From: Lichina pygmaea
Lineage: Eukaryota; Ascomycota; Lichinomycetes; Lichinales; Lichinaceae
DNA length: 64,000 bases
Direction of reading: 5' to 3'
NCBI GenBank assembly: GCA_963422465.1
Contig: OY730173.1
Location: 1,860,001 to 1,924,000 of the forward strand
Shown here: in pieces, positions 1 through 64,000 of the stretch
How the letters are laid out: each line of letters opens with the position of its first letter
How positions within the stretch are numbered: the first letter of the stretch is position 1
Translations under genes and position numbers: made by a program
The notes under the pieces: generated by a model
What the model was told of the DNA's origin: nothing
Databases searched by the model: none
Seen by the model: only the letters and a program-made list of their open reading frames with translations

Positions 1-105
1 AGCAGCTCCCAAGCTTCATTTACGTGACGCGCGAAATCCAGCTGCTCGTCTCTTTGCGAAAGCAAGGTTTTCTGCTAATTGCAGTGGTTGCCCCATGGAT
101 AGATC

Positions 106-3100
106 ATGGACGATCGATCTTCTCAGAGTCTCTTCAAAGAGACGCGACTCAACCTAGAACCGGACAGTCCAAGCTCCATCGTCGTCCTACACATATCCGG
201 CCATGCCCGACCAACTCAGAGATCTAGGAGACCAGCGCGGCCGCCACAACCGTGGCGAGAGCAGGCGGCGGAGGACGAGACCTCATTTGCGCGCGAGCAT
301 CTAGCCTCGTCCGCCACCCTTTACTTTCGACGGACGCGCAGATACCCACGTAGCCTGCTCTGGAGAGTGCTCGGTGGCAGGAAGGTGCTCTCGCTGCAGT
401 TCCTCGACATCGTCAAGAGCCCCGACGATGGCCCGGACGCATCCCGAGAGCTCAGGATCGTGTTCCCGGACTCAATTCGGCTCTCGGGTGTCGCGGCGGC
501 GGACTCTGAGAACCACGAGACTCTGGACGTCTTTGTCTTGACCGTCGCAAACGACCTCTACACCATCCCTCTGAAGCCAGAATTGTTCCAGCGCAACCCT
601 TCTCGGTCTGAGTCGTTGTCGTCATCGACCGCTCTAACCAAGTTTGACTCTGGTCCTGGCTGGTATCAAGCCTACCTGTCGCCGTCATTTAACTTCCGCC
701 ACCCGCATCGACTGGTCGCTCGCAACCCTCATGAGCTCGTGGTGACACTTCACGATGGCGGCTTACTGAAGCTGACGAGGTCGCCCGGCAAGGACGGTAC
801 GGTTTCTTTGACCGCATCTGCTTTCGAGTTGAAGCGCTGACGGCCAATAGGCCATTCCTGGGACGAGACCTTCGACAGCGAAGGTAGCTGGGGTAGTTCT
901 CTGCGAAGTCTGATCCCTTGGCAAGGCCATCGTACCATCACTCACGGTAACATCAGCCTTGAAGAGAGCACCATCACCTCCACTGCCTTCTGTTATTCCG
1001 ATGACGACCGGACCAAGGAGCTGCTCTTCGGAGTGACGCTGGACAATAAGTTGAAAGCTTGGAATCTCTCCAGCGGCAAAGTGGAGGCCAGCCGCGATCT
1101 TCTCAACCGGGAAAATCAGCCTCACGAGCCGACGCGGTTCCTCATCGACCCTTCCTACACAGACCTCGTCACGGCCGTTGACCAGAAAGCCCATAAAGAT
1201 GGAGAGCTTTGCTACCTCGCAACCTACTCGCCTATGGAGACCGGCCAGTTCAAGTTCTGGGTGGTGGCCGAGGCTGATCGGTCCGGCATCGAGATTCGCG
1301 ATCTCCATCCCAACGACACGTTCGAGCCGCTGCCGGCTTCATCGGAACTGTGGGTGCTTGCGCATTTCAAGCTTGTGCCCAGCGACGACTATGGTCTCGT
1401 AGAACTCTGGGTGCTGTGGAAGAATAATATGAACTACAAGGTCGAGAGTCTCAAATTTGACATACTTAGACCTCTCGATGCCTGGCAGCGACCATGGACC
1501 TTTGTGGCGGCTGAAAGTCTCGGAGAAGTCTCGCCCCCGTTCCCGGTCGAGAATCAGCTTACGCACCCAACGGACGACTGGGTTGAGCATATCTTTTACC
1601 CCGGCAGGTTCACAGGGGCAACCCTAGCAACGGCACTCTCGATATACGAGCGCAACCTCCATCTGCCGAAAACCTCCTCCGGGAACGACAAGACGGGCTT
1701 GGAAGAGAGGATATGCTCGGCCGTTGCGTCGGCAGTCGCGCTAGGCCGGCAGTCAGATGCACGCATGGACTACGAACGTTTCCAACTCGACACGGATTTC
1801 CAATGGCGTAGGTACTATCGCGTCGTCACCGAGCTGAACAAACAACGATCAGAAGCGGTCTCCTTTGCGTTTGACTGCGATTCGCGCATGCCATGGATCA
1901 TCAGCTCCGACGGAGTGGCCGCGCTTCGTCACTGCAACGAGCTTGAGCTGCTCTGGCACAATAAGTCGGATTTCGCTGCTCGGCGTGATGGTGTCGCCTG
2001 CGAGAGCTTACAAGACACCCTGGGGGTGCGGTATCGGGCTGGTATCGACCGAGTGGCCGCCCTTCTCATTGCCGCTTCCTTCTTCCGGGGAGCCTTCTCC
2101 GAGACGCTTTTAAAGTGCACTGCTGCTGCGTTGCAATCGGAAGTGACTCAGGATGTCTCAGACGCCGTTGACTCGCGGATCAGAGACTTTTACGACCGAT
2201 GCGGTTTTGGCAGTTTGGTCAGCGACGAAGACTACAACCAGCTTGCGAGAGCGGTGGATGTCATTGGGGGTTTCAAATCTCTGGACACAGCCCTGTTTGA
2301 GAACGTCGTGCATCTGACGAGCTCGAGAAGGTCTTACTCTCCAGGCGACTTGGCTTTGACCCTTTTCGGCGAGACGATGGTCGTGAGAGGGGCGCAAGAG
2401 ATGATCCATCTCAACGGTACCATTCTCACCAACCTTTTATACCTGCTCGTTTTTATCGAGATTGAAGAGAACGACGTGGAGGAAAAGTCACTCGACATCG
2501 ACACACCCTCGATATTCCTCAACCTCATCAGACTGCTCCGTGAAAATGCCGTTCTGGGCTGGTTGGCAAAGACGGCCCGGTCCGAGAAACCTCAGAACGA
2601 TGGCGCCAATGGCGATCTCATGGTCTCCGAAGAAAATGCCCAGTCGGGGGCTACTCGGGATGGTCGGGTATCCACCATCCTGCGATTCCCCTTCGTCAGG
2701 AATTGGAAACCACTTTGGCTGCAGCCGTCCCCGTCGATGCACATCGTCCTCACGAAGTACATCGATGACGCTCTCTCGGGAATTGGACTGGCGGATCGGG
2801 ACAGGTACGAGCAGCAGGTCATGTGGCTTCAACGGACCTTCATCCGTCGTGGGGACACAGACTTGGCCTTGCAGTTCCTTCGTTTCCAGCCCGTGACGGC
2901 ATGGTCTGCGTATATCACGGCTAGACTGTATCTACTGACAGGGGAAGACGCACTGGCTGCTGGGCACTTTCGGAAAGCCGCTTTCAATCTGGGTGGGTCC
3001 CTCTTGACAGCTATACCATCGAGACGTAGCTGATTTCGCCCGGCAGCACACCGTGAAGGCATAAGCAAGCTTTACTTCGACGAGACGGAAGATCTTCTCC

Positions 3101-4177
3101 GGAGAGAGGACGCTCAGTCATTCAACGCCGGGGTGGCGAAGTACTACTTGCATGTCGCACAATTGTGCGAGACGGAGCAGGCATTTGCAGTCGCTGCGGA
3201 GCTAGCAAGCATCGGTTTGCAGTACACCATCGCAGTTCCTCGCGAGGTATGTATCCGATTCCTATGAGCGGTCTGCTTCCGCTGTTAACTGGGGCTTGCA
3301 GGATAGGAAGTCCGTCCAAGCTCAGCTACTCAACGCCGCGTTCCATGCCTACCTGAAGATCTACTGCTACGACGAGGCCTACTCGGCCATGATGCGGATG
3401 GCGGATGAATCTCTGTAAGCCGTCTCCTCAGCAGCTGCACCCCCCCCCCCCCCACCTTTCCCATTCGTTCACGAAACTTACTAGTTTGATTCAGTCAACG
3501 CCCCTCACTCGGACATCTAATTACGCGAATGAGCGAACAGAACGAGGGGTCCCATCTCGTGAGCTTCCCGTTCCTGGGTCTCCAGGACGCCGTCGACGAG
3601 TTCTTGCTCGGCAAATGCCGCACTCAGCTCAACATCTCGTCGGGACCGCCGTACCACTCGATCCTGTACGCATGGCGCCTCAAGCGGGGAAATTTCCGCG
3701 GCGCGGCCGCCGTGCTCGACGAGCGGCTCCAGCGACTCAAGACCGTGTCGTTCTCGGAGAAGGATCCTGAACATAGCGCACTGACGCAGGCGTACTTGGC
3801 CCTCATCAATACGTTGGCCACGTTGCGGACGGATCAGGCCTGGATCATCAGTTCTGCGCCGACGTCGAAAAACGAAGGTCGAGGCAGAGATACAGGTACG
3901 GTGCTGGATTCTGGCGCGCGTATGCCTCTCCTTTCCTCTTTCCCTCCCTATTCATCTTCATATAATATTTCGGGTTGTTCCTTCCGAGACTGCATCACCT
4001 GATGTTCACCCATGATCGTGCCTTCTTCTCCCCAGCTTGATACTCCTCTGTGCCGAATAAAAGCAAACGAAACACTAACACAAGAACACATAACGAGCAG
4101 GTGAAATCTCATTGCAACCAGCATCATCCACAGATGATCGTAGAGGCACAGATCTTTCTCTCTCTGCCCTCTCTCTA

Positions 4178-4210
<33 letters not shown>

Positions 4211-4666
4211 CAGCAGCAACGCCACCCACAACGACAACAACAGGTCCAGCAAAACAAGCAATCGCAACCGCAACAACAAAGACAACGAAGAAACCTGACA
4301 ACCCTCGCCGACGTGCGCAGACAATACCAGGAAGAGCTCGACCGCATCGCCGCCATCGAGACGGATCAGTTTTCCTTCGCCGTCGTGGATGCCGACACGG
4401 ACAGCGTCGTCGACATGGACGTCGGTTTGAACATGGACATGGACATTGGGGAAGATATCAACGGTGCACACGTCGCTGTGTCCGCCAGAGACGTGGGTTC
4501 CAGGCAGGACGGAAAAGATGCGGGGATGACGATGATGATGGACGTTGGCGAGGCACGGGGGACACGCCAGCACATGCATGTGCACGACGTGGACGCGCAG
4601 ATGCACGATGGCAAGCGTGACGGGGAGGCTACGAGGTTTGGAATGGAGATGGAGATGGATTTTTGA
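106..4666 (+). CDS. NUP120: Nucleoporin Nup120/Nup160 (Y-complex scaffold)
   Basis: Scaffold nucleoporin of the outer-ring Nup84/Nup107 Y-complex at the nuclear pore. The spliced model has six exons: 106-796, 851-2992, 3047-3246, 3302-3414, 3495-3895 and 4101-4666, giving 1,370 aa, a usual length for the fungal family. Seen: an N-terminal beta-propeller region including FKETRLNLEP and GSWGSSLRSLIPWQGHRTI, a long alpha-helical middle, and a C-terminal tail starting LTTLADVRRQYQEELDRIAAIE that is typical of Nup120. The first intron (797-850, 54 nt) is a multiple of three and holds the stop that would otherwise end the frame. The last intron has two in-frame acceptors, at 4100 and 4133, differing by 11 codons. 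The tail holds a glutamine tract (CAG/CAA repeats near 4180-4290) and a methionine/aspartate-rich end. Start at 106 was chosen because family similarity begins there. Family call is firm; final exon less so. Confidence 0.88.
3440..3453. repeat. Poly-C run inside a NUP120 intron
   Basis: Fourteen consecutive C residues lie in the fourth NUP120 intron (3415-3494), upstream of the acceptor at 3494. It forms an unusually C-only polypyrimidine stretch and may vary in length between strains. Confidence 0.9.
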
Positions 4667-5670
4667 TCTTTATTTCCCTTTCCTTTCCTTTCCTTACCTC
4701 TCTTTTCGTTTCCTGTCTTCTCCTCTCCTGTCCTCTTCTGTTCTGTTCTTCGTTCCTCCGTTCATTCGTTCCTACCTACCTACCTACCTACCTACCTATC
4801 TACTTATCAACGGGGTGAGGCGGTCGTGAAGGAAAAAAAAAGTGGTTGATTGCATGGGCTAGGCGACTCACATTTTCTGATCTACTGTACTGGACGTATA
4901 GTACTTCATCAGGGTAATACTGAAGGGTACTTCCATCCATTCATACATTCATACATCCATTTACTCCGTCCTGTCACTCCGTCCATTCATTCTGTCCATC
5001 CGGTCACTACATCATTGATCCATTTGTTCAATCGTTGTTGTGAGGAAACCCTGCGAGTTCAGCGCTCGAGCAGCGGTACTGTGGACAGGCACTGATATCT
5101 CGAAGGACGGATGATGTCGGTGTGGGTTTGTGTTCAGATCGAATCTCGGACGGTAGTACAGTAGAACTAACACCGGTGCGTTTTCCCGTAGCTGAGTGTT
5201 TTACAAATGACTTCATGCATAGCACTTCGTGCTCGGCGCTGGCGCTGACGGTACGTGAATACTCTGTCCGTGGCTTGCTCAGAGATCTTCCACGTATAGA
5301 GACGCGTTGCAACAGGAGATGAGTTACGGCGGACTGTAAGGTGGGTGGGAGGGGAGAATCTGGCGAAGGTTGGGACGATTGTTGGAGCGAGAAGGATTGC
5401 TGTTCCGATTTTAGAGATGGAGGAGCTGCATATATGCCGATGCATAAAGCGCACTTGAACTCCCATTTGGTCACGCCTCCCAAGCACGGAGAACAGCTCG
5501 GTCTCGCCACTTTGTTTCGATGGGCCCCGACACGCCCGATACCTAAAGAAAGATCATACCTCCATCTGCACAGACATCGGACGTCAGCATTTGAACGTCT
5601 CCGAGGATACGAATTCCGAGCATTCTCCATTTTGAGCTCGTGGGGGCGCAGTTTGAAGGAATACTAAGGG
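4667..5670. other. Convergent intergenic region NUP120 / RPL35
   Basis: No gene recognised. The stretch holds the 3' ends of two convergent genes. It contains pyrimidine-rich TTTCC/TTCTC repeats (4670-4760), a CCTA tetranucleotide tract (about 4771-4798), and imperfect ATTC/ATCC repeats (about 4935-5030). Open frames here (for example 5028-5630 on the minus strand) have no recognisable protein features. Confidence 0.6.
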
Positions 5671-6282
5671 TTAAAGGAGTAGACCAGGGACAAGGACTCG
5701 GGATCGCCTTGCCTTCACCGCATATTTCCTCTGCGGGAAATGTGTTTTCTTCTTGCGCTGCCTCTCCGTGACGAGACTTGCTTCATGCTTGGTCAAGCGT
5801 CGTCGCATGGCGTGTGTGAGCTTCGGACGAAGATCCAGCGGCAGGTACTTCTTCTTGCGGTAGAATAGCCGCAGCTGTGCCCGCTGGTTCGCGTTGATGA
5901 TCGTGAGCACCTTGGCGATGGATTTGCGCAGGTCATGACTGTTTCGTCACGTTTATTAGTGGGCTTGCACGCTAAAACATGCCTGGGGACTGTGTCTGGG
6001 TCAAGGAGAGCCGGGAAGGGAAAAGGACTCATAGCGAGACTTGGAGGGGGGCAATACATCTTGGTGAGCTTCGAAGTCGCTCCTGCAGTAATCTTCTGTA
6101 CTCGCAGTTGAGATAGCTCGGACTTGAGCTCTCCGAGCTGCTTCTTGAGGTCGTCCTTCGACTTGCCCCACAACGGGCCGGTTTTGAGCTTTGCGGTAGA
6201 CTATTGCCCACAGACGTGGTCGGTCAGCGAGTCGTCCCATCAAAGACACCTTCTATCCCCAGAGCTAGCATGGACTCACCAT
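5671..6282 (-). CDS. RPL35: 60S ribosomal protein L35 (uL29)
   Basis: Large-subunit ribosomal protein uL29, located near the polypeptide exit tunnel. Three coding exons: 6280-6282, 6058-6200 and 5671-5938. The first contains only the ATG, followed by a 79-nt intron. The spliced product (137 aa) reads [19 protein letters not shown], then [13 protein letters not shown] and the diagnostic [20 protein letters not shown] and [12 protein letters not shown]. The N-terminal helix and basic C-terminal part match the family throughout. Family members normally end at or just after KYAVKA; here the frame continues for [12 protein letters not shown] before the stop. Either there is a 12-residue tail or another 3' intron exists. 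Divergent from GOS1 with a 292-bp shared upstream region. Confidence 0.95.
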
Positions 6283-6574
6283 TGCGGGATTGGATGGAGA
6301 TCGTCCCTGGAACCAACCCAGTGTTGTCGAGCGTTGATGTCGATGTCACACGACGCGATCAATAAATTTCGGCGTGGGCCTGGTGCTAGGGTTCGAAGCC
6401 CTAACTACTGCGTAACGTGCTTGACGCCAGAAGCGCCAGCCGCGATTGAGACGTCCACTTTGCCGCGCCTCTGTCATAAGTCTTGGAGGGAACAATAAGC
6501 GAGTTGGATCAAGGGACCGTTGCATGCGTGGGGACCAGTGCTTGTCTCCGGCCTTCGTCCGAGATCGCGCAATC
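6283..6574. promoter_or_regulatory. Divergent promoter RPL35 / GOS1 with telobox-like motif
   Basis: A 292-bp region separates the RPL35 and GOS1 start codons. At about 6390-6407 it holds CTAGGGTTCGAAGCCCTAAC, which contains AACCCTAG on the minus strand and GCCCTAAC on the plus strand. AACCCTA (telobox, Tbf1-type) motifs are known upstream of ribosomal protein genes in many fungi. The assignment here is inference from motif and position. Confidence 0.45.
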
Positions 6575-7426
6575 ATGTCTGCATCAACAGGTACGGGCTG
6601 GGCTCAACTACGTCAACAAGCAAGATCACAAGAGACACAGGTAGGCTCATCGCCATGCCGTCACTGCTCCCCAGCAACGCATCAGGACGGAGTATCATCT
6701 GACTGACAGCATTATGGAGAACCTAGACCGAGTCTCTGTTCCATACATACTCCCAGTTCGCATCAGCGTCCAAGCCTTCGCCGAAGCCTTCTGCCGAAGA
6801 ACAACGCGTCGAAGCGCAGATTGAAGATCTCCTACAGCGAGTATGAACCTCTGCTTCCTTCCCGAACCGCTATCCAGTCTCCTCGAGCCCGCAGGCAGAG
6901 AAAGGCTGATGCTCCCCAGAGAGAAACCCTACTCGGCCAACTGTCGCGCCTCCTCGACTCCGAAGTCACGCTAGCGTCCTCGGCGCTAAAGCAGAACAAC
7001 CTCTCGAGGCATCAGGAGATCCTACAGGACCACCGGCGCGAGCTTTCACGCATGCGATCGCTCATCTCAGAAGCGCGCAACCGGGTCAATCTACTGTCCA
7101 ACGTGCGCTCGGATATCAACGCCTATCGCGCAGGCCAGAACCCAGAGACAGCCGAGGCCGAATACATGCTCGACGAACGCTCCCGCATCGACAACAGTCA
7201 TAGCATGGTCGACTCTGTCCTCAGCCAAGCATACGCCGTCAACGAGAGCTTTGGCCTGCAGAGAGAGACACTCGCCAACATCAACCGCAGAATTGTGGGC
7301 GCGGCGAGTCAGGTGCCCGGCATCAACACTCTCATCGGAAAGATCGGGGCGAAAAAGAGGCGGGATGGTATCATATTGGGCTCGTTCATCGCATTTTGCT
7401 TTCTGATGGTGTTGTATTTTAGATGA
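6575..7426 (+). CDS. GOS1: Golgi v-SNARE Gos1 (GOSR1/GS28 family)
   Basis: Qb-SNARE for intra-Golgi and ER-Golgi vesicle fusion. Three exons: 6575-6640, 6727-6840 and 6920-7426, giving 228 aa, the normal Gos1 size. The N-terminus (MSASTGTGWAQLRQQARSQE, then TESLFHTYSQFAS) is characteristic of the family. The Habc-like helical region follows. The SNARE motif lies at about residues 140-205, with the central glutamine in SFGLQRETLANINRR. A single C-terminal membrane anchor (IILGSFIAFCFLMVLYFR) ends the protein, so it is a type IV tail-anchored membrane protein. Introns are 86 and 79 nt, and all junctions keep frame. Divergent from RPL35. Confidence 0.95.
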
Positions 7427-7540
7427 CCATTTTCATGTATTTCTCAACTCTTTGCGTTGGCATTGATTCGCGTGGTTGCAGCACATGAAAACGGAGCAAT
7501 GGCGCGCAACGGACATCATTTGATTCTGGGATCCGCTCTA

Positions 7541-7738
7541 TAGTATATTGACATCAATCCAACCCATCATGACCGAGAAATTCGTTGATTTCAAATTTAT
7601 CAGCGCAATCCTACCGTCCAATCCATAGCACAGATCTGTAGCATATTGACATTAATTCGACCCGTCATGACCGATGAACCCATTACTTTCAACTATATCA
7701 ACGCAATCCCGTCCTCGTGCTTATAGTACAGGTCTCTA
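7541..7738. repeat. Diverged 98-bp tandem duplication
   Basis: Two adjacent units start TAGTATATTGACATCAATCC (7541) and TAGCATATTGACATTAATTC (7639). Each contains CATGACCGA and a TATCA(A/G)CGCAATCC segment at matching offsets. Differences are mostly C/T and A/G transitions. The duplication lies about 115 bp past the GOS1 stop. Confidence 0.75.
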
Positions 7739-10364
7739 GGTCTAATTAGACCAGGCTTTCCTTCTGCTCGACGTTTGACACGCCACTTCTCGGCCAGCAT
7801 ACGTTACGCTCCCCGTCCGCTAGATACACACACGTCCTCAAGTTCACCAGCGCTCAAAGTGCGATCATGACCTCTGGAGCCCTTTTCTGATCAGCAGATA
7901 GCAGTTATGCTGCGCGTTCGGCAACTTTTGCCTGATCAGCGATGCATATAGCCGGATTATAGAGCTCTCACCGGTATCCAAGGCTTCTTGATTGACTTCG
8001 ATAAGCCCAACAGCACTTTGACAGCCTTCCGTTGTGCAAACCGTGCTTGAAGACGAACTGATTATCGAACGGCGATTGTAAAGCAGTGCACTGGTCGTCC
8101 GAAGGCTGTTTCCAGCCTACATTGCGGCCACGAATGTTGGGGAAATGAAGAGTTCGATAGATCAAAGCAGCTCCGGTAGAGCAAAGGATAACCTCTCTTT
8201 CTGACACAGCGTTTTGCTATAGTAGTCTTTCACGCCTATGACCACTAGCAAACATCGAGCTTATAACTCTCAATGACAAGCAAATGAGTAGATATATCTC
8301 TTTCCATACCTGCCTGCCCCCCTCATCGTTGATCCAGGCCTCCTTTCGTTGCCACCACATTCCTGACTCGGGGACCATCTTCCCACCCAGGGCGGAAGCA
8401 TGAAGGAGGCCCTAAATTCGCTTGAAACGGTACCATGAGGGAAGTTCTTCGAGCATCTACAGCGAGCTTGGTCTCGGCACATCCTTGCCTTCCCTTGCCG
8501 GCTGCGCACCCGTAGAAGGCGAGCATGACATCAAAAGCTCTGGATTTCGAATAGCCCCGCAAAGGTCTTGCTGGCAGAACCGTCCTATGCACAAAATGCG
8601 CTCTGACCATTCCTGGCTTCTTGCCCAAGGCAGCACGTGCACAGGCATCTCAGACCCATCGGATATCACCGGCGTGTTTGCCATAAACCAGGCACGTGCG
8701 ACGCTAAGCCACTTTCTGCAACCGGTGTGTAAGCATTTGAGAAGCAGTATTTACTCCTCTCTGACGGCTCTTTCATTCTTCTCTTCTTTCTTCCTCTTAC
8801 CACACAAAAGCTTCAGAGAACTGAGGTTGTCCAGTTCGCTTTCCTCCCTCAAACATCAAGTGGAGCTATTCCACCGACTTCTTATCACCAAATGGTAACA
8901 CTCCTCTTAGCTGAATCCTTTGGAATATGCAAGTATCTTGCAGGGTCCACCTGGTGATCGTCCTCGGTTCCTGGTGAAGTTGCTGACCTGAGCTGAAGGG
9001 AAAAACACAGGTAATCCAACCTGTGACCACAGATTTATCAAAGTACCGATAGATGAAACAGTGGTGGAGTGGTCGTCTGAATCGGAGCAATACACGATGA
9101 AACAGAACAAGACTCCCGTCATCATGATGTCGTGGTTATGGATGATGTAGAAAAGCTCATCATCCTGGGTGTTCATCCCAACTGGTCACGCAATCAGATC
9201 AACAACGGATTTCATAATTAATATACGTGGAAAGACATCTGGGTAAGTCTCGATTAGCTTCGTACCGTAATACTAAAGAGATAAGACTAACATGGAAAGT
9301 CGCCGAACTTCAGCAGACTTAGATGCAGCCGTGGCGGCTTGCCGCCCGGCCATCAGCTTAACATCCAACACGCCATAGGACCACGCCCTCGGTTCGGCCC
9401 CTCCCGCCGAACCGCGTGGCTTTCGGTTCCAAATCACGGAGAAGTTCCAGCTCAACAAATGTCCTGTGGGAATCTCGCCGCAGCATCAGCACATCCACCA
9501 GCAGCACCCCATCAGTCTTCGGGGTACTTGGTAAGTACATAAGATCAACAAACCAGTCTAAGACACATCGATTCTGTACAATATACTTTGGACACATGTT
9601 GGACCAGTTGTACTGACTTCGATATGTTCCAACAGAAACATAGTACAATATCGCTATGATTTAGAAAGAAAATTTTCTGCCGAAGTCAAGCTTGACATAA
9701 TCTCTTTGACCAACAAGAGATAAACCTTACCAGTTGCCATGATTAAAAGCATCAAACTTCCTTCCCCTCCCTCCCTCTCTCAAGTACGGCGGCCCTTCAC
9801 CGCCACCACCTATCAATGTCATCACTACTAGTTGCGCTTCTTAGCGCTTGAGTGAAAACACTCGTCGTCAGAGTGTGCGAGATATCTTGTGTTAATATAA
9901 CAAGTAGGTACTTCATCATATATGTCTTCTCTTACCTTACCTCGCTAACTTTCTTCGAGCCTCAGGACTAGATATCCTACTCAACAACCTCTCCTTACTT
10001 GCATGTTGCTGTTGAGGCGTGACCAGCCTGAACCGCCAATAGAGTCCACCTCTTGGCGATAGAGTCTACCCTTGCGCACAAAGTCCTACAAAATTAAAGT
10101 ACATCCAGGAAAATCACCATCCTGCTTAAATTTAATTAGCGGAAGAAATATGTTGTCTCTGAACAGATGATATGATCATCACCGCCTCGCGCAAGACGTC
10201 GGAGAAAAGATTTCAAAACTCAAAACAAAGCTTCATACCAACTTACTTCTTCAATCATCCTTACTTATAGAACACACCAGTGGTTTCTATTCCAGCTTGA
10301 CTCACTACTAATTACTTAGTAGTGGCATGTTTTATTTGTTTCGACTGCCAAGCAAGCTTGTTGC

Positions 10365-10560
10365 TTGGTATCTGCTAGAACTACAAGGCAATAGCCTGCT
10401 CTGAGCGAGGAGAAGATGATGATCATTGACGCCCTCTCGGACCCGAGGGCTATATAACCCCCTATCCAGCTGACTAACACTACCGGTACCGTACTGACTA
10501 AGCCAGCTTCAGCCCTTTGGCCGCAACAGTATCCGTATATTACAGTATCATCAGTCAAGA
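10365..10560. repeat. Dispersed repeat, copy 1
   Basis: Shares blocks with 47550-47700: CTACAAGGCAATRGCCT, CTCTCGGACCCGAGGG, AGCTGACTAAYACTAC and GGTACCGTAYTGACTAAGCC occur in the same order and similar spacing in both places. It could be the relic of a mobile element end; no coding part is visible. Confidence 0.6.
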
Positions 10561-11203
10561 ACTTTATGTCAACATGATTCTATCCGACAATCTTTTTTAC
10601 GGCTGATACCGAAGGAGTGTTTCAACAACATAGCTTACAACAAGTGCTATGGCTATTGCAACTAACACTTATGTTGATCATCAACAAACTTTGATATGGC
10701 TGGTCGCCACCAACATACACTACCATCGATCTAGCGCTTCTTGGAGCCACGTGTTCTAGAAGTTAAGAATCACGATACCAGTCAATCACGACATGTGAAC
10801 AAGTCTCTTAACATGTACAATAGTGTTTAGAACTACACAGAAAAGTTTTCTCGGACAACACAGTGTCGAGGTAAGTCCATCACACTTACAAATTCTCAGC
10901 AGGTTTTGACAGCCATGTCTTAGGTACTATGAGACTACAACCGCGCGATTCATGGTTTGTGCTAACGACCTTTACAAGTACGTCGCATCTGTGGCGACTG
11001 AAAAAAAAAAGCCATGGGGTCTGAGGCGGAGGAGGGCGAAGATGAGGAGAGGAGATGATATTCTCAGAGTACGCTACAGTGTGGATATATCCAGTCTTTA
11101 TAGCTGAAGGGAAAAAGAAGCGTAAAAGACTCGGGGGCAAGTGGGACCTATCAGGAGAAGACCGACGACGACGAGAGAGGATGGAGAAGGAGTAGGGTAC
11201 TAC

Positions 11204-13783
11204 TCAGAGTGCCCTACATTTCCGCAACGTGCCTTGCGCCGTTGTTGCCTTGAGCCCGATCCTGCTCCGGCATTGTTGTGGTGGTCAGCAGACTTTTATG
11301 GGAGCAAACGGGCGATCTGGAGACGAAAACAAGCATCGAAAGAGAGGTAGTCGCTCAATCTTACCTGGCATCCAACGTAAAGCTCTCCCAAGCCGCAACC
11401 TTCTCCAGCCACTCGCCACATTCTTTCGTTTTCTCTCCGATCTGCGCGGCCTTGTCGTCTGGCGCTCCTTTGAGATCTTGTCCATCAGCGACGGTCCGCA
11501 CGAGAGCCGCTCGTTCCATCCAGCAGATCACCGCCATCTCGTAGTGCGCGGTCGGACAGGTCCAGTCGTCCTTCAAGAAGCCCTTGAACTGCAGGCGGTC
11601 TTGGCGGATGATGTCGTCCAGCAGGAGTGTCCGCGCGTCTTGGATCTGGCCCTGCGTGCGCTTGATCGCGGCGCGCAGCAGGGAATGGATCGCTTTCTCC
11701 TCAATTGGTTCGTGGTCCCAGCGGGCGTTGTGCGTCTCGGACCACGCCAGAGCGTCCAACGAGACCTGAAGATGTTCAGGTCGCATTCGTTTGTATCCGT
11801 CTGTGGTGGTATGATCAGCGTCGAACCCACATCTATGGACCGCCAAAATAGACGCGGTGACAGGCCACGAATACAAGAGAGGCCTTACTCCACAGATATA
11901 TCATCTCCTCCGCCGGGCTGACGCCGATGGCGTCTACAAAGTCAAGCGCCAACTCGTTCGCCCGCTGCTGCCATTTGCGGACCTTGCGCAAAACATGGAC
12001 GTCGAATGGAAGCTGGCGAGCCATGATCCACTTCTTTCCACTCAGACCGGGCACTTTCATCATGTATTCCTCGGCGCGCTTGGCGTGCACAGCCTGAACT
12101 TCATCAGCACATCGAAATAGCACCAATAACCTTTGGAATAACACACCGCTTGATTGGGATCCATCTGTTTGAGCTTCCGGTAAAGCTCAATCTGAGAGGC
12201 GCCGGCGCTGAAAAAGTACATCGCATGGGACCAGTTGTTCATCGTTACGCACTGATTGTCGAATGTCAGCCAGCTATCACGGACTCGTCGGGTGGACGGC
12301 GCCTGCCTCGAGAAAGCAACTTGTCGCATCTTCATAGTCGTGCATGAACAACGAGTTGAGGCTCCGCTCGAACATGGCCAGGGCATCAATCTGCTTGAGT
12401 TGGCTGTTGACGCTGCCCTTGAGTAGCTCGTTCGATTCCTCAAGCTCAAAATCGGCCGCTCGCATCCGGGCTTCCTCGAGCAACCACAGATGGCTTTTGG
12501 GATATCGGCCGCGCATCTCGGCGAGCAGTTCTTTGCAGCGCCTCTCCGGGTATCCGTCCAGGACGTCTTCCACGTCGTCTGGCAGAATGTCACAGAAGCC
12601 GGCAATTCCGTTGTAGAAGCCGAGCAGAACCAATCCCGCCATGGCACCGTTGATGTTTGAGATTTTGGTCACTTGCCAGAGCAGCTTCAGCCCTCGCTCC
12701 CGATCACCTCGGAAGCCGACAATGGCCAAGAGCTTTCCGAACGCGGGAGGGATCATTGAGATCATCACGAGCAAGAGACCGAAACAAAGCCCCGTGCCCG
12801 ACTGGATGAATGAATCGACAGGGTTTGGTACAACGCCGTTGTCTGCGCGAACACCTGGGGTTTTGGGAGCAAAATCCTGGTCTTGGGTCCCTATGGACGG
12901 AATGGTGCCTGGTGCTGAGGATATATCCGCCATCTCCTTCTGCGGGACCCGCTGAGAGTTGTCGGCGAAGCCTGACTTATCTGCTTCCTTCATCTCAGGT
13001 GCGTCATAGAATACCTCATCTTCGTCATCTGCGGCTGCTCGCACAGCTTGTTGCTCGTTGTTCGAGCTAGCGTGATCTGGTTTCCCCAACCGCCCTTCTG
13101 CAGAGACTTGCGTCAAGTCACCGGACCTTTGGTCTCCATCGACCGACACTGCCGGAGTGGATGCTAGCGAAGCTAATGAGTTCGGCAGCTTGCTCTTCGA
13201 ACCCTCAGCAGTCCTGTCTTGGGCGAAGTTCTTTTCTATTTCGATAAGCCCGTTCAACGTCATGTAGGCCTTCCTCAGCTTGTAAAAGCCCTTCAAGCTC
13301 TCGGTCAGACTCTCGGTAAGGACAGCCACGACGGCAGCCAGCAGCTGCGATTCGGCCTGGCACAAGGCGAATTCAGAGCCTGGAGGATATAGGGCCGAGG
13401 TACCACCGCCCCCATCGCGCTGCGCCTTTCGAAGGTCGTTTGACGCTGTCGCTTCAGCATCGTTGATGCACTCCAGAGCTGACATGTATCAGCAACAATT
13501 GACATTCTGCGGGCAGAACTACGAGTTCCTCACCATCTCGCATGACATCTTGCTCGAAGCCCAAGGTTGCTTTGATGAAGAGAACGATGCCCTTTCCAAG
13601 CTAAGCAACCGAGCCCCGTCTTCAGCATGCGCTCTCCATGCGAATAGGAGCGCCGGTGCTATGCTCCAGTCGAACAGTAGCACAAACCTTGTGGAACGAG
13701 GAATTGCCTTTGTTTAGTCCTTCCTCAGCTGCCTGAACATCATCATTGATGATAAGTGTGGCAGCTGTCGAATACTTTCGCAT
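11204..13783 (-). CDS. IML2: Iml2 family protein (inclusion body clearance, TTC39-like, DUF3808)
   Basis: Fungal member of the Iml2/TTC39 family; yeast Iml2 is linked to clearance of protein inclusions and to lipid droplets. Seven exons in transcript order: 13688-13783, 13534-13600, 12307-13478, 12147-12251, 11889-12093, 11365-11800 and 11204-11261 (712 aa from the first in-frame ATG). Seen: LIINDDVQAAEEGLNKGNSS, then FIKATLGFEQDVMRDALECI, SGTGLCFGLLLVMISMIPP, and the C-terminal half with EMIYLWNGYKRM and FTLDARIGLKATTAQ. An acidic tract followed by VFYDAPE (about 12996-13030) looks like an FFAT motif. The intron 12252-12306 appears to use a GC donor. The true start may lie in an additional upstream exon, because fungal homologues often have a short extra N-terminus. 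Divergent from SEM1. Confidence 0.88.
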
Positions 13784-14516
13784 CAGTTGTTCTGCGGGGA
13801 CGCCTGAGGCACATCGCAACTTGGCATACCACGCAATGCTTCCTCTACTGCAATATCAATCGTCAATAGACGAACTGTTCATCTCCCCATGGACGTTACA
13901 CACAGTATTTTGGTTCGTCCAGTGAATTCAAAGATCTGCTCGATTGCCGATGAGGCAGCGACCTCGCCGATTTGGGCGTGAGCCATGATCCCACTCGAAG
14001 CATGACGTATGCTGTAATAGACTCCGATCTTCTTAGATTACCGTACGTACGTACACCCTAACCTATGTCGCCGAAGGATGGATGCGCTGAAGATTCTACG
14101 TTGAATGTTCTTAATGATACCGTTTGAAGGCTGTGTCCGGTGGTCTCGAACTACAAAGGACCGTAGGGGCCTGCTGAGCCGAGGACACCACCTTCGTCAT
14201 ACCCGTAAGGTACGGAAGTAGGTATGCACGGGTAATTGGCAAGCTTGGCAGGGTCACGAGAGGTTGAAACCTGCTGACTAAACATACTGTAGCTACGCTA
14301 AAGAGCTGCCTACTCATCAGCATATGGCTGCCTAAAGATAGTGGGGCAACCTCAACTAGAAAGCGCACTGAAATAGCCAAGCACGACAGGCGTGTCATTG
14401 CAAACCCAAGTTCAATCCACCTCGTAACCGCAACGACCTTCCGGAACTTTTTCCGGCTTATCACCTCGACGGCCACACGCAACGCTCAGCGGTACAAGAA
14501 GCCCCTTTAACGAACA
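13784..14516. promoter_or_regulatory. Divergent intergenic region IML2 / SEM1
   Basis: A 733-bp stretch between divergent start codons, with no gene recognised. It contains a CGTACGTACGTAC palindromic run at about 14043-14055. It may also hold a missed 5' exon of IML2. No defined transcription factor site is claimed. Confidence 0.4.
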
Positions 14517-15300
14517 ATGCCCAGCTCCGGCGAACCCAACGAAAACAAGGCTGTCGCCAAGGACAGCGACAAAGCGACTGAAGCCTCCGAGGTGGAACAG
14601 CAACAGAAGAAGCCGGCAGCGCATCTCGAAGAGGATGACGAGTTTGAGGATTTCCCTGTTGACGGTACGTCTCGTCCTTCTCAATCCTTCGACTCCTTGG
14701 CAGTGATTTACAAAGGGCTGACGTCTGAGATACACGGAGAGCTAGACTGGACACAGGAAGACACCGATCCACCGCGCACAAACTCCAACCTCTGGGAAGA
14801 ATCCTGGGACGATGATGACGTCGACGAGGACTTTTCGGCGCAACTGAAGTATGCTTGGCTTAATCTATTTTCTCGGCGAATACCAGGCTGGACATTTGCA
14901 TCACGCCAATTCGCACTCACTGTTTCCACACCAACGAGCGCTGTTGATGCTTGTGCGTGTCTTGCCACCTCTTTCTATTCGTCGTTGTCCTTGTACATCT
15001 CCCTATCATTCCACGCATTTGCACCTCTCATATACGCGCCTCGACCTGTCTCCATCATCCGTTCATCTTCGCAGCTGTATCTGCTCCCCCTTTCCCAGCA
15101 ATCTGCACCAGCCAGCCTCAATTCCTTGACAATCTCTTCTCTCTCTGCGCCCATCATCTTCTTTCCCTCCCCCAAAAGAAGCGTGTCTCGCAGAACTCCC
15201 TCACCCCAGCGATCAAGCACTAAATCCCCGTCGATGTAGGGCGGAACTTAAAAAAGTACAGCAGGGAGAAGGAGGAGGAGCAAGCTCAGAACGAAAATGA
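14517..15300 (+). CDS. SEM1: 26S proteasome subunit Sem1/Rpn15 (DSS1)
   Basis: Small acidic, intrinsically disordered subunit of the proteasome lid, also found in TREX-2 and other PCI complexes. Three exons: 14517-14664, 14746-14848 and 15240-15300, giving 103 aa. The two conserved acidic/aromatic ubiquitin-binding segments are visible: EEDDEFEDFPVDDW and NLWEESWDDDDVDEDFSAQL. The short C-terminal helix follows (KAELKKVQQ). The second intron (391 nt) is several times longer than other introns here and is pyrimidine-rich. All junctions preserve frame, and the last exon begins with the G that completes a lysine codon. Confidence 0.95.
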
Positions 15301-15961
15301 AGCGCACACCGGCCGCCAGGGAGAGAGAGTGATGTGAGGGCCACCAGCTTGAGCGGTTTCTTCAGCGTGACTCGAAGTAGAAGGAGTTTTTAAACAATGC
15401 GCCTGCCTCCTAGGATCATTCAAACTTTTCTCGTCCTTCTGTTTGTGCTGGGACTATAAACAGCATTTGTTTGATTCGGCGATGACTCAGCCGGTGGGCT
15501 CACATCTGCGCTCTCTACTCATATCAAAACACTATACCAGCGACATATCTCCTCTTCTCTTGCTTTCTTCCTCTCCCTCTCCATGTCCCTCTTCTCATCG
15601 TCCTCTCTCCTCTCCATATTTTCCTGTTATTTTTTTAAATCCATGACCCTTCTCACCCAAGCTACCTGTCTTCTTCTTGACTTTCTACTAGCTCTGCTCG
15701 ATCGGGCTGCCGGCGGCGCAGTAGCATGCAGTATCACCCCGGCGGAATACATCTCCTACGAAGTGCTTGCTGTGCCCTTTCATGTTGAGAGAGGTGCTTG
15801 TCTGCTCATCATTTCGATACTTTCGTTGCCCAAGGAACACGAATATCGAAGAGCGATGACGAACCCTGGCCCACGTAATGTGCTATCTCGACTTGGTCCA
15901 ATTATTTTTCTCCCTAGCCATCTCTCCATCTTCAACCTCCGGATCTACGGCCATCTATGAT
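15301..15961. other. Convergent intergenic region SEM1 / PGK1
   Basis: No gene recognised. It holds the 3' flanks of SEM1 and PGK1, with long C/T-rich stretches (about 15555-15640). The frame at 15583-15960 has no family features and is rejected as a gene. Confidence 0.55.
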
Positions 15962-17633
15962 CTATGACTTGTTCTGCGCGGAACACACTACCAGTTAGTG
16001 ACGCCTTGAGATGAGTCTCTGATGCGGTAGCGCTGCGTGACTTGCAGGATATGCGGGTGCTCGAAGAACCTACCGAGAGAGCGGTTACACCAGGTAGCTC
16101 TTTTCCTTCGAGCAGTTCGAGCGACCTGTTCCATGTTCGATCGCCAGCATTAGTTACGATATATGCCCTTCTTCGAGGAAATCTTGGGGACGAGGAGGGT
16201 GATATGTCGGAGAGAACTTACGCTCCTCCACCTGTCGACACGTGGCTCAGTTTATCGTCGACGCCGTACTTGGCGGCGGCGGTGGCGGTGTCGCCGCCGC
16301 CGACGATGACCGTCTTGCCCTTCTGCACCGCGTCCACTGCGATGTCCAACAGTGCCTTGGTGCCCTTGGCGAACGGCTCCAACTCGAACACCCCTGGAGG
16401 TCTATTCCATGATGAGCTTGTTAGCTTCTGAAAGATGTACCAGAGTGGGATACGAAGAAACGTAATCGACCAACCCGTTCCAGAGAATAGTCTGTGCATC
16501 GTTCATCGATTTCTTGAAGAGCTCGATGCTCTTCTCCCCAACGTCCAGACCCAGCCATCCGTCCGGGATACCATCTTCGTGCGCGGCGTAGCCGGTTTTG
16601 GCGTTCTTGTCAAACTTATCCGCGATGATGGAATCGACCGGCAGTACCGTCGTCACGTTCTTCTCCTTGGCTTTATTCATCAGCGTTTGCGCGTTCTTCG
16701 AGCCCGGCTCGTCGAATAAGCTGTTGCCAATCTTGACGTTGTCTAGCGACTTGAGAAGAGTATAGGCCATGCCGCCGCAAATGACGAGACTGTTGACCTT
16801 CGTCAGGAGATTTTCAATCAGCTGGATCTTATCCGACACCTTTGCACCCCCAAGAATCGCCAAGAATGGGCGCTGCGGGTTCTCGAGCGCTTTCGCAAAG
16901 TAGTCCAGCTCTTTCTTCATGAGGAACCCCGAAGCCCGCTGCGGTAGGTCGACGCCCACCATTGAGCTGTGACCCCGATGAGCGGTTCCGAATGCGTCGT
17001 CTGAAATGGAGAATCAACCTGTAGATCTGCAATTCGATCAGGGGAACTCCGTACTGATGTAAACATCGCCAAGGACCGTCAAGCCTTTTCGGAACTCTGT
17101 GACCTTTGCCGGTTCGGCTTTGGCTTTCTTCCCCTCGGCATCCTTTGAGCTGCCCTCCTCTTCGGGGTGGAATCGTAGATTCTCAAGGAGGATGACCTTG
17201 CCGCCGCTGGACTTGTTCACAGCCTCTTCGGTCTCCTTGCCGACGCAATCGTTGAGGAAGGTGACGTCCTTCCCCAGTAGCTTCTCGAGCTCTGGCACCA
17301 CAGGCCTTAAGCTATATTTGTCGTTCCGCTTGCCGTCAGGCCGTCCCAGATGTGACATCAAGACGACAGCCTTGGCGCCATGCTCCAAGGCGTATTTGAT
17401 TGTCGGTATAGCTCCGACGATACGCTGATTGTTCGTTACTTTGCCATTAGAATCTAGGGGCACGTTGAAGTCGACCTACACGACACAGCCACTGTTAGTT
17501 TCCGAAACAAGGTGAAGGCTGGCTCGACGGGCCTCTGCAAGAATCCCAGGAGCAAGCATCAACATACGCGGATCAGCACTCTCTTGTCGCTGAGGTCGAC
17601 GTCGGTGATAGCAAGCTTGTTCGAGAGAGACAT
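15962..17633 (-). CDS. PGK1: Phosphoglycerate kinase
   Basis: Glycolytic enzyme (EC 2.7.2.3) that transfers phosphate from 1,3-bisphosphoglycerate to ADP in the cytosol. Six exons in transcript order: 17568-17633, 17055-17475, 16475-17000, 16222-16401, 16074-16125 and 15962-15973; 418 aa, the standard length. Seen: [20 protein letters not shown], substrate-site [46 protein letters not shown], and the nucleotide-site region [15 protein letters not shown] with [12 protein letters not shown]. The terminal coding exon is only 12 nt (NKS plus stop). Five introns of 54-96 nt all keep frame. As a highly expressed gene it is expected to have a strong constitutive promoter; I assigned no specific element. 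Confidence 0.97.
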
Positions 17634-18476
17634 GTTTGCTAGAGCTGTTCGACCGGTGTGAACTGTTCTGGCAACGGCAGCCAACTGGTGGACGGCTTTC
17701 TTTGGCGGGGCGGGGACGTGGCGTTGGTGGGGGCAATGAGGGGTTCGTTTCCTGTGACATCACTTGCTCGTATGGTACGGTACCGTACCTGTCTGCCCGC
17801 GAATGGGGGTCTTCCCGTATCATCAGATGATAGGATGAACTTCCACTTTGCTGCACTGTACCTTTATACATTACGTACCGTTGAAATTTACGTGTAAGGG
17901 ATCCTCAAGTGGCTGTCTTTGAAAGCCTTTCTGCATCCTGAGGTCGGTGAAGTTCTTGCAAACCAAGCAGCCGAGGTTTTACTCAGCGTCCATACATGCA
18001 CTGTACATGCAGATCTTGTAGATGGCCAAGATGCGAGAGTAGCAGTGGTCTTTGACCATGTCCGAAGAACATTCTCGTGACTACCATGTCACATATGAGG
18101 TGACGCAGCCTAGCTTCAGATCAGAATCATCGCCGATCAAGCTCAACGTGATCTCAGAGTTGTTTCAACGTTCTCCCTTGCACCTTCTTTATATTCACGC
18201 CTGTTAAAAAGAGTACCAGTGCCACAACAAGACATATTTGGGAGCACCAGACGGCTTGTCCATTAATAGCACAAATGAGACCCGTATTCGGAGGCTTCAA
18301 CGCCCAATCGTAAGTAGAAGTAGCGGTGTAAGCCTTCGCCGTCATGAACCCCCCAAGACGAATTGCCAAGAAAACCCTTTGCGATTCGAATGTCTGTCCA
18401 CAATCAAAAGTCCGGAGACGACAAGATGCAGTCCAGCAGCTGTTCATCAACACCCCGTGGCCGTCTCTAGACTTCG
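17634..18476. promoter_or_regulatory. Upstream region of PGK1
   Basis: An 843-bp gap between the PGK1 start and the 3' end of the Mpv17-family gene. It includes TACGGTACCGTACC at about 17777-17790, of the palindromic type common in this window. No gene recognised. Confidence 0.4.
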
Positions 18477-19389
18477 TCCGCCGAGTTTGTCAGGGACAGA
18501 TACGCTGTCCAAGCGATGCTGATAGTAGACACCATCGGCTGTATGGAAGTCGGTGTGAGAAGCATTGCCTAATTGACAGGAGTGTGATCAAGGACTCACC
18601 AGCTGAAACTGTATTGGCACAACCCGGAAGTTGAGTACCTGCACCGCGGGCCAGATGAGATAGTTGGCTTTCAGCGACGGCAGATAGACATCCTTTAGTT
18701 TGCGTGCAACGGCACGTCTCCCACCACCCTCGGCCACAGTCATGTAGGTGAAGAAGGCAGCCAGTCCTGATCGCGTCAGGGTAACGTTCAGCGACAAGGG
18801 CCAGACATGACATACCCATCGGAGCAAAGATGACCTGATCGAAGGCTACCCGTTTCAGAGCAGGGCCCATCCCCGACGCCTTCGTGGCCGGGAACAGTCG
18901 TGACAGAAGTTGGAACCATTTGAATTGAACAGGCGCCATTATAAACCCATAGGCCATGAACCGCGTGAGCCGTTCGAAGTCGAAAGGCGGCGGCAGCTTG
19001 GACGACGGTGGGATGAGATCCTTGTGCGAAAAAGGGTTCTTCTCATCGAGTTCATGAATCTCGATTGCCAGAAAGTCGTCTTTGGTGACTCCACCCGCTT
19101 TCCGAACTGCTCGCTGACGGATCGCCGTGAGGGATTGAGCAACGGTGTCCGCTATGCCACCGAGTACCTGTAGCAAAGCCTATTTTCAGCGAGTTTCCTA
19201 CGGACTGCCGACGCACCCCAGCCAACAACGACGCATGATCAACAGACATGCTTACAGCGTTTGTGATCATCATCGTCAAGACTGTGTTCACTCTTTGTCA
19301 GAAAGATGGCTCGGTTCAAGGACGGTGGCATCACTCTCACCTGGTTTCTCGGCATAGTATGCGTTGAACTTGGCGATCAGCCTCGACAT
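18477..19389 (-). CDS. Mpv17/PMP22 family integral membrane protein
   Basis: Small multi-span membrane protein of the Mpv17/PMP22/Sym1 family, whose members sit in the mitochondrial inner membrane or peroxisomes and are thought to form channels. Five exons in transcript order: 19341-19389, 19256-19282, 18816-19167, 18600-18766 and 18477-18538; 218 aa. Seen: FNAYYAEKPVLTMMITNAVL, GGIADTVAQSL, AYGFIMAPVQFKWFQLLSRL, FDQVIFAPMGLAAFFTYM, and the signature near the end YLIWPAVQVLNFRVVPIQ followed by a conserved terminal helix. The signature is close to the W-x-x-W-P-x-x-Q-x-x-N-F pattern of the family. A linker of about 35 residues after the first helix is longer than in Sym1, so this is a paralogue class and I give no symbol. 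Confidence 0.88.
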
Positions 19390-20393
19390 GATGACCAGCT
19401 CCACCAAGAAGACGACGAAGTGAAGCAAAGGCTGTTGACGATAAGCTCCCAGTCAGCCATGTCGTCAGGCGTGGAATGATTAGCGCTCGATGAAAGCAGT
19501 GCAGGAGCGTACCACTCTCCCATAGATATACCTGCTATTCAGCGCCGCCAGATATCGTCGTCTCGTTGCTTCCATGTCTAAGGAGGATCTCGATAAACTC
19601 TGTGGTGTTCTACGGCCAAGAAAGGAGAGTATGTACTTGCAGGTTTTGGGGAAGCAATGATGGCAGGTTACGAGATCCTGGAGAGGGCCAGTCCATGGGT
19701 CACGATGCCGATTTGGCACTATCGTATTTCGTACCGTACGAGTACAGTACGTGTTACTGGTACGTACTTCGTACAGACAAGTGGCACGTTGACTTGCGCC
19801 ACTCACCGGTTACCATTACGTAGCTCCGCGGTACGGAAGTACGTATGTACGTACCCCTCGTACGGTACGGAAGTATGGAAGTACAGCCACGTGACGTACG
19901 AGTATTCCATATTGGTGGATGGTACTTACGTACGTACGTACCTTCGTACGTAAAGTACAGATGAAGTGGAGCTACATACTCCGTACGTAGCGCAAGAGAT
20001 ACTCTTTCTATTTAGTGGAAGCTCGGCCCATCAACAAGCCCCAGGCTTTTGGTGACACCCGCGAACAGGGGCGATCACTTTTGGACGGCCTTGCTTTCCC
20101 AGAAAATCATGAATTTGATATGATGTTTGAGCTGTAAGACAGGCTCCTTCACAGGAAAGTGTGAAGTCAAGACCAGAAGTGGCTAGTCTCTCGTACTGAG
20201 AGACAACAGTAGACGTTCGTAAGAGCAGCTCGAAGATACTGATGTACGTTACGTACTGTAGTGTGGCACTGCAAGGCCAACTAGCTGCACGAGACAGTCG
20301 AAGACAGATCGCTCGGAAACGTCACTGAACCGCCTTCGCTAGGAACGAGGTGCTTTGTAGTATCGACTATCGTATTCCACCATGTTCTAGCAG
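19390..20393. other. Intergenic region dense in GTAC/TACGTA palindromes
   Basis: About 1 kb with no gene recognised. Between 19725 and 19995 it has many overlapping copies of TACGTAC, GTACGGTAC and CGTACG. This is the densest such cluster in the window. It lies upstream of the Mpv17-family gene and past the TRS65 3' end. Confidence 0.6.
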
Positions 20394-22365
20394 TCAAGGC
20401 TGACCAGTATTGCCGTCGCCTTCGCAAAAGACTGTAGGAAGGTCGACGATATCCACCTCGTCAGCACTGACTAGATCGATCACTCGTAAAGCTTCGACTT
20501 GTAAAGCTCCCGTTGCCAGAGCCACCAACTGTAGGTCGAGTTCATGACAAGCGGAGGGCGCCAATGGTCTGGCAATGAGGAGGATTAGCTATCCGCTCCA
20601 AGAGAGATGCCGGGTCGGAAGAACATACCGCAGTCGTACGTCGGTGGTCAAGCAGATCACTTCGGCAGGGTCCATGACGGTCGCTTTCTGGGTTTGGTGC
20701 ACGGTAGGCTGGTCAAGGACTGCCTCGGCCAATGTACTGCTGTCTCCGGTCCACAGCGCCACCGGTCCGATAGTCTTGGTGAGTCGACGACGCCGAGGCA
20801 TCACCATTAAAGCCAGCTCCTTGGATGCTCGAGAACGGTTGACGATAAAAACCCTCCAAAGGAACACTTCGCCAACGCAAACTTTCGGCGGACCAGATAT
20901 CGTGATCGTCATGCCTGACCACTGTGCTTCCTCGGACCGGTGCATCGCAGCTCGCGCGGAGTTTTCGTCAGCCTGGTTTTCTGAAGAGTTTGTACGAACG
21001 TCTGTCTCCGACTCTTCCAGCGCGTCGTGATCGTGTGCCATGAGGGAGGCCAATGCTATTTCATCCGCTCCTAGTTGCGCCCTAGGGGAGACGCTACCAG
21101 CGGGGCGCGGGGCGATGCTGAAGTCAACGCTGGTTCGCCATCTGACCGTGATTAAAGGGCTGCACTCATCAGAAACCAGGACCTTGAGCCGCATGACGAC
21201 CTCCAATATCCTGAACTTCGAGTACCGTTGTGCGCTATTCTCGGATTTATGGGCTAAGGTAAGTCGATAGATGATAGTCACAACATCTCCGAGTGTGCAC
21301 GTTAGAGGTAGACTCCCGTGGCTAGGTTCCACCAAGGGGCTGACATCGCCTTCCTCCAACGATAGCGAAAGCCCTTGGAGCGCCACGTCGCATCCTGCCA
21401 GTGGGCTGACCTCGAGATCCAAGGATGCATTGACCGAAGGCGCTTGGAGATGAGTGTGTAGCTTAGCGTATCGAACTCGAAAGTTTGTGGCGGATACTGT
21501 CCGAAAGGTCCGCGACAGTCCGCTTTCCAGCCTGCGAGATGGCTTAGGCGGGGGCCGTGTGACGGGCACGACACGGGACACCCGGGTTGCAGACAGATAC
21601 GGCTTGACATGTGCCATGGTTGGATCACCTTGCAATGGCTCAAGAAGATTGATGCCAGCTGGGACTTGGCTCTCGAGGTACCCTTCGTTCTCCCGCCTCA
21701 ATGAAGAAGTCTCCGGTGCACTTAGATTGACAGTAGCGTGGAAAGACACAGATGACTGGACATGTTTCGTTTGCGGTCGGCCTGCGAAGGATCAGTCACA
21801 GACTTACACCTGGTATAGCTTTAGGATGATGTGTACCTAAGAAGACGCTGAACCGCCACGCTGCACATAGCTGGCTGGGGTTACTGCTAGAGTTCCTCTT
21901 TGGAAACACGAACACTTCGCTGCCAGCATTCTCGAGACTTTGTGTATACAGCAAGTCGTGTGACGAAGGTTGATATGGAGCATCCCTGCCTTCCAGATCA
22001 GAGGCCGGCTGGTATGGAACAGCGTGTGCATCGATTGAGACAGAGGATTTAGCTAAACAGGAGAGCAAGGTATCCTCGTCCGAGTAAGCTGTGCTGAGCA
22101 CAGCATAAACATAAAGATGCTCATCTGTCACCTAGAGATGAGTAAGAGTTGAGTCTAGAAGAATGGAGATGAGAGACGACTGACCGTAGTAGAGAAGCTG
22201 CCGCTCTCGAACGTCTGTTAGAGCTCCTTCATCCCCAATGTGCTCCGTCCTGATGATCTGCCGTAGATCGACTTCAGAGGCATAGGGAACTATTGTTGAA
22301 AGCTTCGAAGCACTGATGAGCTCAGCCTCTGGGTCGTTGAATGGCATCATCAAAACACCGGCCAT
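20394..22365 (-). CDS. TRS65: TRAPP II complex subunit Trs65
   Basis: Subunit of the TRAPP II tethering complex, which activates Ypt31/32 (Rab11) at the late Golgi. Four exons in transcript order: 22185-22365, 21837-22124, 20629-21781 and 20394-20568; 598 aa. Seen: N-terminal segment with DEHLYVYAVLSTAYSDEDT, a central Ig-like beta-rich region (VSFHATVNLSAPETSS; NFRVRYAKLHTHLQAPSVN), and a C-terminal domain ending LALQVEALRVIDL-like residues and VDIVDLPTVFCEGD. Introns are 55-60 nt. The start is the ATG at 22365; upstream in-frame codons are not ATG. Family call rests on the C-terminal pattern and overall layout. Divergent from PRP40 with only 228 bp between start codons. Confidence 0.78.
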
Positions 22366-22593
22366 TTCTGCCACTTAGTGAGGGTTTGAGAAGCCGCATC
22401 AAGGGTTCGGCGATTGCCGTGCTAGCGTCGCGCTATTGGCGGCTAATCGGATAGGTACTGTAATTTGCTTGTCGAGCGGCTCTATTGTCCTGTCCCTTTT
22501 GCAACTGGATTTCACGGGACCAGTCTTTCTCACCTGCCAACCTTTGTCTTCGCCGTCCACTGGGCCTATCCGAGACATCGCATAGCAACAGCC
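22366..22593. promoter_or_regulatory. Compact bidirectional promoter TRS65 / PRP40
   Basis: Only 228 bp separate the two start codons, so both genes must share this region for their promoters and 5' leaders. I see no well-defined factor site. Confidence 0.5.
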
Positions 22594-25500
22594 ATGAATG
22601 GACTTGGTGGGCCATCAGGGTCTCCCGGCATATGGCAAGAGGCTCGCAATGCCGATGGCCGCATTTACTACTACAACACGCAAACCAAAGCAACCCAATG
22701 GAACAAGCCCGTGGAGTTGATGGGTGCAGCAGAGGTAATCAGTCGTGCGTGCGGCTGATTTTAGACATTAGCTGACCTTCATCTCCAGCGGGCTCTTGCA
22801 GATCAGCCATGGAAAGAGTATTCAGCAGAAGGTGGCCGCAAATACTGGTAGGCTACTAATGCCCATTGGGCAGGGTGACTCGACCATCTGCTGATGCTGC
22901 AATCAGGTACAACACCGAGACCAAGCAATCATCATGGGAGATACCACAGGTATACAGGGATGCGCTGGCCCAGACTCAGCCACCAGCAAGACCGGCCGCT
23001 CCGTAGGTACCCTCTCCGTCTTTCAACACTGGCCGTACGTGCTAAGTAGGCCTAGGGCTCCGACTTTTGTTGCCGGAGGTGCCGCGTCCTTCATGCCGCC
23101 TCACCATCATCAAAACCAGCACCAACAGCACAGCTCACACGGAGGAGACCGTCATGGTAGCTATGGCCACGGAGATGTGAACGGCACGCGAGTCATGGGT
23201 GGACCCATCCAACCGACAGATCCCGATTATAGTACGTTTGAGGAAGCTGAAGCTGCGTACACGAAACTGCTCCGGAGGGCAGGAGTGCAACCCGAATGGA
23301 CCTGGGAACAAGCGATGCGCGCGACCATCAAAGATCCACAATACCGCGCTATCAAGGATCCCAAGGATCGAAAGACGGCTTTCGAGAAGTACATCAACGA
23401 AGTCCGCATGCAGGAGAAAGACCGCGCCAAGGAGAGACTGGCGAAGCTTCGCGCGGACTTTGGCACGATGCTGCGGAGCCACCCGGAGATCAAACACTAC
23501 ACCCGCTGGAAGACGGCTCGTCCTATCATCGAGGGCGAGACTATATTCAGGTCGACCAACGACGAGAACGAACGACGGCAGCTCTTCTCAGAGTATGTAG
23601 CCGAGCTGAAGAAGTCACACGTCGAACGCGAGGTCATCACGCGCAAGTCGGCCATGGAAGAGCTCGTCGGCATCCTGAAGTCCTTGGACCTGGAGCCTTA
23701 CACTCGTTGGGCGGAGGCTCATGGGCTCATCCAAGGCAATGAGCGCTTCCAAGGTGACGACAAGTTCAAAAGCCTCAGCAAATCAGATATTCTGACTGCC
23801 TTTGAGAACCACATCAAATCACTCGAACGCTCGTTCAATGACGCCCGGCAAAAGCAGAAGCAGGCCAGGGCTCGGAAGGAGAGACAGAACCGAGACCGGT
23901 TCGGAGAGCTGCTCAAAGAGCTGAGGGACGCCGGTAAGATCAGGGCCGGCACCAAGTGGAAGGACGTACACCCTTTGATCGAGCTTGACTCGAGGTACAC
24001 GGCCGTGCTCGGACAAGCAGGCTCGACTCCCCTTGATCTCTTCTGGGATATCGTCGAAGAGGAAGAGCGTAATCTGCGTGGCAGGAGGAACGAAGTCCTC
24101 GATGTGCTCGATGTACGGTCTTGCGCTCCGCTCGTCCCGCGAAAAGCCTAAATGTTGACCGTGCCGCAGGACAAGCGCTATGAGATACATTCGAAGACGA
24201 CGTTTGAGGAGTTCATGTCGGTCATGGACACTGACCGTCGTACGTCTCAGATCGACCGAGATATCCTTCAACTCATTTTCAGCAGGGTACGTTCCAGCTT
24301 GCCCTTTTTGTTGTCTTTCTTTGCCCTGCTCTCTTATTATTTTCCATTCTCGACGCATTGAAATAACATGCATGTTAGCTCCACGAGAAGGCCGTGCGGC
24401 GTAGCGAGGACGATAGACATCAAGCGGAACGTCAGCAGCGGCGGTCCATCGATGGGCTACGCTCCAAGATTAAGCATCTCGACCCACCGGTGGGTGTCAA
24501 CGACAGCTGGGAACAAGTACGTCCGCGAATCCACAACCTGGACGACTTCCGTGCGCTCGACTCGGATGACCTGCGCCGTACAGCGTTCGAGAAGGTGATC
24601 CGCCGGCTCAAGGAGAAGGAAGAAGACTCCGAGAACGATCGTATTCGCCGGGAGAAGGAACGCGAGCGAAGTGTTGTCGAGAGGCAGTCGCATCGGCGTC
24701 ATGACCGTGACAGGGAGCGGGACCGAGACCGAGACCGAGACCGAGAAAGAAACCGAGAAAGAGACCGGGAACGAGAACGAGCTCGCGAAAGGGACCGCGA
24801 TGCTCGCGGCAGTCGTCCCCCACATCACCGGTCCAGACGGCATTCACGCCACAGCCGCACGCCTGAACCAGATGCGTATGAAGCGGACCGAAAGAGGGCG
24901 CAGGCGGAGCGCGAGCGACAGTTCCGCAAGGCGAGCATCGCCAGCATGAGTCCGACCCATCCGCGTGGCGAACGCGAGCGAGATCGTGGTAGAGAGCGTG
25001 ACCGTGAGCGAGATGGGGATAGAGATCGCCCTTCGAGCAGAAATGCTAATGTGACGCACTACGACCGAGAGCGAAGGGCTCGTGAGGAAGAGCGCGAGCG
25101 GTTATATCGCAGTCGAGGTGACCCGCGCGGTGGCCGAGACGAGCTGGACTATGGCGAAAACAAGGCTGCCGGCGGTGCAGGCAGTACAGGAAGTAGGAGG
25201 AGAGGGCGAGCCGACAGCGATGTAGAAAGCGTTGGAAGTCGTCGAGAGTCAAAGGTGAGTGTGGTCGTGCTTTCACCAACATCAAAATATACCTCCATGT
25301 GGATCCCCCCTCGTTCCACAATCTCAACGTTTTTACATTCCCTACGAACGATCATCCCTACTGCCGCTCTCTTCCCCGTGTCTCTAACACAAGGTCCAAC
25401 CACCAGCGTTCGCGACGAGATCGGTCTGGACGAGGCCGCGAGCGCGAGCGCGAGCGCGAGCGGGATATTGACGGTGAATCTCAAACCAAACCCCATTCCA

Positions 25501-25685
25501 AGCGTAGCGGTACCCCCCGAGCCAGCCGTCGTCAATCTTTGTCAGTGCGACATCAGCGCCTGCCATCGCCGGGCACCCAATCTCCAGCTGGGTCCAAGGC
25601 CGAACCCATGGATTTGGACAAGAAAGAACCGAAGGACATTTCCATGCGCTCAGGCAGCGAAGAGGGCGAGATCGAGGAAGATTAG
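22594..25685 (+). CDS. PRP40: U1 snRNP-associated splicing factor Prp40 (WW and FF domains)
   Basis: Pre-mRNA splicing factor of the U1 snRNP that bridges 5' splice site and branch-point complexes. Seven exons: 22594-22734, 22789-22847, 22907-23002, 23056-24112, 24170-24286, 24379-25254 and 25407-25685; 874 aa. Two N-terminal WW domains are visible: WQEARNADGRIYYYNTQTKA-TQW (about residues 14-37) and PWKEYSAEGGRKYWYNTETK-SSW (about 53-77). FF repeats follow, for example YSTFEEAEAAYTKLLRRAGV, then DLEPYTRWAEAHGLI, and DILTAFENHIKSLER. The C-terminal part is long and rich in Arg-Glu/Arg-Asp dipeptides and ends SGSEEGEIEED. The last exon uses acceptor CCACCAG at 25406; the earlier CACAAG would break frame. 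Confidence 0.93.
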
Positions 25686-27192
25686 GGCCGTAATGAGGGT
25701 GTCCGTCGTTGCAGGGTGCGCGTGTCATGGTATTGGGGGTGATCTGGACGGCGAACATGGGGGCTCAGCAAACACAGAGGCCTTTTCATAAATCTCCGAT
25801 GAGCCGAACATCCCTTACATCGAGAGATGTCTGAAGGTAGGAAATAGCATCCATGTGCTTGATAGAAGGACGGGCGAGTTGACAATTGGTGGGGACATCA
25901 ACGCCGAACCTCTTAGCCAAACAAGATCAGACCAGACCAGACCAGATCAGACCAGGTCAAATCAAGTAATTAGTCTGTGAGTCTACGAGAGCAACAATCG
26001 TAACAGTCCCCCAGGCGCATATCATCAAGACGACTAAACACTTCTACCGTCGTACCGATGCCAGTAAGGTATCGTGGCACGCACGGGTGGCCAGCAAGTC
26101 AGCACACCACGTTCCCCCCAGACTCTCTGTCAGCTTACAGGCTGTGAAGCAATCAATCACCCTAGCCTGAAAGCAGAATGTGACAACTCTCCCACGCGTA
26201 CCCTTTTATTGTACTGTACATACGTACCTCCCATCAATACCAGAACCCCCAGCGTCGAGCCCTCTAGACTTCTACCCCTTTACACGACCCTCGAGCGAGC
26301 TTTCAGTGAGAACAACATGAGTCACAGGCCCTGGCATGCACACCAAAGCTCTGTGGTTTCTGATTAGTCCTGGACGAGACGACACCTCATTGACACGTGA
26401 TAAAAAGGGGGGAAAGATGGGGCGGGAGGGGACTGCTTCTCCTTTACATGTTTCGCGTGTTGGGGAGCTATGTTTCTGGGGTCTGGCTTGGGAACGGGGG
26501 GCATGCAAAGGAGACATGGGCTCAAAGGGGAGACGTGGACTTGATTCCCGCCGGGTCAACTCTATCTTTCTTTTCCGACAGGGAGAGAGAGTGGTGGGGG
26601 GGGGGGGGGGGGGGGGGGGGGGGTGAGCGCCTGTGGGCGTAAACAAAATTTGTACGCCTGGCGGGCGGGTAGGGAGGAGTATTTTGTTTTACCTAAGTTA
26701 CGTATTTGCTGTGTCGTGTTATCGAAAAAATTGTAGGAAGCTTAATCATTCATTCTGTTGATTTTATATTTCCATTTTATTTTCAGCGGCTGGTTTGCAG
26801 TGGGGCGTGCGAGCATGGTCTCCTCCTAGATCACTACAAATCGATAGACCTAACGTGCGTAAACCGAATCCAATCAGTCACTTTAGCAGGGCAGAAACGC
26901 CATCGTAGAAAAATGCCTGCGCAGGCGTATGCTATGAAGCTGCTTGCGCTGTCTTCCGGCACGATGGCTGAGGTTGACCGTTCTGCTAGCTCTAACCTGT
27001 TCGTCGACGCTACCTAGTTCTCGGTTGAGCCTTATGGTCTGGTCTCGCGGCAAGGCGTACTAATTTCAAGGAACACTCTCGGTAGACGACGTGCGTCACT
27101 ACCAGGGGAGACTACGAAAACCATGACCTGACAGAATGACTTCCCGCTAGCATTTCACCCCACGACGGAGAGCCAGGGCATCGCTGCTCTTC
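25686..27192. other. Convergent intergenic region PRP40 / RLI1
   Basis: About 1.5 kb without a recognisable gene. It holds an ACCAGATCAG/ACCAGACCAG repeat (about 25925-25965) and a 28-base G run at 26596-26623. Open frames across the G run are low-complexity artefacts. Confidence 0.55.
26596..26623 (+). repeat. Poly-G homopolymer (28 G)
   Basis: Uninterrupted run of 28 G residues, flanked by GTGGT and TGAGC. Such a tract can fold into G-quadruplexes and is prone to length change and sequencing error. Confidence 0.9.
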
Positions 27193-29509
27193 TCATTTGT
27201 CTTCCTCCAGGAAGAACTAAGCCATGTCAGCGAACAGAGTAGGTGGACGACAAGGGCAAACGTCAGACTGGAGGAGCGCTCACGTAGTTGCCACTCAATT
27301 TTTGCTCCTGGTCAAGCTGGCTCTTCGCCTTGTTGATGCGAGGCCGGAACGAGTTCGGGTCGCGGCGGAAGGTGACGTCCAGATTCTGCAGGAAGCGGTT
27401 ACATCCAGTCAGGAGACTTTCTGGTGTGTTGGCCCGCGCGTCCACGGAAGGCTGGCCATCGAACACGATGACGCGGTCAGCGAGGTAGGTTGCCATGATG
27501 AAGTCATGCTCCACGACGAAAGCAGTCTTCTTGGAGTGCATGATGAACCGCTTGATCACCCTTGCGGCGATGATACGTTGCTCCGAGTCGAGATAGCTTT
27601 TCGTACGCGATTTAGCAGCCGGCCAACGGTGGGGGAAGGATAACCGCCGGACTTACGCGCTGGGCTCGTCAATCAAGTAGATGTCAGCCTGCAGCCCAAG
27701 AGCCAGCACGATGGCCACCCGCTGCAGCTCGCCGCCGGACAGATGCTGTACTTCCTGGTCGATGAAGTCCTCGATCCTGAGCGGCTTGTACACGTCCGTC
27801 TGGAACTGAGGGCTCAAGAACGCAGCCTTGATCTTCTTGAAGAAAAGCTGCCGCACCGTGCCCTGAAACTTGGGCGTGATCTTCTGAGGCTTCATGCTGA
27901 TGTTCATCCGCGGCACCGATGCATTCCCGTCGGGCTTCTCAGCGCCGGCCAGGATCTTGCAGAAGGTCGTCTTGCCCGTGCCATTCTCTCCCATCATCAC
28001 GACGATCTCCGAGTCGGTGAACTGGCCGGATTCGATCGAAAGGTGGAAGCCCCCCAGGGTCTTCTCCATGGCAGGGTAGCTGAAGGCACGTGACTTGTCA
28101 ACCATGAAGTCTTCACCAGCTTCTGCTATCCTGAATTGCAACGATTCGTCGCGGAAGCGCAGGTTCTCCGTGGGAATGTTGCCGTCCAGGAAAATGTTGA
28201 TGCCCTCTCGGACGGATGCCGGAAGCGTGACGACACCATAGACTGCTGGCTTGCCATACAACAGACATATGAAGTCCGACAGATAGTCGAGCACGGACAG
28301 ATCATGCTCGACCACAACAACATAGTCATCGGGGCGAAGAAGTTCGCGGATCGTTCGAGCTGCGCTAAGGCGTTGCTTGACATCCAGATACGAAGAAGGC
28401 TCGTCGAACATGTATCTTGGTTGACCATGAGCGCCTTCGTCCACCAGAACAGGACTAGCATGAAGGGCAACCTACACGTCGGCCTGTTGTACGCAGACTA
28501 GCGCGATGGCGAATCGTTGGAGCTCGCCACCTGAGAGCAGGCCGATATCTCGGTCTAAGACATGCTGCAGTTCTGTATCCAGCTTCAGTCACCTCGTCTC
28601 GTCCGACAAAGATTCCCGCTCGATGAGAGCGACTCACCTAGCACTTCAACGATGTGATCGAAGTTGTTCTGCTGGGTACGAGCTCGTAGTAGGGTCTCTA
28701 CAGTTTTATCTGGCCCTTTCACTGCCTTGGGGATCTGATCGACATATTGTGGTTTTACCACCGCTTTCAGGTTGTCTTCCAGTACCTTAGTGAAGTAGTC
28801 TACAGCCAGTAAGCTCTTGGACCTAGATAGAGTGTCTCGAGAGGATTTACTTTGCAGCTCGGACCCTCGATAGTACTTCAAGATCTCTTCCCAGTCGGGA
28901 GGATTGTCGTAGCGACCTAAGTTGGGCTTCAACTTTCCGCTGAGAATCTTGAGCGCGGTGCTCTTCCCAATTCCGTTGGTGCCTACCAGTCCTAGTACCT
29001 GACCGGGTCGTGGCATAGGAAGGCGATGCAGCTTGAAGCTGTTGGCCGAATACCGATGGGTCACCTGGGACTCCAGGTTCGTGGGGAGGTTGATAATGCT
29101 GATAGCTCCAAAGGGGCATTTCTTCGGGCAGATACCGCATCCGATACAGAGCCGCTCCGAGATGAAGGCAATCTTGGCCTCCGGCGTGACCTCGATACAT
29201 AGCTTTCCAGTCCTCACCACGGGGCACGATTTCTTGCATTCTTGACGGCATTTCTGCACTCGACATGAGAAGGCGTCTTCTTTTCCCTATGCAGCATGTA
29301 TAACAGACCTTTGGTTTGCACTAGAGACGCAGAGCTCGCGTCAGCAACGTGCCAGCTTCAAGTGTGGGGTAGCGGGGTAAAGCTTGAACCGAGAAGAGCG
29401 TACCTTGTCACTATTGACAATTGCAATACTACGAAGCAATACTAGATTAGCATGTTGTGAAGTAGGATGTGCAAAGATTCTGCTCATACCGGGTAAGCTT
29501 GTCGCTCAT
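27193..29509 (-). CDS. RLI1: ABCE1/Rli1 ribosome recycling factor
   Basis: Essential iron-sulphur ABC ATPase that splits ribosomes after termination and acts in initiation. Eight exons in transcript order: 29490-29509, 29404-29428, 29309-29320, 28638-29253, 28476-28572, 27657-28415, 27284-27596 and 27193-27216; 621 aa. Seen: an N-terminal Fe-S domain starting [20 protein letters not shown] and continuing [10 protein letters not shown], with [16 protein letters not shown]; first Walker [24 protein letters not shown] and [12 protein letters not shown]; second Walker [24 protein letters not shown] and DEPSAYLDSEQR. The tail is NYFFLEEDK. The third exon is only 12 nt and encodes CKPK, including one cluster cysteine; without it the conserved Fe-S motif is broken. 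All junctions keep frame. Confidence 0.96.
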
Positions 29510-30087
29510 CTTGGTCGATTGAAGGCGTTACGCAACGCCGGCGGTTTCTGTTTGTTTGGGCTAGGAAAGCGTCAAAACGCCCAATCTCATACAGCCGATA
29601 TTGTGACTAGCTGTACGGTATCTCGATATTCACAATAGCACTTCCGAAGATAGTGCTCAATGAGGTGTGACTGTCCTGGTCGGCAGGGCAGGAGATTGTG
29701 TAGATGCTTCTTTGTGGGAATTGATTGTGGCCTCTGGTTCGGACGACTCTGAATTAACCCCGCTGTCACGGACTCGCTTGGCAATCACACCCGGCGCTTG
29801 CCGCGTCGTGCGCGTCTATCAGTCTTTTTAGCCGAATACCCCTTAGGGGCTAGGGTGAGTTTAGTCAGCCAACCCTACCACTAGACCGGCCTCTCCCGAT
29901 TACAGTACAGTAACACGCGCATGTCACTCCATATGAACCTTCCTCCAGTTCCTGACTGTCCACCTTCTTCCTTTCCAACTTCCCACACACAACACTCTTG
30001 ATTCATCCAGAATCAGCTTCCACGATCCCACAAGATCCATCAACATCGCCTTTCTACATCTTCTGCTGCCCGGATTTCATCTTCGAT
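29510..30087. promoter_or_regulatory. Divergent promoter RLI1 / CHD1
   Basis: A 578-bp region between divergent start codons. At about 29840-29850 it contains CCCCTTAGGGG, an inverted pair of the stress-response element core (AGGGG/CCCCT) bound by Msn2/Msn4-type factors in yeast. Function in this fungus is inferred from motif alone. Confidence 0.35.
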
Positions 30088-33000
30088 ATGGCTTGTAAGT
30101 ACCTGATTCCCTTTCGAAACCGCCCTGTCCGTACCTCATTTGCCTGGTCCTCTCGGGCCCTGACCGAGCGGATATCGCACGGCGTCACGTCGACCTTTGG
30201 CTTTTGAGCCTACCACAAGCTCCACTGTCTCTGTCGCCGGCGAAAGCACGGTCGGCTCCACCGGTTGGATCGGTCAGACGGCCTCTGTTCCGAGCGAGCT
30301 GCGGTCGTCGCCGTGCTGAAAGCCCTCGAGCCAGCTGAGCTTGAGACCCTCTCACTTTCTGAAAACACTCCGGCAACTCTCATTTTCTCTGATTATGATT
30401 ATGTGGCCGTTTGTGGGCTTGGCCAGCCCTCTCTGTCATATGCCCCTGACAGTCACAACCCTACTGGACGTGTTATCGAGCTTCAATGGATTAACACATC
30501 TTGATGCGCAGCGGGCAGCATGAACGGATCAACACCACCAAATCAGGACGCGCATGCTGCGCATACAAATGGACACCTTACATCGCCGTCGCATAAGGCA
30601 ACGGAATCGACCAACCCAGCTTCCAGCCCCGACAGCGTCGTATCAACGATGAATGACCCCTCCAAGCTTGAAAGATCATCGTCATCGCCCGTTGAGCGGC
30701 TAGCTAGGGGTCAACAAAACGGCATCACCCAGGCTGACTCCTCTGACGCCGCCGACGCCACTGACAAGGCCACATCAGCGGCGACCGAGTCGAACGGCGA
30801 CACGCCCATGATGTTTCAGTTCGATGGCGCCGGAGACGATCGTCCCGACCCCCGAAGAGCGTCTAAGCGCAAGGCGGCCGTGGACGAAGATGAGTTCATC
30901 GCAAGCAACCCTGAGCTCTATGGGTTGAGGCGTAGCGTACGTACCGCCCGTTCTACACGTCGCGCCTCTGCTAACACATTCTCCCACTAGGCCCGAGCGC
31001 GCCCTGCCCGTCGCATGGTGAGTCGACACAGATACCCCGCCGTCACGTGCTCAAGTGATTGACAGCGACTAGGTCGAGAGTAGCACCGATGAGAACGAGG
31101 GCGACACAGACGCATCGGCCATGGTGACCTCCAAGTCTCGGAAGCGTAATAAGAAGGCCACTTCTCGAAAAGGTTTGTCCTGCCTGTCGCCGTCCCGTAG
31201 CAGCACCAACCGAAGTGCGTCTTGGCTGATGTTCTTCCTCTATCAGTGTCAAAGAGAGCTACTCCTAGCAATGATGACGATTACGCGTCGCGCTCTGAGT
31301 CGGAGACCAACCGTCGCGATCGTCGGCGAAGCGGAGGAAAGAAGAAGAGCAACAACACGAACCACAACAGCAACAATGTCAAGCTCAGCGCTGCCGTTGC
31401 CCGGGCTCTGTCGCGGGCCGAAGGGCGGTCGTCAACTCGCCGTGCCACCAAGATTCAGAACTACAACGAAGACGACCAAGACCCTTTCAGCGAGGAGGAG
31501 TCGGAGCTTCAGACGCCGAGCTACGGTGTAGATGCCGCCCAAGACGATCGTCCTGGTATCGATGTCGTGCTCAACTATCGCCCTCAAGACGGTCAAAGTG
31601 AGTAGCATCATAGCGTCGCCCTTGCACCCTTCTAGGAGAGAGGCTCTCGGCTGACCCGCTCCGGACAGGCATAGATCCAGACAATGTCTCGCGGAATGAG
31701 TTCGAATACTTTGTAAGTGAACCACAAGGTCGGCTTGCTGTGTCTCTTCGGTCTGATAGTGTCAATATAGATCAAGTGGCAGGGGCAGGCCCATTACCAT
31801 GCTACATGGGAGACACCGTCATCCCTCGCGACATGCCGCGGCTTCCGCAGGCTCGAGAATTACTTCCGAAAGACCGTCCTCGAGGACATCCGCATCGCGA
31901 ACGACTCCGATGTTCCTCCTGAGGAGAAAGAGAGGTGGAACCTTGACAGAGAGAGGGACGTTGACGCGCTCAACGATCACATGAAAGTGGACCGAGTCAT
32001 CGGCACCCAAGAAGGAGAAGCAGGCGCGGAGTATTATGTCAAGTGTACGTCCAGTCCCAATATACTCTCGTCCTCCAACTGTCGACGGTATTGACCCATT
32101 GGCAGGGAAAGCACTCAATTACGACTCTTGCACTTGGGAGAGGGCAGAGCTCCTCGGTCGCATCGCGCAAGGCGAGATCGATCACTTCCTCGACAGGACC
32201 TCGCGGGTGCCCGTCTCGAATAAGCACGAATCGAACCTCGCCACTCGATCTCCTCACAAGCCGATTCGCGAACAGCCATCATACATCAAGCATGGGGAGC
32301 TTCGAGACTTCCAGATTACCGGCCTCAACTTCCTGGCATACAACTGGTGCAAGGGAAACAATGTCATCCTCGCCGACGAAATGGGCCTCGGAAAGACCGT
32401 CCAAACCGTCGCCTTCATCAACTGGCTGCGTCACGACAGGCAGCAAGAAGGACCTTTCATTATCGTGGTCCCGCTCTCCACTATCCCCGCCTGGACCGAA
32501 ACCTTCAACAACTGGACGCCGGACGTCAACTTCGTCGTCTACAATGGCAACGAAGCGGCTCGCAAGACCATCCGCGACTACGAGATGTCGGCCGATGGTA
32601 CATGGAAGAAGCTGAAGTTCACCGTTCTGCTTACGACCTATGAATACATCCTCCACGACGCCACGATCCTATCCCAGATCAAGTGGCAATTCATGGCCGT
32701 CGACGAGGCTCACCGCCTGAAGAATCGAGAGTCCCAACTCTACGCCCGATTGCTAGAGATGCGAGCACCGGGCCGGCTCCTCATCACTGGCACGCCGATG
32801 CAAAACACCTTGGGCGAACTCAGCGCCCTCATGGACTTCCTCATGCCCGGAACGGTCAAGATTGATGACAATCTCAGTCTACAGGACGAGGCAGCCGGCG
32901 AAGTCATAGCCGAGCTGACCAAGGCGATCAAGCCCTACATTCTCCGACGCACCAAGATGAAAGTCGAAAACGATCTGCCGCCCAAGTCGGAGAAGACCAT

Positions 33001-35409
33001 CCGCGTCGAGCTGGCTGATGTTCAGCGCACCCACTACAAGAACATCATCACGCGGAACTACGCCGCCCTCAACCAAGGAGGCAAGGGCCCGAAGCAGTCG
33101 CTCCTGAACATCGTCATGGAGCTAAGGAAAGCCAGCAACCACCCGTTCATGTTTGAAAACGTCAAGGAGCGCATCCTCGGAGGCAGCGACCGGCGCGAGG
33201 ACCTTTTGAAGGGGCTGATCACCAGCAGCGGAAAGATGATGCTGCTCGACCGATTGCTCACGAAGCTCAAGAGAGACAACCATCGCGTCCTCATCTTCAG
33301 CCAGATGGTCAAGATGCTCGACATCCTCAGCGAATATCTCTACCTACGCGGCTATCAGTTTCAGCGTCTCGACGGTACAATTGCTAGCGGACCCCGTCGC
33401 ATGGCCATCGACCACTTCAACGCCCCTGAAAGCAACGACTTTTGCTTCTTGCTCTCCACGAGGGCGGGCGGGTTAGGGATCAACCTCATGACGGCCGATA
33501 CCGTGATTCTCTTTGACGCGGACTGGAACCCACACGCCGACCTCCAAGCGATGGCCCGCGCGCATCGCATCGGACAAAAGAAGCCCGTCACCGTCTATCG
33601 ATTCGTCTCCAAGGATTCGATCGAGGAGGACGTCCTGAAACGTGCACAGGACAAGTTGATACTGGAATGGATCACCATCCAACGGGGCGTCTCAGACGAG
33701 AGCTCAAAGCAGTACTCAGACCTGATGGCCAAGGCCAGCGCGAACGTCAGCGAGCCGACGACGTCAGAGGCAATCTCGCGCTTGCTGAAGCATCGCAGCC
33801 AGAAGATGTTCGAGGAGTCCAGCACGCAGAGGAAACTGGAAGAGTTGGACATCGATGCCGTGCTCGAAGGAGCGGAAGAGCACAAAGTCGAAGGGCCCAC
33901 GGGGCTCGAAGCCGACGGAGGAGAAGAGTTTCTCAAGAGCTTCAACTACATGGACGTCAAGATCGATCCCGAGTGGGACGAGATCATCCCCAAGGACGAA
34001 CTCAGCGCGTTGCAGGCCGAAGCCAAGAAGGAGGACGACGAACGCTACCTCAACGAGGTCATCGAGCAGAACGCTCCACGCAAACGCAAAGCGCCAACGG
34101 ACGAGAGGCAAGAGCGTGCCAACAAACGTGCGCGAGAGATGGAGGCCGCTGAAGAAGCGAAGGAGGAGACTGTCGACTCGAGCTCAGAGGAAGAGGACGA
34201 CGACCCAAGCCGGCCGCTGGCCGAAAAGGAATTGCGCAACCTCTTCCGTGCGTTCCTCCGCTACGGCGCTCTGGACGATCGTACCACCGAGATCCTGACG
34301 GATGCACATCTGGTCGGACGCGACATGAGCCTCCTGAAGCAGGCGGTTTCCGACATCACCGGCCTCAGCAAGCGATTGCTCGAAGAGGAGCACGAGCGGG
34401 TGCGCAAGCTCGAGGCGGCCACCCAGAAGACGCTCACCAAGAAGGACAAGAAGGCGGTCTTGTTCGACTACAAGGGAGTCAAGCGGCTCAACGCCGAGAC
34501 CATCCTGGATCGGCCGGGGGAGATGAGCCTGCTGAAGGACGTCATCGGCGGACTGACCGACGACACCAAGTTCCGGCTCCCCGCCGCCTCCAAGGCCGCT
34601 CACTACAGCTGCGCCTGGGGCGCTCGCGAGGACGGGATGCTCCTGGTCGGCATCCTCCGGCACGGCTACGGCGCTTGGTCCACCATCAGGGACGACGTTG
34701 GCCTGGGCATGGCCGACAAGCTCTTCCTCGAAGAGCAGCGGGTTGACAAAAAGGAGGAGCGCGAGAGGGCGGCCGACAAGGCGGCCAAGTCTCCAGGGGC
34801 CGTCCATCTCGTGCGCCGCGCCGACTACCTCCTCTCCATCCTCAAGGAGGGGAGGTCCGGGAAGGCCAAGGCGGCTGACCTGGGCCGCTCCGAGGCCGGG
34901 CCCGCCAGGCCCAACCTCAAGCGGAAGTCCGGCGCGGACTCCTCCGAGCGCACGCGCTCCAAGCGCCCGCGGTCGGCTGACGCCCCCTCGTCCGGGGTCG
35001 GAGCGGGCTCCGACTTCGACGAAGACGAGGCCCTCGGCGTGCTCTTCGAGCCCGTGTCGAGGAGCCTCCGACTTGTGAGGACGGCAACCAAGGAAGGTTT
35101 GCCCAGCAAGTCGGAGCGGGCCAAGATCCTCAGGAGGGAACTCTTGGGGATCGGGCACCACATCTCTACGCTCGTAAAGAGTGTGGAGGGTGGTGCCAGC
35201 CTGCAGGGCAAGTTCTGGTAAGGTTACATCTTTTCTTCTCCTTTTCCTCTATCGACTCTCTCGGTTCTCATGATTCTAACGGTCTTCTGTCTTTCAGGGC
35301 CCACGCCAGCAAGTACTGGCCCAACCCGGACACCCCGGGGAACAATCTCAAGTCGATGTACGATCGACTGGTGGCGGCCGAAGAAGCCACCGGCGACTCG
35401 GCCAAGTAG
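30088..35409 (+). CDS. CHD1: CHD1 chromodomain-helicase ATP-dependent chromatin remodeller
   Basis: Nucleosome-spacing remodeller of transcribed genes. Nine exons: 30088-30094, 30512-30936, 30991-31017, 31073-31172, 31247-31597, 31669-31712, 31771-32044, 32106-35217 and 35298-35409; 1,483 aa. The first coding exon is 7 nt (ATG GCT T); it joins in frame across a 417-nt intron to give MASGSMNGSTPPNQD. Seen: acidic/Ser-rich N-terminus; tandem chromodomains (IKWQGQAHYHATWE near residue 320; KALNYDSCTWERAELL near 410); SNF2 ATPase with DEMGLGKTVQ (about 500) and VDEAHRLKN (about 608); helicase C with STRAGGLGINLMTAD and ARAHRIGQKKPV; a SANT/SLIDE-like region; and a C-terminal CHCT domain (LRRELLGIGHHISTLV, FWAHASKYWPNPD). 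If the 7-nt exon is not used, translation could start at the second Met, five codons later. Confidence 0.95.
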
Positions 35410-37010
35410 ATCTTGGCCGGGAGTGCATCGGCTTGGGGTTGGGACCTGGGCGTGCCGGCGTGGGGTCGGTCTGTTGGCTGGTCTCAGGACCCCTTGCGGG
35501 CTTGGTCTGGCGTCGAGGGTCGACGAGGGGGCGGAAGCGTAGCGGCGACGAGAGCCGTAAGCCCTTTCTTCTGGGTTTTGCTGCCCATGATCAAGTGGCT
35601 AACTAGACCGTCTGGCCAAACAGGGTGGGGAGAACGACGGCGAAAAACGACGAGGCGATCAGCCGACAGGCGGCCATCCTACTATCTCGGTCCGACGACG
35701 GACGCCGCCACCACCACCACACACCACAATCATCCGTGCCGGCATATCGAAACTTGCGCGGCTGCATCTTACTGCCAAGGTTTTCCCGAACGCCAGGGAG
35801 GGGAGGAGGAGGGGGGGGAAAGCACCTTTATCGTCATTCATCATCCATCATCCCTCATCATCATCGTCCATCATCCATTGTCTTCGTTGCCAACCTCGCA
35901 TCATTCCAGCGGTTTAGCGTTCATGTCATGAATCTCGGGGTTTACAAGCGTCTCTTTTCGACAGCACAACACTTGACATCCTCATTCGTCTTCATCCTCT
36001 TTCATCCTTCCCGTTGTCGTCTTCCTCTTGTTCTTGTAGCTTCACGACCAGCATCAAGCGTGACCTCGCATCACACGCATGACTTCTGTGTTTTTTTTTC
36101 GATTCTGACTGCGCCTTTACGCATTTGTTACAAAGCAGGAACAGCGATGGCGGCGGCAGCAGCAGCAGCAGCAGCAGCACGTCAGCAGTATGTCAGCAGA
36201 ACGATGCGTGCAGGAAAAAACAGACGAACACAATGATACCCATTTGCCTCTTATTTATGCAGTCTTCTTTTTACATGTCCGCTTGCAGTGTACTGTACCA
36301 CGTCCGCCGTATCTTACATACCTTCCGCGTCCGCCTCAGTGTCCGCCTCGATGTACAAAGTACAAAAGAACAAAGCACAATAGCATAGCCACGCCCCTCC
36401 ACCTTCCTCGACTCCACCAGCTCACCTACTTACGTACGCAGGCAAAGACCAAGCAGTCATTTCCCTCCGCAAACCTTCGCCAGCGGTAAAGACATTGTTG
36501 GCTGACCGGTGCGCCATGCAAGACCACTGACCACCATCCGTGCTACAACGCTGCTTTAGTGCTGCGCGGAAACACCATCGTGCTACCTATACTGCTGTCT
36601 CATGTATTGTCATGCTCTATAGTGTCATGCTCTGGCTTTCAAGCTTCACTATTCACACCCTGAAATCTAGAAACTTCTTCTTCACCAGACACTACAAAAT
36701 TCCCTTTTGATACATCTCCTAGTCACTTCCTGCCTTCAGTTTTGATTCTTTTAAAGGTTTTCTGAAGAACTTTACTATTAGCTAGAAGATCTGCATGGCT
36801 GTAAAGCTACCACCAGTGTAAGAACCAAATAAATAGATAAAAAATAGTGTCATGTTACTGTACGTAACGTACAGTGTACTCCAATCACATACTCCGTACA
36901 ACTGTCTGTTCATGTTCTTTTTTTTTCTTTTCACCTGCTAACGCACTGGCGCATGCAGCCACGTGTTCATGGCATTGCAATGGGTTTGTGCAACAAGCAC
37001 AATAGCCACT

Positions 37011-37078
<68 letters not shown>

Positions 37079-37433
37079 AACAGCATCAGATCGTTTTCAT
37101 TTTTTCAGCACCTTTGGTGCATTACAATTTACATGGGCATGAGTGTTTGTTCGATCAGTGGAGTTGAGGCTCAGATAGAGTGTAGCTTGGAAGCAGGTGT
37201 CGCGCTTGTTTCTGGCTTTGTGAAAGACGACGACCGGTGCTTCGTACGGTACGACGACGTTCCACCTACAGTATGCAGTAACTGCATGGCACGAGAGAGA
37301 GAGACTGAAAGAGAGACGAGGGAGGGCTTGCGGGAGAAAGAAAAGGGCGGCTAGACAGAGGTCTTTGGAAAGAAGATGTGACTGGATATTGAATCATTCA
37401 TTTGAGAGGGTCTAAGGTTAGAGAATGTCCCGC
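35410..37433. other. Convergent intergenic region CHD1 / VPS26
   Basis: About 2 kb with no gene recognised. It holds the CHD1 3' flank, ATC/CATC-rich repeats (about 35835-35885), a CAG/GCA run (about 36150-36190), several GTAC motifs, and a 25-unit GA dinucleotide tract (37025-37074). The frame at 35625-36236 is compositionally biased and rejected. Confidence 0.55.
37025..37074. repeat. (GA)n microsatellite
   Basis: About 25 uninterrupted GA units preceded by (TG)n. Located about 360 bp beyond the VPS26 stop. Confidence 0.9.
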
Positions 37434-38795
37434 TCAAGCGACACCCTGCACAGGCGCCGTTCTTCGTGCTTCCGTGTTGCGGTATCGAGCTGGCTGGTTC
37501 AGGTGTTGAGGCGCCTGCGGTGGTCGTTGGTCGCTCGGCGTACGTTGATGGTGATGGTGCAGCTGCTGCTGTTGCTGCTGCATTTGTTGCTGGTGTTGTT
37601 GCTGGTGTTGTTGCTGGTGTTGTTGCTGGTGTTGTTGGGTGGCGGCCGAGCCGGGCGGTGCCACGAGCTCTGGCGACTGCCTGAAGAGGACGATCTCGGA
37701 TTGCTTGAAGTAACGCCGCGCGTCTGGGTGATCTCGTGTCAGCGGGCTGTGCATGGGGATGTGGACGGTCGGAGGGAATCGTGCAGACGCGGTTTACTTG
37801 CCTTCGTCGATGAGGACCAAGCTGAGGTAGTATCGAGTCGAGTACTTTTTGTTCACCTCCCGGAAGGTCGGGGTCAGGTCGAAGCCACCGAGGAAGAGCC
37901 GTATCGGGATCGTCTCCCCACGCGACGGCGACCCATCCATGATCTATGCGGCGGTCAACAAGGCTCGGTTCCGAGACCGTCCGGGTTGCGCTTCCGACGA
38001 GAGACACACCTCGAACCGCACCAAGGTCTCGCTTTCGTTGTACTGGTTAGGCGCGACGCCGGTGGTCTCGCGCCGGATGATGGACAGCTCCATGTGCTTG
38101 ATCTTCAACCGGACGAGGAGAAAGTAGATGCGTCCGACGATGACATCCTTGAGATGATACTTGGACTTGGAGTACTCGAACTCGATGTGCAGACAGTCCT
38201 CGATGCCGACGTCCATCTTGATGGAGCTATTGCTCTCCGGCGGCACGCGGTACGAGTAGACCCAGATGTCCTTCTCGCGGATGACGTCGGCCATGCGGCG
38301 CGAGACGGTGACGCGCAGGAAGTAGCGCAACCGAACGTTGATGCCGTTGTACGACTCGTACGGCTTCTCGACGTTCTTGAAGTTGAAGTCGAACGTCTGC
38401 GGGTGCTGCAGGTCGCCCGGCGCGGCCAGCTCTTGGCCCAGCGAGAGAAACTCGTGGTGATTACCTCGGTCGGAGAACATTTCTGGAGCACAGCGCAGAG
38501 CCCCACGAACGGTCAGTCGATCCCGTCCCCGTCGCAATCGAGAAAGGGCAAGACGTCTCTCTCTCTCGGGCCACGCACCGATCGTGCCGATGAACTGCAG
38601 CTTGATGCCCGTGTGCTCCAAGCGCTTGCCATCCTTGGGTCGCACCGTGACCTGGCCCTTGACCGACTCGCCATCCATGTACAGCGGCACCTTCTCTCGC
38701 CGGTTCTTGTCCAGCCGGACGTCGACAGTCTGCCGATCATCCGAGTCCTCGAGGACGATGTCGATGTCGACGGGAGTCGAGAAGAAGTACGACAT
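37434..38795 (-). CDS. VPS26: Retromer subunit Vps26
   Basis: Arrestin-fold subunit of the retromer trimer, which returns cargo from endosomes to the Golgi. Four exons in transcript order: 38579-38795, 38010-38482, 37802-37943 and 37434-37723; 373 aa. Seen: MSYFFSTPVDIDIVLEDSDD, then REKVPLYMDGESVKGQVTVR, IGTIEMFSDRGNHHEFLSLG, the LRYFLRVTVSR strand, HMELSIIRRETTG, EIMDGSPSRGETIPIRLFL, and YYLSLVLIDEDARRYFKQSE. The intron 37724-37801 has donor GCAAGT and acceptor CAG, a classical GC-AG intron; no GT donor there keeps the conserved frame. The C-terminal 80 or so residues form a low-complexity Gln/His tail with repeated QQHQ units from a CAACAC-type repeat, longer than in yeast. Confidence 0.95.
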
Positions 38796-41742
38796 CTTGA
38801 TCTGCTCGTCTCCAGCTACTCCGCATCGCGGCGCTCGACGTTGCAACGACGTTGACGATCACGTGAGATCTGACCGGATCTGATATCACGTGAAGATCTG
38901 GCATACCGGTACAGGTACGTATGTACCGCACGGTAGTTGTCATGTGACTCAATCTTTAGCATTGATCGCGGGTGACATGCAAGGTTCTACAAATCGGCAG
39001 GCTTCAATCGTTGAACATCGTACAGTACTTTTCCTTTGCAAGCTACACACAAGCTTGTAGTGTGCCGCATATGCAGGAACATTGATAGGAGATACTTTCA
39101 AGAACCAGTGGGGACCATCAGCATCCAGTCCTGTAATACATCTGCACTCTGCAATGCACCTGGACCCTATTCCGGTATGCACAATGAAGTACTCTGGGCT
39201 GCCGTACTTCCGCACTTGTACGAGTACATACGTACGTTACGTACTACGTACGTTTCGGTTGAGAGGATTGATGGTCACGTGATCATTGGATGTAATGCAG
39301 GCAACCCCAACCTTTTTCTGCACCCAAGGATGCAGTAATTAATCTCAGGTACGTTGGTGGCGCTGTGAGTCCCGTGGGCTGCCCCTGTACTTACCTAATG
39401 AGTATAAGATCAAAAAAGGCGGTCACCGTTGCATGTTGTGCCCTAATTCAGCCTCCCCCGTGGCCCTGGCGTCGCCGTCGTCAGCTACCGGCTGTTCGAC
39501 CGGAGTAGGAGCTCCGTGGCAAGACACGCAACTTGGCACAGGACACACTCACGACGATCAAGAGCCGGAGTAGCTGCCCGATGGCTTCCGGCCACGGCAC
39601 AGCAGTGGACCAAGGCGGGATGCTCGTCGCTTCCCGTCGGCTCCGCCCGCTGCACCTGGCTCGAAGGAGTCATCCACCGCCATCTCTCACGGTGAGAGAT
39701 GAATGAGAGGAGGTCGACGACGACGACGACGACGACGATGATGATGAGCAGGCTGGCCTTTCCCCGCCCTGCTGCAGCAACGCGGCTTCCTCTGCAGCAT
39801 GGACGATCTGGCATGGAACGACTCGCATCAAGCCAGCTGGGCAGTTCATGCGGTCTGCTCGCATGAACAGCGATAGAGCCACACGCGCGCTACGTGATCC
39901 TTACCGGAATGGAGATTCCATGCAGCAACGATGGGCCACTGAGGGGTCTGCTTCTGCTGGTGGCACGACCACGCCGGCTCGCGCCAGGTCAGTCTGGGCG
40001 CGCTCCTCGAACCTCCCCTCCTTGTCAGCCTCGGCTCAAGCCAGTCAGAAGAGCTGGCGTCCCCCCTTCGTCATCCTCTTGGTAGCCTACCCACGACAGT
40101 ACGGACCCGGATCGGTGCCTGGTGTTATTGACGACGTTGGATCGAAGCGCGGGCGGACGGGGCCGCACCGTGTTTCTCCTTCGCGCCTTGGGTGGACTTA
40201 GGACGCTTTCGGTGGGCCTCGTCCGTGGACGGAACGACGCAATGTGGTTACAACGCTCACCGCATGGCAGGTCGCTAGCAGGAGAAGAGCCTTTGTTCCG
40301 GTTTCCCCCCGTTTTACCGGATCGAGCGATGGACCCCACGCTTGGGGAATCCCCAATCTTGCGTTGTAGCGAGCAGTCGAAGCGACGCTGGCTGTCGACG
40401 CGCGCAACGGGCACGACACCTGTACATATTTACAATGGCACCCTTCGAGACGACGATCCACGCCAGATGCAAGTCTACAACGCGAAAAGCCCGTTCCAGA
40501 TCACACTGCCGGCAGCGGGGGGATGGGGCAGCCTGAGGAGGCGCAGAGAACCGAGGCAACGATCAACCGTCCCCGCTGCATTGACACGTCCAATCGAGAG
40601 TCGCGACGGTGACATTGGGACATCTACAGTGCGGGTACCGTCGCTCTTGGTCGGCGTGGCGGATGGTCCCGTCTTAGGCCTCCACGGCATCCAACGTCCT
40701 TTTCTCAACGAGGCCCGTTCGGTGTTTTGCCTCTCGGCTCGGCTGTCGCTAGCCGTAACGTGGGCCGGACGGCGTGGTGGATGCCCCAGGCTGCGACCGC
40801 CTTCGGATCAAGATGTGGTGTGACCAAGACCCAAAAGGCAACTCGCCGGCTGTTCGCGACGCTCGGCCCCGGTCCTGGTCCAGTCTTGCTGTCAGTGCCA
40901 CTGCCACTGCCGTTGCTGCAGCTGCAGCTGCAGCTGCAGCAGCAACAGCCGATTTCTGGCAACAGCAACGGCTGTCTCTTCCTGCGTCATCCCACCGATG
41001 CTCCCGCCTCGCACTCTCTAGGGCATCCGCTAGCTCGACGGTTCCCCTCGTCGGGTTACCGTACGGTACTGGGGGACCGGCGGTTGACCCGTCGGCGTCC
41101 GTTTGGTCGGTCCCCGCCTGGTCCTGTGCCGTTCAGGTTCGTCTGTCTCCTGGTCTCGCGCCGGAGTGGATCGACTTTGGCCTCGAAGCTTCTGCTTAGT
41201 GTGGGGTGAGAAGGAAGAGACGAAGGCCAGCAGGAGCGAGAAAGAGAGAGCGAGCGAGCGAGCGAGCGAGCGAAAGGAACCGGGAGCTGACACTGGGGAC
41301 CCGTGAAGGGCCCAAAGATGCCCTGTCTTGATTCTGCTGATCCAACACGCGGCGCCCGGCCGCCCACCGAATACTTGTAGGGGTCGACACCCCCTCGAGC
41401 TCGTCGCGGACAGCTGTCGCCCGACCTCGGCCCGCGCGATCGGTTGTTGTTCGCGGTCGTTCGCGCTGTGGGAACTGCCGATAAATCACCTTCCCTGCTT
41501 CGCCGTTGGATGGTCACACCCTCGGACGTACGAAAGTCGGCTCCCTCTGTTATTTTCTCTCTCCGGCGTCTGTCGTTCAGAGCTGCCTCGCCGTCCTTCT
41601 CGAACAAACCGCCACGGCCGTCTGTCAGGCGCGATCGTCAACTTCCCTGACCAGGCCAAAGAGCTCTCTCGAGGGGCGAATCGACCGTCGTCTTCGCGCG
41701 CGCCTACCGCCGTCTCACGTCCCCTCCGCCACCCTCGCTACA
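38796..41742. other. Long intergenic region VPS26 / gluconokinase
   Basis: About 2.9 kb between divergent genes. The left part (38880-39260) has GTAC/TACGTA palindromes; 39715-39745 has a GAC-type repeat; 40920-40945 has a CAGCTG/GCTGCA run; 41250-41276 has a GCGA tetranucleotide repeat. From about 39850 to 41700 it is GC-rich with long overlapping frames on both strands (for example 40122-40823, 233 codons), but none shows a recognisable domain. It may contain a long 5' leader of the gluconokinase gene. Confidence 0.45.
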
Positions 41743-42633
41743 ATGCTGTCATACGACGACCGACCCTCGATGCACACCTCAGTTGCCAGCCGCGCACGAC
41801 CACCTCGACCTGTCCGTCAGGCGAGCTCGGTCAGGATGCAAGACACCGGCGCCGCGGATCGACCCGCCCAACATCAGCACATCTGGATAATCACAGGGCC
41901 GGCCGGATGTGGCAAGACGACCGTTGCCAGCTACCTCGCCGACCAACTACACCTGCCGTACATCGAGGGCGACGAGGTATGTTAGCCGGGGCATACGTGA
42001 GCTCTGCACGAGTGTGAGCGTGTGTGTGTGCGTCTGTATGTGCGTGTCTCGGGCTCGTATGCAGCACGCCGCTGAGAGGCCGGGATGGGGCCTCGGAACC
42101 GCCCGATACCGGCTGCTGCGCACACCCTTTCCTCTTTCAAGGGTCTTCTCCTCGACTTTTGGGCTGACCTGGTCGCGGGGTCCTTCGGGCTGCAGTATCA
42201 CCCGCTGGCCAACGTCCGCAAGATGACGCAGGGCGTTCCGCTGACCGACACGGACCGGTGGGACTGGCTTGTGCTGCTGCGCAAGAAGGCCGTCGAACGG
42301 TTGACAGTCACCGACAGGCCCGGCGTCGTGCTCACCTGCTCGGCGCTCAAGCACAAGTACCGCGATGTCATCCGCATCGCCGCCTACAACGACCATGATG
42401 TGACGGTGCACTTCATCTACCTCCACGCCGACGAGCAGACGCTGGTGCAGCGGGTCCGGGCCCGCAAGGGTCACTACATGAAGGACTCGATGGTGCACAG
42501 CCAGTTCTTGACGCTCGAGGAGCCCGAGGATGACGAGCACGACTGCCTCAGCGTCGACGCCTGCGGCAGCGCGACGCAGGTACAGCACGAGGCTCTCGAC
42601 ATCGTACAAGCTCTCATGGCTCACGACCCGTGA
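41743..42633 (+). CDS. Gluconokinase (GntK family)
   Basis: Phosphorylates D-gluconate to 6-phosphogluconate (EC 2.7.1.12), feeding the pentose phosphate pathway. Two exons: 41743-41976 and 42196-42633, giving 223 aa. Seen: P-loop WIITGPAGCGKTTVASYLA, substrate motif EGDEYHPLANVRKMTQGVPL followed by TDTDRWDWL, VVLTCSALKHKYRDVIR, FIYLHADEQTLVQRVRARKG and HYMKDSMVHSQFLTLE. These match the family over its whole length. An N-terminal extension of about 45 residues precedes the P-loop; translation could instead begin at a later in-frame Met (MHTS or MQDT). The intron is 219 nt, contains a TG-rich stretch, and both ends fit GT..AG. Confidence 0.92.
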
Positions 42634-43516
42634 TCGTTTCCCGCCTCTCCGCTTCAGGGGACGCCTCCTCTCGTCCTATGACCGACGATGACGTTGGCAA
42701 CGTCGCACGCATATTCCGTCCGCGCCATTGGTCTTTTCCGTGGCCTTTTCTTTTCAGTCGACCTGCTCTGGGCCCGGAGAGTTGTTGACCCACCTCACGT
42801 CAGCTCGAAGCCGTCTTTGTTTTACCAGCGTCGTTGGTTCTCTACAAGGTAGACAGGCCCTGAATGATGCATCTGCCGGATCGGGGGCAGGCGACGGGGT
42901 CCTATCACTTTCAAGTTATTCCTCTTGGTCAAAAAGGTGTACGGTACCTGGAACGGCTGAGCGTTTTGGCGAAAGGCGTGGCTGGGGAAAAGGGGGGAAG
43001 CGAAGTCCTCGCTCGGTCTCGGCAGCGACTGCGGTACACATGCACTCTACCTTATCTCTCGGGCTCGGCCGATCATGTTTACGCTTGCTCTTTCATTTTC
43101 TCTGGCGATTCTAGATGCCCGCGGCGCGGAAGGGTGTCTAGAGTTCCCTGGCGCAGAATAAGGAAATGTGTTGGAAAAAGCAGTGGATTGGGGGGGGGGC
43201 TCGACCCCCACGTGCCCCACTGTCTCCTAGAGAGACTTTGACGTACCGTACTGCTCGCACGTGACATGTCTCGTCTGAAGCGAAGCCAGTCAAGCGAAAG
43301 ATTAGATCTGTCATGCGCCAAGCTGCTTATGACTTGGAAGGTTGCCCTTGAGTACTTCCGTAAGCTTTCAGCGCTTGTACTCCACGGAGTCCTCCATCCC
43401 CTAGTGAAAGCCAACAGTCGGTCGACTTGGTGGAGAGGTGCTTTAGCTGACAACGGCCAACTGTGTACTCCGTAGATTCGTCTCTCTTGCTAAGTAAAAT
43501 CTAGGAGCGACGACAA

Positions 43517-43553
43517 AGAAGAAGAAGAAGAAGAAGAAGAAGAAGAAGAAGAA
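43517..43553. repeat. (GAA)n microsatellite
   Basis: About 12 GAA units in a row, between the gluconokinase and E2 genes. Confidence 0.9.
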
Positions 43554-44561
43554 GGAGAAAAGTCCGCAGACCGTCACGTGCAGACAAACAGTTCTAGCCG
43601 TCACTCAGGGGGGGGGAGGCTGATCTCAACACCCCCCTGCAAATCCGCCGGGCAACTCTCCGTAGAGTCCCCCCGGTCAACACCTAGTACGTATGTACGA
43701 GTAAGCGTCTCGAGACATGTCCAGGGGAGACGAGTGGACATACGAGTAAGCAACCAACACCATGTTTTTTTTTTCAATTTCCTTTTTTTTTTTTTCTAAC
43801 ACCGTAAGTTTTAAGTCCCATCTGTGTTCTACAGTACGGAACGTACTGTAACGTAAACTTATTACGTACACGTGCACTCCTTCTCTGCTGAGCATCTGTG
43901 AAAACACGTCGCATGCCTGTGCAGAGTAGTACTCCGTACTCCGTACGGTACGGTACTCCGTACACAGACAGTAACATACCTGGTCCCTGGTCCCTGGTGC
44001 AAAGTACGAATGAAAGACGCAAGAGTTCACGTTCTGTTTCGTCAACAGTATCTGTTGCACTGACTTGGAGTCTGTGGCTGATGCTACATGAACACTGCTG
44101 TACGGGAGTACTGTACCGGTACGTAAGTACATACGTACGTTACGTACTTGAGGGTGAGTTGTGTTCTTGGTTCGAGCAAGGTTTACGGTGCGGTACCGTA
44201 TGGTAATGGTAGTGGAGATGTGGAGATGTGAAGTGTGGAGATGCGAAGTGTGCAGATGTGAAGTGTGGAGAGGTGAGTGTCGTACGACAGTACCGGCACT
44301 GGTAAGTGGAGGAAGGGATGGAAGAAGTGCCAGCCAGGGAAGAGAGTTTGTCGAGATGGCATGTCTGCTGTCGTTGTACAGGAGGGGATGAGATATCTTG
44401 GTAGATTTCTGGGTGGAGTTTCGGATTTGTTGAAACAAATAGGATCCAGGTGACGTTATGGGCGGAGAACAACGGTGGACTGTCAGTTCACATTAGGTAG
44501 TCTGTACAGGCACCATTCTGCTGGAACTCAACGAGGGAACAGTGTCAGAATATACTACTAA

Positions 44562-44579
44562 CCCCCCCCCCCCCCCCCC
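44562..44579. repeat. Poly-C run (18 C)
   Basis: Eighteen consecutive C residues just beyond the 3' end of the E2 gene (stop at 44623-44625). Confidence 0.9.
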
Positions 44580-44622
44580 AATCCTGACCAACACCACCCA
44601 CGAATCCCAGTCGTACGCCAAG

Positions 44623-46930
44623 TCACCGCAGAAACGCAAGCATCAAGGCCGGATCTTCAACGTACGTCTTCACCGTCCTGGCCATGCGCGCCATGGTCGC
44701 GCCGTCGACGACGCGATGGTCGGCGCTGTACGAGAAATGCGCGATCCGTCGTTGCACGAGTCGCCACGCTCGCCTACGCCTGCGCCTGCGCTTGGTCCCT
44801 GGTCGAACGCTGTGCTTGCCTTGCTTTGCTCCAAGCTCGACGGATTCTTGGCGGTGTTTCTTGTCGTCGTCGTCGTCGTCGTCGTCGTCGGCAAAGGCAG
44901 GCACGATCCTCGCTCTGCCCACGCCCAGAATGCCAACCTCTTGGTCGACGATGATCGGCGCGACGTACGTCCCCCCCAGACTACCGATGTTGGAGACGGT
45001 GAACGTGCCGCCCTTGAGATGATCAGGCGATAACTGGCCCCTGCTGGCAAGAGACTGAAGCTGGTTGATCTCCGCGGCGATGGTCGAGATGGATTTCGCG
45101 TTGACGTTCTTGATGTTCGGCACGATGAGCCCCTGAGATGTGTCCATGGCCACGCCGATGTTGTGCTGGGATCGTAGGATGAGCCGGGCGGTCGGTTGCT
45201 GCTGCTGCTGGACCGCGGAGAATTGCCCTGCCGAGACGGGGCTGCGACACGAGTCCAGATCGAGACGCGCGTTCAGAACCGGATATTCATCCAGTGCCAA
45301 CGATACCGCTTTGATGATGAACGGGAGATAGGTGAGCTTTGGGGCGCTTGATGTCGACGTAGCCGTTTCTCGATCCTGCTGCCCAGGATGTGGCAGAGGT
45401 CGACGGAGGCGCGTACGCAGGGAGTCGAGCGCGTCGAGATTGTATTCGTCCGCGTACAGGAAATGGGGAATACTCAGACTACGTGTCATCGACCTGAGCA
45501 TGCCATTTTGCATCGTCGTCAGGAGGACAGCGCGTTCCTGTTGGGAAGCGTTCTGATCATGGCTGCGAAATGTGGCATTGAAAGAGCTGTCTTCTGTGGA
45601 TGCGGCTGTGGGCTTGGATGAAGAAACACAGGATGCTTGTGACTCGAGGTATCTTCGAACGTCTTCCTTGAGCACACGTCCGTCCTTTCCAGTACCTGAG
45701 ACACTGTCAACGTCGACGTTTGCCTGCCGGGCCAGATGACGGACCGCTGGTGTTGCAAGTGACTGTGCTGGCTTCGTCGACTGGCCAACCTGTTCTGCTT
45801 CTGATGTCAGATGCGAGGAGGTCCCGGCAAGCTCGATCGCTGCACTCTCGGGATCTCGCTGTCGAAGGTGACCGACAGTTTCTCGAGGGGCTGATGAGGA
45901 GGAAGCATGATCAGAGGCCAAGTCCACTAGGCCAGAGTCATCGTCATCATCCACCTCAATGTCCACAAGAGGCTGGATTACGTGAAAGTCAGCTCATACT
46001 TCCTTGCGCACGTTTCGTGTGTGGGAAGGATTGATAGAGGTTATTGCATTGGCCGATGCCGTCGTTGACAAGGTGCAAAAGAACAGCGACCTACCTTTCC
46101 AACCAACGCCATGTCGCCAGCCGCAAAATGCAAGCGTTTGATGACACCATCAAACCGGGAACTGATCTGCGCCATCCATGTGTCAGCTCTCCGGGTCGAT
46201 GATCATTGATGGCCCGACAGCAGCCTACGTCGGCACACCCACATCAACAGAGGCTTTGTCCGACTGGACTTCGCACAGTTTATCGAACTGTTGGACACGT
46301 GCGCCTGGCTCGACGAACCATTGTATGATTTCGCATTCTCGGATACCTGATTCATTCGATGATCCATGGTATCAGAATTAGCCTGGTCTCGGTCTGAACT
46401 GTGAAGTACAGTGTGGCAATGCTTGTTGGGGAAGGCGAATATCGTTCTACAACAACATCGCCGAGCTTGAACCTCTGTATGCGGATTGCCCTGGACAACT
46501 CATCGTCTCGGATGCTGCTACGCGCAATCCAAGGAACCTGCAGAAAGAGGAGCTTACCCTCGCCAATGTCCGCCAACAAGAACGGCCTCACGGCAGAGTA
46601 CCTTCCAGAAGGATGAAATCGTCTGCGTCCGCCGTCCCAAGGCCGTCCGTGGCATCCTCTGAATTCTCCAGCTCCCGTTGTCTCTACCCACCTTCTTCGG
46701 GCCACTCCAATCTCCAGTCCAAGACACCTTATACCTCCTCGAGCATATCCATCGTATGTCCATGTCGAGGCAGAACAGCTGGGATCCAGAGGCTGGGCCG
46801 GATGCATGCCGCATCTCCATGGACGCCATGGTGGCGGTCTGGCTCCCACGAGTGCTCTTGGTACGAAGAGCTCTAGCGCATTGAGACTCGTCCTCGATCT
46901 GCCAGCACTCCGAGTGCGGAGGAGAGTCAT
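44623..46930 (-). CDS. Mitochondrial branched-chain 2-oxoacid dehydrogenase E2 (lipoamide acyltransferase)
   Basis: E2 core of the branched-chain keto acid dehydrogenase complex, which moves acyl groups from lipoyl-lysine to CoA in mitochondria. Four exons in transcript order: 46558-46930, 46243-46346, 46095-46166 and 44623-45972; 632 aa. Seen: Arg-rich presequence (MTLLRTRSAGRSRTSLNALE); lipoyl domain (FLLADIGEGIRECEIIQWFV; EVQSDKAS, lysine the lipoyl site; ISSRFDGVIKRLHF); peripheral subunit-binding domain (TPAVRHLARQANVDVDSVSG); catalytic domain with SIPHFLYADEYNLDAL and HRVVDGATMARM (catalytic His). An unusual insertion of about 40 residues with nine Asp and seven Arg in runs lies just before HFSYSADHRVVDG. 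The first exon is the least certain; it could hide another intron between the presequence and lipoyl domain. Confidence 0.9.
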
Positions 46931-47549
46931 CGTGTAGAACGAAACCCTTCCGAAGAGAGTGGGGGAGGAGGGCTGTATGCGCCATGTCTATATCGCCGTA
47001 GAGGTATGAGCGGCGATGCGCTTCCACAGCGGGAATCGTTAGGCCAAGGGGGTGAGCTTCGGAATGCCGATGGTAAGCGACATGCACACTCGGTACGACG
47101 GTACGGTACCGGTACATCCCGGTACCGTTCTGCTTGGTCAGCAAAGTCCACCCTCACGTCCACCGAAGCCGTCGAGCTTCATCATGGGACACTAGTTGCT
47201 TTATTGTGATTAAGAGGGTTGACGGCATGGGATCTTCTCCCCCCCGATTTCTCATTCTTTTCGTTTTTACCACAGCTCTCCAAGAATGACTGTAAGGTCC
47301 GCCGGCTCCGGCCCGATTGCGTCGGCAGGGTTGGTGCCCAGATGGCATACTGAGCAAGCTCAGTCGTGGCAGATGCGAACATGGCCTCCCTTTCGTATCG
47401 AAACTACGTAACGTACAGTCGCCATGGCTCTTGTAGCATGATGTACATACCTACCGAGCTATCCCATCAAAGTATGGGCTATACCTTGCGGCCTCTGGGC
47501 TCAGTCTTGTACGTCATGCATGAAATGCTGATGTGATGGACATATCCAT

Positions 47550-47700
47550 ACTGCTGGAGCTACAAGGCAATGGCCTCCTCTCGGACCCGAGGGCATATGC
47601 CCCCCTTATCTAGCTGACTAATACTACGGTACCGTATTGACTAAGCCAGGCTGGTTTTCAGCTTACTAATCGTCTTTTTCTAACGTTATATCCGTCAAGA
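47550..47700. repeat. Dispersed repeat, copy 2
   Basis: Partner of 10365-10560: the same ordered blocks around CTCTCGGACCCGAGGG and GACTAATACTAC/GGTACCGTATTGACTAAGCC. Ends are not defined. Confidence 0.6.
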
Positions 47701-47706
47701 CCTCGT

Positions 47707-48420
47707 ACTGTCGGCAGTTGTCCACGTGACCGAAATCGTACCGGTATCGGAGACGGTCGCGTGACACACCACCCCCTCCGGAGACGCCATACCCACTAGT
47801 CCCGCCCTCGTACCCGGCCTGACGCGCTAGGCCTACGTACGGTTCCTGACTGACTTCGTGATGGACTACGTTGCCCACTCGGAAGGAGAGAGATTAGAGG
47901 GCTGTCGCCTCTCTCGGAGACGGAGCCAGATGACCATGAAGATAGTACCGTACCGTACCGTGGGCGGTTGAGCTCAGCCGGTCGGAGATAGCTGAGCGGG
48001 AGGTGGCCATCTGAGGAGTGGGAGGTGGGCAACAGAGGAGCTGGCTGAGCGTACGATAAAGAGTCGCTCTGAGGGTCCTACGGAGAGAAGTCGTCCGACC
48101 GAGAGGGCGCCAGAGAGTGCTGCTCGTCCGTGTGTCTCTAGACATCTTCGACTGGTTGCTCCGAGGGGCTGGCCGTCTAGCTATCTACCGGGTTGTTCTG
48201 CTGCTTCTAGGGCACTGCCCTGTCGCTCTGTTGCTTGTTCCTGCTGGAGGACGAGACGCTTCAGACGTCTCCTAGCCCTATCGCCGATCGATTTTTCTCC
48301 TTTGGCGCGTGGTGGCCTTGAGTCGACCACGCCTTCTGGAGCACGTCTTTACTCCCGACAGACCGCTGCTGGGGCGCCTCTTTTCCCTAGAGTGGTCTTA
48401 CTCTGTGCGTAGGTTAGCAG
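47707..48420. repeat. Dispersed LTR-like repeat relic
   Basis: Shares TACTGTCGGC(A/G)GTT near 47705 with 58755-58767, and CTCCCGACAG followed by GGGGCGCC and CCTAGAGTGGT near 48350-48400 with 61225-61285. The order suggests one repeat of roughly 0.7 kb. A solo LTR is a possible explanation; no coding part is visible. Confidence 0.4.
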
Positions 48421-48604
48421 CTTGGCGTATCAGTACTTCCATAGGTACCGTACAGTACAGGCATGACATCACCAGTGTCCCTAATCATCGGGAGGTTCAA
48501 GGCAAGCATCGTGTACTCTAATTACCGTACTGTGTGCACGGTCTGTACTTGGCATTGCCTACAATCTGCAGTCTCGTGCTCACCTTGAGTCTGGCGTCGA
48601 CCTG

Positions 48605-48700
48605 GAGCTTGCCACTGCTTGCCACTGCCTTGGTCTGCCACTGAGTCGGCTTGCCGCTGCCCCCTGCTGCCTGTCACTGCCTGCCACTGCCAATGCCTTG
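48605..48700. repeat. Imperfect TGCCACTGCC minisatellite
   Basis: About nine imperfect units of a 9-11 bp motif (TGCCACTGCT, TGCCACTGCC, TGCCGCTGCC, TGTCACTGCC) run in tandem. Confidence 0.65.
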
Positions 48701-49829
48701 TGTCCGATGAACACAACCCATACCGGTACCGTACCGGTACCATGCACTTTGTGAATGCATACCGTACACTATGCACAAACAGCACGCAGCAATATGCGCC
48801 TGACGCCGTCACGGTAGATGCATTCATGGCTGACATCATCACTCATTGCTGACGCAATCATGGTAGACACAGTCAAAGTTGACGCAGTCGTGGTCAACAG
48901 CAAGCAATTGCGTCTCATCAGGCATATCATCACAGAAAATGCATGTTGGACAGGGATCTACTGGGTACTCAGTACACGTTCAAACAGATCGGTTTTCAAG
49001 CCTCGGCAGAACTGGTGAGTGGATTACAGACCGAAGAGAAGGACTCACTAGTACAACTCCTGGAACTTTTGCTGGTTGCTTATGTATTCATCCATCATAT
49101 TTTTTTCTTGGGCTCAGAGTACTTTGTCGTTGGTGATCGGCTTCGTTCAATGGCGTGGGGTTGTATGGAAGGACTTGTTTGGATGGCTTGTTTGCCAATG
49201 TGTGTGTCCATGCTGCCTGGCTTTATCTACCTGGAAAAGTTGAGGAGGCTCACATTGTTCGCTGCCGTCAGGCCTTTTGGCGGTGTTACAAGTAACGTGG
49301 CACTTGCTGGCTTTGACTGGGCCTGTTGACAGGAGGCTGCTGCTACGTACTCACCAATCAAGTCTCGCAGGTCGATGATGGGACGCACGGTTGGTGGATG
49401 CAGGTCTATGAAGGGCTCAGGCGGTCTGATGTATGTCTATGACAGAGAACCAAGGGAGCGCGGGCTAAAGTTGAAAGACGTGAGAATCTAGTGTTGGGTG
49501 TCGAAGATGTTTGCTGAACCTGGTTGCTGTCAGCCATGCCCATCCCTTTCTCCATTGGGGAAAACAAAAGTTGTTGCTCGTTCCCTTCGCCGAGTCGCGA
49601 TATCTTACCTGCTCTAGCCAGCATGGCGTACATCCACAGCAAGATCCGCAAGGACGTTTCACGCCATCTTCGACTGTTCAGAGGAGCTGCGGTGAGCCTC
49701 ACCCTCGGCGGCTCGGCTGCTCGGCGTTTCGGGCGGGTCGCCTCGTCGCCGCAGAAGCCCGACAAAACACCACCGCCTGTCGCTAGTCTCCAAAGTAAAT
49801 CGAGTCGGTTCCGCATCCAGGGACGCGCC

Positions 49830-50776
49830 CTACTGCAAAGTCCGCGCCAGATGATCTCCAGGCCGGGTGTTGTTCGGCATCGTGCCATGCACCTGAAGAT
49901 AGTGGCGCTTGCGTTGATCTGCGTTGTTTTGCGTCAGCCAAGCGCGCGACGGTGGATGCCAGGCCCCGTCGAGGAGCAGTGACAGGAGGACGGCGGACCT
50001 AGTCGGTGAAAGGAGCTGTCGCAGCCAGGAAAGTGGCATTGATACTGTCCAAATGTATTATGTGCTGCGGCGAATACGTCAGAATCGATTCTCGAGGCGC
50101 ACTCGACGCAGGGCCGCTCACTCTTTTTGTGCTTGGAGAGGGTCGACGACTACAGCTCATGCCACATCAGCCGGACCCTGTCCTATCCTCACCAATCCGA
50201 GGATGACCCACCTCGCCGAACCTCTTGTCGCAGCCGGGATAATCGCATTGCAGGGGCCGCTCCTTGGTATGGGTGCGAATGTGCATCGCTGCCAGGCCAG
50301 TCAGCACGTCGCAGCCTTTCGTGCCGGGGTCATAAGAGAACGGCGTCGTCAACGTTTCGGGATCCACACTCACTCAGGGCAGTCCCTTGCGCGAATTGCT
50401 TCCCGCATTCCTTGCACTTGTAGGGTTTCTCTCCCGTGTGGGTGCGCTCGTGCTGTCGCAGCGACAGCGTACTCGAGAACTCCTTGCCGCAGAGGCCGCA
50501 TCGAACGGATTTGTCTGGTTCGAACGAGGGCGCGAGATATCAGCAGCCCGTTCCAACGACGAGGTGGTCCTTCGAGCGTGGCCACCTACAGCCGGTGTGC
50601 ACTTGGATGTGCCTCTCGAGCTTCCCTCTCTGTCCAAAAGGCTGGGTCGATACCCGGGCGCACTCGGACCATCGGCAGTAGAAGCCTAGCTTCTTGGTGA
50701 GATGTTGCACGTGCGCGTCTTTGATGTGCTGTTGTAATGCCGCCGCGTCGGCGCAGACCACGCCACATTCGTGATG

Positions 50777-50819
<43 letters not shown>

Positions 50820-52144
50820 GGGCCGGTTTGGCCCGGGGTGGCGGTGACGGCCCATCGACAGACTGCCGAGGTCGAGCTCGGTGTCGAAGGTGTCGGGCAG
50901 TCGGGCGAGCGGCCCCACAGATTTGACAAGGCGGACGGCCGATCCGAGAAATGCGACGTCTGCAAATGCATGGACAGATCCGACGTGTCCTGGGCCACGA
51001 CGTCGCACGAGTCCCACTGGCAGTGCAGAGGGTTGGCCGGCACGTGGGCGCTCATGACGTGGTTCGCGAGGCCCTCGGGCCCGGCAACGGTCGAGGAGCA
51101 CTCGGACCAGCGGCAAGCCTGCGGCATCGCGCCGGCATCGTAGTGGACGTTCAGGAAGTGGTCCATGAGGTCGTTCGGATCCGTCGCCTGCTGGCAGTCG
51201 TCCCACTGACAAAGCGTCTGCTGCGGCCTCACGTGGCTGCGCTGGATGTGCTCGTCGAGGGCCGAGTAATCGAAGAACTGGCCGTCGCAGCCGTTGCCCC
51301 AATGGCAAGGCACCGGATCGCTCGCGTAGCCCGCCATCACGGACATGTCGTCACAGCCGTCGACAGGCGCCGCGTCGGCGTAGGCTCGGCTCGAAAAGAG
51401 GCCGCCGTTCGGGTCGGACAGATCGCACATCGCGGACGACGGACCAGGGAGGGCTCGCATCGCACAAGCAGCGTCGACGGCAGCATGACCGGCCATGGTC
51501 GGCGCGTACGACGCGGGGAGTGGGCCGTCCGAAGACGCACCGGGGACATCTGGCGTCGATTCCAGCGTCGTCGCCGGGGTGGCAGCCGGGCGCCATCGAT
51601 CCCGAAAGCAACCGACATCGACGCCGGCGAGATGGGCGCACTCGAGATCGAGGTTGGAGGCAAAGTGTTCGGGCGCGGGCTTCGACGTCGCGAGGAGCTG
51701 GTTCGCCGCGGCCTCGTCCTCGTCCGTCCAGGACTGCAGGCAGTTCATGTCGAAGCACGGCGGGGCGTAGTGCCGACAGTCGTCCTCGACACAGTCCGGT
51801 CTGGTGCACAGCTCGGCGTCATCGCAGTCTATAAAACCAATGCACGAGTCCACATTCGGTTGCTCGCATCGCTCGTCGTCGCAACAGTCGCTGCAGCTGT
51901 CCGACCAGGCCGAGTCGGACTCGTCGGCGTCGCGGGGCAGCAGCGCCTTCGGCGACTGGGACAGGTACGTCTGGAGGTCGGCCAGGGCCGTGATCGCACC
52001 TGTCTCGCGCGTCGAAGACCGTCGTGACGTCGACTTGCTGATGCCGCCAGAACTCTTCCGCGACCTCCTTCGATTCACATTCCTGGACTTGGGTGTGGCA
52101 TCCGTGGCGGTGCCGCTTCTCTCGGGGGAGAGCTGACTCTCCAT
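49830..52144 (-). CDS. Zap1/ZafA-like C2H2 zinc-finger transcription factor (zinc homeostasis)
   Basis: Predicted nuclear regulator of zinc-uptake genes. Six exons in transcript order: 50590-52144, 50374-50514, 50212-50288, 50122-50149, 49999-50064 and 49830-49918; 651 aa. The N-terminal half is Ser/Arg-rich and then Cys-rich ([20 protein letters not shown]). Tryptophan-containing C2H2 (CWCH2-type) fingers follow: [34 protein letters not shown] and [11 protein letters not shown], as in the zinc-sensing fingers of Zap1. The DNA-binding cluster follows ([79 protein letters not shown]). A 14-residue Gly run (GGC/CGG repeats, 50780-50818) interrupts the linker. The donor at 50589 restores the HTGYK linker. 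Identity as Zap1 rests on finger types and order; another C2H2 regulator is possible. Confidence 0.78.
50780..50818. repeat. (CCG)n trinucleotide repeat coding poly-glycine
   Basis: About 13 CCG/GCC units inside exon 1 of the Zap1-like gene, read on the minus strand as glycine codons. Confidence 0.9.
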
Positions 52145-53130
52145 TTTAGCGGATTGCACTGCCGGCTCAACAAGCGCCGAGACGGGTCATATACTCCTTG
52201 TTTGTGCGTGAGTAATGATGGCAGGGGGCCTCTGTGGTGACCGACAGGGTGGTGAGCCGTGGGGGGGGGGGGGGGGGGGGGGGAGGGGTTGGTGGGGGCG
52301 CCCTGGGCGTTTCCGACCGTGGCTGTCTTTGTCTCTCCTCTTTCTCCCGTGCGAGCTGACGCCAGCTTCACAACCGGTGTGCTGCGACTGCAGCGGTGGA
52401 TTCCACGGCCGTCGATGCTATCAGACACGCTAGGGACTGCTGTGCAGGAGAGTAACCACCAAGGGTCCCTAGAAGCCGCCGTCCGTCACGTGGTGTGGCT
52501 TGACCACGGCACACTTTTGTTTTTGACCGACGAGGATCTACCAGTACCTTACGTACGTACTCGTAGAGAAAAACCTTGCAAAGCTGCACCGGGATGTATA
52601 AGGAGCCACGAGACTCTGGATGACGTATTTCGTGGGTTCAAGATGTTCATAGCCTGGCGAGAATTGCTGGGCTGGTTCGTCTCGCACTACGATACCGGTA
52701 TACGGTAGCCGCGATAGACGCTCGTGGCGCCCCAAGCTGCCAGACCGTACTCGTACTCGTACGTACTCGTACAGTGTCACGACACAAGTCTGCGTACACC
52801 GCTACAACCCATCGACTGCTATCTTCTTAAGTAATGCGACAGAATCAGAGTTACGGCGACAGCAGCAGGTGATGATGTATTGATCCTCTGGACTAACCCG
52901 AGGTAGATAATGTATGCAGGTGTGCGCAGACTTGTGTCGTGCCACTGTACGTACGGTACGTACGTACGTATTACCGCATACCGGCATTCGTCATCCGAGA
53001 GGAACTTCCGTACGTGTGCAACGTACGAGGTACGTCACGATCGAGCGACTGTCCCTCGACCACACTCCTTTGGAGAAGCCTGTGCTTCGCTTTTCCGTTG
53101 TCCGCTCGCTCTCTGGATTCTCGTCTGGAT
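52145..53130. promoter_or_regulatory. Divergent intergenic region Zap1-like / small myristoylated protein
   Basis: About 1 kb, no gene recognised. It contains a 23-base G run (52261-52283) about 120 bp upstream of the Zap1-like start and several GTAC palindromes (52545-52560, 52740-52770, 52945-52975). Zap1-type genes are often autoregulated in fungi, but I see no clear zinc-responsive element. Confidence 0.45.
52261..52283 (+). repeat. Poly-G run (23 G)
   Basis: Twenty-three consecutive G residues, followed by AGGGG, in the upstream region of the Zap1-like gene. Confidence 0.9.
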
Positions 53131-53623
53131 ATGGGCAATCTCTGCGGAAAGGAGTCCAGCGATCCCTTTGCCCATCCTGGCAGGACCCTCGGCTCGGCGC
53201 CACCCCGGTCCGAAGGCACCTCGCGCCTGCCTGCCGGAGTAAGCAGTGCCGTTGGAGGGCCTGGGCGCACACTGGGCGGCAGTGGTCCCTCGGCCACGGA
53301 GGATGCGCGGAGAGCGGCGGCACAAGCGGCAGAGGTGCTGTAGATCCTTATCCCTTTCTCCTTCCCCTCCCTGTATCTTCGTGTTGCAGCCCTGCCTCGT
53401 TCTTCACCGTTCTTGGTTTCACAGCCGGCTGATATCCCCGTCCCTCATTCACCCCACACAGGAACGAGCGAGATCGAGTCACAATCAGGCCAAAGGGAAG
53501 CTAGGTCGAGACCTCGCGACGCAGAAGCAGCAGAGTCGCGTGGATACGTTGGGTCAAGCCAGTCGGCAGGAGCAGCAGTACCGCGATGCTGATGCCAACG
53601 CGACGGTCCGGAACTGGGACTGA
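53131..53623 (+). CDS. Small conserved fungal protein with N-myristoylation signal
   Basis: Two exons: 53131-53334 and 53462-53623, giving 121 aa. The N-terminus MGNLCGKESSDPF has Gly2 and Cys5, fitting dual N-myristoylation and S-palmitoylation and so membrane attachment. The middle carries GGPGRTLGGSG, with an earlier copy FAHPGRTLGSAPP. The C-terminal half is charged and helical (KGKLGRDLATQKQQSRVDTL; QEQQYRDADANATVRNWD). It resembles short fungal proteins of unknown function that keep MGNLCG and GGPGRTLGG, recalled from general knowledge rather than a search. The intron is 127 nt and keeps frame. Function unknown; a lipid-anchored adaptor is possible. Confidence 0.75.
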
Positions 53624-54334
53624 TACCGACAGGAACCAACCGTCTCCCTGAGGACGAGGAGGGTCTCGATAGAGCTAGGTTCGAGAAAATGACGACTGGT
53701 GACGAGTACACGATGTCCGTACGAAAGTTCTGTATGCAACGCCTTGGGAGACACTCGCTCGATCCGTCGGTCGGTTGATATCAGCAGCGATGGGGATACT
53801 CGCTGTTTGGGGCCGCGAGTGACGGGCTGGGGGAGCTACCCTTGAGCCGTGTACCAGTTTCACCAGGGATTTTCCCTTGGGAGTGGTGGGATTCTGATCG
53901 AAGCTGGCTTCGCGGGATTCTATAGGTTATGTAGATCGCAGCATCACCATCATCATCATCATCATCCATGGCGCATCTATTCGACGCGTGTTTGCTATTG
54001 CACTTTACGGCCATGGCACGGTAGGGGGGGCCGTGGAGGAGTAAGGACGGTAGGATCACGTGTTGGCAGTGCCGGGCGTACAGTACTGTAAGCACAATAC
54101 TTCCGTCAGTGCAGGTAGGATGAGATGTTAGTCAAAAGCATCAAACCCAAGACGAGCTTTGGAAAGGTAGAAGGCCGTTTCACGTGATTTTGAATTGTCA
54201 AAGTCGACAAAGAATTGAAGCTACGCATCGAAGAAGAGGATATATATTCATATGACTATATGTCATGAGTCATGCTTCTGGCGGGTGAGGCTCGCTTTTC
54301 TTCTTCTTCTTCGACGACAGATGATCCGGGTTGA
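53624..54334. other. Convergent intergenic region small protein / PRP5
   Basis: About 0.7 kb, no gene recognised. Contains a CAT/ATC repeat (about 53942-53970) and the PRP5 3' flank. Confidence 0.5.
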
Positions 54335-54724
54335 CTAGACGACGTTGTATCGTCCCGTGGCGGGCGCTCGGGCCTCGCTGTCCATGGCCGCGGCCGTGCC
54401 CTCCTTCAAGAGCCGCATCAGCTCGCGCATGGCGTTGGTCACCACCACCTCGGTGTCGCCTTCCACCAGGATGTACAGCTTTGCGTTCTCGCCCGGTCCC
54501 GGCTCCTTGCCGCCGGCGTAGTACGTGCCCTTGGTCGTGATGGACGTGCCCGTCGCTTCCAGGATCTTGGCCACGTTGGTCCGGTTCGTCACCGCCCATC
54601 GCGCTTTCTCTACGATACGGTCAGCGTAGACCTTCCAGCCGAACGAAGTGCATCGGAAAAGGTGACGCCCGATCGAGAAGGAAGCAAGGGGGAGAGAGAG
54701 AGAGGGAGAGAGAGAGAGGGAGAG

Positions 54725-54822
<98 letters not shown>

Positions 54823-57800
54823 AAGAGAGAAAGAAAAAAAAAATTGGGTCCCGACTCACGGGGAAAGTCATTGATCTCCAGCGTCGCGTGGAAGGCACCC
54901 GCATCCGGGCCCTTGTTGTCGATGGGCACGCCCGACCGCAGCTGCCCGGTCTTGTTGAGACGGATGTGGATGTCGGCCACGGCTTGACCGACCCGGTCCA
55001 GCGGGTTCTTCGATCCGGGCGCCGTCGACGGTGCAGGTTCGGTCCTGTGCACCGTGATCTTGCCGTCGAGATCGATGCCCTTGGGCACGCCCGGCAGGGG
55101 AGCGGGCGCGGCCGCCGCCTGGACGCTCGACGCCGCCTTCGCCACGATGTCGTCCGCCTTGTTCCCCGCCCCGCCCTTGTCTTCCTTCTCCTCCTCTCCC
55201 TCCTCGCCCGTCTTGTACGTCTTGCGTTCGCGGTTGCGGGCCGCGTCTCGTTCTTGGTCTAGCCGTTCCAGACCTTTGCCGCCGAAGCCGGAGCCGCTGA
55301 CCTTCTCCTTGCCGGTCTTGACCTTGTCGACGAAGGCCTCGACCATCTTCTGCACCGGCTCGGGCACCGGCTGCCCGCTCTGCCGAAGCGCCTTGGCGAT
55401 GTCGACCGAGTAGCGCTCCTGGTCTTCGGTCAGGAACGTCACCGCCGTCCCGGTGTTGCCGGCCCGGCCGGTGCGACCCGCTCGATGCACGTAGTCCTCG
55501 AGGTGGTTGGGCGCGTCGTAGTTGACCACCAGCTTCAGCTGTTTGACGTCCAGGCCGCGAGCCGCGACGGAGGTGGCGATGAGGATGGGCACGACGCCGG
55601 CCTTGAAGTCGTCGATGGTCGAGTTCCGGTCGACCTGGTCCTTGCCGCCGTGTATGGACATGCATGGGTACCCCTTGCGCAGCAGGTCCCGGAGGAGCGT
55701 GTCGGCCGACTCTTGTCGATCCACGAAGATCAATGTGCGCACGTCGTCGTCGGTCTGGTACAGCTCGCCCAGGAGCTCCAGCAGCCGGAGGAATTTCGAC
55801 TCGTCGGACCGTACCTCGACCGTCTGGGTGATCTCCGGCGCGACGACGCTGCGCCCGCCCACGACGATCTCGACCGGCTTCTGTAGCGTCTTCCGTGCCA
55901 GCGCCTCCATCTGACGGGGGAAGGTGGCCGAGAAGAGCACCGTCTGCTTGTTTGGCCGTATGTTGCCGATGATCTTCATGACCTGAGGCTCGAAGCCCAT
56001 GTCGAACATGCGGTCTGCCTCGTCGAGCACGACATACGTCACTCGTCTGAGGTTTGTCACGCGACCCGAATTGGCCGCCAGCAGGTCGATCATTCGACCG
56101 GGGGTGCAGACGATGATCTCGGCCCCTCGTTTCAGGTCCGCGATCTGGTCCTTGATCGGAGCTCCGCCGTACGCACATACAGCCTGTCGACGGTCAGCAT
56201 CTGACGATCGACGCTCCGAAAGGGATGTCGACTTGTGATTCCACGTACCCTTAGATTCAAGGCTTTTAGGAACGGTTTGCATTCCTTGTGGATCTGCGTT
56301 GCCAATTCTCGCGTTGGCGTCATGACCAGCCCGACAGGGCCGTCCAGTGGCTCGAGAGGCTTCTGATCTTTGATGTGACGGAACATTGGTAGCAGGAAGG
56401 CGATGGTCTTCCCGGAACCGGTCTTCGCAACACCAATCACGTCACGCCCGGACATGATGGCGGGGATTGCCTGGGCCTGGATCGCCGTGGGTTTCTCGTA
56501 GCCTAGATTGTGTATGACATGCAGCGCCTGGGCCCCTAGTCCGCATTGCGACCATTTCTGAACGGGCTTGGGAACTTCAACGCCCTGAGGGAGGCAGGTC
56601 AGCAGGACGAAAGGAGAGCTTGGCCGATAGAATGAAATGAAACGATACGAATAGGTTGAAAACGCCTATGCGGAGCGCGACGTACTCTGATCTTGATTCC
56701 TTCCAGCTCTAATCTCAGGTCGGCCGCCTCCTCCTCCGTCAAGGCGGCCAGCTCGGCTGGCTCGGTGTAGAATTTCTTCCGGAAGGCTTCGTAGTTCATC
56801 TTGGCATGGTTGACGGCCGGAATATCCTTCTTCTTTCGAGCCTTGCTCGCCATGGCGAGAATGTCGCCCGGATTGGCGTCGAGGGCGTTCAGGTTGACTT
56901 CGTCGTCGCCAAAGAGAGCTTCGGGTTGCTGCTGTGCCTGCTTGCTCTTCGGACCTGCGAACTTGGTCGACGAGTCTTTTCCGAAGCGAGCGGGGTCGGA
57001 GAGACCGGACATGAAGGCATCGAGGGCGTCGATGTCTTCGTCAGCCTCGTCTTGCCCCTGCGTTGGCGGCTCGGCTTCGACGGATCTGTCGGCTGGTTGG
57101 GCGACATCTTCGACGTCGGTCACGTGACCGTTCGCGTCGGCCATCTGGGTGTCGACAACAGCCGCCTGATCGGTCTGATGAGCAAGATTCTCGTTGTGAA
57201 GCCTCTCCTCACGTTTCTCGGCTGCCAATCGAGCGGCGGCGGCGGTCTCTTCTTCGGTGCCTGCAACTTGCATGTCGACATCGTCGTCATCTTCATCTTC
57301 GTCCCCGTTATCGGCGGCATTGACGTCCGAGGCCTTGGCTTTGGCATCCCCGTCGTCGATGGGCGGCGTCGGCAGCCTCTCGAGTTTCTTTCGCTTCGAT
57401 TCTTCTTCGCCCAATTCGAGGGCCCGCCTCGTCGGCCCTTTGTCGGCATCTGGGCCGGGTCTACCGCCGAGACCGAAGCCGCTGACGTTGCCCCTTGACT
57501 TGGGCAAGGCGGATACCGCAGCTAGACGGAGCAAGGAGCGATTAGACGCAAGACAAGAGCGTGTGAAGGAGCAAGTCGACTCACCATTCGACGGGTTTGG
57601 ACCAGCTGCGGACGTTTTGTCAGCCTTCACACCTGCACCTGAGGGAGTTGAGGTGGGGGCCGCTTTGGCGAGCCCTGGCACGGATATATCAGTCCCCAGC
57701 GTCGTCGGTGCTGCCGAGTTGGCGGTGGCCTTTCTGGCAATGGCTTTTGGGTCGAATTTGCCCGCGTACGGTTTTGAGCTGTCGTCTGGTTCCGGGGTCG

Positions 57801-58627
57801 ATGCCGACGGCTGCAACGCCGGGGATCCCGGAGATGCTGTGACCGCCGCGTTCGAGCCCGCTGCGCGCTTGTCGATGGCCTCTAGGAGGCTGCGAGTTCC
57901 GGCGGCACCTTGGAGCTCCTTCTGCTTCCGCTCGGCTAGATTTCTCTTCCATGCCTCCAACTTGGCTAATTTTTCGGCATTTCTTTCCTCTTTCGTCTGC
58001 ACAGGCGGCGGCGATGCTTTGGTAGGCTGCGACAGGCAATCATTAGAGTACGGCCCAGCATATATATCGCACAGCAGCAGGTCATCGGAGACGGAAGTAC
58101 CGTGTTGTTCTTAGCGCTGCTCGACCGCCTAACGTCTATATCTCGACCGTCACCACGTCGATTTGGCTGTTTCGAATCAGTAGAGCTGTCCCGTCGCCGT
58201 CGAGCCCTATCACGGGAGTCATCTCGCCTAGGTGGTCGGTGGTCTCGATCACGACTGCGGCGACGGCGACGGTCGAAGCTGCGATCCCTTATACCGTCAC
58301 GTTCTCTTGACCGCCGTCGGTCACGGGATCGGTCTCGTCGTCCAGGGCGGTACATGTCCTCGTCCCGTCGATCACGGCGACGGTGGCCACCACGGTCTCG
58401 ATATCGTTTCTGCTGTGGACGCCTGATCTCAGACTTGGACACCACTGCGCGCAAGTCACCCCAGGGCAAGCACTTACATCCAGGCTAGGAGAGCGGCTCC
58501 GGCGCCGAGGGCCTCCTCCGGCAGTACCTTTCCGATCCCGTTCGTAGCGATCATCTTCGTGGCGCGGTCGTTTCGAGGGATGACTTCCTGCAGGTGAGGG
58601 CGACGGTGAGCCCCGATGGCGAGCCAT
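54335..58627 (-). CDS. PRP5: DEAD-box pre-mRNA splicing helicase Prp5
   Basis: ATP-dependent RNA helicase that proofreads branch-site recognition and promotes U2 snRNP prespliceosome assembly. Seven exons in transcript order: 58478-58627, 58101-about 58427, 57585-58026, 56686-57521, 56249-56584, 54860-56183 and 54335-54609; about 1,229 aa. Seen: RS/RD-rich N-terminus ([20 protein letters not shown]); acidic linker; [20 protein letters not shown] typical of Prp5; Q-motif [15 protein letters not shown]; Walker [59 protein letters not shown]. The C-terminal domain ([35 protein letters not shown]) matches the Prp5/DDX46 KH-like end. Exon 2 has two in-frame acceptors six bases apart. The last intron (54610-54859) is almost filled by a (CT)n tract on the coding strand. 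Confidence 0.95.
54692..54815. repeat. Long (GA)n/(CT)n microsatellite inside a PRP5 intron
   Basis: About 120 bp of nearly pure GA repeats on the plus strand, so CT on the transcribed sense strand. It lies within the last PRP5 intron between donor (54859) and acceptor (54610). Confidence 0.95.
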
Positions 58628-58756
58628 GTCTCGCTCAGAACCTCTCTATACCTCCCACTCCCCAATATTTAGAGCCGTGGCGAAGCAGATCAATCACTCT
58701 CCTGGACCGTAGATGACGTTAGCCGTGTCCAAGGAGCAGCGTCTACTCGTAACTAC

Positions 58757-58967
58757 TGTCGGCGGTTTTTTTGGTGCCGCCTTCTTACCTAGTTTGGAGG
58801 CACGTGACAGGCACTAGCTGCCGGCCGCTGACATCGTGAGCAGCTAGCTTCTGCTAGGAGGACTACGAGTAGGAGGGCAAGGAGAGTGAGGATATAACGG
58901 AGGAGGATCCTCCCTTCTAGAGAGGTTAGCGGTGCTTGCGAGTTCGTCCGAGTCTACAGAGAGGTTA
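58757..58967. repeat. Repeat relic, left of the transposon
   Basis: Begins ACTGTCGGCGGTT, like the start of the repeat at 47707. It ends at the TA next to the left end of the transposon. Together with 61109-61290 it looks like one older repeat split by the transposon. Confidence 0.35.
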
Positions 58968-59007
58968 CCGTACCCGATCACATGACGGTCGTTATCAGAT
59001 AACGAGC
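58968..59007 (+). repeat. Left terminal inverted repeat of the pogo element
   Basis: Forty bases starting CCGTACCCGATCACATGACG. Inverse of 61069-61108 with four mismatches. Confidence 0.92.
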
Positions 59008-59132
59008 ACTCGACCGACTGATGACCTCCTCGACAATTTTTGGAATTACTCAACTACCAATAGTCAGAATCATCTCAGATTTGAGTATAAGATAGAGTAG
59101 CATATAGAGAACAGATATTGAGCGATAGAAAT

Positions 59133-61033
59133 CTATTGTACAAAGCGTGATGGTTTTCTCAAGACACGACCATGTGAAGTGGTCCTTGGGACCTCGTCAT
59201 CCTCCCACCCCTCATCTTCACCATTATCAGCAGCAGGCATCTCTTTTGTTGTTTGGGAAGGGTTTTTAGCACTCCTTGCAGCTTGCTGAACTTTCTTCTC
59301 TTCTTCTGCCCGCTTCTTGGCTTCTTTATTAGCCATCTTTTCTGCTTGCTTTTCTGCCTTCTCTTCTTGTGCTTGTTGGCGGGCAGTTTCTCGTGCTGTC
59401 TGTCGTTCTTCCTTCTCTGACTGCTTTTTCAGGCGTTGCTGTACTGCCTCTTCTTTCTTCTTCTCCTTCTCTTCTTTCTTTTGCTCCTCTTCCTCCTCTT
59501 TGGCAGCTTTTCTAGCTTGAGCAACTTGGATTGCAGTCGGGGTGAAGACTTGTAGTCCAACATCCTCCTCTCCGAGCAAATTAAGTCGTTTTCCTCGTTG
59601 TTTCTTCTTCTTCTCCACCCTGAGAGCTGTTTTGAGCTGACCAACAGCTACTTTCTCCAGATTTCGCTCTGCAATCACCTTTGCAAAGCCTGCCTCAATC
59701 TTCTCAAGACGTTCCGCAGAAGGGTCCTTTTTCTGCATCCGAATAGCGTAACGAAAAGAAATGAATGTTACAGGAGTTTTAGCTTGGGTAGGGGCAGGTC
59801 TGTGCGGTGTCTGGGGGGGGTTTAGAGTATTGAGAACCTTAGAAAAATTGATAGGAAAGATACCGGTAGTCTCAAAAGCTGACAGAATGTTCTTAACTGT
59901 GAAGCTTTTTTTCCAAGCAGAATAGAAAAGAGACCAGAAGATTTGCTTGGTAATTGACGTAATCCCCAGACTATTACGCATCACAAGATCAAGTTCATGG
60001 GAATACTGCTTGGCCAAGGGAGAGAAAAGACCAACATCAAGAGGCTGCAAACGATGCGTAGTATGAGGAGGGAAAACAAGAACAATAATGCCATTGGCAT
60101 CAGCATATTCTAGGAAAGCAAGATTGACATGACTGGAATGACCATCAACAATAAGAAGACGACGACGGCTGCGTCCTACCTTTGCTTTAGTACATTTATT
60201 GAAGACCTTCTCTAGCCATTGAAGACCTAGGTCATTGTTCGTCCACCCTTTCTCAGAGACAGCAAAATATGCCTCTACTCCATTCAGATCATCAACCCAA
60301 GTGTCTAGAAGGTCGTACGACTGTCCTTGGTAGATGAGAAGTGGGGGGATGTATGTTCCAGTTGCTTGAATACAAGCAACAAGAGTGACAAACTCCCGAC
60401 TCCCATCCTGGTTGGCACCAAGTATCTTGCCAGCTTTCCGAGCTTTTTTGTCGACAATCCGTCTGGAGGCATGTCCTTGACCAATGAGGAAGCCTTTCTC
60501 ATCAACATTTTAGATGTTTTCCACCGTGATGTGATATTTCTCGATGGTCCCATGCAACTAGGTTAAAGTTAGTAGTTATTCGTAAGTGGGACTAGAAAAA
60601 ACAATACCAGCTTGTAGAAAGCCTCAATATAAGACACAGACTCAGCCCATTTACGTTGCTTGTCTATTGGCTTAAGGTAGATACTTTCAAGTACCTCAGA
60701 ATGACGTTGAACAAAGCGTCGTGTCCAGCACTCTCCAAGAGGCTTTTCAGCGATACGTTCTGCGAGATCTCGTACGACTTGGGGAGTTGTAGGCAGTCCC
60801 TGGACACTTAGAGTACTGATCCGCTCTACAAGCATAGTTTCCTGAGCCCTGGTAAGAGCTTGTCGAAGGTTCGAGGTTGCTTTTGCTCGGGAGGTGCTTT
60901 CCCCTTTGTGACGTCGTGAAAGAGCCTGGCGGCTGACATTATGCTGCAACGCAGTCTCAGAATAGTTGACTCGGTCCGCCTGATCTAGTTCAGCAAGCGC
61001 CTCACTCATTCGGTCGTTGTACGGCTTTTCCAT
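59133..61033 (-). pseudogene. Pogo-type transposase, interrupted by one stop codon
   Basis: Two exons in transcript order: 60608-61033 and 59133-60557, joined across a 50-nt intron with CTAAC branch point and CTAG acceptor; 616 codons plus stop. Seen: N-terminal helix-turn-helix (NYSETALQHNVSRQALSRRH), CENP-B-type helix-turn-helix (LTRAQETMLVERISTLSVQG; TTPQVVRDLAERIA), and a DDE_1 catalytic domain with acidic residues in NVDEKGF, LLIVDGHSSHV and LQPLDVGLFSPLAKQYSHEL. A Lys/Glu-rich coiled coil and a C-terminal tail follow. An in-frame TAA (60510-60512) replaces the tyrosine usual in N-I-Y-N-x-D-E, two codons before the first catalytic Asp. Unless spliced or read through, it would yield a DNA-binding protein without catalytic domain. 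Confidence 0.9.
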
Positions 61034-61068
61034 GGTGATTGAAGATGTTGGTCAATTTTTACATTATC

Positions 61069-61108
61069 GCTCGTTATGTGATATCGACCGTCATGTAATC
61101 GGCTACGG
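61069..61108 (-). repeat. Right terminal inverted repeat of the pogo element
   Basis: Read on the minus strand it starts CCGTAGCCGATTACATGACG. Pairs with 58968-59007. Confidence 0.92.
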
Positions 61109-61627
61109 TATGAGAGAGAGATCGAGAGATTGTTCGTGTGCCTACTCGTATGTCCTAGTGCTTATAGGGAGCTCGTACTAGCTGCCCTGTGATCGTTCTT
61201 CTGCTTTTTGCATGTCGTGGCTCCCGACAGCCAGCCGCTAGGGGCGCCCTTCAGAGGCTCTTTTTGCCTAGAGTGGTTTTGTCGCCTTCACTGATACCCC
61301 CCCCATGGCACGCAGTACTATCAAAAGAGGAAGGACCATCTTACTAATCAACTTGAGTTAACCGCCCCTGCCCGACTTCTCGGGGTTTCAACCCCGCCAC
61401 GTCCCTCTTGCCCTTTCTTCCTTTCTTCCACGTCTCCCATTCACTTTTCCCTTCCACCCTCACTTCTCCTCTCACTTCTCCTCTCACTTCTCTTCTCACT
61501 TCGACCTATTCACATAGCAAGATCGCTAGGTAAGCACGGTAACTCATCACTTCACTTTCCACTCTCCCTTTAAGACGTGTATCAAGAACACTTAATGTTT
61601 TGCAGTAGCTAGGCGTGCTAGGCAAGT
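61109..61627. other. Repeat relic and upstream region of the protease gene
   Basis: The first 180 bp or so (to about 61290) share CTGCCCTGT, CTCCCGACAG, GGGGCGCC and CCTAGAGTGGT with 48200-48400. The rest is C/T-rich, with repeated CTTCTCCTCTCA units (about 61465-61500), and probably carries the promoter and leader of the gene starting at 61628. No other gene seen. Confidence 0.45.
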
Positions 61628-63635
61628 ATGCCCTCCACTCCGCCCAAAACTCCGAGTAAGAAACGGCGGCGAGCGAATCGATCGTCTGAAGAGGAGGTCT
61701 ACGCAGGACCGACCCAGAGTCTACCGTCCCAGACACCCCTTAGTCCTACCTCGAACCCGATAACGCCTGTGGCCGTACGCCAACGCCTACAACGTGCCAA
61801 TGGTGTTGCCCAGAGCGAGGAAGCGGTCGAACAAGATGGGCTGAAGATTGGCCGTGATCGCGTCGGAACCATGCCACTGCCTCGACTGCCGGCCATTTTT
61901 CAGGCGCTTGGTCCATCTCACCATGCCTACTCCTTTGGCAGTGACCTACGACTAGAGGCCTTCAGAGTGCTCGAGCGAAACGGAGTGGGCATTCAAGCCT
62001 GCGAGGTAGGACATCGGTCAGGCCGCTTTGACCCTCGGGAGCAGCACCAACTCCCGGTCGCCCTCGTTATTTGGTCGACAGAGGAGTATCACCACCTCTG
62101 GAGGGCTGTTTGCGTTGAGTTGCGAGACTTTGTGACACGGGCATCGCCGCCGATGCCAATCGGTATTGAGATTCTCGACATCACAGCGGAAGAGGTGACG
62201 AGGTCCTTCCCGCTCTATTCCGATGACCCCATCGTGTTGTCCTGGTCGTTTGTCGAGTCGCCCATCCTGTCGATTCTGCTCGAGACCGATGCGTCGCTCA
62301 TGACCGCCGTCCGCCGAGGCAAGGGAGACTTGCCGAGGGAAAACCCAGAGACCGTTTACATTTCGGTCCCAGAGGAGACAGAAACCGACTGGATCTACGT
62401 CCGAGACCGCATCGTCGAGGTGCTCGACGACAACGAACTTCCCGGCGTCGCTGTTGAGATCAGCCGCGGCACACCGTGTGAGTACGGCTCGTTTGGAAGT
62501 CAAGAGCTGCCAGATACGATCTGGGAAGACGCCGCCGTACCGGGTATCAGCATCGGGCCGCTCGGCAGCCGCCGACCCTACTCTTCCACTCTCGGTGGTT
62601 TTGTCCAGCTGGAGGATGCGGAAGGCGATTGGCGCACGTTCGGCCTCACATGCTATCACGCGGTCTTCCCGCCAAAGCCTACTGACGATCTCAATTTCGA
62701 GGCAGAAGGCATGTTACCTCAATACTATGTATGTGTTTTGACTTGTAGACACTGGCTGACCTCCTACTAGAAATGCGCAAGTGGCATCGGGACGGGTTCT
62801 CTCCCGCAGAAGCAGTTCGTTACACGATCCCGATATGCCAGCCGAGTTTAAGAGACTATGATCGTCAGATCGAGACATGGAAGGGGGAAATTTCGGACGA
62901 CGAGAAACGGATGGCTAAGCTTCATAGAGACCGCGTCGCCGACCACCCATGGAACGAAGGCTCGTATCGCCAGCTGGAAACGAACGTCCAAGGCATCAAG
63001 CGTAAGATCAGCACAGCCGAGAGCTTCATTGCCGATGGAAGGCATTATCTTGGTAAGGTATGGGCAGGCTCCGGCCGCCGCCTTACCGCGCAACAGCGGA
63101 CTCTCGATTGGGGTCTGATCGAGATGAAGTCGGGGCGTGTGGGGTCGAACATAGTAAGTCTTGTTGAAATTTGGAAGTCAAAGCTTGAAACTGATTCCTT
63201 GGTAAGTTCGTACCGAGCGGATTCGACTACTCGAGAAAGTACAGAGGGCCAGGTCCTGGCAAGCCGGTCGTGGAGGTGGCCTCACCAGAAGAGGACACTC
63301 GTGTCTTCAAAAAGGGTCGAACTACGCGATGGACGATGGGTAAACTGAACGCCGTCAAGATGTTCACGTTTGAAGACAAGGACTATCTCAAAGATGATGG
63401 CACGCCTTGCAGGAGAGTGAGCTACGACTACTGTGTTGCGGGCTACATGGGGTCAAGCTTTTGCGAAGGTGGTGACTCTGGGGCGTTTATGATGGACGAA
63501 GATGGCAAGTTCATTGGCCTGCTTTTCGGCGGCGATCTGAAGTCAGCTCTCACTCGTGTTCTTGTCGCCGAAGATCTTTTTGACGACATCAAGCACGTTA
63601 CAGGCGCGAAGGTAGTCCGTCTCCCTGTTGCCTAG
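61628..63635 (+). CDS. Trypsin-like (PA clan) serine protease, fungal orphan type
   Basis: Predicted serine protease of unknown role. Three exons: 61628-62728, about 62782-63153 and 63207-63635; 633 aa. The first 60 or so residues are basic and Pro/Ser-rich (MPSTPPKTPSKKRRRANRSS), possibly a nuclear signal; no secretion signal is seen. A domain of about 270 residues of unknown type follows. The catalytic region has His in FGLTCYHAVFPP, Asp in TLDWGLIEM and Ser in SFCEGGDSGAFMM, in the trypsin order. About 120 residues, Lys/Glu-rich and probably coiled coil, sit between His and Asp. Both introns appear to use AAG acceptors; at the first, the nearer CTACTAG acceptor breaks frame, so this junction is the weakest. 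It lies 0.5 kb from the transposon. Confidence 0.68.
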
Positions 63636-64000
63636 CGTTGCCTCGAGCTCCTTGTGGCGGCCATGGTCAGGGCCAAAGCCAAGATTACTCCGTACAGTTT
63701 GATTGATTGATTGAACTCCTACACCGTTCTAGCTCTAGTGTATCTAGGCTATGCCGGGTCAACTATAGAATTAGGCTAGGAAAAACTCCAACGAGTAAAA
63801 AACCTCTCCCTGCAGCACCTAAGGCAGTGCTATCCTATCGAGTACTCTGTGAAACATGGGGGGGTGACTGGCTAGTAGCCAGTCTCCAGCTGCTCCTGAG
63901 CCCAGGAGAACTGCGGAAGGACACCATGGCGTAGGATCCACGAGGTGAGGGCGGCGGCAGGCCGTGGGCGCGATATCATCGCCTGGTAGTCAGTAGTAGC
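63636..64000. other. Flank downstream of the protease gene
   Basis: 365 bp to the window end. It has a TTGATTGATTGA repeat near 63700 and C/T-rich sequence. No gene recognised; a feature could continue past the edge. Confidence 0.4.

Follow-up and report, generated by a model that had tools for sequence, protein, structure and literature searches.

A stretch of 12 nt in a Lichina pygmaea gene (29309..29320, minus strand; coordinates refer to the window, i.e. the whole 64,000-nt stretch of DNA that was analyzed) is bounded by AG and GT and would encode four residues of the iron-sulfur (Fe-S) region of RLI1. The question raised by this locus is whether so short a segment is an exon at all and, if so, whether it is included as a rule or is skipped in order to yield an Fe-S-defective isoform, as was proposed in an earlier note on this DNA.

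The coding region of RLI1 (ABCE1) extends from 29509 to 27193 on the minus strand and was modeled as nine coding exons of 20, 25, 12, 403, 162, 97, 759, 313, and 24 nt, in that order, encoding 604 amino acids. All introns were GT-AG (8/8), with lengths of 51-83 nt. Exon 1 (29490..29509, minus strand, 20 nt), placed by alignment with yeast Rli1, encodes MSDKLT and the CG of an arginine codon, and is followed by intron 1 (29429..29489, minus strand, 61 nt, GTATGA...TAG) with a branch-like CTAAT. Exon 2 (29404..29428, minus strand, 25 nt) is likewise short and internal; its length is not divisible by 3, and it ends in GACAAG. Intron 2 (29321..29403, minus strand, 83 nt) has the donor GTACGC, a branch-like CTGAC (A at 29341), and the acceptor TAG. 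Exon 3 (29309..29320, minus strand) is the 12-nt microexon TGCAAACCAAAG, encoding CKPK with Cys16 of the Fe-S domain, and directly after it stands GTCTGT, the donor of intron 3 (29254..29308, minus strand, 55 nt), which contains a weak branch-like CTCAT (A at 29266) and the acceptor CAG. Exon 4 (28851..29253, minus strand, 403 nt) starts at 29253 with AAATGCCGTCAAG and carries the remaining Fe-S cysteines and the first Walker A motif. Read along the minus strand, the order around the 12-nt exon is ...GTCTCTAG, TGCAAACCAAAG, GTCTGTTA..., and exons 1-3 together comprise just 57 nt of coding sequence. Since the boundaries of exons 2, 3, and 4 are all phase 0, skipping of exon 3 would be in frame with loss of CKPK. 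The gene, strand, coordinates, boundaries, and frame of the GT-AG flanked exon proposed in the earlier note were all correct, as was its statement that skipping would be frame-neutral and delete one conserved cluster cysteine. An internal microexon is defined here as a coding exon of at most 30 nt placed between an acceptor AG and a donor GT, a description that the predicted exon 3 fits. Among the best candidates scored, a 222-aa query from RLI1 exons 4-5 had one match in its own genome (32.5 Mb, 8 contigs). About 570 bases past the RLI1 stop lies a run of 28 G on the plus strand (26596-26623); similar homopolymer runs in the window are 18 C at 44562-44579 and 23 G at 52261-52283.

The spliced 604-aa product was matched to yeast Rli1 (3j16_B; E=0, 1062 bits), with residues 1-201 free of gaps, and to mammalian ABCE1 (5lzv), with residues 1-182 free of gaps; both matches covered residues 1-601. 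Pfam models detected Fer4_RLI (51.2 bits), Fer4 (22.8 bits, cut-off 21.1), and two stretches of ABC_tran (132.2 bits). The cluster cysteines of the product align with those of yeast Rli1, which are reported to number eight (PMC4523923). Judged by its Fe-S domains with cluster cysteines as well as by its two ABC domains and full-length similarity, the predicted protein belongs to ABCE1/Rli1. The cysteine encoded by exon 3, residue 16, is the first of the conserved cluster cysteines and pairs with C16 of yeast Rli1 in the alignment, and the CKPK residues are also present in the aligned yeast and mammal proteins. Cluster cysteines matter for yeast viability according to a review (PMC8153317), and the conservation of Cys16 suggests that it may itself be essential. 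Removal of CKPK lowered the Fer4_RLI score to 26.7 bits, still above the cut-off of 23, and the family model alone therefore makes no demand for exon 3.

Uninterrupted archaeal genes provided length markers for the spacing of CKPK. Prokaryote contigs yielded 207 relatives, 80 of which were kept (53 archaeal, 27 bacterial, and 0 fungal). The cysteine was read in the 46 archaeal loci whose match started with the opening residue of exon 4, setting aside the 27 bacterial loci and 7 archaeal loci matched from residue 2 or 6. Every locus read (46/46) contained Cys-x-x-x-[KR]C, i.e. a cysteine placed four residues ahead of the [KR]C at the start of exon 4. By homology exon 3 would thus be needed, and the claim that it supplies CKPK and a conserved cluster cysteine was borne out. 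Two scans of viral contigs confirmed no relative, although seven stretches fitted a pattern in one of them.

For comparison of splice signals, 24 reference introns were taken from the beta-tubulin, actin, calmodulin, and RLI1 gene models, a small set in which RLI1 is itself one of the four genes. The reference introns span 46-107 nt with a median of about 62 nt (n=24), a range that includes flanking introns 2 and 3 (83 and 55 nt). The intron 2 donor, GTACGC, is good in its context (7.86 bits), and the intron has a branch-like CTGAC. The weak donor after exon 3 is the one remaining oddity. GTCTGT scores 3.85 bits, fourth lowest of 26, and has C at position +3, where the reference introns have A (15), G (9), or C (0/24). 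A CTRAY branch-like site is present in 18/24 reference introns and absent from intron 3, whose nearest branch-like match is CTCAT, 12 nt before its end; RLI1 intron 6 likewise has CTCAT as its sole yTnAy match. The CAG acceptor of intron 3 is good (5.48 bits). Because three introns of the modeled conserved genes, RLI1 intron 4 among them, have donor scores below that of GTCTGT, this donor is expected to work. Donor hexamers upstream of CTRAY...YAG units in 264 kb including the window gave no clear signal (GTCTGT was seen 17 times, with 17.0 expected), and the 201-nt local RNA fold was no better than shuffles (z = +1.0; 170/200 shuffles fold at least as well). A splice-site model self-trained on the 264 kb was dropped, since most of the GT/AG pairs on which it converged, whether unsupervised or seeded, lay in coding sequence.

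Gene content and intron style point to a fungus, probably a filamentous ascomycete, and short 5' exons are a feature of ascomycete tubulin, actin, and calmodulin genes. Beta-tubulin, actin, and calmodulin were modeled from loci of the same genome that had been identified with the Pfam models Tubulin, Actin, and EF-hand. Compared with solved homologues, the models were gap-free for calmodulin residues 1-148, for all 375 residues of actin, and for beta-tubulin up to the acidic tail. Internal exons of at most 31 nt were found in beta-tubulin (24 and 26 nt), actin (31 and 31 nt), calmodulin (16 nt), and RLI1 (25 and 12 nt). All modeled genes (4/4) therefore have short internal exons close to the 5' end, although this count includes RLI1, and the three comparison genes were picked because short 5' exons were expected in them, rather than at random, so that no genome-wide frequency is implied. 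In calmodulin the short exon contributes part of a calcium-binding loop, namely DKDGD together with one base, the first, of the Gly codon that follows. As in RLI1, short introns are crowded at the 5' end of these genes; their short exons are longer than the 12 nt of RLI1, and the donor after each of the five has A or G at +3, unlike the C of RLI1. The earlier note had regarded exon 3 as exceptional, a view that is not supported in light of its own 25-nt neighbor and of the internal exons of 16-31 nt in the three chosen genes.

First coding exons in this genome can also be short. That of calmodulin is ATG alone, 3 nt (gene on the minus strand of its locus, contig C2 near 831 kb), and that of actin is 7 nt (gene on the minus strand of its locus, contig C3 near 4.316 Mb); some 200 bases past the actin stop lies a long (CT)n tract. 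By eye, a tubulin-family gene on contig C7 near 837 kb, which we take to be gamma-tubulin, has an apparently very short first coding exon.

Taken together, the 12 nt very probably represent an internal coding microexon of fungal RLI1 (ABCE1) that is included as a rule, i.e. an ordinary microexon that is probably constitutive. Two short phase-0 introns, 12 nt apart, would sit inside the conserved N-terminal Fe-S motif, and each may be recognized across itself by intron definition, in which case the size of the exon between them would be of little importance. Exon 3 would then bridge SDK to KCRQECKK, restoring the ancestral SDK-CKPK-KC with its conserved first cysteine. For fungi, intron definition has been put forward as the splicing model, and a site missed in this way of splicing results in a retained intron (PMC3925392).

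Two alternatives would deny the 12 nt the standing of a separately spliced exon. They could be non-exonic, with CKPK a chance string and the cysteine contributed by another exon, and an AG-Cys-any three codons-GT pattern does arise easily if little is asked: when the 150-nt interval between SDK and KCRQ was shuffled 20,000 times with dinucleotides preserved, it occurred in 497 shuffles. The full AG-TGY-AAR-CCN-AAR-GT (AG-CKPK-GT) at the exact place, in contrast, was obtained in 0/20,000, and a search of both strands of the 264 kb for this splice pattern returned one match, exon 3 itself. The interval offers six stop-free in-frame AG-exon-GT choices, three of which are flanked on either side by 45 nt or more of intron, but only TGCAAACCAAAG gives four residues starting with Cys; a different exon supplying the cysteine, the outcome named in the earlier note as contrary to its proposal, was thus not among them. 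Since CKPK is furthermore shared by yeast and mammal, and the archaeal loci read have Cys at the same spacing, the shuffles and homology bring a chance origin close to exclusion, and it was rejected. Alternatively, introns 2 and 3 could be removed not singly but as a nested or twin unit resembling a stwintron, in which one intron interrupts a splice motif of another and which is known from filamentous fungi (PMC6616335). This arrangement is hardly credible here and was likewise rejected, as the 12 coding nt between the introns must, by homology, stay, and both introns come with a complete set of GT, branch-like site, and AG.

The remaining alternatives accept a microexon and concern its regulation. 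Were exon 3 an alternative cassette skipped in some conditions, the product would be an in-frame Rli1 lacking Cys16 and hence one Fe-S ligand short. The frame-preserving length, the weak donor, a skipped protein that exceeds the Fer4_RLI cut-off, and the report of a 20-nt microexon acting as a glucose switch in Trichoderma virens Xlr2 (PMC11121469) are all consistent with a cassette. Yeast Rli1 with one cluster cysteine changed to serine (residue 25 or 61) is reported to allow growth without but not with oxygen, while a double change, one per cluster, did not support growth without oxygen either (PMC4523923). Use of a skipped isoform at low oxygen is therefore conceivable, and the yeast mutants are the sole opening found toward a functional one, by an analogy that extends to single side chains, not to four residues, a loss exceeding the point mutations in severity. 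Skipping would, however, require an intron of 150 nt, beyond the 46-107 nt spanned by the 24 reference introns, and the cysteine is retained in each of the 46 archaeal loci read. Skipped exons are reported as about 3% of fungal alternative splicing events compared with 61% for intron retention (PMC3925392), and events found in both data sets for Verticillium dahliae comprised 70.79% intron retention, 2.23% cassette exon, and 0.42% exon skipping (PMC5294800). A cassette thus appears very unlikely, and the skipped Fe-S-defective isoform of the earlier note was not supported. The predicted consequences of misprocessing differ among the elements: exon 3 skipped alone keeps the frame and loses Cys16, exon 2 skipped leads to a stop at codon 24, intron 2 kept to a stop at codon 36, and intron 3 kept to a frame shift that ends translation at codon 176 instead of the normal codon 605. 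Given the share of retention in fungi and intron definition, the expected error would be intron 3 kept rather than exon 3 skipped, suggesting that leaky retention is the likelier of the two. Partial retention of intron 3 through its weak donor and branch site, giving less Rli1 and possibly tuned by conditions, is compatible with a constitutive microexon; it is favored by the rank of the donor, its +3 C, the CTCAT site, the truncation at codon 176, and the prevalence of retention among fungal events (PMC3925392), but it is rather improbable considering the even lower donor scores of three conserved-gene introns, the same sole CTCAT in RLI1 intron 6, the good acceptor, and a local fold no better than shuffles. 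It is similarly quite doubtful, about as much as a cassette, that RLI1 acts as a splicing sensor in which low iron or oxygen causes the microexon to be omitted or intron 3 to be kept via the weak donor. If true, the resulting ligand-short or lower-dose Rli1 would couple ribosome recycling to Fe-S supply.

The main consequence of the probable microexon concerns annotation. A gene caller omitting the 12 nt would predict an in-frame Rli1 without a conserved cluster cysteine, an error that is hard to notice because no frameshift arises. Exon 3 is not evidence of a regulatory isoform. Together with the 16-nt exon of calmodulin, it provides a second metal-binding motif built from tiny exons in one genome.

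Among titles and the starts of abstracts, no report of an RLI1/ABCE1 microexon was found, which is weak evidence of absence given that subscription literature was thinly covered. Microexons appear in PMC3990503 and PMC8022950 merely as a mapper setting, and the human Ca/Zn exons described in PMC10853796 have no bearing on RLI1. Fungal exons of 1, 16, 18, 20, and 21 nt have nevertheless been published (PMC10878826, PMC11121469, PMC12940212), and the rarity assumed in the earlier note is not supported. Histone H4E of Pezizomycotina, with Symbiotaphrina buchneri as the typical model, is reported to have intron-flanked exons of 16, 18, 21, and 29-32 nt, and this structure is described as strikingly conserved; the A. 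nidulans version, wrong in databases and departing from the typical model at two introns, was confirmed by RT-PCR (PMC10878826). H4E and RLI1 have short internal exons in common, although H4E is a different gene, the 12 nt of RLI1 are shorter, and RLI1 exon 3 is predicted from genomic sequence, whereas the A. nidulans exons are RT-PCR-confirmed. The 20-nt microexon of T. virens Xlr2 encodes part of a cysteine-rich Zn2Cys6 motif and was missing from an earlier gene model, and its authors described functional microexons as previously undescribed in filamentous fungi (PMC11121469). In contrast to RLI1 exon 3, which bears no sign of regulation, the Xlr2 exon is reportedly glucose-dependent and is not a multiple of 3, but both are fungal microexons encoding part of a cysteine-rich metal-binding motif. 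In Fusarium CYP621A, a 1-nt exon is needed to rebuild a conserved PKG motif, as was argued from homology together with reads and an intronless length marker (PMC12940212). CYP621A is a P450 gene and its exon is RNA-supported, while that of RLI1 is predicted from genomic sequence and homology; in both genes, a tiny exon restores a conserved motif.
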